64,000 bases of DNA from Hyunsoonleella pacifica. Its GTDB lineage: Bacteria; Bacteroidota; Bacteroidia; Flavobacteriales; Flavobacteriaceae. The notes under the pieces are model-generated. The model made no database searches and was not told the DNA's origin. It worked only from the letters and a program-made list of their open reading frames with translations. This document shows positions 1-64,000 of the stretch, in pieces; position 1 is the stretch's first letter, and the number at the start of each line of letters is the position of its first letter. Both the position numbers and the translations under genes were made by a program. The stretch covers positions 434,001 to 498,000 of the forward strand of contig NZ_SIRS01000001.1 of the NCBI RefSeq assembly GCF_004310335.1, written 5' to 3'.

Positions 1-1410
1 AAATTACAATATCTGCCGATTCTTTTATTAATACTTACCAGTTTTTCATTTGATCAAATAAAAGATAAAGATTCTCGCAAGAAACAGCCTCTAAAGAATA
101 TACTATTTATTGCTGTTGATGATTTGCGACCTGAACTAAATTTTTACGGAGCGAATCATATTAAATCTCCAAATTTAGATAAACTTGCTGGCGAAAGTTT
201 AGTGTTTAATCGTGCTTATTGTAATGTACCTGTTTGTGGTGCTTCAAGAGCAAGTTTAATGACTGGAGCTAGACCTACTAGAAAAAGATTTGTTAATGCG
301 CATACAAAAAAAGATGTCGATTTTCCAGAAGCAACATCCTTACCAATGTTATTAAAACAAAATGGTTATGCTACAATTTCTAATGGTAAAATCTATCATT
401 ATAATAAAGATGATAAAAAAGCATGGGACGAAATGTGGCAAGCAGATCGCTTGTGGAGCTATGCTTTATCAGAAAGCCAAGAAATAAGAAAAAACACAAA
501 AAGAGGATTACCAATAGAAATGGCAGAGGTACATGATTCTGTTTATAGAGATGGTAAATTGGCGTTAAAGGTTATTAAAGATTTGCAAAAATTAAAGCAA
601 AGTAAACAGCCCTTTTTTTTAACAATGGGTTTAATGAAACCTCATTTGCCTTTTACAGCTCCTAAAAAATATTGGGATTTATATGACAGAGAGAAAATAG
701 AATTACCTAAAAGTTATATTCAACCAGAAAGTACACCTAAGAAAGCATTTCACAAATATGGTGAATTAAGAAACTATGAGAATATTCCTAAAAGTGGACA
801 TTTGTCAGATGATTTAGCAAAAGAATTAATTCATGGTTATTATGCTTGTGTAAGCTATATAGATGCACAAATAGGGTTGGTTTTAGATGAATTAAAACGA
901 TTAGGTTTAGAAGACGATACCATCGTAATTTTATGGGGAGATCATGGTTGGAATTTAGGAGATCACAAATTGTGGTGCAAGCATGTTACCTTTGAAACTG
1001 CGCTAAGAACACCTCTAATCATAAAAGTTCCTGGTAAAACAAGTGGGCAAAAAACAAATGCAATTACAGAATATATAGATATTTATCCCAGTTTAGCAGA
1101 ACTTTTGGAATTAGAAACTCCAAATACTGTTGATGGTAAAAGTTTTGTGCCAATTATAAACGGTAATAAATCAGATAAAGACTGGGCAGTATCAAAATTT
1201 AAAGATGCTGTTACTTTAATAAAAGGCGATTTATTTTACACAGAATGGATTAAAGATGATGGGATAGCCTATGCACGTATGTTATTCGACCATAAAACTG
1301 ATCCTTTAGAGCTAAATAATTTGGCCGAAAAACCAGAATATCAACAAAAAATAAAGGTTTTGGCGAAAGAATTAAGGGAGAAATGGGGAAAAGATTTCTT
1401 AAGTAACTAA
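1..1410 (+). CDS. S1 family sulfatase, iduronate-2-sulfatase-like (S1_7-type), 5' truncated by window edge
   Basis: This is a secreted sulfatase predicted to remove sulfate esters from a sulfated polysaccharide in the periplasm. The frame is open to base 1, so the start codon lies outside the window. The first residues are a hydrophobic export segment. The D-D-L-R-P-E-L metal-binding segment follows, and the formylglycine motif C-G-A-S-R begins at the Cys codon 235-237. The W-G-D-H-G-W motif near 934-954 supplies further metal ligands. The D-D-L-R-P-E-L and [10 protein letters not shown] signatures are typical of iduronate-2-sulfatase-like S1 enzymes. It is a clear paralogue of the sulfatase at 5452-6879. 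The stop is 2 bases before the next gene, so the two are probably co-transcribed. Substrate is inferred from context only. Confidence 0.93.
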
Positions 1411-1412
1411 TA

Positions 1413-2192
1413 ATGATGAGGTCTTTTTTTGTTTTAATTTTTATTTGTTTTACTGCTTGTAAAACAAGTAAAACTACTCATTCATTAAATAAGAGAAACA
1501 CCCCAGATTGGTCTTTAGTATTTAATGATAGTTGTACCCAAGACTGGACAAAAAATTGGACTTTAGATGGTCTAATAGCAACAGTTGAGAATTCAAAAAA
1601 AGGAATGCATTTCAAAGCAGGTTCAGAGGCTTATAATGATGCACATCATGCTGTTTTATGGACAAAAAAATCATACAGTGGAGATGTGAAAATTGAATTT
1701 GATTATACCAAAACAGATGATGAAAATCGATTTGTAAACATCCTTTACATTCAAGCTACCGGAGATAAAGAAGGAATTCATGAAAAAGATATCTCAAAAT
1801 GGAATAAAAAGCGGGAAGTTCCTGCAATGAGAAAATATTTTGAAAACATGAACGTGTTTCATATCAGTTATGCTGCTTTTGGAAACAAAGGTGATGGTTT
1901 CTATTATGTAAGAGCAAGAAGGTACCCTAAACCAAATAATAAATCATTTAATTCAACTAGAATAGCACCTTCTTTTGATAAACAAGGTTTTTTTGAAAAA
2001 GGGAAAACCTATCACATTACTGCAGTAAAAACGGAGAGTATGTTGTCTTTCAAAATGGAAAATGAAGGGAATGTACAAACTTTTAAATGGGATATTTCTA
2101 AAGTAAAACCAATACAAGAAGGTAGAATTGGTATTCGCCATATGTATAGGCGTTCAGCCATTTACAAGAACTTTAAAATCTACACAAGGTAG
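1413..2192 (+). CDS. DUF1961/YesU-like lipoprotein
   Basis: The 259-residue protein begins with a lipoprotein signal whose lipobox ends at Cys16 (C-F-T-A-C), so it should be anchored in a membrane facing the periplasm or outside. The rest lacks membrane segments and looks like a beta-sandwich. It has W-T-L-D-G and a conserved pattern of Trp, Glu and His residues reminiscent of DUF1961 (YesU) proteins, which occur in polysaccharide utilisation loci. It may be a glycan-binding or glycan-cleaving concanavalin-like domain, but I see no catalytic residues I can assign. It lies inside a run of sulfatase genes. The family assignment is from memory of the overall pattern and is moderate. Confidence 0.75.
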   Translation: MMRSFFVLIFICFTACKTSKTTHSLNKRNTPDWSLVFNDSCTQDWTKNWTLDGLIATVENSKKGMHFKAGSEAYNDAHHAVLWTKKSYSGDVKIEFDYTKTDDENRFVNILYIQATGDKEGIHEKDISKWNKKREVPAMRKYFENMNVFHISYAAFGNKGDGFYYVRARRYPKPNNKSFNSTRIAPSFDKQGFFEKGKTYHITAVKTESMLSFKMENEGNVQTFKWDISKVKPIQEGRIGIRHMYRRSAIYKNFKIYTR

Positions 2193-2259
2193 TCAGGATA
2201 TCTCAGGATGATTAATTAACTTAGGTTCCATAATTTGCATACTTCAATTTACTAATTGT

Positions 2260-3933
2260 ATGTTCTATAAAAAACGCTTTATACTATTAGCTGTATCTGT
2301 ATTCAGTTTTTTTTCGTGTAAAACAACCAAAACCTCAGAGAAATCTAATGACTCTGAAAATGGCCAAACAGAAATAAGTCAGCCCAATATTGTACTCATT
2401 TTTGCAGATGATTTAGGTTGGGTAGATGTAAGTACAGGAAATACAAACAAAAACAACGGTTCTAAAATTTATGAGACTCCTGTAGTCGATAAATTGGCAT
2501 CTCAAGGAATGTCTTTTACAAATGCCTATACCAATCAAAATTGTGCGCCATCAAGGGCTGCATTAATTAGTGGACAATATGCAACAGGAGTAGATAACCA
2601 GGTGTATAATGTAGGTTCTTTAAAAAGACAAGACAAGAGAACTAAAGGATATCCAAATGTACTTATTGAACCTCACAAGCAAAAAAAAGTAATTGCAGAA
2701 GATGGTATTAATATGTTTGATGTCCTAAAAACAAAAGGTTATCAAACTGCTTTAGTGGGTAAAAGTCACGGAACTCCACATCCTCTAAAGGGTGATTATG
2801 GTATTGATTTACCAGCAGATATTCATCATATTATAGCAGCTCCAATTAACGGAAAAAGAACGAAAAAGTTTTATTTAGCCTTAAATTCTGATAAAAAAGG
2901 ATGGACGTTTAATTCCGAGTTTGTAGATAAATATGCAAATCCTTATGATGATGAATACATCAACACAACTTTAAAACCATATCAATCTCAAGGAGATGTA
3001 GTTCTTTTAAAAGGAACACCAAAACATCTTACAGATGCTATTGGCGATTTTTCTGTAGATTATATCAAAGAAAAAGCAAACAACGAAAATCCTTTCTTTT
3101 TATATGTGCCTTTTCACGCGGTACACACAAAAGTGACAGGTAGAAAAGATTTAACTGAAAAATATCTAAAAAAAGGATTGAACCCTAGAGCAGCAGAGTA
3201 TGCATCTATGATTGAGTTGTTAGATCAAAATGTTGGAAAAATAAATAGTGCCTTAAAAGATCCGAATGGAGATGGCGATTTTTCTGATGATATCACTAAC
3301 AATACTATTTTCATTTTTTATTCTGATAATGGAGGCTTAAGAGAAAATAATCCACTGAAAGGTAAAAAAGGAAATTTAACAGAAGGAGGTCTTAGAGTTC
3401 CATTAATTTTTAGATATCCAAATGTGATAAAAGAAAATTCAGTAACCAATCAAGCCATACATTGCATCGATTTTTTACCCACTTTAGCAGATTTAGCTGG
3501 TGTAGATATTACCAAACTAAAAAAGAAAGATGGTAGTAAACCTAAATTTGATGGAGCTTCTTTTGCAAAAGTTTTAACAGGAGAAGCAAAAAGAATCTCA
3601 AGAAATAATTTGTTTTGGCATCTTCCGGGATATATGGATGAACGTTTTTCTCCATCAACATTAATTCAAACAAGAGTAGGGGAAGAATATTATAAGTTGT
3701 TTTATTTTTATGAAACTGAAGAATTTGAAATGTATAACATTACAAAAGACATTTCTGAAAAAAGAAATATTTTAAGTAGCCCTAAATCCAAAGAAATGGA
3801 AATTGCTTTACAAATGAATGCTGATATGCTAACTTGGTTAAAAACCAGCAATGCACCAACAGGAACTTGGGTGGAAAATGGAGAAAAAGTACCTTACCCT
3901 GAAAAAGACGCAGTAAAAGCATATAAAAAATAA
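2260..3933 (+). CDS. S1 family sulfatase lipoprotein (arylsulfatase type)
   Basis: The 557-residue protein has a lipoprotein signal ending at Cys20. The metal-binding Asp pair is at residues 50-51 (F-A-D-D-L-G-W), and the formylglycine motif C-A-P-S-R starts at Cys95. A Y-S-D-N-G-G motif in the second half supplies further metal ligands. These are the hallmarks of Cys-type S1 sulfatases, which need conversion of the Cys to formylglycine. No maturase gene is in the window. The protein differs from its neighbours in subfamily, so it probably attacks a different sulfate position. The subfamily cannot be fixed by eye. The gene is 12 bases from the next sulfatase and is likely in the same operon. 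Confidence 0.93.
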   Translation: MFYKKRFILLAVSVFSFFSCKTTKTSEKSNDSENGQTEISQPNIVLIFADDLGWVDVSTGNTNKNNGSKIYETPVVDKLASQGMSFTNAYTNQNCAPSRAALISGQYATGVDNQVYNVGSLKRQDKRTKGYPNVLIEPHKQKKVIAEDGINMFDVLKTKGYQTALVGKSHGTPHPLKGDYGIDLPADIHHIIAAPINGKRTKKFYLALNSDKKGWTFNSEFVDKYANPYDDEYINTTLKPYQSQGDVVLLKGTPKHLTDAIGDFSVDYIKEKANNENPFFLYVPFHAVHTKVTGRKDLTEKYLKKGLNPRAAEYASMIELLDQNVGKINSALKDPNGDGDFSDDITNNTIFIFYSDNGGLRENNPLKGKKGNLTEGGLRVPLIFRYPNVIKENSVTNQAIHCIDFLPTLADLAGVDITKLKKKDGSKPKFDGASFAKVLTGEAKRISRNNLFWHLPGYMDERFSPSTLIQTRVGEEYYKLFYFYETEEFEMYNITKDISEKRNILSSPKSKEMEIALQMNADMLTWLKTSNAPTGTWVENGEKVPYPEKDAVKAYKK

Positions 3934-3945
3934 GTAGTAAAGACA

Positions 3946-5442
3946 ATGAATAGACAAAACTTACTTTTATTTCCAATACTATGTATTTCAATTTTATTAG
4001 CGGCATGTTCTGGCGTAAAACAAACGGATGCAACATCTAAAGCTATTTCTAAAACGAATACAGCACAAAGAAAGGCGAATCAACCCAATCTAATTTTTTA
4101 TTTGGCGGATGACCAAGATGTATATGATTATGGATGTTATGGTAATGAAAAAGTAAATACTGCTGCAGTAGATCGTTTGGCAGCAGAAGGTATGTTATTT
4201 ACCAATGCATTTACAGCACAGGCTATTTGTGCACCTAGTAGATCGCAACTTTTTACAGGAAATTATCCTGTTAAAAATGGTTGTTTTGCCAACCATACAG
4301 CTACAAGACCCAATATTGAAAGTATAACTTCTAGAATGAAAAAATTGGGCTACGAAGTTGTTTTGGCTGGTAAAAGTCATGTAAAACCTGCGAGTGTATA
4401 CCAATGGGATAGAGAATGGGAACCAGTTCCTAAAAAGGGTGTGCCTAGAGATTATATTCCTTTAGATAGTATAGAAAGTTATTTCCAATCAGCGAAAAAA
4501 CCATTTTGTATGTTTATTACTTCGAAATACCCACATGGAAAGTATTTTGATGTTGAAAATCCGAAAGCAGAAGCTATTAAGTTTTTCCCATTTAATGAGG
4601 ATAAAAAAAATGACAAAGCTTTTGTAAAAAAGAAAGCAGGGTATTACAGAAGTATTGAAGAAGATAACACACAAATAGAAGGTGTTTTAAAATTGGTAGA
4701 TGAGTATTTAGGTGATAACACATTATTTATTTACAGTGCAGATCACGGGGTTTCAGGTAAATTTACGGTAAAAGATATTGGTTTAAAAGTGCCATTTGTA
4801 GTGCGTTGGCCAAAAGTAATTAAACCAGGATCTACTTCAAATCAATTGATTCATTATACTGATGTTTTGCCAACCTTTATGAAAATTGCAGGAGGCGAAT
4901 TAGCTGGCGATATGGATGGTACTAGCTTTTTACCCATATTAGAAGGTAAAGATGTATCAGTAAACAAATATGTATATGGAGTAAGAACCAATCAGAATAT
5001 CTTAAATTCTGAAGTTTTTCCTTCTAGAATGATACGTAATACACGTTATAAGTACATACGAAACTTTAATTCGATTGAAGTTTTAGATAAAAATTTAACA
5101 GGGAAACCGAATGTAGATTATTTTATAAAACGTGGTGCTACTAAATTTAAAAACGAACCCTTAGAAGTGCTTTACGATTTAAAAAATGATCCTTTCGAAC
5201 AAAATAATTTAGCAAATAACCCAGAATTGCAAGTTATTAAAGAAACTTTGAAAAAGGATTTATTTAGTTGGATGAAAGCTCAGGGCGATTTTCTTGATGA
5301 AAACATAGGAAATATGCCTTTAATTACTGCAAAAGGCAAGCGCGGTTTTAAATTAGATCAAGATACACCTAGGCGAAAAATTCCTGATTCGATAAAGAAT
5401 ACCTTAAAAGACACCGATTATATTTTTATAAAACACTGGTAA
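3946..5442 (+). CDS. S1 family sulfatase lipoprotein (heparan-sulfatase-like, S1_8-type)
   Basis: The 498-residue protein has a lipobox L-L-A-A-C (Cys21), an L-A-D-D-Q-D metal motif (Asp55, Asp56) and the formylglycine motif C-A-P-S-R starting at Cys95. The text around the active site (C-A-P-S-R-S-Q-L-F-T-G-N-Y-P) and the S-A-D-H-G motif resemble S1_8 sulfatases, a subfamily known to act on heparan-type and ulvan-type substrates. It lies 12 bases after the preceding sulfatase and 9 bases before the next, which indicates one transcript. The substrate is inferred from its neighbours. Confidence 0.92.
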   Translation: MNRQNLLLFPILCISILLAACSGVKQTDATSKAISKTNTAQRKANQPNLIFYLADDQDVYDYGCYGNEKVNTAAVDRLAAEGMLFTNAFTAQAICAPSRSQLFTGNYPVKNGCFANHTATRPNIESITSRMKKLGYEVVLAGKSHVKPASVYQWDREWEPVPKKGVPRDYIPLDSIESYFQSAKKPFCMFITSKYPHGKYFDVENPKAEAIKFFPFNEDKKNDKAFVKKKAGYYRSIEEDNTQIEGVLKLVDEYLGDNTLFIYSADHGVSGKFTVKDIGLKVPFVVRWPKVIKPGSTSNQLIHYTDVLPTFMKIAGGELAGDMDGTSFLPILEGKDVSVNKYVYGVRTNQNILNSEVFPSRMIRNTRYKYIRNFNSIEVLDKNLTGKPNVDYFIKRGATKFKNEPLEVLYDLKNDPFEQNNLANNPELQVIKETLKKDLFSWMKAQGDFLDENIGNMPLITAKGKRGFKLDQDTPRRKIPDSIKNTLKDTDYIFIKHW

Positions 5443-5451
5443 CCAGAGAAG

Positions 5452-6879
5452 ATGAATAAAATTTTAGTATACACCTGTAGTTTACTGTTGCTTATAGTAG
5501 CATGTAAACCAAAAGAAAAAACTGTAGTTGCTCAAAATAAACAAGAGCTTCAGGACAAAAATCAAAAACCAATGAACGTACTGTTTATTGCTATTGACGA
5601 TTTAAGACCCGAATTAGGATGTTATGGATCACCGCAAGTAAAATCACCAAACATAGATCAATTTGCAAAAGAAGCTGTTGTTTTTAATCGTGCCTACTGT
5701 AATGTGCCTGTTTGTGGTGCTTCAAGAGCTAGTTTATTAACAAGTATTTTACCTACAAAAAATCGTTTTATAGATTATAGAGCAAAGGCGCAAGAAGACG
5801 TACCAAATGCAAAAACATTACCAAGTCTTTTTAAAGAAGCTGGTTATACTAGTATTTCAAACGGAAAAATTTTTCATTACAATAAAGACGTTCAGGAAGC
5901 AAGTTGGAGCGAAAACCCATGGATGCCAAAAGGAGGTCATCGTGTAAGTTATGACCCTACAACTAATAATGTAGTAATGAAATCCGGTAATGGGCGTGTG
6001 TATGAAGCACCAGATGTAGCAGATAGTAGTTATCCAGATTATAAAATAGCACAAAAAACAATAAGTGATTTACGTCGTTTTAAAAAATCAGGAGAATCTT
6101 TTTTTATGGCTTGCGGATTTTTTCGTCCTCATATGCCGTTTTATGCCCCAAAGAAATATTGGGATATGTATGATAGAGATGCCATAGAGATAGCAGATAA
6201 CCGTCATTTACCTGAAAATGCTCCTAAGTCTTTAAGAGGTAGTACAGAATTTAAAACCTATAGCTTTGGTAATTATAAACCAAATACGGAAGCGTTCCAT
6301 AAAATGATGCGTCATGGGTATTATGCCTGTGTGAGTTATGTAGATCAAATGGTTGGAGATGTGCTTAAAGAATTAGAAGCGCTTGGTTTGGCAGAAAATA
6401 CAATTGTAGTATTATGGGGCGACCACGGTTGGCATTTAGGAGAGCACGAGTTTTGGGGAAAACACAATACCCTGCATAATGCATTACAAGTTCCACTAAT
6501 TGTAAAAGTACCAGGAAAAGCTAAAGGACAACATACCGAAGCTATGGTAGAAAGTGTAGATATTTATCCTACTATTTGCAACTTAGCTAATATTAAAGCA
6601 CCAGATTATATTATGGGAAAAAGTTTTACATCGGTTTTAGACGATCCTAAACAATCGTTTAGAAAAAATGTTTATGCACGATTTAAAAAAGCTGACGCGA
6701 TTGTTAGAGAAGATTTTACGTATTCGTTATTCGAAAATGGAGAAGAGATGTTGTATAATCGTAAATTAGATCCTGAGGAAAACAAAAACGTTATTACAAA
6801 CATCAAATATGAAAAAGTATTAAAAGAAATGAGAAATACTTTAAAAAGCAAACAACAACAAGCAAATAATTATAAATAA
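5452..6879 (+). CDS. S1 family sulfatase lipoprotein, iduronate-2-sulfatase-like (S1_7-type)
   Basis: The 475-residue protein has a lipobox L-I-V-A-C (Cys18), D-D-L-R-P-E-L with metal Asp49 and Asp50, the formylglycine motif C-G-A-S-R starting at Cys88, and W-G-D-H-G-W-H in the second half. It shares long identical stretches with the truncated sulfatase at the left edge, for example around the formylglycine motif and in W-G-D-H-G-W, so the two are paralogues. Two copies of one subfamily in one locus suggest two related sulfate positions or chain contexts. It is the last sulfatase before the lyase. Confidence 0.93.
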   Translation: MNKILVYTCSLLLLIVACKPKEKTVVAQNKQELQDKNQKPMNVLFIAIDDLRPELGCYGSPQVKSPNIDQFAKEAVVFNRAYCNVPVCGASRASLLTSILPTKNRFIDYRAKAQEDVPNAKTLPSLFKEAGYTSISNGKIFHYNKDVQEASWSENPWMPKGGHRVSYDPTTNNVVMKSGNGRVYEAPDVADSSYPDYKIAQKTISDLRRFKKSGESFFMACGFFRPHMPFYAPKKYWDMYDRDAIEIADNRHLPENAPKSLRGSTEFKTYSFGNYKPNTEAFHKMMRHGYYACVSYVDQMVGDVLKELEALGLAENTIVVLWGDHGWHLGEHEFWGKHNTLHNALQVPLIVKVPGKAKGQHTEAMVESVDIYPTICNLANIKAPDYIMGKSFTSVLDDPKQSFRKNVYARFKKADAIVREDFTYSLFENGEEMLYNRKLDPEENKNVITNIKYEKVLKEMRNTLKSKQQQANNYK

Positions 6880-6924
6880 TACCTGCTAATTGTTGAGGTA
6901 ATTATGATGAAGAAATTATACTAA

Positions 6925-9435
6925 ATGAATAGTATTATGGGAGGTAAAAACACTAAAACAATAATTCTTTTATGCTTACTTTTTGCAAATGTTTTATATA
7001 GTTATGGGCAACAACTAGAACGTCCTTTTATTATTGTAAAAACTAGTGAACGAGCAAAAATTTTAGCCAAAATTGAATCACAACCATGGGCGGAAAAAAT
7101 TTATAACGATTTAAAATCAGAAACAGACGAGCAAGTAAAACAGTTTTATAAAAATCCCAAAGCTTACATTAAGCAATTGCCATTTAATTGGTCAAAAAAG
7201 AGGCGTAATAATTTTCCTCCTTTTTACAAAACCGACCATGTAGAAAATGGAAAACATAGAAATTTAGACAATGCTACAGATGAGGAGTGGAAACCAGCAG
7301 AATCACTAATTACCTATTTACAAGTTGCACTTAATTGTGGCGAGCTGTATTATTTAACTCAAGATAATAAGTATGCTTATGTAGCTAGTAGTATTCTGTA
7401 TTCGTATATTAAATCAGTACAACAATCAGAAGTTTCTACTTGGAAAGGTAGAGGAGGATGGTTGTTTCCATATGATGGTTTTAGAGAAGTTCGTGTTTTG
7501 GGCTATAGACTGCCTTTAATCTACGATTTTATTCATCCTTATCTTAAAAATGAGGGCAAGTCTTTAGATGTTATTCAGTCTAAAAAAGTGAATTTTCCGT
7601 TTGAAGAAGCACAAACTGTTTTTAAAACCTATGCAAACATTACCGTAAATTATGGGCAAACTGGCTCCAATCATTCTGTTTTAGAAGCACCAAGTTTGGT
7701 ATATAACGCTTTAGCTATGGATGATTTAGCTGAGCGTGAAAAATGGTTGAATTATTTCTTAATAAAAAGCACAGAAAATCAAGATGCATTATCTGTAATG
7801 TATCAAAATTATAAAAACAAAGGTGATATTTGGCCAGAAACATCACAATATTTAAATCATTCTACATCAATTTTAGCAGAGCTATTATTGATTGTAAATA
7901 GATATAACCCGTCTTTACAATTAGGAACCAAATATCAAAACGTTTTACACGCTTTACCGAGGTTAGATTATTTTGTGTATCCAAATCATGAAATCATTCG
8001 TTGGGGAGATGGACATAGGCGAGCTCATGCACCATATCAAGCTTATGAAAATGCATATGCTTTGGCTAAAAAGGAAGGTTTATCAGAATTGCAAAATAAA
8101 TTTTTACCATTAATAAGTAGTGCTATTCAAAAAGGAAATTACAAACGATATAGCATTCAAGCACTTTTTTGGTATGATGAAGATTTTAAAGAAACCTCAG
8201 TTGATATAAATTTACCCAGAACAGATAGAGTGTATCATGCCGGTATAGTAATGCAACGAAACCTTAGCAGTACCAATAAACCAGAAGATGGATTAATGTG
8301 TACAATAGGTGGTGCACATATGGTACACGGTCATGCAGAAGGTATGAATATAGAATTGTATGGAGAAGGCCAAGTGCTAGGTGTGGATAATGGACGAAAG
8401 AAATACGGAAAAGATTTGCATGAAAATTATTCTAGAATTTTTGCAGCTCACAATACCGTAATTGTAAATGGAAGTTCCCAAGGAGAAGGCGGTTGGGTTA
8501 ACCTAGGTATAAATAAGGTAGAATTGATTGCTATGGAGCCTAAAGTTGGTAAAGAAGGTGTGTCTCCGTACCATTCATTTAGTCAAAATAGTTTTGTAGA
8601 TGATAAGGGAGAAAAAGCTGAGGCTATACAGGAAAGAACACTAGCTTTAATACGTACATCTCCAATCACAGGTTATTATGTGGATGTTTTTCGATCAAAA
8701 TCGAAATTACCAAATGAGTATCATGATTATTTGTATCATAATATTGGAGATAAACTCCTCTTTGAGAATGATGATATGAAGTTTGAAAAAACGCCTAATA
8801 GGTATCAAGCAAATGCTAATGCAGACTGGGTACATAATAACCAATATAGAAATCCTGGTTGGCATTTTTTTAAGCATGTAAAAACATCAAAGGTTTATGA
8901 TAAAGATGTGAAAGCTACATTTTATACAAAACGTTTAAATGATGGTGCTGTTTTTATGCAATTGCATATTCCTAGTTTTAAAAACAGAGTCTATACAAAA
9001 GTAAAAGCACCAATTACTTTTGAGTCACCTGAACCTTACAATACTATGCCAACGCCAACCTTAGTAATTCGTAATGGAGGAGAAGCTTGGAAGAACCCAT
9101 TTGTTGTTGTTTATGAACCATTTAGTGAAAAAGAAAAGCCAACTATTCAATCGGTTTCAAAAATTGAGCAAGATGGGCTATATAAAGGTTTAAAAATTAT
9201 AAGTAAAACTCCTTTGGAAACGTTAACACAATATGTGATTACACAATCGAAAGACGAAATATTTCAAAACGATGATATCTATTTCGAGGGGACTTTTGCA
9301 GTTATTACGATAAGTAATAACGATAAGTTAAAAAACATTTATATTGGAGAAGGGAAAAAGTTGAATTATAAAAATGAAGTTATAGAAACGGACTCATCCA
9401 ATTCATATTTTAGAAACTATAACGAAGGGCACTAA
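6925..9435 (+). CDS. Heparinase II/III-fold polysaccharide lyase (candidate ulvan lyase)
   Basis: The 836-residue secreted protein has an N-terminal signal peptide ending near Y-S-Y-G-Q. An alpha/alpha toroid region follows, with N-H-S-V-L-E at roughly residues 250-260. A C-terminal beta-sandwich carries H-G-H-A-E-G (His468, His470) and A-H-N-T-V-I-V-N-G. This is the usual layout of heparinase II/III-like lyases, which break uronic-acid-containing polymers by beta-elimination. Among known families, PL37 and PL40 ulvan lyases share this fold, but I cannot assign a family by eye. ATG at 6925 is used, and an in-frame ATG at 6937 is equally compatible with the signal peptide. A five-codon mini-ORF (6904-6924) abuts the start. 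It follows four sulfatases and precedes rhamnose genes. Confidence 0.88.
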   Translation: MNSIMGGKNTKTIILLCLLFANVLYSYGQQLERPFIIVKTSERAKILAKIESQPWAEKIYNDLKSETDEQVKQFYKNPKAYIKQLPFNWSKKRRNNFPPFYKTDHVENGKHRNLDNATDEEWKPAESLITYLQVALNCGELYYLTQDNKYAYVASSILYSYIKSVQQSEVSTWKGRGGWLFPYDGFREVRVLGYRLPLIYDFIHPYLKNEGKSLDVIQSKKVNFPFEEAQTVFKTYANITVNYGQTGSNHSVLEAPSLVYNALAMDDLAEREKWLNYFLIKSTENQDALSVMYQNYKNKGDIWPETSQYLNHSTSILAELLLIVNRYNPSLQLGTKYQNVLHALPRLDYFVYPNHEIIRWGDGHRRAHAPYQAYENAYALAKKEGLSELQNKFLPLISSAIQKGNYKRYSIQALFWYDEDFKETSVDINLPRTDRVYHAGIVMQRNLSSTNKPEDGLMCTIGGAHMVHGHAEGMNIELYGEGQVLGVDNGRKKYGKDLHENYSRIFAAHNTVIVNGSSQGEGGWVNLGINKVELIAMEPKVGKEGVSPYHSFSQNSFVDDKGEKAEAIQERTLALIRTSPITGYYVDVFRSKSKLPNEYHDYLYHNIGDKLLFENDDMKFEKTPNRYQANANADWVHNNQYRNPGWHFFKHVKTSKVYDKDVKATFYTKRLNDGAVFMQLHIPSFKNRVYTKVKAPITFESPEPYNTMPTPTLVIRNGGEAWKNPFVVVYEPFSEKEKPTIQSVSKIEQDGLYKGLKIISKTPLETLTQYVITQSKDEIFQNDDIYFEGTFAVITISNNDKLKNIYIGEGKKLNYKNEVIETDSSNSYFRNYNEGH

Positions 9436-9471
9436 GATTTAAATACCTATATTATCAATTTGTATAACTAT

Positions 9472-10518
9472 TTAAAGCGAGTCTCTTTCTATAATATGAA
9501 ATGGAACTTTTAGAGAGGTTTTCTTTTTATTTAAAATAGTTTCAGCAGCGGTTTCCCCCATAACTTTAAAATCAGTAGAAACTACTGTTATACCCAGTAA
9601 TTCTTTTAGTTGGGTTTCATTATATGAAATAATTCCAATATCGTTGCCTAAAGTATACTCGTCTTCTCTTACCTGTTTTACTAAATTTACCAAATCAGAT
9701 TCCTCAATGGTTATAAATAAATCTCCTTTTTTTAGAATCATATCTTCATAGACCTTGTCTAATATTTCAAAATCTAATTTGTGTTCAACACAAAACTTTC
9801 TAAAACCATGCAAAATCCGTCTCGGATAAGGATAAACCGATTTATCAGGATATGTGAGAATAACTTTTTTGTACTTTTTAATCTTATTGATTACTTTATT
9901 TAGAGCTTCATAAATATCATTTTCAAAATCTTGATAAACTTCTCCTAGAACACCTTTTAAATTAGGTTTAACATTATCTAATACTACTAATTTGTCTTTA
10001 GGGATTTTAGATAACATTTTTAAGGCCTTTTCTGTAAAACTTACATGCTTTAAATGTTCAGTTTTAAAATGCGGCATAATAACGTAATAATCAAAAGCAG
10101 ATTTATTCTTCTCTAAAAGATTTAAAAATAGAGTTTCATCACAGTGATATACATGTAGAACGGTGTGGGAGTTTGCGCCTATATTGTTAATGAAATGATT
10201 GTAAGTTCTTAACTTATAGTTGCTAAGCTTGTTTATTAGGAACAAAATATTGACTTTAGAAATTAATTTTGTTCTTGATATGTAAAATCCTTTTCCTCGA
10301 ATTGAGGTAATGATATTTCGTTCTTTTAGTATGCTATAAGCTTTTTCCACAGTATCTCTAGAGAGGTAGAATTCCTCACTAAACCTATTGATGGAGGGTA
10401 TTTTTTGGTCTATACTAAAATTTCCGTTAGATATATTAGTTATTACAGAATCAACAATTTGTTGGTATTTAGGCACCCTCGAATTTTCGTCAATATTTAT
10501 AAATTTATATATATCCAT
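9472..10518 (-). CDS. GntR family transcriptional regulator with sugar-binding-like C-terminal domain
   Basis: Residues 1-75 form a GntR winged helix-turn-helix, with P-K-Y-Q-Q-I-V-D, then D-T-V-E-K-A-Y, then G-K-G-F-Y-I. The remaining roughly 265 residues look like a periplasmic-binding-protein type I sensor domain. The open frame extends 5 codons upstream to a TTG at 10533. I prefer the ATG at 10518 because family members begin M-D-I-x-K-F-I. It lies between the lyase and the rhamnose operon, transcribed away from the latter. It is the obvious candidate to bind the 13-base motif found upstream of the aldolase fusion and the transporter. The effector, perhaps rhamnose or rhamnulose, is inferred. 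Confidence 0.9.
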   Translation of the reverse strand: MDIYKFINIDENSRVPKYQQIVDSVITNISNGNFSIDQKIPSINRFSEEFYLSRDTVEKAYSILKERNIITSIRGKGFYISRTKLISKVNILFLINKLSNYKLRTYNHFINNIGANSHTVLHVYHCDETLFLNLLEKNKSAFDYYVIMPHFKTEHLKHVSFTEKALKMLSKIPKDKLVVLDNVKPNLKGVLGEVYQDFENDIYEALNKVINKIKKYKKVILTYPDKSVYPYPRRILHGFRKFCVEHKLDFEILDKVYEDMILKKGDLFITIEESDLVNLVKQVREDEYTLGNDIGIISYNETQLKELLGITVVSTDFKVMGETAAETILNKKKTSLKVPFHIIERDSL

Positions 10519-10824
10519 AATATTCTCTGGCAATTTTAAGAATTAATCTGATTATTCCCCAAAATTAAATCTTTTTTGGTCCAAAATCTAAAGTAAAGCT
10601 TTTGTTTTTGAATATCTAGAAATTTTATTATTTAAATAAAAAATTTTAAAGTTTTTTTAATTAATTATGACGGTTTTTTTCAACTTTTAATTTTATTAAA
10701 TATATTCTTTTTTATGTATTTAATTTACTGATAACTAGCCTGTTGATGTATTAGTTTGAAGTGCTTGAATAGATGTAGGGAATCTGTCGTCATTTAATTT
10801 TTAAAAATAGCTGTAATATAACCC

Positions 10825-10837
10825 TATAGTACAGGAT
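10825..10837. promoter_or_regulatory. Candidate GntR operator, copy 1
   Basis: The 13-mer TATAGTACAGGAT lies 58 bases before the rhaEW start codon. The identical 13-mer occurs at 19314-19326 upstream of the NCS1 transporter. It is a weak pseudo-palindrome (TATnnTnnAnnATA with the next base). It sits just upstream of the -7 element, in or near the -33 region. Binding by the neighbouring GntR protein is inferred. Confidence 0.55.
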
Positions 10838-10858
10838 AGAAATCAATAGTCGCTAATT

Positions 10859-10866
10859 TATTTTTG
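10859..10866 (+). promoter_or_regulatory. -7 promoter element for the rhamnose operon
   Basis: TATTTTTG matches the Bacteroidota -7 consensus TAnnTTTG. It lies 29 bases before the ATG of rhaEW. I see no convincing -33 TTG at the expected distance, which would fit a promoter dependent on a regulator. Confidence 0.5.
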
Positions 10867-10895
10867 AATGACAAACATTATATTAACACTAGAAA

Positions 10896-13001
10896 ATGGA
10901 AAACATAACCAAGACCTTTAAATACGTAGATTACCTATGGGATGATAAACATGCCGATAGCTTAGGTGATAATCAAGTTGAATTATTCTTATATAGATCT
11001 AATATTTTAGGAGCTGATTTAAGAATTACTAACTATGGAGGAGGAAATACAAGCTGTAAAACTATAGAAAAAGATCCACTAACTAATGAAGAAGTTGAGG
11101 TAATGTGGGTTAAAGGTTCAGGAGGAGATATTGGAACATTAACACGATCTGGTATTGCAGGTTTATATACAGGAAGATTACGAAATCTTAAAAATGTATA
11201 TCAAGGTCTTCACGATGAAGATCGTATGGTAGGGCTTTTTAATCATTGTATTTACGATTTAGATAGTAAAGCACCTTCTATTGATACACCATTACATGGG
11301 TTATTACCATTTGCTCATATAGATCATTTACATCCAGATGCATTAATTGCTGTTGCAGCAGCAGAAGATAGCGAAAAAGTAACCAAAGAAATTTGGGGAG
11401 ATACTATGGGATGGGTGCCATGGCAAAAACCAGGATTTGATTTAGGTTTACAATTAGAAAAATGTTTAGCTGATAACCCAGGTATAAGAGGTATAGTTTT
11501 AGGTAGCCATGGTTTATTCACATGGGGAGATACTTCGTATGAGTGTTATATGAATAGTTTAGAGGTTATTGAAATGGCTTCAGATTATATCACTAAAAAA
11601 ATTGAAGCTGGAGGTCCAGTATTTGGAGGTCAGAAAGTAGAAAGCTTACCTAAAGAAGAGCGTTTAGAAAAAGCAGCTCAAATTATGCCATTATTAAGAG
11701 GTTTATGTTCCTCAGAAAACAGAATGATCGGTCACTTCTCAGATACTGATGTTGTAATGGAGTATATCAATAGTAATGATTTAGAAAGATTAGCTCCAAT
11801 GGGAACATCTTGTCCAGATCATTTCTTAAGAACAAAAATTCAACCATTAGTTTTGGAGTTAGATAAAAACGAAGATTTATCAGATTCTGAAGCAGTATTA
11901 GCAAAATTAGAGCCAGCATTTGAAGCTTACCGCAAAGAGTACGAAGACTATTATAATACTTGTAAAGTAGACAATAGTCCAGCTATTCGTGATGCAAACC
12001 CAGTAATTATTATTTACCCAGGTGTTGGTATGTTTAGTTTTGCTAAAAATAAGCAAACTACACGTGTGGCAAGTGAGTTTTATATTAACGCTATCAACGT
12101 GATGCGTGGCGCTGAGGCAATTACGTCTTATACTTCTTTACCAAGACAAGAAGCATTCAATATTGAGTATTGGTTATTAGAGGAAGCTAAATTACAGCGT
12201 ATGCCTAAAGAAAAGCCATTGTCAAGAAAAGTTGCTTTAGTAACTGGAGCAGGTGGAGGAATTGGTAAAGCTATAGCTGATAAGTTAGCTGCAGAAGGAG
12301 CCAATGTGGTTTTAACCGATATAAACGAAGAAGCTTTAATTGAAGCAAACGGAACCTATGGTAGAGATGTTTCTTCTTATGCTGTTTGTGATGTAACAAG
12401 TACTGAGTCAATAGCAAGTGCATACAAAAAAGCAGTTGTTGAATTTGGTGGGGTAGATATCATAGTACATAGTGCTGGATTGGCAATTTCTAAGCCATTA
12501 GCTGATACAACAGATAAAGATTGGAATATTTTACAGAATATCTTAGTTAAAGGTCAGTTCGATTTAGCAAAACAATTTGCAGCTATTGTACGTCAGCAAG
12601 GACTTGGGGGCGATTACATAGCTATAGCAAGTAAAAATGGATTAGTAGCAGGACCAAACAATGTAGCCTATGGAACAGCGAAAGCGGCACAACAACACAT
12701 GGTACGCTTGTTAGCTGCTGAACTAGCAAAAGATAAGGTTAGAGTAAATACAGTAAATCCAGATGGTGTAATTGTAGGAAGTAAAATTTGGGAAGGTGCT
12801 TGGGCTGAAGGAAGAGCAAAAGCTAACGGAATCACCGTAGAGGAATTACCAGCGTTTTATGCAAAAAGAAATTTATTGCATGAAATCATTACACCAGACG
12901 ATATTGCAAATGGTGTATTTTCTCTAGTAGGTATTCTTGACAAGTCTACAGGAAACATTATTAATGTTGACGGTGGAATGGCAAATGCCTTTGTTAGATA
13001 G
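10896..13001 (+). CDS. rhaEW: Bifunctional L-rhamnulose-1-phosphate aldolase / lactaldehyde dehydrogenase
   Basis: The 701-residue fusion combines two steps of rhamnose breakdown. Residues 1 to about 430 are a class II aldolase domain with the zinc-binding pattern H-I-D-H-L-H-P and a later H-G-L-F. It should split rhamnulose 1-phosphate into dihydroxyacetone phosphate and L-lactaldehyde. Residues from about 440 to 701 are a short-chain dehydrogenase with the NAD motif V-T-G-A-G-G-G-I-G and the catalytic pair Y-G-T-A-K. It should oxidise lactaldehyde to L-lactate. This fused architecture is known as RhaEW (YuxG type). It is the first gene of an operon with rhamnose isomerase and kinase. A hairpin follows it. 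Confidence 0.92.
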   Translation: MENITKTFKYVDYLWDDKHADSLGDNQVELFLYRSNILGADLRITNYGGGNTSCKTIEKDPLTNEEVEVMWVKGSGGDIGTLTRSGIAGLYTGRLRNLKNVYQGLHDEDRMVGLFNHCIYDLDSKAPSIDTPLHGLLPFAHIDHLHPDALIAVAAAEDSEKVTKEIWGDTMGWVPWQKPGFDLGLQLEKCLADNPGIRGIVLGSHGLFTWGDTSYECYMNSLEVIEMASDYITKKIEAGGPVFGGQKVESLPKEERLEKAAQIMPLLRGLCSSENRMIGHFSDTDVVMEYINSNDLERLAPMGTSCPDHFLRTKIQPLVLELDKNEDLSDSEAVLAKLEPAFEAYRKEYEDYYNTCKVDNSPAIRDANPVIIIYPGVGMFSFAKNKQTTRVASEFYINAINVMRGAEAITSYTSLPRQEAFNIEYWLLEEAKLQRMPKEKPLSRKVALVTGAGGGIGKAIADKLAAEGANVVLTDINEEALIEANGTYGRDVSSYAVCDVTSTESIASAYKKAVVEFGGVDIIVHSAGLAISKPLADTTDKDWNILQNILVKGQFDLAKQFAAIVRQQGLGGDYIAIASKNGLVAGPNNVAYGTAKAAQQHMVRLLAAELAKDKVRVNTVNPDGVIVGSKIWEGAWAEGRAKANGITVEELPAFYAKRNLLHEIITPDDIANGVFSLVGILDKSTGNIINVDGGMANAFVR

Positions 13002-13046
13002 ATAAAAATAAAGTAATAGTAATAGTAATTTGATTAGTTTAGTTAA

Positions 13047-13104
13047 AAAAAGAAAACTTCCATTAAAATTCTTATAATTTTATGGGAGTTTCTTTTCTTT
13101 TAAA
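13047..13104 (+). terminator. Hairpin between rhaEW and rhaI (terminator-like or attenuator)
   Basis: The left arm (13047-13067) and right arm (13077-13104) are nearly complementary over about 19 positions, pairing AAAAGAAA with TTTCTTTT and CCAT with ATGG. T-rich sequence ends the right arm. It lies inside an apparent operon, 12 bases before the rhaI start. It could lower expression of downstream genes or protect the upstream mRNA. Confidence 0.55.
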
Positions 13105-13115
13105 GGGTAAAAAAT

Positions 13116-14396
13116 ATGAAGATTCAGCAAGAGCAAATATTAGAAAACAATAAAAAAGATTTAAAGAATCACGAAGAAAGTTATGATTTTTTAGCAAATA
13201 AGTTAAATAAAGATGGACATGATGTTTCTAAGATTGTGTCAAAACTATCAGACTTTCAAGTTGCTATACCAAGTTGGGCTTTAGGTGCCGGCGGAACTCG
13301 TTTCGGCCGTTTTTCATTTTATGGAGAACCATCAAGTCTAGAACAAAAGATAGATGATATAGGTGTTTTACACAGTTTAACGCAAACTGCTGGGGCTGTT
13401 TCTTTACATATTCCTTGGGATATCCCTTCAGATTATGCAGCAATTAAGGAAAAAGCAGATGCTTTAAACATCAAATTTGATGCTGTAAATTCAAACACAT
13501 TTCAAGACCAAAAAGATGCAGCAGAAAGCTACAAATATGGGTCTTTAAGTAATACAAGTAAAGCCGTAAGAGAACAGGCTATTCAGCATAACTTAGATGT
13601 TATTAAAATTGGAGACAAATTAGAATCTAAAGCATTAACTGTATGGTTAGCAGACGGATCTTGTTTTCCAGGACAAAATAACTTCCAAACAGCATTTCAA
13701 AATACACAGGACAGCTTAATAGATATTTACAAAGGTCTACCAGATGATTGGAGTATGTTAGTAGAATATAAGCCTTACGAGCCAAATTTCTACAGTACAG
13801 TTATACAAGACTGGGGAGCATCTTTAATGTTAGCTAATGGTTGTGGAGATAAAGCATATACTTTAGTAGATTTAGGACACCACTTACCAAACTCTAATAT
13901 AGAGCAAATTGTATCTATATTACAATTAAAAGGTAAGTTGGGTGGATTCCACTTTAACGATAGTAAGTATGGAGATGACGACTTAACTGTAGGAAGTATT
14001 AAACCTTATGCGTTGTTCTTGATTTTTAATGAATTAGTTTATGGTATGCAAAACAATCCACAGAATCCAGATTTAGCTTGGATGATTGATGCTAGTCATA
14101 ACGTAAAAGATCCTTTAGAAGATTTAATTCAATCTTTAGAAGCCATTCAAGAGGCATACGCAAAAGCAATGTTAATCGATCAAAATGCTTTAAAAGCAGC
14201 ACAAATCGATAACGATGTTGTAAAATGTCAAGAAATTTTACAAGGCGCTTACCGAACAGATGTTAGACCTCTTTTAGAAAAAGCACGTTTAAACTCAGGA
14301 GGAGCTTTAAGCCCAATAAATGCATACCGCGATTTAGGTGTTAGAGATACTTTAATCACAGAAAGAGGTAAATACACAGTAGCAACAGGTTTATAA
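13116..14396 (+). CDS. rhaI: L-rhamnose isomerase (RhaI type)
   Basis: The 426-residue TIM-barrel protein should convert L-rhamnose to L-rhamnulose. The metal ligands expected for the Pseudomonas-type rhamnose isomerase are all present with near-identical spacing: Glu217 in V-E-Y-K, Asp252 in V-D-L-G-H-H, His279 in G-G-F-H-F-N-D and Asp326 in W-M-I-D-A-S. Length matches that family (about 430 residues) and it is unrelated in sequence to the E. coli RhaA type. It is followed after 8 bases by the kinase gene. Cytoplasmic. Confidence 0.92.
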   Translation: MKIQQEQILENNKKDLKNHEESYDFLANKLNKDGHDVSKIVSKLSDFQVAIPSWALGAGGTRFGRFSFYGEPSSLEQKIDDIGVLHSLTQTAGAVSLHIPWDIPSDYAAIKEKADALNIKFDAVNSNTFQDQKDAAESYKYGSLSNTSKAVREQAIQHNLDVIKIGDKLESKALTVWLADGSCFPGQNNFQTAFQNTQDSLIDIYKGLPDDWSMLVEYKPYEPNFYSTVIQDWGASLMLANGCGDKAYTLVDLGHHLPNSNIEQIVSILQLKGKLGGFHFNDSKYGDDDLTVGSIKPYALFLIFNELVYGMQNNPQNPDLAWMIDASHNVKDPLEDLIQSLEAIQEAYAKAMLIDQNALKAAQIDNDVVKCQEILQGAYRTDVRPLLEKARLNSGGALSPINAYRDLGVRDTLITERGKYTVATGL

Positions 14397-14404
14397 CCAT
14401 AAAA

Positions 14405-15781
14405 ATGAAGCAAAAAGTTACAGCAGTTTTTGATATAGGGAAAACGAATAAAAAATTCTTTCTCTTTGATAAACGTTTCAAAGAAGTTCATAAAGAATAT
14501 ATTTCATTTGAAGAAGTAGAAGATGAAGATGGGCACCCAACTGAAAACTTGCCAGCTTTAAAGAAGTGGTTAAAACAAGTTTTTGATCGTATTTTAGAGA
14601 AAAAGGAGTTTAATGTAGAAGCCATAAACTTTTCAACTTATGGAGCTAGTTTTGTACATATAGATGAAAATGGAGAGCCTTTAACGCCATTATATAATTA
14701 TACTAAACCCTTACCTAAGGAAATAGTAGATTCTTTTTTTGAGAAGTATGGTCCTAGAGAAGAGTTTCTTAAATCTACAGGATGTGTAGATTTAAGTATG
14801 CTTAACTCAGGGTTACAATTGTATTGGTTAAAACATACTCAGCCTGAAGTATTTGCTAAAATTAAATACTCTTTACACTTACCGCAGTATTTAAGTTATG
14901 TTTTTACAGGAATTCCTTTGAGTGAATATACGAGTATAGGTTGCCATACTGCACTTTGGGATTATGTAAAAAAAGATTATCATAATTGGGTATACAAAGA
15001 AGGAATAGATCAGATACTACCACCAATAGTTTCTACCGAAACTAGTATAAACATGAATTATAATGGTAACAGAATAAAAATTGGTGTTGGTATTCATGAT
15101 AGTTCAGCGGCATTATTACCTTATGTAAGAAGTATAAAGAAGAAATTTGTTTTAGTGTCTACTGGTACTTGGAGTATAGTTTTTAACCCATTTACCGGAG
15201 AAAATGCAGTAGGAGGAGATTTTAATAGTGATACCCTTAATTATATGCGAATTAATGGAAAGCCTGTTAAGGCAACACGCGTATTCTTAGGGAATGAATA
15301 TAAATTACAAGTAGAGAAGCTTAATAAGCACTTTGGTGTAAATGATGATTATCATCGTAACGTAGATTTTGATTATGACATCTATCTTGAGATTAAGAAA
15401 GATTTTAAGCATTGTTTTAAATGGGAAAGTATTTCAGATGAGACTATGCCAGAGAAAACAGCTTTTCAATTTGACAAATACGAACACGCTTATCATCAAT
15501 TAATGACAGAGCTTGTGCTTCTTCAAATTAAGTGCATTAAAGAAGCATTAGGTACTGATAAAATTGCTCGCATATATGTTGATGGAGGTTTTAGTAATAA
15601 TGATATTTATATAAAATTACTATCGCATAATTTCAATAATAAAAAATTAAGCACTACTGATGCGTCTCTTGGATCAGCATTAGGAGCCGCTATTTCGATT
15701 TCAGATAAGAAATTGAATTCTAAATTTTTAAAACAAAATTATGCCCTCAAAAAACATGTGCCATTTATAGTCAATGGCTAA
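14405..15781 (+). CDS. rhaB: FGGY family carbohydrate kinase, probable L-rhamnulokinase
   Basis: The 458-residue protein shows the two-domain sugar kinase fold. An N-terminal phosphate-binding segment (V-F-D-I-G-K-T-N-K-K) is followed by I-N-F-S-T-Y-G-A-S-F. The second domain has V-S-T-G-T-W-S-I and Y-V-D-G-G-F-S-N-N, with S-L-G-S-A-L-G-A-A near the end. Position directly after the isomerase and in one operon with the aldolase fusion supports L-rhamnulose as substrate. L-fuculose is the main alternative. The start is 8 bases after the isomerase stop. Confidence 0.87.
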   Translation: MKQKVTAVFDIGKTNKKFFLFDKRFKEVHKEYISFEEVEDEDGHPTENLPALKKWLKQVFDRILEKKEFNVEAINFSTYGASFVHIDENGEPLTPLYNYTKPLPKEIVDSFFEKYGPREEFLKSTGCVDLSMLNSGLQLYWLKHTQPEVFAKIKYSLHLPQYLSYVFTGIPLSEYTSIGCHTALWDYVKKDYHNWVYKEGIDQILPPIVSTETSINMNYNGNRIKIGVGIHDSSAALLPYVRSIKKKFVLVSTGTWSIVFNPFTGENAVGGDFNSDTLNYMRINGKPVKATRVFLGNEYKLQVEKLNKHFGVNDDYHRNVDFDYDIYLEIKKDFKHCFKWESISDETMPEKTAFQFDKYEHAYHQLMTELVLLQIKCIKEALGTDKIARIYVDGGFSNNDIYIKLLSHNFNNKKLSTTDASLGSALGAAISISDKKLNSKFLKQNYALKKHVPFIVNG

Positions 15782-15840
15782 ATTAATATAAGTATTACTT
15801 TACGTAAGCGGTTAGAGAATTTAATTCCAAATCAAATAAT

Positions 15841-17130
15841 ATGTCCAAAAACATCAAATTGATTCATCCGAGAGATCAAATCACGGAAATCATCAGTAGA
15901 GTATATAAAAGAGGGATGACTACCACTTCTGGAGGGAACATTTCTATTATAGACGCGCAAGGAGATATTTGGGTTACGCCTTCTGCAATAGATAAAGGTT
16001 CTTTAAGAGCATCAGATATTATATGCGTAAAAAAAGATGGTACTGTAATTGGTAAGCATAAACCTTCTTCAGAATTTCCATTTCATAGAGCTATTTATGA
16101 AGCAAGACCAGATATAAAGTCAGTAATTCATGCTCACCCACCAGCCTTAGTATCATTTAGTATAGTACGGCAAATACCTAATACTAATATTATTTCTCAA
16201 GCAAAACATATATGTGGGCCAATAGGTTATGCTACTTATAGATTGCCGGGAAGTGAAGATTTAGGAGAGGTTATTGCTGATGAATTTAAAAAAGGCTACA
16301 AAGCTGTTATTATGGAAAATCATGGAACTGTATTAGGTGGAAGTGATTTAACAGATGCTTATGAACGTTTTGAAGCTTTAGAATTTTGTGCAAGAACAAT
16401 TGTATATGGTTCACAAATTGGGACACCAAAATATTTAACGGACGCGCAAATAGACGAATTTGAATCGCAAGCAACAGGAGTTTTACCAGAAATGGAAACG
16501 ACTACCTACACTTCTGAAGAAGTAGAGAAGCGTTTAGAAATTTGTAAAATAGTACAACGTTCTTGTCAGCAAGGCTTAATGATTGGTTCGTATGGAACAG
16601 TATCAATGCGTTGGAAAGAGAATGATTTTTTAATCACACCAACTGATGTAGATAGGTGGGATTTAGATTTGGATGATATTGTTCAGATAAAAGGAGGTAA
16701 ACGAGAAGCTGGAAAAATACCAAGTAGAGCAACTTGGATTCATCAAGAAATCTATAACAGAAATCCAGATGTAAATTCAATTATTATGACGCAATCCCCT
16801 TACCTTATGGCATTTGGGGTTACTGGAGAATATTTAAATGTAAGAACAATTCCCGAAAGCTGGATATTTTTACAGGATATAAATTTTGTGGAATATGGAC
16901 ACCATTTTAGAAAAAATAATAATTCTGAAATTGTAGATAACTGTCCAACGGCATTGATTATAGAAAACGATTCGGTCATTATAACAGGAGATAAATTACT
17001 GCAAACTTTTGATTATTTAGAAGTAGCAGAATTTAGTGCAAAATCCATTGTTCTAGGAAATTCTCTGGGAGACATGGTTCCTATTAACGACGAACAAGTA
17101 GAAGAATTAAGAAAGAAATTTTTAGCATAA
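15841..17130 (+). CDS. Tandem class II aldolase/adducin-domain protein with degenerate second domain
   Basis: The 429-residue protein carries two class II aldolase/adducin domains. Domain 1 (about 1-205) keeps the catalytic and metal residues: Glu78 in S-S-E-F, His97 and His99 in I-H-A-H-P, and His161 in E-N-H-G-T. Domain 2 (about 225-429) aligns but has lost them: T-Q-S-P (317-320) replaces H-A-H-P, Asp377 sits at the position of His161, and Ala297 replaces Glu78. Domain 2 is therefore probably structural or regulatory. It lies between the kinase and the lactate dehydrogenase. A role as a second aldolase, or for a related deoxysugar phosphate, is inferred. Confidence 0.85.
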   Translation: MSKNIKLIHPRDQITEIISRVYKRGMTTTSGGNISIIDAQGDIWVTPSAIDKGSLRASDIICVKKDGTVIGKHKPSSEFPFHRAIYEARPDIKSVIHAHPPALVSFSIVRQIPNTNIISQAKHICGPIGYATYRLPGSEDLGEVIADEFKKGYKAVIMENHGTVLGGSDLTDAYERFEALEFCARTIVYGSQIGTPKYLTDAQIDEFESQATGVLPEMETTTYTSEEVEKRLEICKIVQRSCQQGLMIGSYGTVSMRWKENDFLITPTDVDRWDLDLDDIVQIKGGKREAGKIPSRATWIHQEIYNRNPDVNSIIMTQSPYLMAFGVTGEYLNVRTIPESWIFLQDINFVEYGHHFRKNNNSEIVDNCPTALIIENDSVIITGDKLLQTFDYLEVAEFSAKSIVLGNSLGDMVPINDEQVEELRKKFLA

Positions 17131-17134
17131 AATT

Positions 17135-18283
17135 ATGGCAATAAGTTTTGATACACGTTACCCATCAATAGACGATTTAAGGAGCAAGGCACAAAAGAAG
17201 ATACCAAAATTTGCTTTTGAATATCTTGATGGAGGTTGTAATGAGGATGTGAATTTAATTCGCAATACCTCAGAACTCAGAGAAGTACAACTTAAACCTA
17301 ACTATTTAAGGAAGCACCATGGTTCTTCGCTAAAAACCAAATTATTTGGTATAGAATACGATGCACCTTTCGGTGTAGCTCCTGTTGGATTACAGGGTTT
17401 AATGTGGCCTAATTCGCCAGAAATTTTGGCTAAGGCTGCTTTTGAACATAATATACCTTTTATTTTAAGTACTGTAACTACTACTAGTATAGAAAGAGCT
17501 GCAGAATTAACAGAAGGCAAAGCTTGGTTTCAATTATATCACCCTGCAGAAGATAAGTTAAGAGATGATATCATAAATAGAGCAGCAGCAGCAGAATGCC
17601 CAGTTTTAGTTATTTTATGTGATGTACCCACTTTTGGTTTTAGGCCTAGAGATATAAGAAATGGTTTGGCAATGCCACCAAAAATGAATCTAGCAAACAT
17701 TTTACAAGGTTTTACACATCCACATTGGAGTTTACAAACTTTAAAACATGGTATTCCTAACTTTGCTACACTAAAGCCTTACATGCCTAAAAATTTAGAT
17801 TTAAAACAATTAGGTAAATTTATGGATCAAACGTTCTCTGGTCGTCTAAATGAAGAAAAAATAAAACCAATCCGTGATATGTGGAAAGGAAAATTGGTTT
17901 TAAAAGGTGTAGCTTCTCATTATGATGCAGAACAAGCTATTCGTCTAGGATTAGATGGGATTATTGTCTCTAATCATGGAGGACGTCAATTAGATGCAGG
18001 AGAATCTACTATAAAGCCTTTAGCTTCAATTGCTGAAAAATATGGAGATCAAATCGAAGTAATGATGGATAGCGGTATTCGTTCTGGTCCTGATGTTGCA
18101 AGAGCTATGGCAAGTGGTGCCAAGTTTACCTTTATGGGACGCTCTTTTATGTATGGTGTTTCTGCGCTTGGTAAAAAGGGTGGTAATCATACAATCTCTT
18201 TATTAAAGACAGAATTACAACAAGTTATGGAGCAATTATGTTGTGAAAAAACGACAGATTTTCCTAACCACTTAATTAAATAA
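17135..18283 (+). CDS. lldD: FMN-dependent L-lactate dehydrogenase / alpha-hydroxy acid oxidase
   Basis: The 382-residue protein is a member of the FMN alpha-hydroxy acid dehydrogenase family. It has F-E-Y-L-D-G-G at the N-terminus and the active-site S-N-H-G-G-R-Q-L-D motif with catalytic His281. It also has D-S-G-I-R-S-G-P-D and the FMN phosphate loop G-R-S-F-M-Y-G. It should oxidise L-lactate to pyruvate, feeding electrons to quinone. This closes the pathway, because the rhaEW dehydrogenase domain makes L-lactate. The gene starts 4 bases after the preceding stop. A strong terminator follows, so it is the last gene of the operon. L-lactate is inferred over glycolate from context. Confidence 0.9.
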   Translation: MAISFDTRYPSIDDLRSKAQKKIPKFAFEYLDGGCNEDVNLIRNTSELREVQLKPNYLRKHHGSSLKTKLFGIEYDAPFGVAPVGLQGLMWPNSPEILAKAAFEHNIPFILSTVTTTSIERAAELTEGKAWFQLYHPAEDKLRDDIINRAAAAECPVLVILCDVPTFGFRPRDIRNGLAMPPKMNLANILQGFTHPHWSLQTLKHGIPNFATLKPYMPKNLDLKQLGKFMDQTFSGRLNEEKIKPIRDMWKGKLVLKGVASHYDAEQAIRLGLDGIIVSNHGGRQLDAGESTIKPLASIAEKYGDQIEVMMDSGIRSGPDVARAMASGAKFTFMGRSFMYGVSALGKKGGNHTISLLKTELQQVMEQLCCEKTTDFPNHLIK

Positions 18284-18316
18284 CTTAAGGTTTTTAAGAG
18301 ATAAATGTTAATAGCT

Positions 18317-18360
18317 AAAAAAACCAGTTAAAATTTAATTTTTAACTGGTTTTTTATTTT
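18317..18360 (+). terminator. Intrinsic terminator of the rhamnose operon
   Basis: Arms AAAAAACCAGTTAAAA and TTTTTAACTGGTTTTTT pair almost perfectly around a short loop, and a T-rich tail follows. It lies 33 bases after the lldD stop. Confidence 0.85.
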
Positions 18361-18383
18361 TTGAAGATTACTTAAATTACTAC

Positions 18384-19160
18384 TTATTGGTTAGTAGAAA
18401 AATTAAGCATCCAATTTATCCATTCTACATTGCTAAACACCTTTTTGTTTCCCTGTGCATGATTAGCTCCTGAAAAAGCTACAAATTGAACATTTTTGTT
18501 TCCTGCAGCTTTTAAAAGAGAAGCCATTTTTTCTACAGACGCTACATTTTTACCATCTTCTCCTCCAACCATACCATATACAGGAAGTGTAACAAGTTTT
18601 TCTATATTGGCATCATCAGAAATGCCTCTAAAACCACAAGGTGCAACAGCTGCAAAACGCTCAGGAGATTGTTGTATCCAATCCCAAGTACCTAAGCCAC
18701 CCATACTATGTCCCATAAGGTAAATACGATCTTGGTCTATTTGAGTGTAAGTTTCAAGGATATAATCTAACATGATATTTAGTGTTTTAGGATCCCATTT
18801 AGCAAAAGAATTGGGTTCTAATACTATTAAATCTTTACCAGCTAATTCAGCAATAGAAAGCCCTTTTACTTTTGCGGAACGTTTAAGTTGCTCTTCGATT
18901 GTCCAAACTTTTCCACCACCACCATGGAGCGATATAAGAAGTGGTAATTTACCTTCTGTTTTTTTCTTAGGAAACGCTATAAAAGCGGTGTCTTTTAACT
19001 TACCTAGTTTAGGTAGTAAACTTTTAGGCCAATTTAAAAGTTTAACCTCCATATTTTTAAAAGTACTGTTAATATCTGCAAGAGCCTCTTCTATACTAGA
19101 ATTTTGACTAAAACTTATTAGTGTAAATAAGGTAAATAAGGTAAAAATCAGTTTTTTCAT
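18384..19160 (-). CDS. Secreted alpha/beta hydrolase (esterase-like)
   Basis: The 258-residue protein begins with a signal peptide (cleavage near residue 19, S-F-S-Q). A classic alpha/beta hydrolase follows. The oxyanion region is S-L-H-G-G-G-G, the nucleophile elbow is G-H-S-M-G-G with Ser152, an acidic residue candidate is in G-E-D-G, and the catalytic His is in G-A-N-H-A-Q-G. Such proteins near polysaccharide loci are often carbohydrate esterases or depolymerase-like hydrolases. The substrate is unknown. It is on the opposite strand between the rhamnose operon and the transporter. Confidence 0.85.
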   Translation of the reverse strand: MKKLIFTLFTLFTLISFSQNSSIEEALADINSTFKNMEVKLLNWPKSLLPKLGKLKDTAFIAFPKKKTEGKLPLLISLHGGGGKVWTIEEQLKRSAKVKGLSIAELAGKDLIVLEPNSFAKWDPKTLNIMLDYILETYTQIDQDRIYLMGHSMGGLGTWDWIQQSPERFAAVAPCGFRGISDDANIEKLVTLPVYGMVGGEDGKNVASVEKMASLLKAAGNKNVQFVAFSGANHAQGNKKVFSNVEWINWMLNFSTNQ

Positions 19161-19295
19161 TTTTTAGCTAACTATTCAAAGATTTACGTTAATTTTATAA
19201 ATAATACAATGAGTTAAAGTATTATATCTAGATATTAAAACTGTCCTGTTCTCCCCTGATTTTTATATGAGTGTTTTAATTTATCATACTACTTT

Positions 19296-19303
19296 TATAT
19301 TTG
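19296..19303 (+). promoter_or_regulatory. -7 promoter element for the NCS1 transporter
   Basis: TATATTTG matches TAnnTTTG exactly. It lies 116 bases before the start codon, with the candidate operator 10 bases downstream, so a regulator bound there could block initiation. Confidence 0.5.
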
Positions 19304-19313
19304 TATTATACAG

Positions 19314-19326
19314 TATAGTACAGGAT
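19314..19326. promoter_or_regulatory. Candidate GntR operator, copy 2
   Basis: The 13-mer TATAGTACAGGAT is identical to the site at 10825-10837. An inverted partial copy (TCCTGT) is at 19244-19249. Its position just downstream of the -7 element suits repression. It links the transporter to the rhamnose regulon. Confidence 0.55.
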
Positions 19327-19419
19327 GCAAAAACCTGTTAAGCATCATATTTTCGTTTTTATCCTCTTGCTAAAAAGGATTAATTAAAAACAAATACAAC
19401 TAACGAATAACTAAATAAT

Positions 19420-20805
19420 ATGAGTGAAACATCAGTAGAAATAGAAGACGTTGGTGGTGGAGAGTTTGAAAGAACTCCTGTACCTGCCTCAAGACTAAAA
19501 GGTTGGAAATCTTTTTTAGGAATGTATGCAGGAGAACATGCTGCAGGTACTGAATTTATGATTGGTCCGTTGTTTTTAGCTGCAGGAGCCAGTTTAAAAG
19601 ATTTAATTTTTGGTTTACTTATAGGTAATATTCTAGCTATTCTTACATGGAGATATATAGTAGCTCCTATAGCTGTATCTAGTAAACTCACATTATATTA
19701 TCAATTAGAAAAAATTGCGGGGAAACATTTAGTAAAGGTTTATAACGTAGTTAATGGAGTACTTTTTTGCTTTTTAGCAGGAGCTATGATTACGGTTTCT
19801 GCCAGTGCTGTTGGGATTCCTTTTGGTGTAAGCTTTTCTGTTCCTGAAAGTATTTTTGGGTTAAGTAGTCCAGCGTTTTCTGGAATCGTAATTATTGTAG
19901 GTATAGTAATGGCAATAGTTGCCGCAGCTGGTTATAACACGGTATCTAAGTTTGCTAATATAGCTGCACCATGGATGATTATTGTTTTTGCAGCCTGCGG
20001 ATTATCTGCTTTATCGCAAATGGACGTTAATTCTTGGGATAGTTTAATTAAAGAGTGGGATAAAGGTGTAAGTGTAGTACAAGCTGCAAATGGTAAAGTA
20101 GATTTTGGTTTTTGGAAAATTGTAATCTTCGCTTGGTTATGTAATGCAGCTATGCATTTTGGGATGGCCGACTTGTCTATTATGCGTTTTGCTAAAGATA
20201 CTCGTGCAGGATGGGGACCTTCAATAGGAATGTTTTTGGGTCATTATATGGCATGGATTTGTGCATCATTTATGTTAGCAGCTCAAATTAAATTAACAGG
20301 AGATATTTCTGCTAATCCAGGTGCTTTAGCATGGAGTGCAGTAGGTTGGACAGGTATTATTTGTGTTATTATAGCTGGCTGGACAACAGCTAATCCTACT
20401 ATTTACAGAGCAGGTCTTGCTTTTCAAAGTTTATTTTCTTCTAAGTCAAAAGCATATTCAGGCGTAATTTTAGCAGGTGTTATAGCTACAGTTGCAGGTA
20501 TTTTTCCAACACTATCCAGTAAATTACTTGATTTTGTAGGTTTGTATGGTACTATTTTAGGGCCAATGGGAGGTGTGATTTTTGTTAACCATTACCTCGC
20601 AAAGAAAATGGGCTTTACACAAGATTATGCAGATGAGAAAAGTACTAGCTTCAATACAGCTGTTTTATTAGCTTGGCTAATTCCTGTAGCATTAGGTTTA
20701 TACTTTATTTTTGGAAAAGGAGTATTCCCTGCTTATGCAGTAATACCTTGCTGGATTGCTTCCAGTTTATTATATGTACTTATTATGAAATTTCAAAAAT
20801 CTTAA
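19420..20805 (+). CDS. NCS1 family (cytosine/purine permease-like) transporter
   Basis: The 461-residue protein is highly hydrophobic, with about 12 membrane segments after a charged N-terminal tail of about 30 residues. G-E-H-A-A-G-T-E-F and the run of Ala/Gly-rich helices resemble NCS1 cytosine/purine permeases. Known NCS1 members carry nucleobases, hydantoins or vitamins. Here the gene shares its putative operator with the rhamnose operon, so its real substrate may be rhamnose or another sugar released from the polymer. That substrate is inferred only. A 56-residue membrane protein gene follows 3 bases after the stop. Confidence 0.85.
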   Translation: MSETSVEIEDVGGGEFERTPVPASRLKGWKSFLGMYAGEHAAGTEFMIGPLFLAAGASLKDLIFGLLIGNILAILTWRYIVAPIAVSSKLTLYYQLEKIAGKHLVKVYNVVNGVLFCFLAGAMITVSASAVGIPFGVSFSVPESIFGLSSPAFSGIVIIVGIVMAIVAAAGYNTVSKFANIAAPWMIIVFAACGLSALSQMDVNSWDSLIKEWDKGVSVVQAANGKVDFGFWKIVIFAWLCNAAMHFGMADLSIMRFAKDTRAGWGPSIGMFLGHYMAWICASFMLAAQIKLTGDISANPGALAWSAVGWTGIICVIIAGWTTANPTIYRAGLAFQSLFSSKSKAYSGVILAGVIATVAGIFPTLSSKLLDFVGLYGTILGPMGGVIFVNHYLAKKMGFTQDYADEKSTSFNTAVLLAWLIPVALGLYFIFGKGVFPAYAVIPCWIASSLLYVLIMKFQKS

Positions 20806-20808
20806 ATC

Positions 20809-20979
20809 ATGAAAAAAATATTAAAATTAATTAGTGGTTTATCAATAAGCGTTTTAATACTCTTAGTAAGTATACTTTCATTCTTAGATAAAATAGAGGT
20901 GGCTAATATGAAAATGCTCATGCTAATAGGAACAATTCTATGGTTTGCTTCCACACCTTTTTGGATGAAGGAAGAATAG
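20809..20979 (+). CDS. Small two-helix membrane protein (56 aa)
   Basis: An ATG 3 bases after the permease stop opens a 56-residue frame beginning M-K-K-I-L-K-L-I and ending P-F-W-M-K-E-E. It has two hydrophobic helices, about residues 8-25 and 36-52, joined by a charged loop (D-K-I-E). Tight coupling to the transporter and the clean start and stop support a real gene. It may be an accessory subunit or stabiliser of the permease. No family is recognised. Confidence 0.7.
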   Translation: MKKILKLISGLSISVLILLVSILSFLDKIEVANMKMLMLIGTILWFASTPFWMKEE

Positions 20980-21022
20980 AAGTTTTTATGGTTTTTTGTA
21001 GTTTACATTTATAAGTGTTTTC

Positions 21023-21048
21023 TAGTCTTTTTAAGACTATTTATTTTT
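21023..21048 (+). terminator. Intrinsic terminator after the transporter operon
   Basis: TAGTCTT and AAGACTA form a 7-base stem with a TTT loop, followed by TTTATTTTTT. It lies 43 bases after the stop of the 56-residue gene. Confidence 0.7.
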
Positions 21049-21144
21049 TGCGATACTCTAGCATTTTTTGTTAAAAGGCGCTTAGTAGTTTATAAAGTAG
21101 TTATATCTAGTAATAAAAGTATATTAAGGTGTATTTCAAATAAA

Positions 21145-21166
21145 TTAACTCATTAAGATGAGTTAA
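21145..21166 (-). terminator. Hairpin downstream of folE
   Basis: TTAACTCAT and ATGAGTTAA pair perfectly over 9 bases around a 4-base loop. It begins 9 bases beyond the folE stop on the minus strand. The T-tract on that side is short, so its strength is uncertain. Confidence 0.5.
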
Positions 21167-21175
21167 TAATATTAG

Positions 21176-21853
21176 TTATCTTAAGTCGTAATTAATCGCA
21201 TTAAGAAATTCATCTCTATATGTCTTTTCTTCAAAGAGTCCGCCATGTTCTAAACTTGTGGTAAAACTATTTTTATCCTTGATACCTCTTGAAGACACAC
21301 ATAAGTGTTTAGCGTTAACCATAACAATTACACTTTTAGTTTTTAAGGTGTCTTGCAAATCTGTTAGGATTTGCAAACAAAGTCTCTCTTGTACTTGGGG
21401 ACGGTGCGCATAATAATCTACTAATCGATTTAATTTTGATAGACCAATAACTCTATCTTCTGGAATATATGCAACATGAGCAAAACCCGTTATTGGTAAG
21501 AAGTGATGCTCGCAAGAAGAATCTAAAGTGATATTCTGCTCAATAAGTATTTTCTTATAACCATATTTATTATCAAAAGTTGACAATTTTGGTTTGTTCT
21601 TAGGATTTAAACCATAAAACAATTCTTTTACATACATTTTCGCTACACGATATGGTGTTCCAGATAAACTATCATCTGTGATGTCTAAACCTAATTCCTC
21701 CATGATCTTTTGAAAATGTATCTGGATATTGGCTATTTTTTCATCATCAGATTTTTTAAAAGCATCAGTTCTTAATGGTGTAGATATATTGGTGGCAATG
21801 TGATTGTCGCCAATAAATTCAATGTTATCAGTATTTATTTTATTAGAGCTCAT
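21176..21853 (-). CDS. folE: GTP cyclohydrolase I (FolE, type IA)
   Basis: The 225-residue enzyme should convert GTP to dihydroneopterin triphosphate, the first step of folate and pterin synthesis. Zinc ligands are visible as Cys114 and His117 in S-S-C-E-H-H-F and Cys185 in H-L-C-V-S-S-R-G. Q-E-R-L and the G-L-S-K-L-N-R motif are also present. The start overlaps the end of the merC-like gene by 11 bases, so the two are translated together. Their shared promoter carries two palindromic Zur-like operators. This suggests a zinc-responsive copy of FolE rather than the constitutive one. Confidence 0.93.
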   Translation of the reverse strand: MSSNKINTDNIEFIGDNHIATNISTPLRTDAFKKSDDEKIANIQIHFQKIMEELGLDITDDSLSGTPYRVAKMYVKELFYGLNPKNKPKLSTFDNKYGYKKILIEQNITLDSSCEHHFLPITGFAHVAYIPEDRVIGLSKLNRLVDYYAHRPQVQERLCLQILTDLQDTLKTKSVIVMVNAKHLCVSSRGIKDKNSFTTSLEHGGLFEEKTYRDEFLNAINYDLR

Positions 21854-22247
21854 TTACACAACATTTTTCATTTTTACATTGGCAAAACTTACTACCATAC
21901 CAATGAAAGAATATTAGGCTTAAAGAAGGAAAGTAAATAGCAGATTCAGGGATATTGAACCAACCTGCCTTTTCATTTACAACTATAGTTACTAGTAGAA
22001 ACCAACTCATATAAAGTGCAATTACAATCCATTTTTTTGATACACTCGTACTAGATTTATATATTGCCAATGCGGAAATACATAGGAATATAATATCTAG
22101 ACTGGACCACCATAAAGGTTTAGCTTCACAACACTTTAAAACATGTGCTTGAGCTGCAAATAGAAAAGGGGTTGAGATGCAGTGTATAAGGCATAAGCCA
22201 CTGGAGAGTATACCTATTGAATCTGATTTATTAATGGTTAATAACAT
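21843..22247 (-). CDS. MerC-domain membrane protein
   Basis: The 134-residue protein has four predicted membrane helices. The first carries the Cys pair C-L-I-H-C typical of the MerC domain, and the C-terminus is Cys-rich (C-Q-C, then C-C). I start it at the ATG at 22247 rather than the upstream start at 22388, because the extra residues run through the operator region and show no family resemblance. MerC proteins move or bind metal ions. In this context, next to a Zur-like regulator, zinc is more likely than mercury (inference). Confidence 0.82.
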   Translation of the reverse strand: MLLTINKSDSIGILSSGLCLIHCISTPFLFAAQAHVLKCCEAKPLWWSSLDIIFLCISALAIYKSSTSVSKKWIVIALYMSWFLLVTIVVNEKAGWFNIPESAIYFPSLSLIFFHWYGSKFCQCKNEKCCVNEL

Positions 22248-22264
22248 CTGAAAATTTGTTATAA

Positions 22265-22279
22265 TGCAACTTAGTTGCA
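22265..22279. promoter_or_regulatory. Zur-like operator 1
   Basis: TGCAACTTAGTTGCA is a perfect 6-base inverted repeat (TGCAAC/GTTGCA) with a 3-base spacer. It lies 18 bases before the merC-like start and is duplicated nearby at 22305-22317. Such sites flanking a Fur-family gene are usually its own operators. Confidence 0.65.
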
Positions 22280-22304
22280 ATATTACTTTGGATTTTTTTA
22301 AAAA

Positions 22305-22317
22305 GCAACTTGGTTGC
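22305..22317. promoter_or_regulatory. Zur-like operator 2
   Basis: GCAACTTGGTTGC has 5-base perfect arms with a 3-base spacer. It is centred 39 bases from operator 1 and 2 bases upstream of the -7 element of the Fur-family gene, so binding would block its own promoter. Confidence 0.65.
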
Positions 22318-22319
22318 AA

Positions 22320-22327
22320 TATATTTG
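22320..22327 (+). promoter_or_regulatory. -7 promoter element of the Zur-like gene (leaderless candidate)
   Basis: TATATTTG matches TAnnTTTG. The ATG is only 4 bases further on, so transcription would start at or within a few bases of the start codon. Confidence 0.55.
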
Positions 22328-22331
22328 TGTT

Positions 22332-22709
22332 ATGGGAATTACAAGACAGACTAAACAGGTAAAAAAACTGATGGATATTTTTGACCAAGAGGAGAGAGCG
22401 ATATCTGTTGTTGATTTAGTAAAGTTATTAGCATCTGAAATGAATAAAACTACGGTTTACCGTATATTAAATAAACTTATGGATGATGGTGTTGTACATT
22501 CGTTTATGGGTAAGGGAGGTCTTAAATGGTATGCTAAATGTCAAGATTGTTCTTGTGAAGTGCATAATGATATACATCCGCATTTTCAATGTAAAGTATG
22601 TGGGGAAGTAGAATGTCTCCCCGTAACATTTAATATACCTCCTGTAAATGGTTATAAAGTAGATTCTATAAATTTACTTATGGTAGGAGCGTGTAGCAAC
22701 TGTTCTTAA
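22332..22709 (+). CDS. Fur family transcriptional regulator, Zur-like
   Basis: The 125-residue protein has an N-terminal winged helix (N-K-T-T-V-Y-R-I-L-N-K-L) and a C-terminal dimerisation domain. That domain has a C-x-x-C-type structural zinc site (C-K-V-C-G, then C-S-N-C at the end). The ATG at 22332 is chosen. The open frame extends upstream to a TTG at 22314, but that start would lie inside operator 2 and before the -7 element. Divergent folE and merC genes and two palindromic operators suggest it is a zinc-responsive repressor. Iron or peroxide sensing cannot be excluded. Confidence 0.85.
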   Translation: MGITRQTKQVKKLMDIFDQEERAISVVDLVKLLASEMNKTTVYRILNKLMDDGVVHSFMGKGGLKWYAKCQDCSCEVHNDIHPHFQCKVCGEVECLPVTFNIPPVNGYKVDSINLLMVGACSNCS

Positions 22710-22811
22710 GTTATAGAAGAGTAAATTGTCTTTAGAAAAATAAATGGACATATTTATTTGTCTGGAAAAAAGATGATTATGCTATGTTTCGCTTTTATGA
22801 ATATAGAATTA

Positions 22812-23876
22812 TTAATCCCCATCATTATCGGTAGGTAAAACCGTTATAGACAGTATACTAGATATATCAACAGCGAATAGTATATTTAATTCTTTTAAAG
22901 CATTATATATAGGCCTTATAGACTCTGGATTTGATGTTATGCCATCATGGAGGTTATTATTAAATAGTATAATTTCTTGATCTATAGTATTTAACTTATT
23001 TTGAATTTGTGTTGATATTTTATTAGTATTATCAATACTATTTACTAAGCTTGAAATATTTGTCTTACTTGTAAAATAAACATATTCTACCTCTGACAGT
23101 ATAGCTTCAATAAGCGCTAAAGAATTTCTGCTTCTGTAAGCTTCTAAGCTATTTGGCGATACATTGTCTGACTTTTCAAAACCAGAAGGCTTGCCTATTT
23201 TGGTAACCTTGGCAACATCTAATACATTAATGATTTGGTTAATCGTTAGGCATTTGGCATTATTACTACATAGGCTTTCATTAGCATTTGTGTAAATATT
23301 CAAATATTCTGTTTGCCAAGTATTAATCATTAAATTAGCTTGTCTTATTAACTCATCAGTAACACCTAAGACATAGTCTAGTCTAGATGTATCATTTAAG
23401 AGTTCTGCTTTAGCGATTTTGGGGTTAAAATCTTTGAATAATAAATATTCTAGGGTACCTAACCCTTTTATAACTGTACTTTTCGTAGTAAAATAGTTAG
23501 CATCATAATTTGCTTCTTCAGTAATGTTATTTTCAATTTGAGTAGTATTTATTGGGTAATTATAAATGTTGATATCAAAAAATCGTTGTTTTATTAGTCC
23601 AAAATTATATATCTCTGCCCTAGAATATGCTTTTGCTGTAACTAACCATTGTGTTGTAAGTTTGTCATAATCTATATCAGAATTTGATGTTTCAAAATCT
23701 AAAACATATTGTTTTAGTACTTCTAGTTCTTCTGTAAACTTTTCTAAACTTAGTAATATATTTTCTTCATAATAGGATTGATAAAAATCATTATTCATGA
23801 TGATTTCTGTATCATCATTAGATTTACATGATGTAGTTATTAATATGAAGGTAAATACTACTATTAAATATTTCAT
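22812..23876 (-). CDS. Imelysin-like lipoprotein with altered metal motif
   Basis: The 354-residue protein has a lipoprotein signal (T-T-S-C). Its helical body resembles imelysin (insulin-cleaving outer membrane protein-like) proteins, which are linked to iron uptake. The conserved G-x-H-x-x-E motif reads G-L-G-T-L-E-Y-L-L-F, so the His is replaced by Gly. It is therefore probably a diverged member. It is the last gene of the minus-strand run and starts 1 base after the di-heme protein stop. Confidence 0.8.
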   Translation of the reverse strand: MKYLIVVFTFILITTSCKSNDDTEIIMNNDFYQSYYEENILLSLEKFTEELEVLKQYVLDFETSNSDIDYDKLTTQWLVTAKAYSRAEIYNFGLIKQRFFDINIYNYPINTTQIENNITEEANYDANYFTTKSTVIKGLGTLEYLLFKDFNPKIAKAELLNDTSRLDYVLGVTDELIRQANLMINTWQTEYLNIYTNANESLCSNNAKCLTINQIINVLDVAKVTKIGKPSGFEKSDNVSPNSLEAYRSRNSLALIEAILSEVEYVYFTSKTNISSLVNSIDNTNKISTQIQNKLNTIDQEIILFNNNLHDGITSNPESIRPIYNALKELNILFAVDISSILSITVLPTDNDGD

Positions 23877-23877
23877 A

Positions 23878-25308
23878 TTACAATGAGTTTAGATATTGAA
23901 TTAATTCTTCTCTTTCTGAGGCTATGAGTTGTTTAAAATCTTCTTTGGATTGTTTTGCCTCCCCGCCATGCCATAGTATGGCTTCTTCAATAGTTCTGGC
24001 CCGACCATCGTGTAATAAAAACGTATGACCGTTTACAAGTTCAATAAGACCTAATCCCCAAAGCGGTTGTGTTCGCCATTCTCTACTGTTTGCTAAAAAA
24101 TCTCCTCTATTATCAGCAAGCTCATCTCCCATATCATGTAACAGGAAATCTGAAAATGGATTGATATTTATATTGCTAATTTGAGGTAGAACTGAGTTAG
24201 TACCCGTAGTAAAATTATTGATATGGCAAGACACACATCCCAAATCATTAAAGTGCTGTTTGCCTTTTAGAACATCTTCATCCTGAAAATTACGCCTTAT
24301 AGGCACTGAAATGGCCGACATGTACAATGAAATTCGGCTAAACTGTATGTCAGGGACTTCAACATCCTCACCTGGATTATTACCATTAAATAGTTGGTTA
24401 CAATCTATGCCATCAGGACAGTTTTCTTCGGGAAAAATCGATGTGGTCAAACCCATATCACCGCTAAATGCCCCAGCTATTTGTTGCTCTAGTGTAGGTT
24501 GATTGGCTTTCCACCCAAATTTACCAATAGTTAGCTGTTGTTCCTTTACATTCCATACGTAATTGGCTTTACCGGAGATACCATCCTTGTTTAAATCATC
24601 AGGATCAGCATTAGCTAAAATACTGGCTTCAGTTAAAGCATCAATAAACCCGAGACCTATAACTTGTTGGCCTACTCTTGGGGAGATTTCAACGCCCTGT
24701 AGACTTCCATAATTTTCATCTATAATACTGTAATTAGGTTGTCGTAATTCGTAAGAAGTTCCATCAGCATATTTACCATTTATAAAAGTGAAATCTACTT
24801 GAATATCCGCTTCTTTATCAATACCTAAGTTAGACTCATCCTGTAATTGATCTCCATAGATTTGATGTGGTATTGGGCCTGATGTTGGATTGTTACCTAT
24901 ACTAAGTCTTAATAAAAAGCCTTCAGAATCTGCTCCTGTATTCACAAGAGGTTTACCTCTTCCATCTCTTAAATGACATCCACTACATGCTCTTGCATTA
25001 AAAATTGGACCAAGACCATCTCTTGAGGTAGTAGAAGCTGGAGAAGACACCCAACTTTGATCAAACATGGCATTTCCTACTCCAAAAAAAGCTAGTTCTG
25101 TATTTGACAATTCTGGAATTGCTCTTCCAAAAGCTTTATCAGCAGTAAATGCTTCAATAGAAAATTGGGATACTAGTTTTTCTTCTCCTTCTTCATACAT
25201 TGTAATTGTATCTTGATATGTATCATCATCTTTAGAGCAAGATAATATAGCAACCATTACTAGTAATAATGACGTATAACGAATGTGAAAATTGATCACT
25301 TTATTCAT
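23878..25308 (-). CDS. Di-heme oxidoreductase (DUF1111, thiol oxidoreductase-like) lipoprotein
   Basis: The 476-residue protein has a lipoprotein signal (A-I-L-S-C-S) and two c-type heme motifs, C-S-G-C-H and C-V-S-C-H. Together with F-F-G-V-G and the conserved D-G-R-A-R-T-I-E-E-A-I-L-W-H-G-G segment near the C-terminus, this marks the DUF1111 di-heme family. Members are commonly found with imelysins in iron-limited loci. It may change the redox state of iron in the periplasm (inference). It is flanked by two imelysin genes on the same strand. Confidence 0.9.
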   Translation of the reverse strand: MNKVINFHIRYTSLLLVMVAILSCSKDDDTYQDTITMYEEGEEKLVSQFSIEAFTADKAFGRAIPELSNTELAFFGVGNAMFDQSWVSSPASTTSRDGLGPIFNARACSGCHLRDGRGKPLVNTGADSEGFLLRLSIGNNPTSGPIPHQIYGDQLQDESNLGIDKEADIQVDFTFINGKYADGTSYELRQPNYSIIDENYGSLQGVEISPRVGQQVIGLGFIDALTEASILANADPDDLNKDGISGKANYVWNVKEQQLTIGKFGWKANQPTLEQQIAGAFSGDMGLTTSIFPEENCPDGIDCNQLFNGNNPGEDVEVPDIQFSRISLYMSAISVPIRRNFQDEDVLKGKQHFNDLGCVSCHINNFTTGTNSVLPQISNININPFSDFLLHDMGDELADNRGDFLANSREWRTQPLWGLGLIELVNGHTFLLHDGRARTIEEAILWHGGEAKQSKEDFKQLIASEREELIQYLNSL

Positions 25309-25379
25309 TGTGGACTAAATATTTGTTAAAGTGTATTTATGAAAAACTATTACACGTTATGTTTCTAATTGAATCACGA

Positions 25380-25412
25380 AAACTGAAACCAATCTAAGAC
25401 CGGCTTCAGTTT
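25380..25412 (-). terminator. Hairpin downstream of imelysin
   Basis: AAACTGAAACC and GGCTTCAGTTT pair with one mismatch around an 11-base loop. It lies 30 bases beyond the imelysin stop on the minus strand and before the di-heme gene. The T-tract is short. Confidence 0.5.
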
Positions 25413-25441
25413 AAATATGTTAAAGAATATTGTCTTTCTTA

Positions 25442-26647
25442 TTAGTTAATACTAATTGTAACACCTAATGCAGTAGCAGCCTCTGCAATAGCTGTACCTT
25501 GATCTTTTAATGCAGATGATAATTGTTCGGCAGGACCATTAGAACCTAATGTCTCTTCAGCTATTATAGCATCAAAACTTTTATTTAAAGCTAATAATGC
25601 ATCAAGTTTACTTAAGGTGGCTTTAGCTTTTACATCTAAATTTGTTGAAATAGTTTCGTTTATGGTTGCTGATAAATCAACAAGTGAAATACCACTTACT
25701 TTAGTTCCGCTTTCAGTTGTATACTCACCGGTAATAATATTATTAATACCATGTACATTTGCCCACATATCTTGGTTGGTGTTATCAGAAAAACAAGAGT
25801 GTTCATTTTCCTGTCCTTCATCAATAGCTGGATCTATTCTTTCTAAAGCGACTTCTCCATTAGAAATAAAACCTATACCATTTAAGATATTAGTTAAAGC
25901 TGTATTTTTATTTAATCCTGTAAAAGTTGTTCTGTAAGATCCGCCTTGCGCCCAAGTGTCACTTAAGTCTTTCAGGTCTTTAATCAATAAATCTGTAACA
26001 ATTTGTAAATAGGTTGATCTTCTATCAGCAAAATCAGCCGTTGTATAATCGGTAAATGATCTATTACCAGAAGCAGCAAAGTTAGTAGCTGTATGCGTCA
26101 CAGGATCGTAATTTAAATCCTGCCCCCATAATAGAAATTCAACGGCATGCCATCCTGTTGATATGTTATCATCTTTTCCAACTTCATTTTTGTCCATGAT
26201 ATTTGCTTCTGTAAGCTCAAATGATATATCTCCTATTAAACCATTTTGGATAGAGCCCCCACGATTGTCAGAAACATAATCTATATAACCTTCATCTAAA
26301 GGCCACGCATTAATTTGTCCTTCAGTTCCTAAAAGATCTTCGTTATCAATAGGTCCGTTTGCTTCACGAAATGCCTCAGTTTGTCCATAAAAGTCACGAG
26401 CATATAACCATGCATTTTTAGCGTCTTGTAATGTAGTTGCTGATGGAGCTGCTAAAAACGCATCAATCTTGGTTTTCATATCTACAGCTGTATTATAAGA
26501 ATCTAGATAATTAGCAGCTACGATTTGAGCATAGGTATCAATAAACGCTTCAACTGTAACTTGGTTGGGTGTAGAGGTGTTGTCATCATCGCTTGAACAT
26601 GCAAATAGTGTTAAAGCAAGTGCGATTAAAGTAATAATTTTTTTCAT
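25442..26647 (-). CDS. Imelysin family lipoprotein
   Basis: The 401-residue protein has a lipoprotein signal (T-L-F-A-C-S) and an all-helical body. The signature G-W-H-A-V-E-F-L-L-W-G matches the imelysin G-x-H-x-x-E motif and is fully intact, unlike the second imelysin-like protein at 22812-23876. The family is iron-regulated and thought to bind metal at the outer membrane. A Fur-like inverted repeat overlaps the region just upstream, and the terminator after hmuY lies further upstream, so it probably has its own promoter. Confidence 0.9.
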   Translation of the reverse strand: MKKIITLIALALTLFACSSDDDNTSTPNQVTVEAFIDTYAQIVAANYLDSYNTAVDMKTKIDAFLAAPSATTLQDAKNAWLYARDFYGQTEAFREANGPIDNEDLLGTEGQINAWPLDEGYIDYVSDNRGGSIQNGLIGDISFELTEANIMDKNEVGKDDNISTGWHAVEFLLWGQDLNYDPVTHTATNFAASGNRSFTDYTTADFADRRSTYLQIVTDLLIKDLKDLSDTWAQGGSYRTTFTGLNKNTALTNILNGIGFISNGEVALERIDPAIDEGQENEHSCFSDNTNQDMWANVHGINNIITGEYTTESGTKVSGISLVDLSATINETISTNLDVKAKATLSKLDALLALNKSFDAIIAEETLGSNGPAEQLSSALKDQGTAIAEAATALGVTISIN

Positions 26648-26676
26648 TTGTTTTTATTTAGACTTAATTAAAATAA
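26648..26676. promoter_or_regulatory. Candidate Fur box upstream of imelysin
   Basis: Around a centre at 26662, arms ending ATTTAG and starting CTTAAT pair at about 11 of 15 positions. The half-site ATTTAG matches the site at 30593-30621. It touches the imelysin start codon. Chance AT-rich symmetry is possible. Confidence 0.35.
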
Positions 26677-26820
26677 TTACGCAAAAATATTTCTATTTAT
26701 TTAAAAAGCAACTTTATTTATAATAATTCTAAATTAATTTCCAGATATTTATTTTAGCCTTTCTATTTCACTAATTATTTAATTTTTTAACTCTTTTTTG
26801 TCATTTCATAAATTAAAAAA

Positions 26821-26850
26821 CAAAAGCCTAATAGAGTTATTAGACTTTTG
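26821..26850 (-). terminator. Intrinsic terminator after hmuY
   Basis: CAAAAGCCTAATA and TATTAGACTTTTG pair with one mismatch around a 4-base loop. On the minus strand it is followed by TTTTTT. It ends the receptor-hmuY transcript. Confidence 0.85.
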
Positions 26851-26898
26851 AATGCATTGACATGAATCATTTTTTAGACAGACTAATTCAACATCAAA

Positions 26899-28404
26899 TT
26901 ATTGTAGTAATTCATATTCAAATTTGGGGTTTCCTCTTTCTCCGTTTTCGTTAACTACAGCGTTAAAACGTAATTTGTAATAGTTTCCCGCAGTATCCTT
27001 TATAACAAAATACCTGTCATCCTTTACAACAGCTACTGGACCAGCAAAAGGGTCTCTCCAACCACTACCGATAATATTTCTTTCATTAAAATTAAGAGAG
27101 CCGTCATCCACATCAGAAACTGAAAAATCTTCGAATGTAGGTACGCCTTCAATAGCCACACCCTCGCTATCTTTGGTAGATACTTTATATAATCCTGTAC
27201 CACCTAATGTGTTGTGAATTACATAATCGCTATAGGTAGGTCCGTTTTCAGCACCAAATACACCTGCGAAATTAATATCCCATTTATCTTTTTGAGGCTC
27301 AGCAGTTACCAGTTTTTCATCCTTTAAACTAAATGCAACAGCATTATAGTCTACATTTTTTGTAATAGTAGTTTCTTTTATGGTAGTAGATTCTAATTCA
27401 GCATATTGCAATTTATAATCTTCGCCATCCATAGTAATTCTAACCTTATACCATCCTCTATCATCTCCAGAGTGGTTAGTACTTCCAGAACCTGCTGTTG
27501 TAGGTATTTCAGATCCCATATACACTAAATATACTTTATTATCGTCTGGAGTAGCAGAAATTTCAGAAATAGCAGTTTCGCTTCCATCTCTATGATCTGC
27601 ATACGGGCCGTACATAGAGTAAGATTGCTTTACACCTTCTTTGTATTCTTCTACTGAATTTATAATTTTTGTTTCCGTCTGTTGCGTAAATAAATTGTAT
27701 ACATCAATTTCTAAAGCAGGAGAAAATGCTGTAGCACTTGTTATTGCACTTAAATCCGTAAAATCTGAAAGTTCGGCAGCTGTAACACGTAATGCGGAAT
27801 TTAAAAACACCTTGTTTGCTGCTCCTGAGTGAAATGCTAATTCCCAAGCATCTCTTCTTACTGGGGTAGTAGTTTGAGCGCTTAAATCTATAAATACTTG
27901 ATTAGTATAATTTACACCTCCAACTTCTGGAGCAATAACACCACCTAACGCGGCAGTTTCCGTAAAGCTTAATAGAAAATCAACATTACCACTTACAGTA
28001 GCATTAGATAAACTTACTTGACTTATTGAGAATGTGATAGCCTTAGTATCACCTTCAATTGGTGTCTTTAATTTATTTATCTTAAAACTAACGCTTTCAG
28101 CACCAGCTGTAAAAGGTAAAGCAATTGTGCCGCCATCGCCAACAGGTATAGTTGTGAAGTCCCCATCAAGACCATATTCGGCATTGTCTAAAGTATAATT
28201 AATAGTTATAACACCATTAGAAGTTGCTGCAGGAGCAAATACAACTACAACATCTTTATCTACATCAGTTGCAAGAAAACTAGCAGAGGGGTTCTCAAAA
28301 GCTACTGCAAAATCTTGGAGCATAGCTTCGTCGTCATCATTACTACATGCACTCACTAAAAATAGAATTACGAGTGCTTTGATAAATATTAGATTTGTTT
28401 TCAT
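26899..28404 (-). CDS. HmuY-like heme-binding lipoprotein
   Basis: The 501-residue protein has a lipoprotein signal (V-S-A-C-S). The first 150 residues after it look like a beta-sandwich domain. The remainder resembles HmuY, with R-D-A-W-E-L-A-F-H-S-G and K-W-D-I-N-F, motifs common to this family. HmuY captures heme outside the cell and passes it to a TonB-dependent receptor. The receptor gene lies 7 bases upstream in the same operon. The protein is about twice the length of Porphyromonas HmuY because of the extra N-terminal domain. Direct heme binding is not proven by sequence. Confidence 0.83.
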   Translation of the reverse strand: MKTNLIFIKALVILFLVSACSNDDDEAMLQDFAVAFENPSASFLATDVDKDVVVVFAPAATSNGVITINYTLDNAEYGLDGDFTTIPVGDGGTIALPFTAGAESVSFKINKLKTPIEGDTKAITFSISQVSLSNATVSGNVDFLLSFTETAALGGVIAPEVGGVNYTNQVFIDLSAQTTTPVRRDAWELAFHSGAANKVFLNSALRVTAAELSDFTDLSAITSATAFSPALEIDVYNLFTQQTETKIINSVEEYKEGVKQSYSMYGPYADHRDGSETAISEISATPDDNKVYLVYMGSEIPTTAGSGSTNHSGDDRGWYKVRITMDGEDYKLQYAELESTTIKETTITKNVDYNAVAFSLKDEKLVTAEPQKDKWDINFAGVFGAENGPTYSDYVIHNTLGGTGLYKVSTKDSEGVAIEGVPTFEDFSVSDVDDGSLNFNERNIIGSGWRDPFAGPVAVVKDDRYFVIKDTAGNYYKLRFNAVVNENGERGNPKFEYELLQ

Positions 28405-28411
28405 TTGTTAT

Positions 28412-30562
28412 TTAATTAGATTTAATATTATATAATAGTTTTAAAAAATAAGATCGTCCGTATCCCAAAAGAATATTACTAGCAGGCCCAGAATGTGCAC
28501 CACCTTCAATCGCGGTTGTATTTACTTGAGTGATATTAAAAAGATTTCTTGCTCCCAATGTTAGTTGTAAAGCTTTGTTTGCAAAGTCTTTACGAAAAGA
28601 GGCATCTAGCATACTAAACCCAGCTTGCTCTCCTCTAACTAAAATGGTTTGATTATTAGCATCTTGTTGTTGTACAAATTGTTGAACCGGCCCATTGAAT
28701 TTAAAAAATGCCGAAGCCACTAACCCAATTTTATCAAAACGATACGATGCATTGGCATTGGCCTGTAGCGCAAATAGATAATCATCGTTAGCCAAAGTTC
28801 TACTGTCTAAAACTTTTGATTGTCCAGAGTAACCCAAACCAAATGAAGCTCTTAGGCTGTTATAAATAAGTGTATTTCTAAAAAAAGCACCAATGGTTTT
28901 AAAAGCATCAATGTTAATGTATTGAAACTGTAATGGGTTATTATTAATTATGCTTAATTCTATTCTGTCTTCAACATTTAAATAGTTAAAAGACAGTTTA
29001 CTTTGCAGGCGAATAGGTGTTTCAGCCTTACCAAAAGAAAACTTCTTTTTTATGTGTGCAAAAATTGAAGCGCCTTGTTCTGGTAATAAATCTGCATTAC
29101 CTCTTACATCGTGGTTTGCATCTACAAAATAGGTGTAAAGCTCCGCATAATTTGGTAGTCTAGGAGAGGAGCCTACTAGTACGCGTAACTCTAAATCATT
29201 TTTTAAATTATACTTTGAAATTAGAGATACGGCTGTCCTTGGTTTAAATAGGGTAGAGGCAATTAATCTTGCTCCAGGACGTATGGAAATTTTTGGTGTT
29301 ATGTTAATTTCTGATGATGCAAAAACATCATAATTGCCAAGTTCTCGTCTTATATTTTCGCCATCAAAACTACCAGCTTCTTGGGAAACGAAACCATTGG
29401 TATTATTAATTTCATAACCAAGTTGTGTTTTAAAATTTTTGCTATTAAAAAAATTACTAAAGTTACCTCTAGAGTACCACACGTTTCTAGATTGAAACTC
29501 AAAAGCATTTACATCAAATTTCTCTCTGGTTCTTATGCGGTATTTAAACATTTCTACATCACGCTTTTGGCTTTGATATGAAAAGGAAACATCATAATTA
29601 ATTTGCTGTTTTAGTTTGCCACTAAAATTTAAGTGATGAAAAAAACGTATGGAGTTAAAAATAGCATCAGTTCCAACAGGGTTTGTTGTATTTGTGGATG
29701 CGTTGAAATTTTCTGTAACTTGTGATGAAAACCGATCAATTTGCTCATCAAAGTACTCGAACTTATAAAAGGATTGAAAATTATCTCCTGAAAAATTAAT
29801 TAATGCTTTTCCTGTATTTTGAATTTTTGGTAGCCATAAAAATCCACGTAAACCATCATTAAGTTCATAATAGGGGCCTTGTCTATCATCTAAAAAACCA
29901 TTAAAATCGTTTCTATTATAGTTAGCACTTACATTGATTTTATCTGTTAGTTGATGCCCAATTCTTAACGACTGTATATGCCTACCCTCACTAAACAAAG
30001 CATATTCGTTACTAACTGTTTCTTCTTGTGTAAACGTAGAAACATCCCATTTATATTTTGAATTTTTCTTAGTTATTATATTAATAACCCCAGAAACAGC
30101 ATTGGCACCATATTGCACGCCCATAGAACCCTCAACTATTTCAATTTGCTTGATGTCGTCTAAATTTATTTGGGTTAAATCTGTATTATTGCCTAAACCC
30201 TCGTCGTTTACCAAAGGGATATTATCTACAAGTATTTTAAAATACTGACCATCCAACCCAAACATCTGCACAGTTGATTTTCCTGTATTTGCATTTGGAA
30301 TGATATTTAAATTAAGAGATTGATTTAATACATCAGCAAGATTGTTACCAGCTAGCATATCAATTTGTTTGCGGTTTATCACATTTACTTCAAATACAGA
30401 CTTCTTAATGGATTGTGGGTTGTATTGCCCTGTTAAGACAACTTCTTCTAATGTTTCAACTTTAATAGAATCTCCATCTTTTCTAGAAGTTTCCTGAGAA
30501 AAAGAATAGCCTACTAAAAAAAATGAAAAATAAATAGTTAAATATTTTTTATTTAGAATCAT
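28412..30562 (-). CDS. TonB-dependent outer membrane receptor (heme/iron type)
   Basis: The 716-residue protein has a signal peptide and a TonB-box-like segment (V-E-T-L-E-E-V-V-L-T-G). A plug domain follows, with D-N-I-P-L-V-N-D-E-G, then I-E-I-V-E-G-S-M-G-V-Q-Y-G-A-N-A-V-S-G-V-I-N-I. The C-terminal part is a 22-strand barrel ending in aromatic residues. It lacks the SusC-type carboxypeptidase-like N-terminal extension, so it is a classic siderophore or heme receptor rather than a glycan transporter. The HmuY-like partner follows 7 bases later. A Fur-like repeat lies 30 bases upstream of the start. Confidence 0.92.
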   Translation of the reverse strand: MILNKKYLTIYFSFFLVGYSFSQETSRKDGDSIKVETLEEVVLTGQYNPQSIKKSVFEVNVINRKQIDMLAGNNLADVLNQSLNLNIIPNANTGKSTVQMFGLDGQYFKILVDNIPLVNDEGLGNNTDLTQINLDDIKQIEIVEGSMGVQYGANAVSGVINIITKKNSKYKWDVSTFTQEETVSNEYALFSEGRHIQSLRIGHQLTDKINVSANYNRNDFNGFLDDRQGPYYELNDGLRGFLWLPKIQNTGKALINFSGDNFQSFYKFEYFDEQIDRFSSQVTENFNASTNTTNPVGTDAIFNSIRFFHHLNFSGKLKQQINYDVSFSYQSQKRDVEMFKYRIRTREKFDVNAFEFQSRNVWYSRGNFSNFFNSKNFKTQLGYEINNTNGFVSQEAGSFDGENIRRELGNYDVFASSEINITPKISIRPGARLIASTLFKPRTAVSLISKYNLKNDLELRVLVGSSPRLPNYAELYTYFVDANHDVRGNADLLPEQGASIFAHIKKKFSFGKAETPIRLQSKLSFNYLNVEDRIELSIINNNPLQFQYINIDAFKTIGAFFRNTLIYNSLRASFGLGYSGQSKVLDSRTLANDDYLFALQANANASYRFDKIGLVASAFFKFNGPVQQFVQQQDANNQTILVRGEQAGFSMLDASFRKDFANKALQLTLGARNLFNITQVNTTAIEGGAHSGPASNILLGYGRSYFLKLLYNIKSN

Positions 30563-30592
30563 TCTTAATTAAATTTGCTGCAAATATATAAG

Positions 30593-30621
30593 TTATTTTT
30601 AATTAGTCTAAATAAGAATAA
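30593..30621. promoter_or_regulatory. Candidate Fur box in divergent promoter
   Basis: An inverted repeat with 14-base arms around a single central base (30607) matches at 12 of 14 positions, with the core TTAGTCTAA. It sits between the receptor operon and the DUF6607-to-Fur operon, close to both starts, so one Fur dimer pair could control both. Confidence 0.55.
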
Positions 30622-30667
30622 ATAGATTTTTAAAAAATTAATATTCACATAACTCAAACATTTAAAA

Positions 30668-31570
30668 ATGAAACGATTAACTATTTTATCGCTACTAATT
30701 TTAACATTTACCCTAAATGCGAATGCTCAAAGCAAGAAGAAAGAAGACCTAGAAGCCATTAAGAGTATGTGTGGCTGTTTTGAAGTAACATTCAATTTTG
30801 CTGAAACATTTAATTACAGTGAAGATTCTTTGTACAAGCCTTCTAAGACCAAAACAGATAAGGCCTTAGAGTGGGCGCAATTGGTTATAGATGATAAAAA
30901 CAAAGTATCTATACAGCATTTATTGCAAGTTGGAGATCCATCTAAACCATATATAGTAAAGCATTGGAGGCAGGATTGGGTGTACCAAAACACCGATTTT
31001 TACATGTATAATGGCGATAATAACTGGAATTATATTGCGAAACCAAAAGCTGATGTAAAAGGGCAGTGGACACAAAAAGTGTATCAAGTGGATGATAGTC
31101 CACGTTACGAGGGTTCTGGGACTTGGGTACACGTTGATGGCAAAAGCTACTGGGAAAATACTACCGACGCACCGTTACCAAGACGCGAATATACCACAAG
31201 AAGTGATTATAATATTACAGAAAGAGGTAATCGACATGAGGTAACCGATTATGGTTGGGTACACGACCAAGACAATAAAAAAATTGTTAGAACATCTGGA
31301 GCCGATGATGTAATAATTGCTAAAGAAAAAGGCTATAACACCTATAAAAAAGTAGCCGATAGTAAATGCCAAGGTGCAATTGATTGGTGGCAAAAACACA
31401 AAGCAAAATGGGCTTTGGTTAGAGCAAAGTGGGATACCGTATATGGCATGAATAAAGATTTAGCACTAGAAACTAAGGTAGAAAACAAACCTTTATATAA
31501 GCATTTATTTTCTGATGATATCGATGAGGAAACCGCTATTAGTGAGGTTATAGAATCTTTTGTAAAATAA
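30668..31570 (+). CDS. DUF6607 family exported protein
   Basis: The 300-residue protein has a signal peptide ending near N-A-Q-S. The mature part is rich in Trp and Tyr and begins with the conserved-looking S-M-C-G-C-F-E-V-T-F-N-F. Repeated W-x-Y-D-like strands suggest a beta-barrel or lipocalin-like fold. I believe this is the DUF6607 family. It is the first gene of the plus-strand half of the iron cluster, divergent from the receptor. Function unknown. A role in heme or iron handling is suggested only by location. Confidence 0.75.
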   Translation: MKRLTILSLLILTFTLNANAQSKKKEDLEAIKSMCGCFEVTFNFAETFNYSEDSLYKPSKTKTDKALEWAQLVIDDKNKVSIQHLLQVGDPSKPYIVKHWRQDWVYQNTDFYMYNGDNNWNYIAKPKADVKGQWTQKVYQVDDSPRYEGSGTWVHVDGKSYWENTTDAPLPRREYTTRSDYNITERGNRHEVTDYGWVHDQDNKKIVRTSGADDVIIAKEKGYNTYKKVADSKCQGAIDWWQKHKAKWALVRAKWDTVYGMNKDLALETKVENKPLYKHLFSDDIDEETAISEVIESFVK

Positions 31571-31577
31571 GTGATTT

Positions 31578-33077
31578 ATGGTTTCAAGTTATAAATTATT
31601 AAATATCATTATTGTTCTAATCTCAATCCAAGTTAGTGCTCAAACTAATGTTTTTTTAGATAGAGCTTATTGGAAAAACAAACCTTCATTAGAGCAAGTA
31701 CAGGAAGCTATTAAAAATGGCAACGATCCTACTGAACTCAACGAACATGCATTTGATGCCATTTCTTTGGGTCTTATTGAAAAGGTAGATAACAACATCA
31801 TTAAATACCTTTTAACTATAGATGGTAATGGTGTAAATAAGAAAACCCACGATGGTAGAACCTATGTGTTTTGGGCTGCATACAAAGATAACATAGAAAT
31901 GATGCAGTACCTTGTTGATAAAGGTGCAAAAATGGATATTATTGATAGCCATGGCTATTCGGTATTAAACTTTGCAGCAGTTACAGGACAACGCAATACT
32001 CAATTATATGATTTCTGTATAACGCATGGCGCTAATGTACTTTCAGAAAAAAACAATGATGGTGCCAATGCTCTTTTACTAGTTGCTCCAGCTTTAAAAG
32101 ATGATGTTTTGATAGATTATTTTGTCTCAAAAGGTATTAATTTACACAGTGTAGACAACAACGGTAATGGCATATTTAACTATGCTGCCAAAAAAGGAAA
32201 TATAGATTTACTAAATCTACTTATAAAAAGGGGAGTTGCGTACAAGTCGCTAAACACAGTAGGAGGTAACGCCTTTATGTTTGCAGCCAAAGGCACGAGG
32301 CATCATAAAAACACATTAAAAACTTATAAATACTTAGAAAGCTTGGGACTAGAACCAAATATAATTACAAATGAGGGTTTTACACCTTTACATGCGTTAG
32401 CTTATAAAAATAAGGATCTTGATATTTTCAAGTATTTTATTGAAAAAGGAGTTGATGTAAATCAAAAAGATGTGAATGGCAATACAGCTTTTATCAATGC
32501 ATCTTACAGCAATACTTTAGAGTCTGTTTTATTTCTTTCAGAACATATTAAAAATATAAATACCCAAAATAAAAAAGGGGTAACACCTTTAATGCGTGCA
32601 GTAGAAAGTAACTTTGAAGATGTTGTTGCCTTTTTAATAGAACAAGGCGCAGACATAACAATAACCGATGCTAAAGGTAACTCTTTAGTATATTATCTTA
32701 TATCTTCATATAGTGAAAAATCCAAAGACAGTTTCAGGAAAAAGCTGGAATTGTTAAAAGCTAAAGGGTTAGATTTTTCAACACAACAGGCAAACCAAGA
32801 TAATCTTTGGCATTTGGCAGTAAAGCAAAATAGCCTTAATCTTTTAAAACTACTTGAAGGGTTAAATGTGCCCATAAATCAAAAGAATAAATATGGTTAC
32901 ACGCCACTTCATATTTCAGCAATGAAATCAAAAGATAATACCGTCTTACAATTTCTTTTAAATAAAGGTGCAGATAAAAGGATACAAACCGATTTTGAGG
33001 AAACACCATTGGATTTGGCTAAAGAAAATGAAGTATTACAAAACAACAAATTCAGTTTAACTCTTTTAGAATTATGA
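31578..33077 (+). CDS. Exported ankyrin-repeat protein
   Basis: The 499-residue protein has a signal peptide (I-S-I-Q-V-S-A-Q) and is built almost wholly of ankyrin repeats. These are visible as recurring segments such as N-G-N-T-A-F-I-N-A-S, G-V-T-P-L-M-R-A-V-E and Y-G-Y-T-P-L-H-I-S-A at roughly 33-residue spacing. It would act as a periplasmic protein-binding scaffold. It starts 7 bases after the DUF6607 gene and overlaps the next gene by 4 bases (ATGA), indicating translational coupling with the DUF2271 and PepSY-reductase genes. Confidence 0.9.
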   Translation: MVSSYKLLNIIIVLISIQVSAQTNVFLDRAYWKNKPSLEQVQEAIKNGNDPTELNEHAFDAISLGLIEKVDNNIIKYLLTIDGNGVNKKTHDGRTYVFWAAYKDNIEMMQYLVDKGAKMDIIDSHGYSVLNFAAVTGQRNTQLYDFCITHGANVLSEKNNDGANALLLVAPALKDDVLIDYFVSKGINLHSVDNNGNGIFNYAAKKGNIDLLNLLIKRGVAYKSLNTVGGNAFMFAAKGTRHHKNTLKTYKYLESLGLEPNIITNEGFTPLHALAYKNKDLDIFKYFIEKGVDVNQKDVNGNTAFINASYSNTLESVLFLSEHIKNINTQNKKGVTPLMRAVESNFEDVVAFLIEQGADITITDAKGNSLVYYLISSYSEKSKDSFRKKLELLKAKGLDFSTQQANQDNLWHLAVKQNSLNLLKLLEGLNVPINQKNKYGYTPLHISAMKSKDNTVLQFLLNKGADKRIQTDFEETPLDLAKENEVLQNNKFSLTLLEL

Positions 33078-33565
33078 TGATACGTTTATTAAAATACATG
33101 CCCATTATAACTATTTTACTGTTTACGCTTTTAGCGTTTACCAACGCTACGGAAACAACCAAAGTGAAGTGCATGATACAGTTAACAAATTATTCTGGCG
33201 AGGGAGCTTATGTAGTGGTTTCACTATTAAACCCAGAAGGAGCTTACGAGAAAACCTTATACGTTCAAGGAACAGATAAAGAGTGGTATAGCGATATAAC
33301 TGAGTGGTGGAAGTTTTATGGAAAGCGTAGACCTGATATAGATGCCATTTCTGGCGAAACTGTTGCAGGAGGTGAGCGTACCATAAGTGTTTTAGATATA
33401 GATGCTGATATATTAGATAAAGGCTACAATATTCGTTTTGAAACCGCTGTTGAAGATCAGGAGTACTATACAGATGATGTTCAATTTGAGTTAACCTCAG
33501 AAAGCTTAACAAGTAAAGTTGAAGGCAAAGGGTTTATAAGATATATACGTTTAATACCTCAATAA
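33074..33565 (+). CDS. DUF2271 family exported protein
   Basis: The 163-residue protein has an N-terminal membrane or signal segment. A beta-rich domain follows, with W-Y-S-D-I-T-E-W-W-K-F-Y-G and D-A-I-S-G-E-T-V-A-G-G. This pattern fits DUF2271, a small periplasmic family encoded beside PepSY-type flavin reductases. The start codon overlaps the ankyrin gene stop (ATGA). An alternative ATG is one codon later. The next gene, the PepSY fusion, begins 10 bases after the stop. It probably serves the same redox system. Confidence 0.8.
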   Translation: MMIRLLKYMPIITILLFTLLAFTNATETTKVKCMIQLTNYSGEGAYVVVSLLNPEGAYEKTLYVQGTDKEWYSDITEWWKFYGKRRPDIDAISGETVAGGERTISVLDIDADILDKGYNIRFETAVEDQEYYTDDVQFELTSESLTSKVEGKGFIRYIRLIPQ

Positions 33566-33575
33566 ACAGAAGTTT

Positions 33576-35771
33576 ATGACATTATCTATATGGAGATATA
33601 GTCATTTTTTACTGGCAGCATCAACTGCCCTGTTTTTGGTTGTAGCTTCTATTTCAGGTGGAATTTTAGCTTTAAAATCAATGTCAGATGTGGTGCAGCC
33701 ACAAGTAACTTCAAATTTAGCGTACATTACATTAGGGCAAACAGTTCAGGCTTTAAAAAATGAGTACAAAGACGTATTTGAGTTTGAAATTACAAACGCT
33801 AATGCTGTAAAAGCTTCTGTAATTACTAAAGCAGGTAAAAGCAAAACAATTTATATCAACCCAATTTCTGGAAAAAAAATAGCAGCTATTGAAAAACCAT
33901 CTGCTTTTTTTAATTGGATGACTAACTTTCACAGGTCGTTGTTTTTAAAAAGTATCGGTCGGTTTTTTGTGGGGTTAGTATCATTACTTTTATGCTTAAT
34001 CGCCATTACTGGAGTAGTACTTGTTTTAAAAAGGCAAGGCGGAATACTAAAGTTTTTCTCTAAAGTAAAAGAAACCAATATTAACGAGCGTTATCATGTA
34101 ATTTTTGGACGTTGGTTTTTAGTACCTATATGTATCATTGCGCTAACGGGAGTGTACCTTTCTGCTGAAAAGTTTTCGTTACTACCCCAAACTACTACCT
34201 CACACAATTACGATTTTGAACCTTCTAATACTCCAAAGTATAATGATGTTTTAGAAATTCCACTACTTAAAAACACGACATTAGATCAACTTAGAAAGTT
34301 AACTTTTCCTTTTTCTGAAGATGCAGAAGATTATTTTGAAATAGCCTTAACCAATAAGGAAATATTACTGCATCAACATACAGGCGAAATTATTAGTGAA
34401 GTGCGGTATCCCTTTGTACAAATGGCCTCTATACTAAGTTTAAAATTACACACGGGAGCGGGGAATTTTTTATGGTCTACAGTACTATTGATAGCCAGTT
34501 TGAGCATCCTCTTCTTTATATACTCTGGATTGTCCATGAGTTTAAAACGTATCAAAAAATCAAGAATAACACTAGGAACTTTTGATAAAGATGAATCGGA
34601 AATTATTCTTTTAGTAGGTTCAGAAACTGGAAATACATTTGTATTTGCAAAAGACTTTTGTAAAGCTTTAGTTAAAGCAGGAAAAAAAGTATTTCTCTCT
34701 TCATTAAATGAATATTCAACTTATAAAAACGCTAAGCAATTAGTAGTGTTTACTTCTACATACGGTAAAGGAGATGCACCAAATAATGCTAGAAATTTTG
34801 AAACCATTATCAATACAGTAAAACCTGTAAATCCTATTCAATTTTCGGTAGTAGGCTTTGGTTCAAAATTGTATCCTAACTATTGCCATTTCGCCATTAA
34901 AGCAGATGCATTGCTTCATAAACTAAGTCAATTTAAACCCTTATTGCCATTGGTAAAAATCAACGAGCAATCGCAAACAGATTTTGATAGTTGGGTATCA
35001 CAGTGGAGCAATATCACTAAGGTAGATTTAAGATTAAAACCTTCAAAAGAAAAGCGTAAATTTCAAAAGTTTCAGGTTGTAGAACGTACCTCTATAAATT
35101 TAGATAAGACTTTCCTTTTAACGTTAAAACCTAAGCAAAAACTCAACATCCAATCAGGCGATTTACTTTCTATTATTCCTGAAAATGATACGAAAGAACG
35201 TTTGTATTCCATTGGGAAAATTAATAACAATCTCACGTTAAGTATAAAAAAACATGACAAAGGTGTTTGTTCTTCAACATTAAGTCAGTTAAAACAAAAT
35301 GATATGATTACAGCCACTATAAAACAAAACTCAAGTTTTCATTTTCCGAATGATGCAAAAGAAGTTATTATGATAGCCAACGGCACGGGTATTGGACCAT
35401 TTTTAGGAATGATTAATGCCGAAAAGCCAAATAAAACAAAAACTTACTTGTTTTGGGGAGGTAGAACCAAAACGTCTTTTAAGTTATATACCAATTTAAT
35501 TGATTCTGCTTTTTACAAGAAAAATCTTTCGGGGCTTTTTGTGAGTTTTTCTAAAGAAGAAAACCAAAGAAGATATGTTCAAAATTCTTTAGTAGAAAAA
35601 GCGGATTTGGTATGTCGTGTCCTTAAAAATGGTGGAACACTTATGATTTGTGGCTCTTTGGCAATGAAAAATGATGTACTTGCAACCTTGAACAACCTCA
35701 CGGAAACACGTTTTAACTTGCCTATATCTTCTTTTGAAAAGTATAACCAAATATTAACCGACTGTTATTAA
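33576..35771 (+). CDS. PepSY membrane domain / flavodoxin / FAD-NAD(P) reductase fusion
   Basis: The 731-residue protein joins a PepSY-associated membrane region to a CysJ-like reductase. Membrane helices are near residues 10-30, 130-155, 195-210 and 300-325. A flavodoxin-like domain follows from about 345 (V-G-S-E-T-G-N-T and S-T-Y-G-K-G-D-A-P). The FAD/NAD(P) reductase part begins near 500 and has R-L-Y-S-I-G-K and G-T-G-I-G-P-F-L-G-M. Such proteins pass electrons from cytoplasmic NAD(P)H across the membrane, and here the target is probably ferric siderophore or heme iron. It sits in the iron cluster after the DUF2271 gene. Confidence 0.88.
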   Translation: MTLSIWRYSHFLLAASTALFLVVASISGGILALKSMSDVVQPQVTSNLAYITLGQTVQALKNEYKDVFEFEITNANAVKASVITKAGKSKTIYINPISGKKIAAIEKPSAFFNWMTNFHRSLFLKSIGRFFVGLVSLLLCLIAITGVVLVLKRQGGILKFFSKVKETNINERYHVIFGRWFLVPICIIALTGVYLSAEKFSLLPQTTTSHNYDFEPSNTPKYNDVLEIPLLKNTTLDQLRKLTFPFSEDAEDYFEIALTNKEILLHQHTGEIISEVRYPFVQMASILSLKLHTGAGNFLWSTVLLIASLSILFFIYSGLSMSLKRIKKSRITLGTFDKDESEIILLVGSETGNTFVFAKDFCKALVKAGKKVFLSSLNEYSTYKNAKQLVVFTSTYGKGDAPNNARNFETIINTVKPVNPIQFSVVGFGSKLYPNYCHFAIKADALLHKLSQFKPLLPLVKINEQSQTDFDSWVSQWSNITKVDLRLKPSKEKRKFQKFQVVERTSINLDKTFLLTLKPKQKLNIQSGDLLSIIPENDTKERLYSIGKINNNLTLSIKKHDKGVCSSTLSQLKQNDMITATIKQNSSFHFPNDAKEVIMIANGTGIGPFLGMINAEKPNKTKTYLFWGGRTKTSFKLYTNLIDSAFYKKNLSGLFVSFSKEENQRRYVQNSLVEKADLVCRVLKNGGTLMICGSLAMKNDVLATLNNLTETRFNLPISSFEKYNQILTDCY

Positions 35772-35786
35772 AAAACCAAAACTACT

Positions 35787-36134
35787 ATGTGTCATAAAGT
35801 GATAGCTAAAAATTGTAACGGACAACTTGCTTATTGTGAAAGCTGCCAATTATATAATTTACAGTTCAATAATATAAGTATAGAATTTACTAAAAAAGAA
35901 CTTCAGGTATTTCAAAGTTTTGTTAGTGAACTCGAGGTAGAATATTGGCAAGCTATGTACGATAGAACACCCATAAAACGAAAAATACCAATTCAAACAT
36001 TACAAAAAAATCTAACCCTGGTATTTAATAGACAAGAATTTTCGGCATTAAAGGATTTAGTGTTACAGGATACAAAAAAGCCATTTACTGTATTATCAGT
36101 GCCAGATGTAGATTATGTTTTCTTTTTAAACTAA
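35787..36134 (+). CDS. DUF6686-like small protein with Cys motif
   Basis: The 115-residue protein starts M-C-H-K-V and contains Cys residues at 2, 10, 17 and 20, including C-E-S-C, which may bind metal. The remainder is a small alpha/beta domain. It lies 15 bases after the reductase gene and 5 bases before another small gene that shares the same pattern of helices and hydrophobic residues without the Cys cluster. The family name is from memory. Function unknown, but the setting suggests iron homeostasis. Confidence 0.7.
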   Translation: MCHKVIAKNCNGQLAYCESCQLYNLQFNNISIEFTKKELQVFQSFVSELEVEYWQAMYDRTPIKRKIPIQTLQKNLTLVFNRQEFSALKDLVLQDTKKPFTVLSVPDVDYVFFLN

Positions 36135-36139
36135 AGTAT

Positions 36140-36478
36140 ATGGATGATATCAATATGCTTTATAAGAATGATTATGGAATTGCTTTTAAATGGAAGCGCT
36201 GTCCACTAGAGCACTTTAAAAAAGTAAATTTTGTTTTTGATAAAACCGTGTTTCATCTTACTGAAGCAGAAATATTGATGTTTAGTGATTTTATTAATAA
36301 ATCGCTAGATAGGTTAATTCAAAATGCTAATAAAAGTGATGTAGATGAATTAACATTCCTTGAAACTCCTATACCTCAAATCAGTCTTGTTATGAATTAT
36401 GAAAACTTAGTTTTACTTCAAAACTTGATTGAAGGTTCTCTTTTGGAATTGGGAATTGATATGATGTTAAATAATTAA
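36140..36478 (+). CDS. Small protein, diverged paralogue of the preceding gene
   Basis: The 112-residue protein aligns by eye with its upstream neighbour. F-x-L-T-x-x-E-I-x-x-F-S-D-F-I here corresponds to I-x-F-T-x-x-E-L-x-x-F-Q-S-F-V there, and I-S-L-V-M-N-Y-E-N-L-x-x-L-Q-N-L-I corresponds to L-T-L-V-F-N-R-Q-E-F-x-x-L-K-D-L-V. It keeps only one Cys, so any metal site is lost. It lies between that gene and fur. No function can be assigned. Confidence 0.75.
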   Translation: MDDINMLYKNDYGIAFKWKRCPLEHFKKVNFVFDKTVFHLTEAEILMFSDFINKSLDRLIQNANKSDVDELTFLETPIPQISLVMNYENLVLLQNLIEGSLLELGIDMMLNN

Positions 36479-36515
36479 AATTTTGTAGGTAAACCTAATT
36501 CTTAAAAATAAAAAT

Positions 36516-36956
36516 ATGGACTCAAACAAAAACTTTGCAATTGTAGAAAAGGTATTTGAAGACTTTTTAATAAAAAAGAAATTGAGAAGAACACAAGAAC
36601 GTTTTGCAATTTTAGAGGAAGTTTACAACCGTGAAGGTCATTTTGGCGTTGATGATTTATATGATAAAATGATAGCTAGAAACTATAGAGTTAGTAGGGC
36701 AACATTATATAACACTATAGAGCTTTTGTTGGAAATAAAACTCGTAAGAAAACATCAATTTGGAGATAATATGGCTAAATATGAAAAATCATATTTTAAC
36801 AGGCAGCATGATCATATTATCTTAACAGATACAGGAGAGGTTTTAGAGTTTTGTGACCCACGTTTGCAAGAAATCAAAAAAACTATTGAAGAGGTTTTCG
36901 ATATTGAAATTGATAAACACTCCATGTACTTTTATGGTGTTAGAAAAAACACTTAG
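36516..36956 (+). CDS. fur: Ferric uptake regulator Fur
   Basis: The 146-residue protein has the Fur winged helix (R-R-T-Q-E-R-F-A-I-L-E-E-V-Y and S-R-A-T-L-Y-N-T-I-E-L-L) and the metal-binding stretch Q-H-D-H-I-I. The C-x-x-C structural zinc motif of many Fur proteins is missing, with only a single Cys in E-F-C-D. It ends the plus-strand iron cluster and is the natural regulator of the divergent promoter at 30563-30667. A large palindromic terminator follows. Confidence 0.92.
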   Translation: MDSNKNFAIVEKVFEDFLIKKKLRRTQERFAILEEVYNREGHFGVDDLYDKMIARNYRVSRATLYNTIELLLEIKLVRKHQFGDNMAKYEKSYFNRQHDHIILTDTGEVLEFCDPRLQEIKKTIEEVFDIEIDKHSMYFYGVRKNT

Positions 36957-36993
36957 ATTTTTAATACTCTAGTTTTCTTATAATACTGTTATG

Positions 36994-37038
36994 AACAAAC
37001 AAAAAACCCAAGGTTTAACCTTGGGTTTTTTGTTTGTT
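36994..37038. terminator. Bidirectional intrinsic terminator between fur and tRNA-Met
   Basis: A 45-base palindrome has perfect 22-base arms around one central base. The inner core is CCCAAGGTT/AACCTTGGG and the outer part pairs A-rich with T-rich tracts. It can terminate fur on the plus strand and the tRNA on the minus strand. Confidence 0.9.
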
Positions 37039-37045
37039 ATTTATG

Positions 37046-37119
37046 TAGCGAGAACGAGATTTGAACTCGTGACCTCCGGGTTATGAATCCGACGCTCTAA
37101 CCAACTGAGCTACCTCGCC
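37046..37119 (-). tRNA. tRNA-Met (anticodon CAT)
   Basis: Read on the minus strand, the 74-base cloverleaf has acceptor arms GGCGAGG and TCTCGCT (two G-U pairs), then AGCTCAGTTGGTTAGAGC for the D arm. The anticodon stem-loop has loop TTCATAA, and the T arm is ACGAG-TTCAAAT-CTCGT. CCA is not encoded. The anticodon is CAT. The D arm and acceptor pairing fit an elongator tRNA-Met rather than the initiator. A tRNA-Ile with modified CAT is a less likely alternative. Confidence 0.95.
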
Positions 37120-37250
37120 GTTTTTGAGGTTGCAAATATAAAAACAATATTTACGTTCGCAAACATAACTTGTGCAAAATATTATTGAAAATAATTTCTA
37201 AACTCATCAATTAATGTATATATTGAGCACACAATATTTTAATAACTTTT

Positions 37251-37643
37251 ATGGACGATAAAACAAAGTTTGAGATAGAATTTCCTATACATGCCTCACC
37301 GCAGTTATTATATCAATACATTTCAACGCCCTCAGGTTTGTCTGAATGGTTTTCAGATAATGTAAATTCCCGTGGTGAGTTATTTACTTTTATTTGGGAT
37401 GATAGTGAAGAACAAGCTAAATTACTAAGTAAAAAGAGTGGGGAACGTGTGAAGTTTAGATGGTTAGAAGATGAAGAAGATGGTGCCGCCTGTTATTTTG
37501 AAATTAGAATTCAAGTAGATGAAATTACTAAGGATGTATCTTTAATGGTAACAGATTTTGCTGATGATGATGAGGTAGAAGAGGCTAAAATGCTTTGGGA
37601 AAATCAAATTTCAGATTTAAAACAAGTATTAGGTTCTGTATAA
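37251..37643 (+). CDS. START-like (SRPBCC) domain protein
   Basis: The 130-residue acidic protein fits the START/AHSA1-like helix-grip fold. It opens F-E-I-E-F-P-I-H-A-S-P-Q-L-L-Y-Q-Y-I-S, a typical first strand and helix, and has W-F-S-D-N-V and a C-terminal helix. It probably binds a hydrophobic ligand or acts as a chaperone-like factor. It is usually encoded beside the aminotransferase that follows in flavobacteria. A terminator hairpin ends its transcript just before that gene. Confidence 0.82.
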   Translation: MDDKTKFEIEFPIHASPQLLYQYISTPSGLSEWFSDNVNSRGELFTFIWDDSEEQAKLLSKKSGERVKFRWLEDEEDGAACYFEIRIQVDEITKDVSLMVTDFADDDEVEEAKMLWENQISDLKQVLGSV

Positions 37644-37659
37644 AAACACTATTTAATCT

Positions 37660-37667
37660 TATATTTG
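37660..37667 (+). promoter_or_regulatory. -7 element for pabC-like gene, at the left arm of a terminator
   Basis: TATATTTG matches TAnnTTTG. Its last base is the first base of the left arm of the hairpin at 37667-37704. Transcripts starting here would begin around the end of that arm. Confidence 0.5.
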
Positions 37668-37704
37668 TCCGCGCTTAAATTTATAAAAGTAGCGGACTTT
37701 TTTT
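37667..37704 (+). terminator. Intrinsic terminator of the START-like gene, abutting the pabC-like start
   Basis: GTCCGC and GCGGAC pair perfectly around a 19-base loop and are followed by seven T residues that end directly at the ATG at 37705. Confidence 0.75.
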
Positions 37705-38547
37705 ATGATAAATTTTAACGGTAACATTTTAGAGGATACTACTTGTATTTCAATACATAATAGGGGTTTTGCTTATGGAGATGCTGTTTTTGAAACTATT
37801 AAAGTATCCAATGGGAAAATATTATTTTGGGAAGACCATTACTTTAGACTAATGGCATCTATGCGAATAATGCGTATGGCAATACCTATGAGTTTTACCA
37901 TGGAACTTCTTGATACCCAAATAAAAGATCTTTTAAAAGTAAATGGTTTTGAGAGCGGTAATGTTAGGGTAAAACTGATAGTTTTTAGAGATGAAGGTGG
38001 ATTGTATTTACCAAAGGAAAATACTGTAGGTTATACAATTAGTACCAAGCCTTTAGATAATGATGTATTTGAGTTTAATGTATCTGATTACGAGGTAGAT
38101 TTATTTAAGGATTACTATGTTGCACCAACACTATTATCTACGCTTAAGACTAATAATAAGGCTATAAATGTAGTTGGTAGTATTTTTGCTAATGAAAATA
38201 AATTAGATAATTGTTTACTCCTAAACACAAATAAAAATGTAGTTGAAGCTTTAAATGGCAATTTATTTTTAGTAAAGGGTAATATTATAAAAACACCACC
38301 ACTATCAGATGGATGTTTAAAAGGCATTATGCGAGCACAAATAATAAGGCTTGTTGAAAAGTTAAGCGATTATGAGTTACAAGAAGTTGCAATTTCTCCT
38401 TTTGAACTTCAAAAAGCAGATGAATTATTTGTTACAAATGTAATTACTGGAATACAATCTATTACAAAATACCGTAAAAAGCATTTTGTTAATGATGTTG
38501 CTAAACTATTAATAGAGAAACTAAATATTGTTGTTAGATTAGCTTAG
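37705..38547 (+). CDS. pabC: Aminotransferase class IV (aminodeoxychorismate lyase-like)
   Basis: The 280-residue PLP enzyme shows N-R-G-F-A-Y-G-D-A-V-F-E-T-I near the N-terminus and the PLP lysine in S-T-L-K-T-N-N. It also has the family motif F-V-T-N-V-I-T-G-I-Q-S-I near the C-terminus. Class IV includes 4-amino-4-deoxychorismate lyase (PabC), branched-chain aminotransferase and D-amino-acid aminotransferase. Length, N-R-G-F-x-Y-G-D and the flavobacterial gene order favour PabC, which would make p-aminobenzoate for folate. The 3' end overlaps the convergent yqgE gene by 4 bases. Confidence 0.8.
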   Translation: MINFNGNILEDTTCISIHNRGFAYGDAVFETIKVSNGKILFWEDHYFRLMASMRIMRMAIPMSFTMELLDTQIKDLLKVNGFESGNVRVKLIVFRDEGGLYLPKENTVGYTISTKPLDNDVFEFNVSDYEVDLFKDYYVAPTLLSTLKTNNKAINVVGSIFANENKLDNCLLLNTNKNVVEALNGNLFLVKGNIIKTPPLSDGCLKGIMRAQIIRLVEKLSDYELQEVAISPFELQKADELFVTNVITGIQSITKYRKKHFVNDVAKLLIEKLNIVVRLA

Positions 38548-39104
38548 TTATAATTTGGGTTTTCTGGCGCGTTTGACCATATACTATACTCGCCACCTAG
38601 TTCTAGCATTTTTTCTTTCCAGAAAGAAGCATAGTCTTTTTCAATAATTTTTTTCTTATAAATATTTTCTGAAACCACCCACGAGTTTGCCTTTAGTTCA
38701 CTTTCAAGTTGATTAGAATCCCACCCTGAATACCCTAAAAAGAAACGAATGTCGTTTTCACTAATAGTGTTATTGGTAATTAACTCAGCGGCTTTTTTAA
38801 AATCCCCTCCCCAAAATATACCCAAAGAAATTTCTATACTATTAGGTATCAAATTAGGTACTTTATGGATAAAATAAAGATTATCCTGTTCAACAGGACC
38901 GCCATTGTAAACTTTAAATGGAGCTTCTACCTCTGGAATTAAATCCTTTATGGTATATTCTAATGGTTTATTCAGAATAAAACCAATAGACCCTTCTTCA
39001 CTATGGTCTGCCAATAAAACAATGGAGCGATTAAAGGAAACGTCTCCAATTATGGCTGGTTCTGCAATCAGCAAATCGCCTTTTTTGGGGGTGGTGCTCG
39101 TCAT
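38544..39104 (-). CDS. YqgE/AlgH family protein
   Basis: The 186-residue protein matches the YqgE/AlgH (UPF0301) family. It opens K-G-D-L-L-I-A-E-P-A-I-I-G-D-V-S-F-N-R-S and has G-S-I-G-F-I-L-N-K-P-L, Y-N-G-G-P-V and F-L-G-Y-S-G-W. The biochemical role of the family is unknown. It is convergent with the pabC-like gene and upstream of the HU terminator. Confidence 0.92.
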   Translation of the reverse strand: MTSTTPKKGDLLIAEPAIIGDVSFNRSIVLLADHSEEGSIGFILNKPLEYTIKDLIPEVEAPFKVYNGGPVEQDNLYFIHKVPNLIPNSIEISLGIFWGGDFKKAAELITNNTISENDIRFFLGYSGWDSNQLESELKANSWVVSENIYKKKIIEKDYASFWKEKMLELGGEYSIWSNAPENPNYN

Positions 39105-39174
39105 GCTGTTTAATATTAAATTAACTAAATCTAAGATTATTTTATCAAAAAAGCAACTTTTGAGCGGCGCATAA

Positions 39175-39206
39175 AAAAAATGCTTTCCAGTATGGAAAGC
39201 ATTTTT
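39175..39206 (-). terminator. Intrinsic terminator of the HU gene
   Basis: AAAAATGCTTTCC and GGAAAGCATTTTT pair perfectly around AGTAT. On the minus strand a T-tract follows. It lies 24 bases beyond the HU stop. Confidence 0.85.
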
Positions 39207-39229
39207 ATATTTTTTTCTGAAACTAAAAC

Positions 39230-39502
39230 TTAGTTTACAGCACTTGATAAATCAGATCCAGCTTTAAACTTAACAACGTTTTTAGCTTTAATTTTGATAG
39301 TCGCACCAGTTTGTGGGTTTCTACCTTCTCTTGCAGATCTTTTAGAAACTGACCAAGAACCAAAACCAACTAAAGAAACTCTGTTTCCTTTTTGTAAAGC
39401 ACCTTCTATTTCAATAAGTGCACATTCTAAAGCTTTCTTAGCAGCTGCTTTAGTGATTCCTGCGTGTTCTGCCATTGCATCGATTAAATCTGTTTTGTTC
39501 AT
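39230..39502 (-). CDS. hup: HU family DNA-binding protein
   Basis: The 90-residue protein has the complete HU fold. It starts M-N-K-T-D-L-I-D-A-M-A and has V-G-F-G-S-W-S-V and the DNA-binding arm G-R-N-P-Q-T-G-A-T-I-K-I. It bends and compacts DNA as a dimer. It has a strong promoter with good spacing at 39557-39586 and its own terminator, fitting an abundant nucleoid protein. Confidence 0.96.
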   Translation of the reverse strand: MNKTDLIDAMAEHAGITKAAAKKALECALIEIEGALQKGNRVSLVGFGSWSVSKRSAREGRNPQTGATIKIKAKNVVKFKAGSDLSSAVN

Positions 39503-39556
39503 AATGTAAATTTTAATTATTAATAAATTGGTTAAACTTTTTCGTTAAATCCTCTA

Positions 39557-39586
39557 CAAATTTATACGGATTATGCTTTCATGCAA
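39557..39586 (-). promoter_or_regulatory. Promoter of the HU gene
   Basis: On the minus strand, TTG (39586-39584) is followed by exactly 19 bases and then TAAATTTG (39564-39557). This matches the Bacteroidota -33/-7 consensus and spacing. Confidence 0.75.
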
Positions 39587-39690
39587 GTAACAGCAAGGGA
39601 AATACAGAGTTTTGTTGATAACTTATAGCATTTGTTAATAAAGGAACTGTATTTTGTCGATGTTTTTATAAAATGAGTAATAATGAGGGT

Positions 39691-40638
39691 TTAGCGCATT
39701 TTTGCATTGTTTTCAAATTTATACCCATTGAGTAGTGATACTATATCCATTAACTTTTTACCTGGGAGTTTGATTTTTAAAATATTTATATAACCCTCAT
39801 TTACAGGTACTTTCATACTTTTTTTAGAAACAACGATATTTCCTACATTGTCGTTGTGATGTGTAATTTCTTTTTCAGCTTCATATATCTTAACATCTAA
39901 AATACTTTCTCCATCAACTAATTCACTCCAAGCAGCAGGATAGGGACTAAGCCCTCTAATTTTATTGTAGATATTATCTATACTGTCATTCCAGTCAATT
40001 TTACAATTCTCTTTGTTTAGTTTATATGCTGTTTTAATATTGTCATTATCTACTTGCGGAGTAGTTTTTACCTTATTGGTTTCAATTAGTTGTACTGTTT
40101 TTATAACTAAATCGCTTCCTAAATGCATCAATCTATCATGTAAACTTCCTGCATTTTCATTTTTTTCAATTACGGTTTCTTGCTGTAAAATCATCTCTCC
40201 TGTATCTATTTTCTCATCAATAAAAAAGGTAGAAGCTCCCGTAATAGATTCTCCATTTATTATAGCCCAATTAATTGGTGCAGCACCTCTGTAGTTTGGT
40301 AGTAAGGATGCATGTAGGTTAAATGTACCATACTTAGGCATTTGCCATACAACTTTAGGTAACATTCTAAAAGCTACAACTATTTGTAGATTGGCCTCGA
40401 GAGATTTTAGTTCTCCTGTAAACGTTTCATCTTTAAGGTTTTTTGGCTGTAAGAGGTGTAATCCCGCTTCTTTAGCATATTTTTTAACAGCACTCTCATT
40501 AAGCTTTCTTCCGCGACCTGCTGGTTTATCTGGTGCAGTAATTACACCTACAATATTATAATTATGTTCTACTAGTGTTTTTAAGGTTGTTACTGCAAAA
40601 TCGGGAGTTCCCATAAACACTATTTTTAGATCTCTCAT
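39691..40638 (-). CDS. fmt: Methionyl-tRNA formyltransferase
   Basis: The 315-residue enzyme formylates initiator Met-tRNA. It has the N-terminal F-M-G-T-P-D-F-A, the folate/catalytic motif N-L-H-A-S-L-L-P-N-Y-R-G-A-A-P-I and the F-F-I-D-E-K-I-D-T-G segment. A C-terminal OB-like domain follows. Its start overlaps the recQ stop by 4 bases, so it is translated after recQ. Confidence 0.96.
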   Translation of the reverse strand: MRDLKIVFMGTPDFAVTTLKTLVEHNYNIVGVITAPDKPAGRGRKLNESAVKKYAKEAGLHLLQPKNLKDETFTGELKSLEANLQIVVAFRMLPKVVWQMPKYGTFNLHASLLPNYRGAAPINWAIINGESITGASTFFIDEKIDTGEMILQQETVIEKNENAGSLHDRLMHLGSDLVIKTVQLIETNKVKTTPQVDNDNIKTAYKLNKENCKIDWNDSIDNIYNKIRGLSPYPAAWSELVDGESILDVKIYEAEKEITHHNDNVGNIVVSKKSMKVPVNEGYINILKIKLPGKKLMDIVSLLNGYKFENNAKMR

Positions 40639-42542
40639 AAATGACTTAGCTTATATTTATTAGTTTTTGTAATATTTATTATGTTATGTTCTAACAGTAG
40701 TTTTAATACGTTTTTAGTTGCTGTATCATCACAATTTAAAATTTTTGAAATTTGTCTTGATGATTTCTCTCCAGTTTCTAAAAGCGTTATCACTTGATTT
40801 TTTAAATCTTTAGTACTTGTCTTCTCTTGGTTTTTAGTAGTTTTAGTGCAAACAGAGCAAACACCACAAGGTGTTACATCCTTTTCATCAAAGTAGTTTA
40901 GTAATTGCATACTTCTGCAAACATCATCATTATTAATATAATCAATTACAGATTTAACTTGATATTCTTTTAATTTATTTTGTTGCTTAATAATCGCAGA
41001 GATTCTATTTATTGTTTTATCATCTTCTCTAGGTTCTATAAATGTAATTTGAGCATCAGTTTTAGAGTGTTGTAGGGTGATAATTTCATCTCTTGCAAGT
41101 TGTTCTAAAACCTGAATGAGTTCGTGTTCAGATATTGAAGCTTTATCTGCTATTTTTGATGTATTAATATTTGTATCATGATCAAAAACACCACCATAAG
41201 ACCTTAGAATTGATTTTACTGTAACATCAAATTGAGGATGTGTGTCTAAATATTCAAAAATTAAATTATTAGTTGATTTAAATCTTATTAGAACTTTGTT
41301 TTTAAAATGTTTAGATAGTGAAATGATGCTATTTCTATCTAGAGTCAATAGTGCATTATAGCATAACGTGCTGTTAAAATTATACGTCTTGCAAAAGTTA
41401 TTAAAATTGAAATCGAAAACTTGGTATTGCCCTTCTCCATAAGATACTTGAAAATAGCTGCTTAGTTTTCTATATACATGCTTAATGAAGTCTACAGAAG
41501 GAAGTATTTTTAAAAACTGATTCTTTACTAGTACTTCATCGTTTTTATTTTTTAAAACTACAGCGAATGCTTGCACTCCGTTTCTCCCAGCTCTACCAGC
41601 TTCTTGAAAATAACTTTCTATGCTTTCAGGTAAATTTAAGTGTATTACTGTTTTTACGTCTGGTTTATCTATACCCATACCAAAAGCATTAGTGGCAACC
41701 ATAACTTGTGTTTTGTTGCTCATCCAACTATTCATGTGGTTTTCTTTTTCAGTCGGGTTTAGTCCACCATGATAATGTGTGGCTTGTATGTTTTTTGAGT
41801 TTAAAAGCGTGCTTATATCAACTGTAGCTTTTCTGTTTCTTACGTATACAATTGAAGAACCATTATGTTTTTTTAAAATAGTTTCTAAGCGATAATATTT
41901 GTCTTCCTCATGTAGGACTATGTATCCTAAGTTTGGTCGAAAAAAAGACTGTCTAAATATTTTTGGCTTAATAAAATCTAATTGTTTTGTAATGTCGTTA
42001 ACAACGTTTTCTTTTGCCGTTGCAGTTAAAGCTATGACGTTTACAGATGGTTTTATTTTCCTCAATTCTAATAAGTTAGAATATGAAGGTCTAAAGTCGT
42101 TTCCCCATTGTGAAATACAATGTGCCTCATCAACAGCAATCAAGTTTACTTGCATTTGTCGGATACGATCTTGTACTAATTCTTGCTGTAAACGTTCTGG
42201 GGATAAGTATAAAAACTTGTAATTTCCGTAGATGCAATTATCTAAAAGTGTATCCAATTCACTTTTAGAGATGCCACTAGTAATAGATAGTGCTTTTATC
42301 CCTTTTTTATTTAATTGTTGCACTTGGTCTTTCATTAATGCAATTAGTGGAGAAACTACAATACAAATACCTTCTTTTATTAGAGCTGGTATTTGGAAGC
42401 ATATAGATTTTCCTCCTCCGGTAGGCATTAATGCTAAAACATCATCGCCTTCTAGAACTGCATTTATAATGGATTCTTGATTACCACGGAAATCAGTGAA
42501 TTTCCAGTAACGCTCCAATATGTTAAGGGGATGTAGGCTCAA
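40635..42542 (-). CDS. recQ: ATP-dependent DNA helicase RecQ
   Basis: The 635-residue protein has the helicase core with M-P-T-G-G-G-K-S (Walker A), V-D-E-A-H-C-I-S-Q-W-G (DEAH box), A-L-T-A-T-A and Q-E-A-G-R-A-G-R. The RQC part has the zinc Cys cluster C-R-S-M-Q-L-L-N-Y-F then C-G-V-C-S-V-C. The C-terminal segment is a short winged-helix-like region without a clear HRDC domain. It unwinds DNA during recombination and repair. It overlaps its neighbours by 4 bases on each side, forming a tight three-gene operon. Confidence 0.95.
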   Translation of the reverse strand: MSLHPLNILERYWKFTDFRGNQESIINAVLEGDDVLALMPTGGGKSICFQIPALIKEGICIVVSPLIALMKDQVQQLNKKGIKALSITSGISKSELDTLLDNCIYGNYKFLYLSPERLQQELVQDRIRQMQVNLIAVDEAHCISQWGNDFRPSYSNLLELRKIKPSVNVIALTATAKENVVNDITKQLDFIKPKIFRQSFFRPNLGYIVLHEEDKYYRLETILKKHNGSSIVYVRNRKATVDISTLLNSKNIQATHYHGGLNPTEKENHMNSWMSNKTQVMVATNAFGMGIDKPDVKTVIHLNLPESIESYFQEAGRAGRNGVQAFAVVLKNKNDEVLVKNQFLKILPSVDFIKHVYRKLSSYFQVSYGEGQYQVFDFNFNNFCKTYNFNSTLCYNALLTLDRNSIISLSKHFKNKVLIRFKSTNNLIFEYLDTHPQFDVTVKSILRSYGGVFDHDTNINTSKIADKASISEHELIQVLEQLARDEIITLQHSKTDAQITFIEPREDDKTINRISAIIKQQNKLKEYQVKSVIDYINNDDVCRSMQLLNYFDEKDVTPCGVCSVCTKTTKNQEKTSTKDLKNQVITLLETGEKSSRQISKILNCDDTATKNVLKLLLEHNIINITKTNKYKLSHL

Positions 42543-43081
42543 TTTAAACTAAGAGTGTTTAGGATAAAATTAGTACGTTCTTCAACAGTTCCAAAAGGTA
42601 CATCTATTGGCGAGTAATTGAAACTTTGGTAGGTTTCAAGAAGATAATCATGTATTTTTTGAGCTTGAGAAAAGCTTTCGTAACGCTCATTATCACTTTT
42701 GTAAATAGCTTCCCAAGGTTTTAAAATAAAAACCACATCATAAACAAAGTGTTGGGAGTGTGTTACAAAGTCCTCTGGATAACAACCCCCAATGTAGTCC
42801 ATATAGGCTAAAACATCAGGAATACCTCTATCAAAGAATACAATGTTGTTTTCGGTTTTTTCAGAATTTTTAAATTGTGAAATACGTCCCTTTAAAAGTA
42901 GTTCGCTAAACAACAGAGGATTTGTTAAAAAAAGCTGTTCTATACCTTCTTTTTGAGCATCTAATGTTACTTGTCTCGAAATTTCTTCCATACAAGTAAA
43001 ATCTTGTTTAATAAGTTCATTAATTATAGTAGACTTCCCTGTTCCAGGTCCGCCAGTAATTACAATTCGTTTTAACCCCAA
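42539..43081 (-). CDS. AAA family NTPase/kinase-like protein
   Basis: The 180-residue protein is a compact P-loop NTPase with G-G-P-G-T-G-K-S-T-I (Walker A) at residues 9-18 and F-F-D-R-G-I-P-D as the Walker B-like segment. It resembles small ATPase/kinase proteins of the NadR-like group (AAA_28). A nucleotide or nucleoside substrate is plausible but not shown. It is the first gene of the operon with recQ and fmt. Confidence 0.85.
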   Translation of the reverse strand: MGLKRIVITGGPGTGKSTIINELIKQDFTCMEEISRQVTLDAQKEGIEQLFLTNPLLFSELLLKGRISQFKNSEKTENNIVFFDRGIPDVLAYMDYIGGCYPEDFVTHSQHFVYDVVFILKPWEAIYKSDNERYESFSQAQKIHDYLLETYQSFNYSPIDVPFGTVEERTNFILNTLSLN

Positions 43082-43146
43082 AATGCTTTGATTTTGTTTG
43101 TAAAAATCGGAATTAAACTTCTATAAAAAAAATGGAAAGGAAAGCT

Positions 43147-43154
43147 TATATTTG
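43147..43154 (+). promoter_or_regulatory. -7 element for the DUF493 gene
   Basis: TATATTTG matches TAnnTTTG and lies 16 bases before the chosen ATG at 43171. It falls inside the longer open frame that begins at 43132, which argues for the later start. Confidence 0.55.
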
Positions 43155-43170
43155 CACATCAAAAAAGTAT

Positions 43171-43464
43171 ATGGGCGAGACTTCAAATCAAGAAGAATTC
43201 TATAAAAAACTAAGGGCACAATTGTATGATACAGCATTGTGGCCAACAGGGTATCTTTATAAATTTATTGTAAAGACAAATGCTTCTCAAATAGAAAAAG
43301 TAGAGAGTTTGTTTAATAACATGGGAGCAGTTATTACTACAGTTGCATCTAAAAACGGAAAATATACTAGCGTTTCTATAAATGTTAGAATGAAGAATCC
43401 AGATGCAGTAATTGCCAAATATAAAGAGGTTGCAGAAAAAATAGAGGGCGTTATTAGTCTTTAG
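43171..43464 (+). CDS. DUF493 family protein
   Basis: The 97-residue protein has the ferredoxin-like small fold of DUF493 (YbeD/UPF0250). It has W-P-T-G-Y-L-Y-K-F-I-V, then G-K-Y-T-S-V-S-I and P-D-A-V-I-A-K-Y near the end. The frame is open from 43132, but a promoter element lies within that extension and family members start just before E-x-F-Y-x-K-L, so ATG at 43171 is used. Function unknown. Confidence 0.85.
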   Translation: MGETSNQEEFYKKLRAQLYDTALWPTGYLYKFIVKTNASQIEKVESLFNNMGAVITTVASKNGKYTSVSINVRMKNPDAVIAKYKEVAEKIEGVISL

Positions 43465-43515
43465 TTTTTTTTCGTATTTTGCGCATACTTCATTAGAACA
43501 TTTAATACCGTAATT

Positions 43516-44142
43516 TTGATTGATAATTTAGAATATAATACTGAAAGAGAGCATTTAATTATTCCTGAATATGGACGTCATCTACAAAAGATGATTAATC
43601 ATGCTAAGAGTAGAGAAACCAAAGAGGAGCGTGAGAAGTTGGCAAAGGCTATAATATCAGTAATGGGTAATTTACAACCGCATTTGCGTGATGTTCCAGA
43701 TTTTCAACATAAACTTTGGGATCAATTATTCATCATGTCTAATTTTGAATTGGATGTAGAATCTCCATTCCCAAAACCATCTAAAGAAGTTTTGGCAGAG
43801 CGCCCAGATCCTTTAAAATATCCTCAAAACCACCCTAAGTACCGTTTTTATGGTAATAACATTAAAACGATGATTGATGTTGCCAATACCTGGGAAGAAG
43901 GAGAACTTAAAGAGGCATTGCTTTATACCATTGCCAACCACATGAAAAAGTGTTTTTTAAACTGGAATAAAGATACAGTTGAAGACATGGTAATTTATGA
44001 TCATTTATATGAATTATCTAACGGTAAGATAGATTTGCGAAATTCTGATGAAGATTTATCAGATTCTAGTAGTCTTTTACGTTCTAAAGGGAAGTACAAT
44101 AAAAAGAAGAAAAACTCTAATCGCTCTAGAAAACGTCACTAA
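43516..44142 (+). CDS. DUF4290 family protein
   Basis: The 208-residue protein matches the Bacteroidota DUF4290 family, with L-E-Y-N-T-E-R-E-H-L-I-I-P-E-Y-G-R-H at the N-terminus and a conserved G-N-L-Q-P-H-L-R-D segment. The C-terminus is a basic tail rich in Lys, Arg and Ser. The start is a TTG, because no ATG occurs in frame close to the conserved N-terminus. murA follows 8 bases later, so they are probably co-transcribed. Function unknown, and the basic tail suggests nucleic-acid contact. Confidence 0.88.
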   Translation: MIDNLEYNTEREHLIIPEYGRHLQKMINHAKSRETKEEREKLAKAIISVMGNLQPHLRDVPDFQHKLWDQLFIMSNFELDVESPFPKPSKEVLAERPDPLKYPQNHPKYRFYGNNIKTMIDVANTWEEGELKEALLYTIANHMKKCFLNWNKDTVEDMVIYDHLYELSNGKIDLRNSDEDLSDSSSLLRSKGKYNKKKKNSNRSRKRH

Positions 44143-44150
44143 GTTTATTT

Positions 44151-45458
44151 ATGGGAACATTTAAAATTGAAGGAGGTCATAAGCTAAAAGGCAGCATACA
44201 ACCTCAAGGTGCAAAGAACGAAGCATTACAAATTCTTTGTGCAGTTTTGCTTACTCCAGAAAAAGTTACCATTAACAACATTCCTGATATTATTGATGTT
44301 AATAAGCTTATTAATTTACTTAAAAAGTTAGGTGTTAAGGTTGAAAAACTATCAACAGGTAGTTACACATTTCAAGCTGATGATTTAGATTTAAAATATT
44401 TAGAATCCGATCAATTTAAAATTGATGGTCGTGGTTTACGAGGCTCTATAATGATTGTTGGGCCGCTATTGGCACGTTTTGGTAAAGGCTATATTCCAAA
44501 GCCAGGAGGTGATAAAATTGGACGTAGACGTTTAGATACTCACTTTGAAGGTTTAATAAAACTAGGCGCAAAATTTGGTTACAGTAGGGAAGAGCAGTTT
44601 TATGGTGTAGAGGCCGAAAAGCTAAAAGGAACTTACATGCTCCTTGAAGAAGCATCAGTAACAGGTACAGCAAATATTGTAATGGCTGCTGTTTTGGCTG
44701 AAGGACAAACTACAATTTACAATGCAGCTTGCGAACCTTACTTACAACAACTTTGTAAGATGTTGAATAGAATGGGAGCTAAAATCTCTGGTGTAGGTTC
44801 TAATATGCTAATTATTGATGGAGTTGAAAGCTTAGGAGGTACAGAACATAGAATGCTTCCTGATATGATTGAAATAGGTAGTTGGATAGGCCTTGCAGCT
44901 ATGACAAAAAGTGAACTTACCATAAAGAACGTAAGTTGGAATGACTTAGGTGTAATACCTAATGTATTTAGAAAATTAGGTATTACTGTAGAAAAACAAG
45001 GAGATGATATTCACATACCAGCACATACAGATGGTTACGAAATACAAAGTTTTATTGATGGTTCTATTTTAACTATCTCTGATGCGCCATGGCCTGGGTT
45101 TACTCCAGATTTGTTGAGTATTATATTAGTGGTTGCTACTCAAGCAAGAGGTAGTGTTTTGATACACCAAAAAATGTTTGAAAGTCGTCTTTTCTTTGTG
45201 GACAAGCTTATAGATATGGGGGCAAAAATTATTCTGTGTGATCCGCATAGGGCTACCGTTATAGGCCATGATTTTAAATCTACATTAAAGGCTACTACAA
45301 TGACCTCCCCAGATATTAGAGCAGGAGTTTCCCTATTAATTGCAGCCCTATCAGCAAAAGGAACATCTACGATACAAAATATTGAGCAGATAGACCGTGG
45401 CTATGAAAATATAGATGAAAGGTTACGAGCTATTGGAGCTAGAATAGAACGTGTTTAA
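44151..45458 (+). CDS. murA: UDP-N-acetylglucosamine 1-carboxyvinyltransferase MurA
   Basis: The 435-residue enzyme catalyses the first committed step of peptidoglycan synthesis. It has the N-terminal Q-G-A-K-N-E-A, G-P-L-L-A-R-F-G and the inside-out alpha/beta fold. In the catalytic loop the usual Cys (G-G-C-x-I-G) is replaced by Asp121 (G-G-D-K-I-G-R-R). Cys-to-Asp MurA enzymes are active but insensitive to fosfomycin in characterised cases. The 3' end overlaps the next, convergent gene by 4 bases. Confidence 0.95.
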   Translation: MGTFKIEGGHKLKGSIQPQGAKNEALQILCAVLLTPEKVTINNIPDIIDVNKLINLLKKLGVKVEKLSTGSYTFQADDLDLKYLESDQFKIDGRGLRGSIMIVGPLLARFGKGYIPKPGGDKIGRRRLDTHFEGLIKLGAKFGYSREEQFYGVEAEKLKGTYMLLEEASVTGTANIVMAAVLAEGQTTIYNAACEPYLQQLCKMLNRMGAKISGVGSNMLIIDGVESLGGTEHRMLPDMIEIGSWIGLAAMTKSELTIKNVSWNDLGVIPNVFRKLGITVEKQGDDIHIPAHTDGYEIQSFIDGSILTISDAPWPGFTPDLLSIILVVATQARGSVLIHQKMFESRLFFVDKLIDMGAKIILCDPHRATVIGHDFKSTLKATTMTSPDIRAGVSLLIAALSAKGTSTIQNIEQIDRGYENIDERLRAIGARIERV

Positions 45459-45805
45459 TTAACAAGAGCGTGCTTACGTTTCTTTTTTTGTTTTCCATGA
45501 AAGATACTAATAGTTGTACTTACAGTTAATCCACCTAAAGTAGTAGCAACCCATTCACCAGTATCAAATTTATTATTCTTATCACTACCATCATATATTT
45601 CTTTTCCTAAACCCGCTAATGTAGAAGCTCCCAAACTATACCAAAACGCCTTTTTTTTGTTTTTGGTTACTGTGTAAATAAAAGCATAGCTTCCACCCGA
45701 GATGATGGCACCAGCACCAAAATGGAGTTTGTCGTCTGTCGAAATTGTTTGCGAATAAGAAAGTGAAAAGCAACCAATGGCCAATAATAAGATTAATGTT
45801 TTCAT
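45455..45805 (-). CDS. Exported Gly-rich small protein (YfiM/DUF2279-like)
   Basis: The 116-residue protein has a signal peptide (S-L-S-Y-S-Q). A short D-K-L-H-F-G-A-G segment follows, then two hydrophobic Gly- and Ala-rich stretches separated by K-E-I-Y-D-G-S-D, and a very basic tail (K-Q-K-K-K-R-K-H). The D-K-x-x-H-F-x-x-G and G-K-E-x-x-D patterns resemble YfiM/DUF2279 lipoproteins. Function unknown. It overlaps the murA stop by 4 bases on the opposite strand. Confidence 0.7.
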   Translation of the reverse strand: MKTLILLLAIGCFSLSYSQTISTDDKLHFGAGAIISGGSYAFIYTVTKNKKKAFWYSLGASTLAGLGKEIYDGSDKNNKFDTGEWVATTLGGLTVSTTISIFHGKQKKKRKHALVN

Positions 45806-45929
45806 GATTGAAATTTAGTAATAACATTTCTTATAAATAAATTTTTAAGATAACAATACTGTTTTAATTGTCTTATTGCGTTAAAAACTTATTATTTGTC
45901 TATATTTAAATTTCATAACTGTTTAAATT

Positions 45930-46826
45930 ATGCTTAAAAATACCTTCTCAATTACGTTTATCATTTTTGTATTGTTTGTGTCTTGTGGCAAGAAAAAAGA
46001 GAATGTCGCTAATAATAAAGTCGAACTTAAAATAGTTAAACCTTCTTTAGAGCTATTATGGGAAACAGATACGTTACTAACCACTTGCGAATCTGTGTTG
46101 TATGATGAAACTTCAAAAACCATTTATGTTGCCAATATAAATAATGGTCCATGGGAAGAGGATAATAATGGTTTTATTTCCACAATAAATACTAAAGGAG
46201 AAATAACAAAATTAAATTGGATACAAGGCCTTAGTGCTCCAAAAGGTATGGGGATTTACAATGGTAAATTATACGTTAATGACATACATAACTTAGTAGA
46301 AATTGATATTAAAAACAGAAAGATTTCAAATACTTTCACAGTTGAAAACAATCCTCAATTAAACGATTTAACAGTTAGTCCAGATGGTGTGATATATGTT
46401 TCAGGTTCAAATTCTAATAAAATTCACAAGCTGCAAAATGATAATATAAGTGTTTATGCTTCAAACCCTGAAGGTAATAGACTTAATGGATTATTATGGC
46501 AAGAAGAAGGTATTTATTATGCTGATTTTGCTGCATCTGTTTTTGGTTTAGTTAATAATGAAGATCTAAATTTTAAAACCCTTACAAAGGATATTGGTCA
46601 AACAGATGGCATAGTACGTTTAGAAAATGGAGATTTTATTACATCAGGATGGAGTGGACAGCTTTTTTATATCTATGCTAAAGACTTTAAAGCTGTAGAA
46701 CTTTTAGACACTAGGGAGGAAAAAATCTATGCAGCAGATATAGATTATATATCTGCTACTCAAACTTTATTAGTTCCAACATTTTTCCATAATAGAGTAA
46801 TGGCTTATAAATTAAAATTTGAGTAG
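45930..46826 (+). CDS. SMP-30/gluconolactonase-like beta-propeller lipoprotein
   Basis: The 298-residue protein has a lipoprotein signal (F-V-S-C-G). The mature part consists of repeated beta-blades, seen in G-L-S-A-P-K-G-M-G-I-Y-N-G-K-L-Y-V-N-D, then L-N-D-L-T-V-S-P-D-G-V-I-Y-V-S and G-D-F-I-T-S-G-W. This fits a six-bladed SMP-30-like propeller. Metal ligands typical of lactonases (Glu18/Asn/Asp type) are not obvious, so a binding role is as likely as catalysis. Convergent with the AraC-type gene 13 bases away. Confidence 0.8.
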   Translation: MLKNTFSITFIIFVLFVSCGKKKENVANNKVELKIVKPSLELLWETDTLLTTCESVLYDETSKTIYVANINNGPWEEDNNGFISTINTKGEITKLNWIQGLSAPKGMGIYNGKLYVNDIHNLVEIDIKNRKISNTFTVENNPQLNDLTVSPDGVIYVSGSNSNKIHKLQNDNISVYASNPEGNRLNGLLWQEEGIYYADFAASVFGLVNNEDLNFKTLTKDIGQTDGIVRLENGDFITSGWSGQLFYIYAKDFKAVELLDTREEKIYAADIDYISATQTLLVPTFFHNRVMAYKLKFE

Positions 46827-46839
46827 CAGAACAGGTTTT

Positions 46840-47694
46840 TTATCTAACAGGTATATAGAATTCAGTTTTTAACTTTTCTTCGGTTACCCTATCCGGGTGG
46901 CTAATGTATCGTTCTCTAACAGGTTCGTCTCTTAATTCGTATTCGCTATTTAATAACCAGTCGTTAAAAATATAATCATAAACATCAGCAAAATATTTAT
47001 AAGAACCTTGGTATAAAAAAACAGCAAATTTTCCTCCGCTTAGGGTTTTAACTCCAACTTCTCCATTTGGTTTTGCATTTTTATGGATAATTAAGCATGC
47101 GTCATACCTAATTTTATTTTCGTCAGTAACTTTAGGATCGTCATGAGGTAAACCAAAATGTTGTATACCTTTGGTAAATAGCTTTTGAGCTTTTACCTGT
47201 TCCCAAAGTTTAGTCCAAGCACCAGTGTAATCAAGTGTTTGGTAATTACCGTGCATTCGTAAATAAAGACATGTTTTATCCTCAATATTCTGAATTTTTG
47301 GTGCTTTAATGTTAAGTGTTGTTTGCATAATATTCGTTGTTTTGATTGTGAATGATTTATCTTTTCTATATTCATTCGGAGAGATTCCAAAATGAGATTT
47401 AAACGCTTTTGTAAAGGATGAAGGCGTATCAAAACCAACATTGTAAGCGATAATTTCAATTTTTAATTTAGAATAGCGTAATAGTTTGGCAGCTGTTTCC
47501 TGTCTGGTTCTGGTAATATATTTACCAATAGGTTCTCCTAATAACGCTCTTGTAATGCGATGAAAATGGAAAGGAGAGAAGCAAGAAAGCTCAGCTAATG
47601 TCTTAATATCTATTTTGCTATCAAGATTATTGTGAATATACTCTGTAATACTATTTAGCTTTTCCTGATAAAAATGTTTGTTAGTTTGTTTCAC
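46840..47694 (-). CDS. AraC family regulator with GyrI-like effector domain
   Basis: The 284-residue protein has two AraC helix-turn-helix motifs in residues 10-110 (L-A-E-L-S-C-F-S-P-F-H-F-H-R and I-A-Y-N-V-G-F-D-T-P-S-S-F-T-K-A-F-K). The C-terminal 160 residues form a GyrI-like small-molecule binding domain, with Y-L-R-M-H-G-N-Y and G-G-K-F-A-V-F-L-Y-Q-G. This is the Rob/SoxS-like layout (DNA-binding part first) used for multidrug or xenobiotic sensing. Target genes are not evident here. Confidence 0.9.
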   Translation of the reverse strand: MKQTNKHFYQEKLNSITEYIHNNLDSKIDIKTLAELSCFSPFHFHRITRALLGEPIGKYITRTRQETAAKLLRYSKLKIEIIAYNVGFDTPSSFTKAFKSHFGISPNEYRKDKSFTIKTTNIMQTTLNIKAPKIQNIEDKTCLYLRMHGNYQTLDYTGAWTKLWEQVKAQKLFTKGIQHFGLPHDDPKVTDENKIRYDACLIIHKNAKPNGEVGVKTLSGGKFAVFLYQGSYKYFADVYDYIFNDWLLNSEYELRDEPVRERYISHPDRVTEEKLKTEFYIPVR

Positions 47695-47714
47695 TTGTTT
47701 TAGTCATTTTGATG

Positions 47715-47864
47715 TTACAAATCTAATAAGGAATAAGATGAATTACTTTTCCATTCTTGCTGATCTATAACACAGGCAGAAGTTACTCTAATTTCTACTG
47801 AATGGAGATGATTGTCTAGCCAATAAGACAATTTTACTTTTGTATTTTTTAAGGTACTTGGCAT
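47715..47864 (-). CDS. Possible small ORF (49 aa)
   Basis: A 49-residue frame runs from ATG at 47864 to a TAA ending at 47715, starting M-P-S-T-L-K-N-T-K and ending S-L-L-D-L. It fills the gap between the AraC-type gene and the hotdog thioesterase gene. It has a regular polar composition without repeats. I recognise no family, and chance is possible at this length. Confidence 0.25.
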   Translation of the reverse strand: MPSTLKNTKVKLSYWLDNHLHSVEIRVTSACVIDQQEWKSNSSYSLLDL

Positions 47865-47903
47865 TTCGTATTTTTACAAACTATAAAAATATAAAAGGCT
47901 TCT

Positions 47904-48329
47904 ATGCAAATCTCAAAAGAAGAAATACTAAAGCGTGCTAATGATATTACCAAGAATACATTGATGGAGACGTTGGAAATTGAAATGGTAGATTTTGGCG
48001 ATGATTTTGTTGTTGGCAGAATGCCAGTAAACAAAAGAGTATATCAGCCAGATGGAGTATTACATGGGGGAGCAACTGTTGCTTTGGCAGAAACTACAGG
48101 GAGTTTTGCAGCAGAAATGCTATTAAATTTAAAGGATTATTTTGTTAGAGGTATAGAAATAAGTGCCAATCATGTTAAAAGTGTAAAGGAAGGATATGTT
48201 TATGCCACCGCAAAATTTATACATAAAGGCAGAACAACCCAATTGTTTGAAATAAAAATTACAGATGACGATGATAACCTTATTTCGCTTTGTAAACTAA
48301 CTACTATTTCCTTACCAAGAAAAAAATAA
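47904..48329 (+). CDS. Hotdog-fold thioesterase (PaaI-type, likely menaquinone pathway)
   Basis: The 141-residue protein has the hotdog signature P-D-G-V-L-H-G-G-A-T-V-A-L-A-E-T-T-G-S. The H-G-G followed by the acidic Glu in the central helix is the catalytic pattern of PaaI-like acyl-CoA thioesterases. It lies 4 bases before menF. DHNA-CoA hydrolysis in menaquinone synthesis (MenI function) is therefore the best guess, inferred from context. Confidence 0.85.
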   Translation: MQISKEEILKRANDITKNTLMETLEIEMVDFGDDFVVGRMPVNKRVYQPDGVLHGGATVALAETTGSFAAEMLLNLKDYFVRGIEISANHVKSVKEGYVYATAKFIHKGRTTQLFEIKITDDDDNLISLCKLTTISLPRKK

Positions 48330-48333
48330 AACC

Positions 48334-49449
48334 TTGGAACACATTTTTGAGCGTTTAGAGCATCACTTTAAGAGTAATCTTCCTTTTGTTGTTTATCGTA
48401 AACCAAATAAAGATAGAATAAAAGCTATTTTACAGAGGAGTGATGTATTACACATTACAAAACACTTTGAAGAGAGTGGTTTTGTGTTTTCTCCTTTTGA
48501 TAATTCTGCGGATAGTATTTTAACACCTTTATCTGAATCTGAACTAATTACTGCATCAGAAAAAGATATTGATAAAAATGATCAGAATTCAACCTTATTA
48601 TCTCAGACGGATCCTATACAGAAAGACTTTCATATAGCTTTAGTAGAGCAGGGTATAAGAGCTATTAAGAATAGTAAGCTTCAAAAAGTTGTGTTGTCAA
48701 GAAGAGAAATATGTGATTTTAAAAAAGACAGTCCATTACCCACTTTTAAAAACTTATTAGCGTCATATCAATCCGCTTTTGTGTATTGTTGGTTTCATCC
48801 AAAAGTTGGATTATGGTTGGGAGCAACACCAGAAACACTTTTAAAAATTGAAGGTAGAAACTTCTCTATCATGTCCTTGGCGGGAACACAAAATTACAAT
48901 GGTAATTTAGGTGTAGTATGGCAAGAAAAGGAATTACAAGAGCAACAGTTTGTTACAGATTTTATATTGGACAATATTCAAGAAGATGTAAATAATATCC
49001 AAGTTTCTAGCTTAGAAACCGTAAAAGCAGGTAACTTATTACATTTGCGGACATTGATAAAAGGTGTTATGAATGAAACTAATATAGATTTTGAAAGATT
49101 ACTTTATAATTTACACCCAACACCTGCAGTTTGTGGTATGCCTAAAGCACCAGCAAAAGCCTTTATATTAGAGCATGAAAACTATAATCGCGAATTTTAT
49201 ACAGGTTTTTTAGGAGAGCTTAATCTTGAAACCGAAGTAAAACCAAGAACAGGAAGACGTAACATAGAAAATAGAGCCTATACAGTAAAACGTAAAAGCA
49301 CACAGCTCTACGTAAACTTACGTTGTATGCAAATAAAAGATAATAAAGCCTTAGTTTATGTAGGAGGTGGCATTACTGAGACTTCAAATCCTGAAAATGA
49401 ATGGGAGGAAACTGTAGCAAAATCTAAAGTCGTTAAAAAGGTGCTATAA
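48334..49449 (+). CDS. menF: Isochorismate synthase MenF
   Basis: The 371-residue enzyme converts chorismate to isochorismate for menaquinone. It has the chorismate-binding family motifs L-G-A-T-P-E-T-L-L, V-V-L-S-R-R and N-L-H-P-T-P-A-V-C-G, then G-F-L-G and V-Y-V-G-G-G-I-T near the C-terminus. The start is TTG at 48334, since no ATG is available close to the conserved N-terminus and the thioesterase stop is only 4 bases upstream. menD follows. Confidence 0.93.
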   Translation: MEHIFERLEHHFKSNLPFVVYRKPNKDRIKAILQRSDVLHITKHFEESGFVFSPFDNSADSILTPLSESELITASEKDIDKNDQNSTLLSQTDPIQKDFHIALVEQGIRAIKNSKLQKVVLSRREICDFKKDSPLPTFKNLLASYQSAFVYCWFHPKVGLWLGATPETLLKIEGRNFSIMSLAGTQNYNGNLGVVWQEKELQEQQFVTDFILDNIQEDVNNIQVSSLETVKAGNLLHLRTLIKGVMNETNIDFERLLYNLHPTPAVCGMPKAPAKAFILEHENYNREFYTGFLGELNLETEVKPRTGRRNIENRAYTVKRKSTQLYVNLRCMQIKDNKALVYVGGGITETSNPENEWEETVAKSKVVKKVL

Positions 49450-49474
49450 ATAAAGTTGTCTCATGGCTATTTCG

Positions 49475-49482
49475 TAATTTTG
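49475..49482 (+). promoter_or_regulatory. -7 element for menD
   Basis: TAATTTTG matches TAnnTTTG and lies 10 bases before the menD ATG, so the untranslated leader would be only a few bases. Confidence 0.45.
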
Positions 49483-49492
49483 CAAATAGATT

Positions 49493-51262
49493 ATGAAGTT
49501 GATGACATATCCAAAAATCCCGCTTGCACAAACTGTAATTCAACTGTGTAAAGCGAAAGATATAAAGCATATAGTAATTTCTCCAGGAAGCCGTAGTGCT
49601 CCTTTAACCATAGGTTTTACTAACGATCCCTTTTTTAAATGTTATAGTATAGTAGATGAGCGTTGTGCAGCTTTTTTTGCTTTAGGTATTGCCCAACAAA
49701 CAAAAGAACCAACAGCTTTAGTGTGTACTTCAGGTAGTGCATTATTAAATTATTACCCTGCAGTTTCAGAGGCGTTTTATAGTGATATTCCGTTAGTGGT
49801 ACTATCGGCTGATCGACCTAAACACCTCATAGGAATTGGAGATGGACAAACTATTAACCAAAAGAACGTTTACGAAAATCATATTTTATATTCAGCAAAT
49901 TTAAAGTTGGATATAAAGGATGAGAAAAACATACCAGGTAACGAAGAGTTACCTATAATGAAAAGTCTCGAAAATAAGTTAGAGCGTTTTTTAGGGCTTC
50001 AAAAAGATATTCAAGAGTTTAATGAACAAGAGATAAATACCGCCATAAATTTTGCGAAAATCAAAAAAGGCCCTGTTCATGTAAATATTCCTTTTGATGA
50101 ACCCTTATATGAAACAATTGAGGAGTTAAGTGTTAATCCAAAACCAATTTCAAATTTAAAAAAGGAAACAAGTATAGAAGATGTTGTTTTAAAAGAATGC
50201 TATGATAATTGGGTGTCAGCATCAAAAAAGATGATTTTAGTAGGTGTTAATGCCCCTAATACCATTGACAAAGCATTAGTAAATGAATTGGCAAAAGATG
50301 ATAGTGTTATTGTGTTTACAGAAACCACATCAAACATACATCACAATAGTTTTTTTCCTAGTATAGATCAAATTATAGCTCCTTTATCAGAAGACGAACA
50401 AAAGCAATTACAGCCAGAAATACTACTAACCTTTGGAGGATTAATCGTTTCAAAAAAAATTAAAGCATTATTACGAAAATATAAACCAAAGCAACATTGG
50501 CATATTGATGAAAAACGAGCCAATGATACTTTCTTCTGTCTATCAAAACATATAGAAGCAAAGCCTGAAGCATTTTTCAAGTCGTTTTTACCACTTATAC
50601 GTCATTATAAAAAAAGTGATTACAAGAGAATTTGGAGTAAAGTAAAACAAAGACGATTAAAGCGACATGAACAATATCTAACAGAGATTCCGTTTTCTGA
50701 TTTTTCAGTTTTCAATATTATTCTTAAAAAAGTACCCAACCACTCAATTTTACAAATAAGTAACAGTTCAGCTATACGTTACACACAATTATTTAATTTA
50801 AATAAAACCCTTGAAGTGTATTGTAATAGAGGAACAAGTGGAATCGATGGCAGTACATCTACAGCAATAGGAAGTGCGGTTGCTACTAGAAAACAAACCA
50901 CTTTTATTACAGGAGACTTAAGTTTCTTTTATGACAGTAATGCATTATGGAATAATTATATATCTAATGATTTTAGGATAATAGTTGTAAATAACCAAGG
51001 AGGCGGTATTTTTAGAATTTTGCCAGGGCATAAAAATACCGAGAATTTTGATATGTATTTTGAAACCAATCATCAGCTAACAGCAGAGCATTTGTGCAAC
51101 ATGTTTAATTTTGAATACGTAAAAGCTACAAATGAAGAAGAAATGATTGTAGAATTAAAAACATTTTACAGCTCATCCACAAAACCAAAGCTTTTAGAAA
51201 TTTTTACGCCTAAACGTATTAATGATGAAGTACTTTTAAATTATTTTGAATTTATTCGCTAA
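49493..51262 (+). CDS. menD: 2-succinyl-5-enolpyruvyl-6-hydroxy-3-cyclohexadiene-1-carboxylate synthase MenD
   Basis: The 589-residue thiamine-diphosphate enzyme joins isochorismate and 2-oxoglutarate in menaquinone synthesis. It has the N-terminal V-I-S-P-G-S-R-S-A-P-L-T, then C-T-S-G-S-A-L-L-N-Y-Y-P and the C-terminal ThDP region G-D-L-S-F-F-Y-D-S-N-A-L-W-N-N. It follows menF with its own short promoter. menB is not next to it in this window. Confidence 0.95.
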   Translation: MKLMTYPKIPLAQTVIQLCKAKDIKHIVISPGSRSAPLTIGFTNDPFFKCYSIVDERCAAFFALGIAQQTKEPTALVCTSGSALLNYYPAVSEAFYSDIPLVVLSADRPKHLIGIGDGQTINQKNVYENHILYSANLKLDIKDEKNIPGNEELPIMKSLENKLERFLGLQKDIQEFNEQEINTAINFAKIKKGPVHVNIPFDEPLYETIEELSVNPKPISNLKKETSIEDVVLKECYDNWVSASKKMILVGVNAPNTIDKALVNELAKDDSVIVFTETTSNIHHNSFFPSIDQIIAPLSEDEQKQLQPEILLTFGGLIVSKKIKALLRKYKPKQHWHIDEKRANDTFFCLSKHIEAKPEAFFKSFLPLIRHYKKSDYKRIWSKVKQRRLKRHEQYLTEIPFSDFSVFNIILKKVPNHSILQISNSSAIRYTQLFNLNKTLEVYCNRGTSGIDGSTSTAIGSAVATRKQTTFITGDLSFFYDSNALWNNYISNDFRIIVVNNQGGGIFRILPGHKNTENFDMYFETNHQLTAEHLCNMFNFEYVKATNEEEMIVELKTFYSSSTKPKLLEIFTPKRINDEVLLNYFEFIR

Positions 51263-51347
51263 TCAAATGTGACTTAACAAAAGTTAATGTGTCTAAAAAT
51301 TGACTATATTTAAGAAAATAAAATTATTAATCTAAAAAATTATTATC

Positions 51348-51686
51348 ATGAGTAAACGTGACGAGCTTATTGCTAAATATGCTTCAGATTTAAAGGAAAA
51401 ATGCGGAGTTAATGCAGATATGGATTTATTAACAAAAGTAACTATTGGTTGCGGACCATCTATCTATAATGCTGATGCATCTACAGTTTCAGGTTCTGAT
51501 GAGTCTGAGTTAGAAACAGTAAAAAATAATTTTTTAATTAAAAAATTAGGGTTAGGTGCTGGCGATGATTTAGACGGTGCAATAGCATCTGTTATGGAGA
51601 CTTATGGTAAATCTAACAGAAATAAATATAGAGCTGTTGTTTACTATTTATTAACTAAGCATTTTGGTAAAGAGTCAGTTTATTAG
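51348..51686 (+). CDS. DUF2853 family protein
   Basis: The 112-residue protein matches the small DUF2853 family, with K-Y-A-S-D-L-K-E-K-C-G-V, then D-L-L-T-K-V-T-I-G-C-G-P-S-I-Y and a C-terminal N-K-Y-R-A-V-V-Y-Y-L-L-T-K-H-F. It is predicted to be mainly helical and cytoplasmic. Function unknown. A terminator follows. Confidence 0.9.
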   Translation: MSKRDELIAKYASDLKEKCGVNADMDLLTKVTIGCGPSIYNADASTVSGSDESELETVKNNFLIKKLGLGAGDDLDGAIASVMETYGKSNRNKYRAVVYYLLTKHFGKESVY

Positions 51687-51708
51687 AAGAAAGCCCATAT
51701 AAATTTAC

Positions 51709-51735
51709 AAGCGTTGCAATTGCAGCGCTTTTTTT
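51709..51735 (+). terminator. Intrinsic terminator after the DUF2853 gene
   Basis: AAGCGTTGC and GCAGCGCTT form a stem with one mismatch around AATT, followed by a T-tract. Confidence 0.8.
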
Positions 51736-51770
51736 ATGGAGTTTAATGTAATTGTATTTACCTATTGTTA

Positions 51771-51778
51771 TAACTTTG
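51771..51778 (+). promoter_or_regulatory. -7 element for cvfB (leaderless candidate)
   Basis: TAACTTTG matches TAnnTTTG and ends 6 bases before the chosen ATG at 51785. It lies within the longer open frame starting at 51752, so it also argues for the later start. Confidence 0.55.
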
Positions 51779-51784
51779 CACCTT

Positions 51785-52618
51785 ATGAAATTAGGAGAAA
51801 TAAATACTTTAGAGATACTTCGAGAAACAGATCATGGCATTTATTTAATTGATGCAAATGATGATGAAGTATTGCTACCCAATAGATATGTGCCCTCTGA
51901 GTTTAAAATTTGGGATAAAATAGATGTTTTTATTTATTTAGATAATGAAGAACGTCCTGTAGCAACTACAGATGTTCCTTATGTTAAGCGTAATGAATTT
52001 GCACTTTTAAGATGTAATCAAGTAACAGATTTTGGTGCTTTTTTAGATTGGGGATTGGTAAAAGAATTGTTTTGCCCTTTTAAAGAACAAGCTTTTAAAA
52101 TGAAACCAGGAGGATGGTACTTAGTGTATTGTTACCTAGATGAAAAGACAGAGCGTTTAGTAGCTTCTAGCAAAACCAACCGTTTTTTAGATAATAAAGA
52201 ATTAACTGTTAATCAATTTGAAGAAGTAGATTTAATAGCCTCCCACCCATCGGATATTGGTTGGAATGTAATCGTTAATAAAATACACTCAGGGCTAATT
52301 TATAAGGATAATATTTATAAGGATATAAGTGTAGGAGATACTTTTAAAGGTGTCGTAAAAAAGATTAGACCAGGAAATAAGCTTGATATCTCATTAGAGA
52401 AAATAGGGTATAGAAATATTGAACCTAATGCAAAACGTATTCTACAAGAATTAGAAGACAATAGCGGTTTTTTAGATCTTACAGATAAGTCTGATCCAGA
52501 AGACATAAAATCGCAACTTCAAATGAGTAAAAAAAGTTTTAAAAAAGCCATTGGAAATCTATACAGACAAAGGCAAATTGAAATAAAGTCAGATGGTATT
52601 TACTTAATTACGACGTAA
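51785..52618 (+). CDS. CvfB-like S1 RNA-binding protein
   Basis: The 277-residue protein has tandem S1-like OB domains (V-T-D-F-G-A-F-L-D-W-G-L is the clearest) and a C-terminal winged helix (K-S-F-K-K-A-I-G-N-L-Y-R-Q-R-Q-I). This is the layout of CvfB/YitL proteins, which bind RNA and affect virulence genes and translation in Firmicutes. The start at 51785 (M-K-L-G-E-I-N) is chosen over the upstream ATG because a -7 promoter element lies between them. Confidence 0.88.
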   Translation: MKLGEINTLEILRETDHGIYLIDANDDEVLLPNRYVPSEFKIWDKIDVFIYLDNEERPVATTDVPYVKRNEFALLRCNQVTDFGAFLDWGLVKELFCPFKEQAFKMKPGGWYLVYCYLDEKTERLVASSKTNRFLDNKELTVNQFEEVDLIASHPSDIGWNVIVNKIHSGLIYKDNIYKDISVGDTFKGVVKKIRPGNKLDISLEKIGYRNIEPNAKRILQELEDNSGFLDLTDKSDPEDIKSQLQMSKKSFKKAIGNLYRQRQIEIKSDGIYLITT

Positions 52619-52644
52619 AATCACTCAGAATAAGATTTTATAAT

Positions 52645-53073
52645 CTAGTTCAATGAGAATAACTTGCTATTTTTTACTTTGTTGTATACATGATTAATTG
52701 CGTCATAAATAGTATCGTAATCTACTTTTTCTGATAAACAAAAATCATTTTCAATTGTTGCATTCATCTTAGAAGCCGCATCATGACCAACAACACCGTA
52801 TGACTTCAAATTTTTAACTTCTTCTCTATATTTTGGAGTATCTAATAATTCTACCGAATAAGAGTTCACTCTATTTGCAATAACTCCAAAGGGTTTTGTT
52901 TCTCCAAAATAAGATTTTAATTCTTCTAAAATAAGAGGTGCATTATTTATGTCGAAATGTATACCTTCATTTAATTCCACTACAGCAATGTGATTAAAAA
53001 AGAAGATATCTCCTAACTTGTTTTGAACAAATTTTACAATTTGATTTGAAAAATCAGATTCAATAATTTTCAT
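52645..53073 (-). CDS. Hypothetical protein, STAS/SpoIIAA-like
   Basis: The 142-residue protein is cytoplasmic with alternating strands and helices. I-A-V-V-E-L-N-E-G, then F-G-V-I-A-N-R-V-N-S-Y-S-V and a G-V-V-G-H-D segment resemble flavobacterial STAS/SEC14-like proteins. It is alone on the minus strand between cvfB and mnmE. No function can be assigned. Confidence 0.65.
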   Translation of the reverse strand: MKIIESDFSNQIVKFVQNKLGDIFFFNHIAVVELNEGIHFDINNAPLILEELKSYFGETKPFGVIANRVNSYSVELLDTPKYREEVKNLKSYGVVGHDAASKMNATIENDFCLSEKVDYDTIYDAINHVYNKVKNSKLFSLN

Positions 53074-53449
53074 TATTAAGGCTTTTTTATTCTAGTAGCA
53101 CTAGATGGGTTAAAATTATCTAAAATAGTTATTTAACTATTTATCATTAAGACACATAAAAATAATATGTGTCACATTTTGTAATAAAAATAAGTCGGCA
53201 AATATACTATGCTTGCATAATATATAAAAGTTAAGTATCTAAAAATCAAAGTTTTGTGAAATAGTTAAATTATTTTAAAAAACTATAAAGAATTATCATT
53301 TTATATCACCTTAAAAGAGTAAATATTGTAAGAAAATATCATTTAGTTATTTATTTCTGAATGTTAAAATTTTAAAGAAAATTCTATCAAAATAAAATAG
53401 AGTAAAATAACGGCAAATAAATACATTTTAAATTAGTTATTTTTGCCCC
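53074..53449. other. Long AT-rich intergenic region upstream of mnmE
   Basis: This 376-base gap holds no gene I can support. It is rich in A/T tracts, and its only clear element is the mnmE -7 sequence at 53438-53445. Nothing repetitive stands out. Confidence 0.6.
53438..53445 (+). promoter_or_regulatory. -7 element for mnmE (leaderless candidate)
   Basis: TATTTTTG matches TAnnTTTG and ends 4 bases before the ATG at 53450, placing the transcription start at or next to the start codon. Confidence 0.5.
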
Positions 53450-54838
53450 ATGATTTCAAAAGATACTATTGTAGCATTAGCAACGCCTTCTGGTGCAGGT
53501 GCTATTGCTGTAATTCGTTTATCAGGAAAAAGTGCGATTTATATAGCAGAAAAACAGTTTAAATCTGTATCGGGAAAACTTTTGACTAAGCAGAAGACTC
53601 ACACTATTCACTTAGGACATATTATAGATAACGATATTGTTTTAGATGAGGTTTTAGTATCTCTTTTTAAGAACCCTAATTCTTACACAGGAGAGGATGT
53701 TGTAGAAATCTCATGCCATGGTTCTAATTACATTCAGCAAGAAATTATACAGTTGTTTTTAAGAAAAGGATGTAGAATGGCTAATGCTGGAGAATTTACG
53801 TTGAGAGCTTTTTTAAATGGAAAATTAGACTTAAGTCAAGCAGAAGCAGTAGCAGACCTGATAGCTAGCGATAATGCAGCATCACACCAAATTGCAATGC
53901 AGCAAATGCGTGGAGGGTTTTCTTCTGAAATAGCTAAGTTAAGAGAAGAACTTTTAAATTTTGCATCTTTAATAGAGTTAGAGTTAGATTTTGCAGAAGA
54001 AGATGTGGAATTTGCTGACAGAACTCAGTTTAAAGATTTAGTAGCTCGAATTACATTTGTATTAAAACGCCTTATAGATTCATTTGCAGTTGGTAATGTT
54101 ATAAAAAATGGTATTCCAGTGGCCATTGTAGGAGAACCTAATGTTGGTAAATCAACATTATTAAACGCTTTATTAAATGAAGAACGTGCTATAGTATCTG
54201 AGATTGCGGGAACAACCAGAGACACTATTGAAGATGAAATTTCTATAGGAGGTATAGGGTTTCGTTTTATAGATACGGCAGGTATTAGAGAAACAAAAGA
54301 TATTGTTGAAAGTATTGGAATTAAAAAGACTTTTGAAAAAATAGAGCAATCTCAAGTTACTATATATCTATTTGATGCTAAGAAAAACATTGATAACCTT
54401 AAAGCTGTTTCTGTAGAAATAGAAAAGATAAAAAATAAATACCCCCAAAAACCCCTGTTGGTAATTGCTAATAAAATAGATCAGTTAAATGATATACAAT
54501 TAACCAAGATTAAAAAATATATTACAGATATACTCCTATTATCAGCTAAAACTGGTTTAGGTGTAGAGCAATTAACAGATGCTCTTTTAAATCTTATAAA
54601 TACTGGAGCGCTAAGAAATAACGAAACTATTGTTACAAATTCCCGCCATTACGATGCTCTTTTAAAAGCTTTTGAGGAAATTCAAAAAGTAAAAGAAGGT
54701 TTGGAAACAGGATTGTCAGGTGATTTATTGGCCATTGATATTCGTCAGGCTCTGTATCATTTTGGAGAGATTACAGGAGAGATTACAAATGATGATTTAT
54801 TAGGTAATATATTTGCTAATTTCTGTATTGGGAAGTAA
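53450..54838 (+). CDS. mnmE: tRNA modification GTPase MnmE
   Basis: The 462-residue protein has the N-terminal folate-binding domain (A-L-A-T-P-S-G-A-G-A-I-A-V-I-R) and a central GTPase domain with G-E-P-N-V-G-K-S-T-L-L-N-A-L, D-T-A-G-I-R and N-K-I-D. It ends in the invariant F-C-I-G-K. Together with MnmG it makes the wobble-uridine modification of tRNAs. Its 3' end (54821-54838) is a known integration site in other bacteria, and an accessory island begins just downstream. Confidence 0.97.
   Translation: MISKDTIVALATPSGAGAIAVIRLSGKSAIYIAEKQFKSVSGKLLTKQKTHTIHLGHIIDNDIVLDEVLVSLFKNPNSYTGEDVVEISCHGSNYIQQEIIQLFLRKGCRMANAGEFTLRAFLNGKLDLSQAEAVADLIASDNAASHQIAMQQMRGGFSSEIAKLREELLNFASLIELELDFAEEDVEFADRTQFKDLVARITFVLKRLIDSFAVGNVIKNGIPVAIVGEPNVGKSTLLNALLNEERAIVSEIAGTTRDTIEDEISIGGIGFRFIDTAGIRETKDIVESIGIKKTFEKIEQSQVTIYLFDAKKNIDNLKAVSVEIEKIKNKYPQKPLLVIANKIDQLNDIQLTKIKKYITDILLLSAKTGLGVEQLTDALLNLINTGALRNNETIVTNSRHYDALLKAFEEIQKVKEGLETGLSGDLLAIDIRQALYHFGEITGEITNDDLLGNIFANFCIGK
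54821..54838 (+). other. Candidate integration site (attB-like) at the mnmE 3' end
   Basis: TTCTGTATTGGGAAGTAA, the last 18 bases of mnmE, closely matches the attachment site used by SGI1-family islands in the orthologous gene (trmE/thdF). No second copy is seen in the window. An accessory gene set starts downstream. Use as an attachment site here is inferred. Confidence 0.35.
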
Positions 54839-55229
54839 TGTATCCAATCGTATCAAAAAACACATTCAGGTTTCTTTAGCCCTAAAAGCTTTCATATAGA
54901 AGTCATTTAATTCTTTCTTTTAAACTTAATTCAGTTAATATTTCTTGAGGTTTCCCCTAATACTCATGTCAGTTTTTATATCAATAAAAAATAAGTAGGA
55001 AATTAGAGAGTTTAATACTAATGCATATTATAACAGTTACTTTAGATAAGAAATTATTGAATCTTTAATTCGTTAAATTTTAACTTAAAGCCATAGTTTG
55101 TGGTAAAAAAGGGCAAAGATTTTTTAAATTAAGAAAAAAAGACTATTTTCAATAGGAAATACCTATAAATGAGGATGTTTTTGTTTTTATTAAAAATTTA
55201 GTTTTGATAAAATTAAAAAACTAAAAATT
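54839..55229. other. Intergenic region at the start of the accessory island
   Basis: This 391-base AT-rich gap separates mnmE from the island. I can support no complete gene. A minus-strand stretch around 54900-54970 has short broken frames that could be a decayed gene end, but nothing is recognisable. The last 40 bases before 55230 contain an imperfect inverted repeat of TTTAGTTTT and AAAACTAAA. Confidence 0.55.
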
Positions 55230-55766
55230 ATGCCAAACAATTTCATCGGAACATTTAATTTGAAAAATCAAAATGACAAACAGTTCATTTATTCAAGCCA
55301 ACTTTATGGCACTTTTTTCAACATTTATGCCCAACCAATTTTGAATGAAGACGAAACCAAACTAATGACACTTAGACTTTTTCTAATTAACTATAAGGGC
55401 CATTTAAATCTTGGACTTATGAAAACAGAAAATGAATCGCAGTCAATTGAATTGAATAATGGTAAAATTGAATTCAAGCTTCACGTAAGAGCTTTAGAAC
55501 CTATTAATGGTGAGGAAGATTCTGTTGACTTGGATTTTAATGGAATCCAATTAAATGAAGTTAAGGAGTGGGTGGTTGATAGAGAGTTACACCCAATAGA
55601 AAATGCTTTGAGAAGTAATGGATCTAATCTTAATCAAGTATTTGACACGGAATTTTTTGAGAGAGATGGTGTTTATTTTACAGAAAGGATTAATCCAGAA
55701 AATGAAAAATCTCCTGGGCCAAGATGTAAAACTTCACACATAGAAGTCGTAAACAACAATCCCTAA
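55230..55766 (+). CDS. Hypothetical protein at the island boundary
   Basis: The 178-residue protein has no signal peptide or membrane segment. It looks like a beta-rich domain (N-F-I-G-T-F-N-L-K and Y-G-T-F-F-N-I-Y-A-Q-P-I-L) with an acidic middle and a C-terminal R-C-K-T-S-H motif. It starts the accessory island and lies 24 bases before the histidine kinase gene, so it may be co-transcribed with it. I recognise no family. Confidence 0.75.
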   Translation: MPNNFIGTFNLKNQNDKQFIYSSQLYGTFFNIYAQPILNEDETKLMTLRLFLINYKGHLNLGLMKTENESQSIELNNGKIEFKLHVRALEPINGEEDSVDLDFNGIQLNEVKEWVVDRELHPIENALRSNGSNLNQVFDTEFFERDGVYFTERINPENEKSPGPRCKTSHIEVVNNNP

Positions 55767-55790
55767 ATCTATTGTTAACTAACGGATAAA

Positions 55791-57671
55791 GTGCATAAAC
55801 AAAGTTATAAATATTTAATTCTAATATTGTTTTATTTAAGGGTTTGCACTTGGCAGATTACTGCTCAGGATAAAATTGACTCGATTTTCATTCTAAAAAA
55901 GAATCTGAATTATGAAAAAGCCATTTCAAAAGTCGAATTGATAGAAGATCCATGGCTTAAGATAAGTATAAAAAATATTCTTTTTTTTGATATAGGTAGG
56001 GAAATGGAAAGTGTAGACATACCTGTAGAGAGTATGGATTTTCAAAAAAGATTTGTTCTAAGTTTAACTAAAGGAAATTTAGAGCTTTTAAAAAAAAAAT
56101 ATGGTAACATAGCAGCATTTGAGTATTTTCTTGAAGCCTATAAAGTAGCGGAAAACTCTAAAAATCGACACTTTCAGAAAGTAGCTCTACTTTACATTTT
56201 AAAAGAACTAAAAGGTCAGGTTTTTTTGGGATCCAATCAATTTGTTGGTTATATAGATGCCTTTAGAAAGGTATCACAGAATACTGAAGATTATGCAATA
56301 TTGAGTCTTAACGAAACAGTCCTCTATTCAAAAGCTAATGACACTCTGGGGTACAATATTCTGGAATATAATAAGTCAATAAGAAAATTAGATTCGGTTT
56401 TTGGCCTCTTGGAAAAGACTAACAATTACTTTCCTTATTATTATCATGAAAAGGGAATTGAAAATAAGTTAAATAAGAATTATGATTCTGCTCAATATTA
56501 CTTTAAAAAAGTAGAATATTTAACCAAGAATAGAGGACAATATCAGGAATTAATGGCCACAAATTATTGGCAAATCTCCGATATGTTTTTACAACAAGGA
56601 AGTCTTGCAGAAACTCAAAAATATAGGCAAATGTCCATTGAAAATGCTATTAGTCTAAGAGACACTTTTTACGATAATAGGTTGGGAGCAGAGTTTTATG
56701 AAAAAAAGCTAAACTTCAAAAAAGCATATGAATATCTAAAAAAGTCTAATAAAAATGAATACGAGTTATCTGCCAAAACTTACTCCTTTATGAGTAATCA
56801 ATTGTCCAGACAATATAGAGAGGAAGCACGGGTCAAATACGATACGGCGAAAAAAGAGGAGCAAATATTTGTTGAACAGCAAAAGTTAAAGGAAAATAGG
56901 AATTGGCTGATCTCTTCGATAATTATTTTTATAATGGGAACTGGAGTTGCTATTTTATTACAAAAAAATACTTCTAAGAAACGTAAGTTGGCAGAACAAG
57001 AAGCTTTATTAAAACAGCAGCGAATTGAAAACCTGATTAAAGAACAAGAACTGGTCAGTATTGACGCGATGATTGAGGGTCAAGAAAAAGAAAGACAAAA
57101 AGTGGCTGGAGAATTACATGACGATTTGGGTAGTTTGATGGCCACAATAAAGTTACATTTTGAAAATGCTGAAGCCAGTAAAAAAGACAAAGCACTTAAA
57201 AAAGTTGAGGGCTTACTTGAGGAAGCTTATCAAAAAATCCGAGGAATGGCACGTAGTAGGAATTCTGGTATGATGAGTGATCAAGGCCTCTTGCAGGCAA
57301 TAAAAAAAATGGCCAAGACCATTACCGAAGCAAATGCTTTGAAGGTTACCGTTGAAGATTTTGGAATGGGTGAGAGAATAGAAAATTCCTTGGAGCTTTC
57401 TGTTTTTCGTATGGTTCAAGAGTTGGTTGCTAATGCTATTAAGCATTCTGAAGCTTCACAAGTTAATATTCAGTTGAGTCAGTATAATGACAACCTGAAT
57501 ATTATTGTTGAAGACAATGGTAAGGGATTTGACCGATCGCAAATGAATAAAAATCACTCAGGAATGGGTTTGACTAATATTGAAAAACGAGTGGAACATT
57601 TAGAAGGTAATTTTACGATAGACAGTATTATTGGTAAAGGAACCTCCATATTAATTGATGTACCTATATGA
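55791..57671 (+). CDS. TPR-containing sensor histidine kinase (NarL-type partner)
   Basis: The 626-residue protein starts at GTG. It has a signal-like segment (residues 7-26) and a TPR-type helical sensor region (about 60-340) expected outside the inner membrane. One membrane helix (372-391) and a coiled coil (395-435) follow. The HisKA_3 segment has the phosphorylated His443 in E-L-H-D-D-L-G-S. The HATPase domain has the N-box around Glu544 and Asn548 and D-N-G-K-G-F at 575-580. This type pairs with LuxR-family response regulators, and one follows with a 4-base ATGA overlap. It presumably senses an envelope signal for the caspase genes downstream. Confidence 0.92.
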   Translation: MHKQSYKYLILILFYLRVCTWQITAQDKIDSIFILKKNLNYEKAISKVELIEDPWLKISIKNILFFDIGREMESVDIPVESMDFQKRFVLSLTKGNLELLKKKYGNIAAFEYFLEAYKVAENSKNRHFQKVALLYILKELKGQVFLGSNQFVGYIDAFRKVSQNTEDYAILSLNETVLYSKANDTLGYNILEYNKSIRKLDSVFGLLEKTNNYFPYYYHEKGIENKLNKNYDSAQYYFKKVEYLTKNRGQYQELMATNYWQISDMFLQQGSLAETQKYRQMSIENAISLRDTFYDNRLGAEFYEKKLNFKKAYEYLKKSNKNEYELSAKTYSFMSNQLSRQYREEARVKYDTAKKEEQIFVEQQKLKENRNWLISSIIIFIMGTGVAILLQKNTSKKRKLAEQEALLKQQRIENLIKEQELVSIDAMIEGQEKERQKVAGELHDDLGSLMATIKLHFENAEASKKDKALKKVEGLLEEAYQKIRGMARSRNSGMMSDQGLLQAIKKMAKTITEANALKVTVEDFGMGERIENSLELSVFRMVQELVANAIKHSEASQVNIQLSQYNDNLNIIVEDNGKGFDRSQMNKNHSGMGLTNIEKRVEHLEGNFTIDSIIGKGTSILIDVPI

Positions 57672-58282
57672 TAACAGTAGCCATAGCAGAAGATCACCAA
57701 GCCTTAATCGATGGTATAGAATCCTATGTAAAATATGAGGACGATATCAAAGTGATTGGTCACGCAAATAATGGAGAAGATCTACTGCGACTGGTTCGGT
57801 TAAAGCAGCCAAAAGTTGTACTCTGTGATATCCGAATGCCTAAGCTAGATGGTATTGAAGCTACCAGAACAATCCTCAAAGAAATGCCATATACCAAGAT
57901 TATTGCATTTACAATGTTTGATCAAGATGACGCTGTGAGACAGATGTTGGAGGCCGGAGCTCAAGGTTATATTCTCAAAAACAGTAGTTTGGAGGTTGTT
58001 CTAGAAGCAATAAGAACTGTAGCTTCTGGAAAGACTTATTTTGACAAAAAAATTAATATGCCTACTGCAGAAAAAAATATATCGAAAAGCATTTTATCTA
58101 CTCGCGAGCAGGAAATTTTACAATTAATTTCGAAAGGATATACTTCTCACCAAATAGCGGACCAACTTTTTATTGGTAAAAGCACAGTAGATACTCATCG
58201 CAAAAATATGATTCGAAAATTGGGACTAAATGGGGCTAACGAATTATTACGTTATGCAATAGAAATGAAATACGACTTTTAA
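57668..58282 (+). CDS. LuxR/NarL family response regulator
   Basis: The 204-residue protein has a receiver domain with acidic residues Glu8 and Asp9, phospho-acceptor Asp54 in L-C-D-I-R-M-P, Thr82 and Lys104. The C-terminal LuxR helix-turn-helix (about 140-195) reads L-S-T-R-E-Q-E-I-L-Q-L-I then S-T-V-D-T-H-R-K-N-M-I-R-K-L-G. It overlaps the kinase gene by 4 bases. A GGGTATACCC palindrome lies 15 bases after its stop and before the caspase gene, a plausible binding site. Confidence 0.95.
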   Translation: MITVAIAEDHQALIDGIESYVKYEDDIKVIGHANNGEDLLRLVRLKQPKVVLCDIRMPKLDGIEATRTILKEMPYTKIIAFTMFDQDDAVRQMLEAGAQGYILKNSSLEVVLEAIRTVASGKTYFDKKINMPTAEKNISKSILSTREQEILQLISKGYTSHQIADQLFIGKSTVDTHRKNMIRKLGLNGANELLRYAIEMKYDF

Positions 58283-58296
58283 AAATCCCTAGAAAT

Positions 58297-58306
58297 GGGT
58301 ATACCC
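58297..58306. promoter_or_regulatory. Candidate response-regulator site upstream of the caspase operon
   Basis: GGGTATACCC is a perfect 10-base palindrome and one of the few G/C-rich symmetries in an AT-rich gap. Its centre is about 36 bases before the transcription start predicted from the element at 58325-58332. That is where an activator would sit. Regulation by the neighbouring LuxR-type protein is inferred. Confidence 0.45.
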
Positions 58307-58324
58307 CAGTAAAGGTTTTTTATA

Positions 58325-58332
58325 AATCTTTG
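58325..58332 (+). promoter_or_regulatory. Near-consensus -7 element for the caspase operon
   Basis: AATCTTTG differs from TAnnTTTG only in the first base. It lies 19 bases before the ATG at 58352. A weak -7 and no clear -33 fit a promoter needing an activator. Confidence 0.4.
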
Positions 58333-58351
58333 AAGCCTTAAACTTAATAAA

Positions 58352-59149
58352 ATGTACAAAGGCTATTCTCTTCACATTGGGGTCAATTCAGTTAATCCAA
58401 AACACTACGGTTCTAACGGTAGATTGTCATGCTGTCAAAATGATGCATTGTATATGCAGTCAATAATGAAAGCAAATGGTTTTCGAACAAAAACGCTATT
58501 AACAGAAAATGCAACAAGAAAAAAAGTAAGTCAGAGTTGGCTCGAATTAGCAAGAAATTCTCAAAAGGGAGACTTTGTAATAATTACTTATTCTGGCCAT
58601 GGAAGTTTTATTCCTGATATGAATGGAGACGAATCAAAAGATGACCAGCGAGATGAAACTTGGTGTTTGTATGACGCTCAATTAGTAGATGATGAGATTT
58701 ATTTGTTGAGTAGTAATTTTAAAGAAGGAGTAAGAGTATTGATTATTACAGATAGTTGTCATAATAAATCGATTTACAAGAATTTTTTAGTTGATGAAGA
58801 TAAAGCTAAAGCTTTCGATGAGGAAAAGTCTATTGAGATATTTGAAAAAAATAAGCCTTTCTATGAGGCTATCCAACAACTTTTGGGGTCAATTGAAAAT
58901 GTTCAATTAAAGTGCGGGCTCGTGACTTTAGCAGCATGTAAAGATGATGAAAAAGCTAAGCCAGGTTTCCCATTAAGTGAGTTTACTCAAAACCTAAAAG
59001 ATGTTTGGAATAATGGGGTATTTAAAGGCGATCACGAAGCTTTAATTGATAAAATAAGGGAGCTGACACCAACAGGGCGTACACCACAAATTTCCTTTGA
59101 AGGAAACCAAGATCACAATTTTATTAAAACTAATCCATTCAAAATTTAA
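58352..59149 (+). CDS. Caspase-like protease (peptidase C14, metacaspase type) 1
   Basis: The 265-residue protein has the caspase fold: an N-terminal strand S-L-H-I-G-V-N, the catalytic His83 in T-Y-S-G-H-G-S and the catalytic Cys136 in I-T-D-S-C-H-N. D-D-Q-R-D-E-T-W-C-L-Y-D between them is typical of type I metacaspases, which cleave after basic residues. There is no signal peptide or added domain, so it is a bare protease. It is the first gene after the response regulator and probably the first gene of a new transcript. The exported protein gene follows 3 bases later. Confidence 0.92.
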   Translation: MYKGYSLHIGVNSVNPKHYGSNGRLSCCQNDALYMQSIMKANGFRTKTLLTENATRKKVSQSWLELARNSQKGDFVIITYSGHGSFIPDMNGDESKDDQRDETWCLYDAQLVDDEIYLLSSNFKEGVRVLIITDSCHNKSIYKNFLVDEDKAKAFDEEKSIEIFEKNKPFYEAIQQLLGSIENVQLKCGLVTLAACKDDEKAKPGFPLSEFTQNLKDVWNNGVFKGDHEALIDKIRELTPTGRTPQISFEGNQDHNFIKTNPFKI

Positions 59150-59152
59150 ACT

Positions 59153-59962
59153 ATGAAAACAAATATCATCAAGTTTGTTATAATTCTAACACTAATTCCA
59201 CTTTTCGTAACGGCGCAAAATGGGGAAATCTATTACTACTTAGATAGCAAAAATAAGGTTCAAAAAATAGAAGTAAATGACGTTAAGGAATCAATAACAT
59301 TAATAGAAAATCCAAAAAGTTTTGGAGCTGCAGCCACTTCAATCTTGCCAGACGCTCTAAAGTTCGGATTGAAGAATCTCTCAAAATTAATTTATAATCC
59401 TAAAAAATATGTTGCGACTTTTGGTTCTGAGGTTAAACTGTTTGAAAAAAGTAATGATTCCTTAATAAATTATTTTGGTCTAAGTGGTTTTACCTACAAA
59501 AAGGTGATAGGTGGTAATGCCTTAGTTCAATTAGATTTTGATATTATCCCACCTTTTGGTAAGGACATCATATACTCAGGAGTTGAATTGCAATCTGTGA
59601 CGCATAATTTCTCTGCTGCAAAACTCAAGAATGGTAGTAAGAACCAAAATATGGTCAATCTCATAGTGGATGTGACTATTTCCTATTTTGATAATAATGG
59701 AGAAAAACAAAAAATTGAATTAAACAGCTATACGCTTAACAATCACCTTCCAAAAAACAGAGGAGCCATAATTTTTGATTCTCCGCAAATGGAAATTTTC
59801 AACTTTAAAAATCTTGCTTTTGTTGAAAGTATTGAGGTAAGGATCACGGAAGTAAATGCAAGAAAAAAATATTGGGACAAGTTATTGGAAGAATATGATA
59901 ACAAAAAAGATAAAATCCAAGAAGCTCTATTAGAGTTAATCAAAAAAGAAGATGAGTCATGA
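59153..59962 (+). CDS. Exported protein of unknown function
   Basis: The 269-residue protein has a signal peptide ending near F-V-T-A-Q-N. The mature part is mostly beta, with an N-terminal hairpin (I-Y-Y-Y-L-D-S-K-N-K-V), and ends in a charged helix rich in Lys and Glu (about 235-269). It begins 3 bases after caspase 1 and overlaps the next gene by 4 bases (ATGA), so it is clearly part of the same operon. No family recognised. A periplasmic partner for the membrane proteins encoded alongside is plausible. Confidence 0.82.
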   Translation: MKTNIIKFVIILTLIPLFVTAQNGEIYYYLDSKNKVQKIEVNDVKESITLIENPKSFGAAATSILPDALKFGLKNLSKLIYNPKKYVATFGSEVKLFEKSNDSLINYFGLSGFTYKKVIGGNALVQLDFDIIPPFGKDIIYSGVELQSVTHNFSAAKLKNGSKNQNMVNLIVDVTISYFDNNGEKQKIELNSYTLNNHLPKNRGAIIFDSPQMEIFNFKNLAFVESIEVRITEVNARKKYWDKLLEEYDNKKDKIQEALLELIKKEDES

Positions 59963-60405
59963 GACGAATAATAAGAAAATCTGATCTAGCTGATTATGAA
60001 TTTAAATCTTTGGATAGTAAAAACTTAAGGGTAAATCCAGATAATCATTTAGATAAAGTTGCAAAACTAGTACCCGCAGAGATTGTTGGAGCTTTTTTGG
60101 CGGTAGATAATTTAATTTTGAGCCAACTGTCTAATGGAACAGATACTTTACACAAATCTGAAATTACATATTGGGTGGTATTTTTCATTTTATTGGTAGC
60201 AACTCCCTTTTATGTAAAGCGAGCCATTTCCTCGGAGTTTAAACTGCTAAAATCACAGATTTTTGTATCTACTTTAGCCTTCGTTTTTTGGGTTTATGCC
60301 ATCGGGGGTCCCTTTAAATTGACAGATATTCATGATTATTTATTTGCAGGTTTGGGCTTAATACTTTTTTCAGTGATCTCACCTTTGTTAATACCCAAAA
60401 AATAA
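59959..60405 (+). CDS. Small membrane protein of the caspase/TIR cluster
   Basis: The 148-residue protein has a basic, soluble N-terminus and an amphipathic helix around K-L-V-P-A-E-I-V-G-A-F-L-A-V-D. Three membrane helices lie near residues 71-88, 99-117 and 126-145. Translation is coupled to the preceding gene by ATGA, and caspase 2 starts 3 bases after the stop. It could anchor or gate the system at the membrane. No family recognised. Confidence 0.8.
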   Translation: MRRIIRKSDLADYEFKSLDSKNLRVNPDNHLDKVAKLVPAEIVGAFLAVDNLILSQLSNGTDTLHKSEITYWVVFFILLVATPFYVKRAISSEFKLLKSQIFVSTLAFVFWVYAIGGPFKLTDIHDYLFAGLGLILFSVISPLLIPKK

Positions 60406-60408
60406 AGA

Positions 60409-61371
60409 ATGATTTCAAAAAAAGCACTTGTTGTAGGGGTAAATTATTACGATAAATTTAACGGACTTTCAGGGTGTGTTAAAGATGCGAATGCTGTGGC
60501 ATCTGCCCTTGAACATAATGATGATGATAAATCTCTTAATTTTTCTATAAATAGAATCATAGCAACAAATTCGGGGAGTATTTTGCGCAAAAAGGCTCTT
60601 GAAGATTCAGTTAAAGCGTTATTTGAAGACGATGTAGATGTCGCACTCTTTTATTTTTCGGGTCATGGCTTTATAAAACCTTCAGGAGGGTATCTGGTTA
60701 CATCAGAATGTAAGGTAGGAGATGAGGGATTGTCGCTTTCAGAATTGCTGTATTACGCCAATGAATCTCCTGCCGACAATAAAATCATAATTTTAGATTG
60801 TTGCCATTCTGGTAAATTGGGATTGGACATTCATGCCAACGATATCGCAAAATTATCAGAGGGTTTAACCATATTATGTTCATCAGCTGAAGACGAGGTT
60901 TCAGTAGAGAAATACGGAAGAGGGGTTTTTACATCACTTTTGGTTGATGCCTTAGAAGGTAGTGCAGCTGATATCTTAGGTAATATTTTCTTAGAAAATT
61001 TATATGCAAATATCTCTCCGGCACTAAGCATTTGGGAACAAACCCCAGTCTGTAGAATTAGTATAAATGGGCTTACTTTAATAAAAAAGACTAAACCTGC
61101 TATAACTATTGCTGATTTGCGAAAAATAGCTGAATTATTCAATGATACCGATGATGAACATCAGCTAGACCCCTCTTACGAACCAGAGAGTAATATGCCA
61201 AATCTAGTAAACACAAAAAAGTTTGGAGTATTGCAAAAGTACAATCGATTAAACCTGGTTGTACCTATTGAAGCCCCACATATGTATCATGCAGCAATAT
61301 GGTCTAAATCTTGCGTATTGACCCCGTTGGGCAGATATTATTGGAAATTGGTTTCAAATAAAAAAATATAG
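60409..61371 (+). CDS. Caspase-like protease (peptidase C14) 2 with conserved C-terminal extension
   Basis: The 320-residue protein has a canonical caspase domain (about 1-215): K-A-L-V-V-G-V-N-Y-Y, catalytic His86 in Y-F-S-G-H-G-F and Cys132 in L-D-C-C-H-S-G. The C-terminal 100 residues contain L-D-P-S-Y-E-P-E, then N-T-K-K-F-G-V-L-Q-K-Y-N-R-L-N-L-V-V-P and C-V-L-T-P-L-G-R-Y-Y-W. I recall similar extensions on caspases in other bacteria with conflict systems. It is distinct from caspase 1, so the two are not recent duplicates. It starts 3 bases after the membrane protein and ends 2 bases before the next gene. Confidence 0.92.
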   Translation: MISKKALVVGVNYYDKFNGLSGCVKDANAVASALEHNDDDKSLNFSINRIIATNSGSILRKKALEDSVKALFEDDVDVALFYFSGHGFIKPSGGYLVTSECKVGDEGLSLSELLYYANESPADNKIIILDCCHSGKLGLDIHANDIAKLSEGLTILCSSAEDEVSVEKYGRGVFTSLLVDALEGSAADILGNIFLENLYANISPALSIWEQTPVCRISINGLTLIKKTKPAITIADLRKIAELFNDTDDEHQLDPSYEPESNMPNLVNTKKFGVLQKYNRLNLVVPIEAPHMYHAAIWSKSCVLTPLGRYYWKLVSNKKI

Positions 61372-61373
61372 CT

Positions 61374-61904
61374 ATGAGTGATTCCTCCCAATTATGGAAT
61401 GAATTCGAGAAAGACTCCATATATGTTGAAAACAAAGAATTGTACCAAGCCCATATTTTAGAGCAGTACAAGATGTACACCGAAATGGCCGATCGCATTA
61501 GTCAGAGAAGGAATTCGACTAATGTGTTTTTTTTAAGCTTAAGTACTTCTTTAATTACTGGATTAGGTTTCGCCTTGGCTAACCAAGATAAATATTCTTA
61601 TTACATTCCCATTCTCCTTGCTTGTCTCGGGCTTGTAATCTGTATTGCCTGGTGGTGGATTTTACGATCCTATAGAAATTTAAATTCTGCTAAATTCAAA
61701 GTTGTAGGTCAACTAGAAGAAAGACTCCCTTCAAGCCCATATTGGTCTGCTGAGTGGAAAGAATTGGGCGAAGGCAAATCACTAAAAAAATACTTGCCTT
61801 TGAGCAAATTAGAGCAGTTTGTACCATTGATATTCCTCATATTCTATTTATGTGTTTTTGTGAAAAGTCTATTTGACGAAAACTTTTTTAAAGATATTAT
61901 CTAA
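61374..61904 (+). CDS. RipA/8xMP-like octameric membrane protein
   Basis: The 176-residue protein has the pattern E-Q-Y-K-M-Y-T-E-M-A-D-R-I-S-Q-R-R-N-S-T-N just before its first membrane helix (about 50-68). Further helices are near 76-96 and 147-165, with P-Y-W-S-A-E-W-K-E-L-G-E-G-K between them. This resembles the RipA-family (8xMP) membrane proteins often found near defence genes. It probably assembles into a membrane ring. It follows caspase 2 by 2 bases and precedes the TIR gene by 55 bases. Confidence 0.78.
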   Translation: MSDSSQLWNEFEKDSIYVENKELYQAHILEQYKMYTEMADRISQRRNSTNVFFLSLSTSLITGLGFALANQDKYSYYIPILLACLGLVICIAWWWILRSYRNLNSAKFKVVGQLEERLPSSPYWSAEWKELGEGKSLKKYLPLSKLEQFVPLIFLIFYLCVFVKSLFDENFFKDII

Positions 61905-61959
61905 TTAATAGTTATAATTGGATGAATTCCATTGAATTAAAATTTTATTTGACTCATCG

Positions 61960-64000
61960 ATGAAGTTCTCATTTAAGAAATTTTTGTTTGGCCATGATGT
62001 TTTCATATCCTACTCTCGAAAAGATACTAGCGATTATGCAGCGGCTTTGGTTAATGAACTTACTAAAAAGAAAATAGAGTGCTTTATAGATCAACATGGA
62101 ACCGAACCTGGCGAAGATCTTCCCAGTAATCTTAAAAGAACTCTGTTAAGATGTGACTTTTTTGTTCTCCTTGGTTCTGATAATGCCTTGAAATCAGAAG
62201 CAGTATTAGAAGAAGTTGTTTTATTCAAAAACCAAAGAAATAAAAGACCAATTATTCCCGTCGACTTTGGTTCACTAGAAGATGCAGATTGGTTCGATGA
62301 AATTAGGGGTTTAGCTCTCGCAAAAGAAAATTCAGACGCCTTAATGCTAGGACAGCCCTCAGAGAAAATTGTCAAAAGGATTTTAGATACCATTGGTTTT
62401 AATACTAAGAATTCTAGACTTCGAAAATTAACTTATTTAACGATAACGGCTATATTATTTGGTCTCTTAGTTGCATTTTTTACATTTAATTCTTTTCAAA
62501 AAATCATTGAACAATCGAAACATACTATTGGTAAATTAAATACTGAATCAGATTCATTGTTAAATTCAATTGAAATAGGAGAAAACCGAATAAGGGATAT
62601 TGAGAAATTGGCTCAAGCTACCCAAAAAAGAGCTGACCGTGCAACGAGATTGGAAGAGTTAGCAAAAAAGAGTTTGCAAGAAGTTCGAACGACCCTCAAA
62701 AAAAACCAATTTGAATTGGACTTGAGTCAAGCTATAAATGAATTTCGTAATGGCGAGGAACAACTTGTCAAATCAGATGTCTTTTATGCTGAATATACAT
62801 TTGAAAAAGTTTATGAAGAATTTACCCGTATTGAAATGAATCCAATTATTATAAAGCATGCTTTGGCTGCTACAGAGGCCGGTATGTTGGGTAGCAATAT
62901 AATTACCACTCTTCAACCGGCGGTATCATATATATTCTTATCAGAAAACGAAAAGAAAATATTAATTGTTTATGATCACCAGAATTTTGGAGGGAATCCA
63001 GAATTAGAAGGTATTCAAGATTGGACTTCATTTGAAGTTATTGATTTGCAGACAGGTGAACGATTTATCGAAAAAGAAATTGGATCAGAAGTTGGGGCAT
63101 TCATATATTCTGGCCTTCACAGATCTGAGATTGCCGAGTTTAAAGATTCAGGAGAAGAACTTTTACTTATTCAAAACGATACAGTATTTTATGAATATTC
63201 TTTAATTACAGGAATACGAAAAGAGGTTGAGAAATCGAATGAATATAGTAAAATTGAAAATAATTATTTGAAATTTCCAAACCCAAAAGAAAGTAGAGAT
63301 TCCATTCTAGTCAACAACGAATTGGATGATGACAATCTATATAGAACTCACCCAGATGATGGTATAGACGTAGAATATGGTCGTAGATTAGTCGATCATG
63401 TAATTGTTGAATCGCCAGATGGACGAATAATTTTTGCAGGCACCTATGAAGGTAGAATGCTGGTTCTTGATACAGCTACCGGTTTTAAAAGAGGTGAGAT
63501 GCAAGGTAAGCCAGTATTTGCGGCACAATTTGCTGCAGATGGAAAATCAGTATTTGTTGCCGATGAAGGGAATCTGTGGCAAATTGATACGTCAAGCTTG
63601 AATTCGGTCAATGATTTTTCACTAGACTTAGTGGAAAGAGGTAAATATAGTTGGAAAAATGAAAAGCTTTTAGATGTTAGAATTGCTAATGATGGCACTG
63701 CTTTGGTGGTAATAACTACGGACAGAATAAGGGTTCTAAGATTGAATTTAGGTGAATGGGTTGAATGGTATTTACCTCAATTAATAAAAGAGGTTTCTTG
63801 TTTAAGAATAAATCCTGTTCAAAATGAAGTTCATTTCATTTCAGGAAAAGGCATCATTTTCTGTTATAATTACTCTAAGAATAAGGGAATCTATGATATG
63901 GAATTTTATAGCCCTGAAGATTCTGAATTTATAAGCTGGATTGATAAAGGAAAAAAAATGGTATGGTTGGCTGAAAAAAAAATTTACAACAATCAAATAA
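61960..64000 (+). CDS. TIR domain - transmembrane - coiled coil - beta-propeller protein, 3' truncated by window edge
   Basis: An ATG at 61960 opens a frame that stays open to the window end (680 codons). A TGA at 61933 rules out an upstream start. Residues 12-145 form a TIR domain: H-D-V-F-I-S-Y-S-R-K-D, then E-C-F-I-D-Q, and S-E-A-V-L-E-E-V-V-L-F holding the likely catalytic Glu. A membrane helix (about 157-177) and a coiled coil (about 180-245) follow. From about residue 320 there are WD40-like blades, for example S-P-D-G-R-I-I-F-A-G-T-Y-E-G-R-M-L-V-L-D-T-A-T-G. TIR domains of this kind cleave NAD or make signalling nucleotides. With two caspases encoded upstream, it may be the sensor or signal maker of the cluster. 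Confidence 0.9.
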   Translation, partial: MKFSFKKFLFGHDVFISYSRKDTSDYAAALVNELTKKKIECFIDQHGTEPGEDLPSNLKRTLLRCDFFVLLGSDNALKSEAVLEEVVLFKNQRNKRPIIPVDFGSLEDADWFDEIRGLALAKENSDALMLGQPSEKIVKRILDTIGFNTKNSRLRKLTYLTITAILFGLLVAFFTFNSFQKIIEQSKHTIGKLNTESDSLLNSIEIGENRIRDIEKLAQATQKRADRATRLEELAKKSLQEVRTTLKKNQFELDLSQAINEFRNGEEQLVKSDVFYAEYTFEKVYEEFTRIEMNPIIIKHALAATEAGMLGSNIITTLQPAVSYIFLSENEKKILIVYDHQNFGGNPELEGIQDWTSFEVIDLQTGERFIEKEIGSEVGAFIYSGLHRSEIAEFKDSGEELLLIQNDTVFYEYSLITGIRKEVEKSNEYSKIENNYLKFPNPKESRDSILVNNELDDDNLYRTHPDDGIDVEYGRRLVDHVIVESPDGRIIFAGTYEGRMLVLDTATGFKRGEMQGKPVFAAQFAADGKSVFVADEGNLWQIDTSSLNSVNDFSLDLVERGKYSWKNEKLLDVRIANDGTALVVITTDRIRVLRLNLGEWVEWYLPQLIKEVSCLRINPVQNEVHFISGKGIIFCYNYSKNKGIYDMEFYSPEDSEFISWIDKGKKMVWLAEKKIYNNQI

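Follow-up and report, generated by a model that had tools for sequence, protein, structure and literature searches.

The end of a 64,000-nucleotide stretch of the Hyunsoonleella pacifica genome (contig NZ_SIRS01000001.1, positions 434,001 to 498,000; the window) carries a caspase/TIR operon behind a sensor histidine kinase (HK) and a response regulator (RR). We regard it as fairly probable that these genes belong to an inducible immune or cell-death regulon behind a dedicated two-component switch. Judged by operator-like sites ahead of the caspase operon and of a second, TIR/Zorya-like operon, the two-component system (TCS) is probably the direct switch of both; we infer the defence role and the signal of the regulon. 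Such a regulon would allow a direct test of which signal arms suicide-type defence before infection.

Layout of the cluster and its protein families

The initial annotation placed eight genes in close order on one strand at 55791..64000, and all of these reading frames were confirmed on the + strand (gene calls were mechanical ORF calls throughout). The limits proved too narrow at both ends. A 178-aa gene at 55230-55766, encoding what we call the tail protein, is part of the HK-RR unit, and the operon runs on downstream: the TIR-TM protein is 897 aa when complete, ending beyond the window at 11653 of stretch L003, and the next gene, outside the window (L003 11660-15265), encodes a DUF4062-nSTAND1-TM-LRR protein. 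The junctions from caspase 1 (casp1) to 8xMP are as tight as described (3 bp, an ATGA overlap, 3 bp and 2 bp), and a gap of 55 bp separates 8xMP from the TIR gene. The features are as follows.

55159..55176, +: operator-like inverted repeat for the RR, 1 mismatch against ATMCCYANNNATGGGKAT; promoter of the 178-aa gene/HK/RR operon
55199..55206, +: -7 element TAGTTTTG, 22 bp past the site, by sequence and spacing rule
55230..55766, +: 178-aa tail protein; gene upstream of and adjoining the HK gene
55791..57671, +: sensor HK, GTG start; HisKA_3 and HATPase (Pfam)
57668..58282, +: RR; REC (D54) and LuxR/GerE
58285..58302, +: operator-like inverted repeat ATCCCTAGAAATGGGTAT for the RR; caspase operon promoter
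58325..58332, +: -7-like element AATCTTTG, 22 bp past the site
58352..59149, +: casp1; Peptidase_C14 (Pfam), H83/C136
59153..59962, +: exported protein, 269 aa, without family match
59959..60405, +: membrane protein, 148 aa, 3 predicted TM, without family match
60409..61371, +: caspase 2 (casp2); Peptidase_C14 and a conserved C-terminal part of ~100 aa, H86/C132; TIR-linked family
61374..61904, +: 8xMP membrane protein (PF24838, E 2.9e-46)
61960..64000, +: TIR-TM protein with long C-terminal part; TIR_2; cut by the window end

Pfam agreed with most of the families read from the sequence: HisKA_3/HATPase in the kinase, REC/LuxR in the regulator, Peptidase_C14 in both caspases, 8xMP and TIR_2. 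The TPR domain ascribed to the sensor kinase found no Pfam match in the window kinase (TPR_12 is present in its relative at L023), and the sole trace of the propeller ascribed to the TIR protein was a sub-threshold Beta-prop_EML_2 match (E 0.05). The kinase has an N-terminal signal-peptide-like segment, a predicted periplasmic sensor and one TM. Its HisKA_3 motif LHDD starts at 442, which places the histidine at His443, and Asp54 is the predicted phospho-acceptor position of the RR; a HisKA_3 and HATPase kinase adjoining a REC-LuxR regulator is the classical NarL/LuxR-type arrangement.

The predicted catalytic residues are right in both caspases: H83/C136 of casp1 are invariant in 7 aligned proteins, and for H86/C132 of casp2, H86 and C131/C132 are invariant in 6 sequences. 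The best NCBIfam match of casp2, NF047832, reached 86.9 of 140 bits, below the cut-off (the only NCBIfam caspase cut-off matched), and its PDB profile search returned MALT1 and metacaspases only. A TIR gene was found near the casp2-family member in 6/6 loci examined (window, L058, L159-L162), a ThsB_TIR-family gene in two of the six. This supports the proposed TIR-caspase link and, from gene neighbourhood, suggests a type IV Thoeris-like core. L159 also encodes an SPFH-like neighbour with weak kinship (E 5e-05) to the SPFH protein described below; kinship between its 886-aa protein and the 853-aa protein described there was rejected (E 0.33).

The other members are less widely shared. Relatives of casp1 (E <= 1e-3) occur in 14/248 other genomes, mostly in other contexts. 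For the exported protein, the 248 other genomes of the family yielded a single match, weak and partial, and the RR loci one weak BLAST match (L077, 24%) that phmmer did not uphold; the membrane protein had no match in the RR loci. 8xMP scored above the curated cut-off in 5/249 genomes and was rejected as a constant caspase partner, the 4 other genomes having no caspase HMM match in the stretch listed; at L165 it lies beside a ThsB_TIR gene. Two signs of island insertion were tried and dropped: a duplicated attachment sequence (the mnmE 3' end) had no exact 14-20-base match in the 35 kb downstream, and GC was 0.327 vs 0.32.

Co-occurrence of the cluster across genomes, which the initial annotation had named as a check, was found in part. 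The exact set of eight genes was not found elsewhere, and neither the exported nor the membrane protein is conserved, but RR, casp1, casp2, 8xMP and TIR are together again in L058, which has a TCS of the same clade, casp1 (38%), casp2 (55%), 8xMP (63%) and a CAP12-type TIR that our narrow TIR HMM misses.

Operator-like sites and the probable reach of the regulator

From 187 relatives of the RR we kept 80 further loci at 61-85% identity, which with the window make 81 loci sharing descent. The site of this RR clade is an 18-bp inverted repeat, ATMCCY-N6-RGGKAT. It lies directly past the RR gene in 47/81 loci, a count that is not independent because the pattern was taken by eye from those very post-RR sequences. 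Evidence independent of this derivation comes from the sites ahead of the operons, from the -7 spacing and from a third site in the same genome. The site stands ahead of the operon in 49/77 loci, against a background elsewhere of 56 in 1.556 Mb (0.005 per 140 bp), and 142/153 sites are intergenic. Among 114 site-gene pairs picked at 20-110 bp, TTTG, a -7-type element, lies at exactly +26 from the site in 63; TAnnTTTG lies at exactly +22 in 21/22 occurrences, compared with ~1.3 for the best offset in shuffles. With this fixed spacing, the 18-bp site makes further regulon members searchable from sequence alone.

Two places in the 64 kb of the window match with <=2 mismatches (chance expectation 0.58 matches): 55159, ahead of the tail protein gene, and 58285, ahead of casp1. 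The third site lies 12 kb outside the window, 49 bp before the first gene (TIR2) of a convergent operon. A loose form of the pattern occurs at 8 places in this genome vs 4 for the reversed control; two of the eight are those of the island and one lies next to a second TCS copy, and the remaining five are near chance. The repeats are imperfect, and a search for inverted arms >=7 did not return the sites. The neighbourhoods of 7 other RRs of this genome (12 kb each) held neither the site nor a match to the four protease HMMs (0/7). The candidate inverted-repeat operators at target promoters resemble those of classical NarL/LuxR-type systems. That the TCS is dedicated to the caspase/TIR operon, as had been proposed, gains from the operator-like sites at both promoters, their fixed -7 spacing and the recurrence in L058.

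The convergent operon encodes TIR2, a protein of 853 aa, an SPFH protein (its 709-aa reading, used for the scan, possibly misses the first residues) and a motor that PADLOC assigned to ZorA-like MotA/ExbB and ZorB-like OmpA; the ZorC, D, E, F and G models matched none of its five proteins. The divergent arm of L058 has the same order, TIR2-853-SPFH-ZorA-ZorB, with a site in between. The reach of the regulon is not simply the genes that follow an RR: at L077 the gene downstream of the RR encodes DXP synthase, and therefore the regulon excludes some genes in this position. One of four protease folds is found in the regulon in only 29/81 loci.

In the mechanism that we propose, the periplasmic-sensor kinase would act through the NarL-type regulator, which would bind the 18-bp repeat and activate three promoters: that of its own tail protein-HK-RR operon, that of the casp1-exported-membrane-casp2-8xMP-TIR-nSTAND1 operon, and that of the convergent TIR-853-aa-SPFH-ZorA/ZorB-like operon. 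In type IV Thoeris, N7-cADPR made by the TIR protein activates the caspase. Given the families and the 6/6 linkage, a TIR protein here, once made, may likewise sense invasion and produce a nucleotide signal that turns on casp2, while casp1, 8xMP and the nSTAND protein would, to go by their families, contribute proteolysis, membrane damage or growth arrest.

The tail protein and alternative explanations

The window tail protein has no signal peptide, and C166, a Cys in its C-terminal region, is invariant in 38 aligned sequences. A known fold was rejected: Pfam and NCBIfam gave no match and the PDB profile search none of significance (best E 0.97). One relative had a weak MACPF beta-prism match (E 0.0047), below the cut-off. 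Across the RR clade, the kinase sensor and this small upstream protein are swapped together. Their co-variation (partial rho 0.36; 0/500 permutations) was measured in 69 loci, 12/81 having been dropped for an incomplete HK or the lack of a small gene directly upstream, including L046, with its fusion, and L076, a caspase locus. Tail types, assigned by eye (23 Gly-type, 46 Cys-type; an automatic rule left 13/69 ambiguous), match the sensor type in 69/69, tighter than with the protease type. HK length follows them in all 69 (Gly 580-603 aa, Cys 608-659 aa). The second TCS copy of this genome (L183) has an HK of 613 aa and a tail protein of neither clear type. The swapping of sensor, tail and protease on one kinase backbone is a natural experiment in sensors gaining new inputs.

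The tail protein may pair with the sensor domain of the kinase through direct contact, and the pair would be swapped onto the conserved kinase-RR backbone. An extension of this idea, which we think unlikely, makes the clade a plug-and-play immune switch, with a fixed backbone, swappable protease, tail and sensor cassettes and effector operons, and the tail C-terminus as ligand of the periplasmic sensor. The tail, on a mostly cytosolic protein, would be seen only once exported, cleaved loose or freed by lysing kin, and would serve the bacteria as a danger signal, arming caspase/TIR immunity ahead of infection.

Bacterial gasdermins are substrates of neighbouring proteases, and their operons carry a range of proteases. 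The tail protein might be such a substrate, a cut near its C-terminal motif freeing the N-terminal part or a peptide while the kinase sets expression only. We doubt this account, which is compatible with the regulon. A caspase, trypsin-like, subtilase or papain-like protease gene, a range like that of gasdermin operons, does lie directly upstream of the tail gene in 24/69 loci, and is the neighbour in 24/28 loci with a same-strand gene <=60 bp upstream; the two are fused once (L046). Tail type also tends to go with protease type, being Gly in 10/13 trypsin-like loci and Cys throughout the subtilase and papain-like tree rows. The Pfam protease assignments are independent but fall short of Pfam cut-offs for the trypsin-like (c3) and papain-like (c5) groups; the in/out contrast of the HMMs for these two groups is partly circular because the HMMs were built from clusters taken from the operons themselves. 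Against a substrate role, the tail motif is retained without an adjacent protease and in exported-looking tail proteins, the tail agrees more closely with the sensor, and the fold searches gave nothing significant. By a crude hydropathy rule for signal peptides, 1/15 exported-looking tails have an upstream protease vs 23/54 of the others (Fisher p 0.013).

It also seems unlikely to us that this clade of TCSs acts as a general switch for contact or envelope stress. Its cassettes of proteases and of secreted and membrane proteins would then serve competition, predation or the quality control of the surface, and the caspase/TIR genes would have been captured by chance behind an active promoter. 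Such a switch would explain why many neighbour or regulated genes in the RR loci are unlike defence genes (DUF7103, DUF5723, outer-membrane barrel, cadherin-metalloprotease) and why only a small secreted gene follows the TCS at L183. Chance capture agrees poorly with caspases that recur, scattered over the backbone tree, at 7/69 rows with 6 changes; with Trypco2 in the site-led gene of L063 and EAD11 on the L070 caspase, which is divergent to the module and not counted as regulon-linked; and with TIR2/Zorya-like and caspase operons that both bear sites in two genomes, in different gene order. Least probable of these is an island of functionally unconnected neighbours, in which type IV Thoeris-like casp2/TIR, casp1, TCS and nSTAND merely gathered. 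The four casp2/TIR loci without the RR-clade site or TCS (L159-L162) and the differing distributions of the casp1, exported and membrane genes speak for it. The near-zero spacing, the site before casp1 and the joint recurrence in L058 speak against it, as does the HK-RR pair of a different clade that precedes two of these four loci.

Relation to known systems

The regulon that we favour overlaps several described systems. Type IV Thoeris, in the portion of PMC12847820 that cites Rousset et al. 2025, consists of a TIR protein and a caspase-like protease. The same pair is found in one operon in the window, L058 and L159-L162, with the His/Cys dyad of the protease kept in casp2. In contrast, the window TIR is a large membrane protein, the operon adds a second caspase, 8xMP, nSTAND1 and exported partners, and a TCS with operator-like sites accompanies it. 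Variable caspase, trypsin-like and TIR effectors are shared with the EAD conflict systems (PMC7159879 and PMC8195603, in excerpt), as are Trypco2 at L063 and EAD11 at L070. Among the proteins scanned, EAD11 was found on the L070 caspase only; casp1 and casp2 matched no EAD model and so show no effector-EAD fusion. In the same excerpts, histidine kinases are not reported among vWA-associated effectors and receiver domains occur apart from kinases, whereas the constant part of the RR clade is a complete HK-RR pair.

Modular regulators of immune operons include CapK/CapS, CapW and CapH/CapP, and one regulator pair fronts immune operons of diverse kinds, among them 12 of type IV Thoeris (excerpts of PMC13373217). 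The RR clade likewise sets a single pair ahead of varied immune operons. CapK/CapS, as outlined there, is an HTH-STAS-GHKL kinase that acts on a repressor upon DNA damage; the RR clade differs in using a periplasmic-sensor HK with swappable sensors and a NarL-type regulator. In the open-access literature (preprints excluded) we found neither TCS control of caspase/TIR immunity with readable operators nor a precedent joining TCS, caspase and phage defence. The likeness to Zorya is confined to the convergent arm, where the ZorA-like MotA/ExbB and ZorB-like OmpA are present and the SPFH, 853-aa and TIR proteins replace ZorC-G.

Gene cluster and candidate operator sites

In the genome of Hyunsoonleella pacifica (4.13 Mb in 34 contigs; window at G000:C1:434001-498000), a one-strand gene series starts at 55230 and runs past the window end. 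It is faced there by a convergent operon on further stretches of the same genome (L003, L004).

53450-54838: mnmE-like gene 3' end, island flank
55159-55176: inverted-repeat site
55230 onward, on one strand and running past the window: 178-aa gene (tail protein), histidine kinase (HK), response regulator (RR), caspase 1, exported protein, 3-TM protein, caspase 2, 8xMP membrane protein, TIR-TM protein (897 aa, same strand as the caspases), DUF4062-nSTAND1-TM-LRR protein (1201 aa, beyond the window)
58285-58302: inverted-repeat site
L003:15405-20000 (-) into L004:26-3084 (-), past the window end: TIR, 853-aa protein, SPFH/Band_7, ZorA-like, ZorB-like
L004:3377-14153: NRPS-looking genes (by eye), other island flank

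The initial annotation proposed a two-component-controlled caspase/TIR immune or cell-death system at 55791..64000. Its genes, spacing and catalytic residues agreed with the window reading frames, Pfam and aligned relatives. The TPR it placed in the kinase and the propeller in the TIR protein were not confirmed by Pfam. In the convergent operon, no match to the ZorC/D/E/F/G models was found, and the 853-aa protein had no match among 248 other family genomes. This operon is possibly a TIR/SPFH variant of Zorya, which is repeated in L058, a locus of an uncultured Flavobacteriaceae MAG. A duplicated mnmE end was looked for downstream of the island and not found.

The genome collection was scanned with the RRs of the window and of the family genomes G179 and G211 as queries, which gave 187 relatives; 80 loci were kept, and 81 were examined with the window. 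On reading 140 bp after each RR gene, a recurrent inverted repeat was noticed and written as AT[AC]CC[CT]-N-[AG]GG[GT]AT, every match being 18 bp. It lay no more than 140 bp after the RR in 47/81 loci and no more than 250 bp ahead of the operon in 49/77, against 56 sites elsewhere in 1.556 Mb (0.005 per 140 bp); 142 of 153 sites were intergenic. Site-gene pairs were selected at distances of 20-110 bp. Among these 114, the start codon was 45-64 bp from the site in 79, and TTTG followed exactly 26 bp after it in 63. The -7 element of Bacteroidetes promoters is TAnnTTTG. Of the 22 occurrences of this motif, 21 stood exactly at +22; shuffled sequences reached ~1.3 at their best offset. As a control, none of the seven other RR neighbourhoods of the genome had the site or a match to four protease HMMs.

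At up to two mismatches the window holds two sites (chance expectation 0.58 matches), with TAGTTTTG at +22 of 55159-55176 and AATCTTTG at +22 of 58285-58302. The loose pattern gave 8 places in the whole genome, versus 4 for the reversed control. One is the caspase 1 site, one lies 49 bp ahead of the convergent operon's TIR gene and has TACATTAG at +22, and the one at L122 goes with the genome's second copy of this two-component system (RR identity 59%); the remaining five are near the control number. The sites before all three operons and the -7 spacing make it very probable that the RR controls the caspase and TIR/Zorya-like operons as well as its own.

At L058:10642, L061:10644, L070:10648 and other loci of the RR clade, the site forms a strong hairpin with a T run behind it. 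Such a site may be both the terminator of the two-component operon and the operator of the next one.

Tail protein, sensor and protease in the RR clade

A complete kinase with a small protein gene directly upstream was found in 69 of the 81 loci, and the genes flanking this tail-HK-RR core differ between loci. The small protein of the window belongs to no known family. The second copy of the module in this genome (L183:8136-11527, G000:C12; RR identity 59%) has a lipoprotein-like tail protein and a small secreted gene behind it, and it adjoins a 128-aa gene. Since many loci in Aquimarina, Kordia and Winogradskyella likewise have a gene of ~128 aa next to the module, its ancestral position may be here.

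A same-strand gene stood within 60 bp upstream of the tail gene in 28/69 loci, and 24 of these genes were proteases (trypsin-like, subtilase, papain/C39-like or caspase). The protease classes were scattered over the backbone tree (14 changes versus a shuffled mean of 14.9). Mean identity was 0.63 for the kinase part and 0.70 for the RR; sensors and tail proteins had means of 0.21 and 0.17. Similarity between sensors tracked that between tail proteins (rho 0.38, or 0.36 as a partial correlation controlling for kinase and RR; 0/500 permutations) and hardly tracked the kinase (0.16).

Tail C-termini, assigned by eye, were of two types: Cys plus mostly 6-9 residues (46) and Gly plus short hydrophobic residues (23). 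By sensor, a row shared its type with its nearest neighbour in 69/69 cases, and by backbone in 57/69. Tail type agreed with HK length in 7/7 of the independent pairs that lie on starred branches (sign test 0.016). Tail type leans with protease type: tails were Gly-type in 10 of 13 trypsin-like loci and Cys-type in all subtilase and papain-like rows. Within L038-L117, closely related kinase+RR backbones, e.g. L039 versus L041 and L044, differ in sensor and tail type. These HKs look chimeric, as a natural sensor swap would leave them.

The co-variation would fit a contact between sensor and tail protein; linkage alone could also carry the two together. That the tail protein is the ligand of the sensor is a bold and rather unlikely reading. 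The tail would then have to be released or exported, because most tails look cytosolic and the sensor periplasmic; a signal-peptide-like start was seen in 65/69 kinases and 15/69 tail proteins.

Caspase and TIR linkage and the proposed mechanism

L058 carries tail protein, HK, RR, a small membrane protein, caspase 1 (38%), caspase 2 (55%), 8xMP (63%) and a CAP12-type TIR, with a divergent arm of TIR2, 853, SPFH, ZorA and ZorB. One site lies between the two arms and one after the RR. Compared with the window, the caspase arm and the TIR/Zorya-like arm therefore stay with one two-component clade in two genomes, in differing order. Caspase 1 relatives stood beside an RR 69-70% identical to that of the window in two of the 248 other family genomes (G179 and G211). 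Other regulon caspases were found at L075, L076, L084 and L090. The regulon count leaves out the divergent caspases of L070 and L117 and the nearby one of L069. Mapped on the 69-row tree of kinase and RR, the caspase label fell on 7 rows (including L070 and L117) and needed 6 changes.

Full-length caspase 2 occurred at four further places in 3/248 genomes, and any match in 25/248, mostly to the protease domain only. A TIR gene was within a few genes of caspase 2 at 6/6 loci: ThsB_TIR at L160 and L161, TIR_2 at L159, L162 and the window, and CAP12-type TIR at L058. A narrow TIR HMM found a TIR at just two of the 81 RR loci, both with caspase 2. Each of two additional caspase 2+TIR operons in G179 (L159:5983-15045 and L162:8315-13304) comes after an HK and RR from a different clade (34-39% identity), which points to repeated recruitment of two-component systems by the caspase 2 family.

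As the most likely mechanism we propose that an outside or envelope signal would act on the periplasmic sensor of the HK. The phosphorylated RR would then bind its sites, raising expression of the two-component system and activating two effector operons. TIR and caspase 2 would form a pair of nucleotide signal and effector, as in type IV Thoeris (PMC12847820), and caspase 1, 8xMP, nSTAND1 and the Zorya-like motor would be further effectors or sensors; cell killing and phage defence would be the putative outcome.

The TIR and caspase pairing is like that of type IV Thoeris; we do not claim membership, kinship of caspase 2 to the described effector being only a possibility. The portions considered of two descriptions of conflict systems list no histidine kinases among vWA-associated effectors (PMC7159879, PMC8195603). 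According to PMC13373217, CapK/CapS precedes immune operons of diverse kinds, including 12 of type IV Thoeris. In open-access literature without preprints, mostly at the level of titles and listings, no paper was found on a two-component system with caspase, Thoeris or effector-associated domains. The putative TIR-caspase core is of a known kind, and the modular two-component switch above it appears new against this literature.

At L165:7702-8966, a ThsB_TIR gene adjoins an 8xMP gene, with no caspase match in the stretch listed. The 8xMP protein may itself be a TIR-linked effector.
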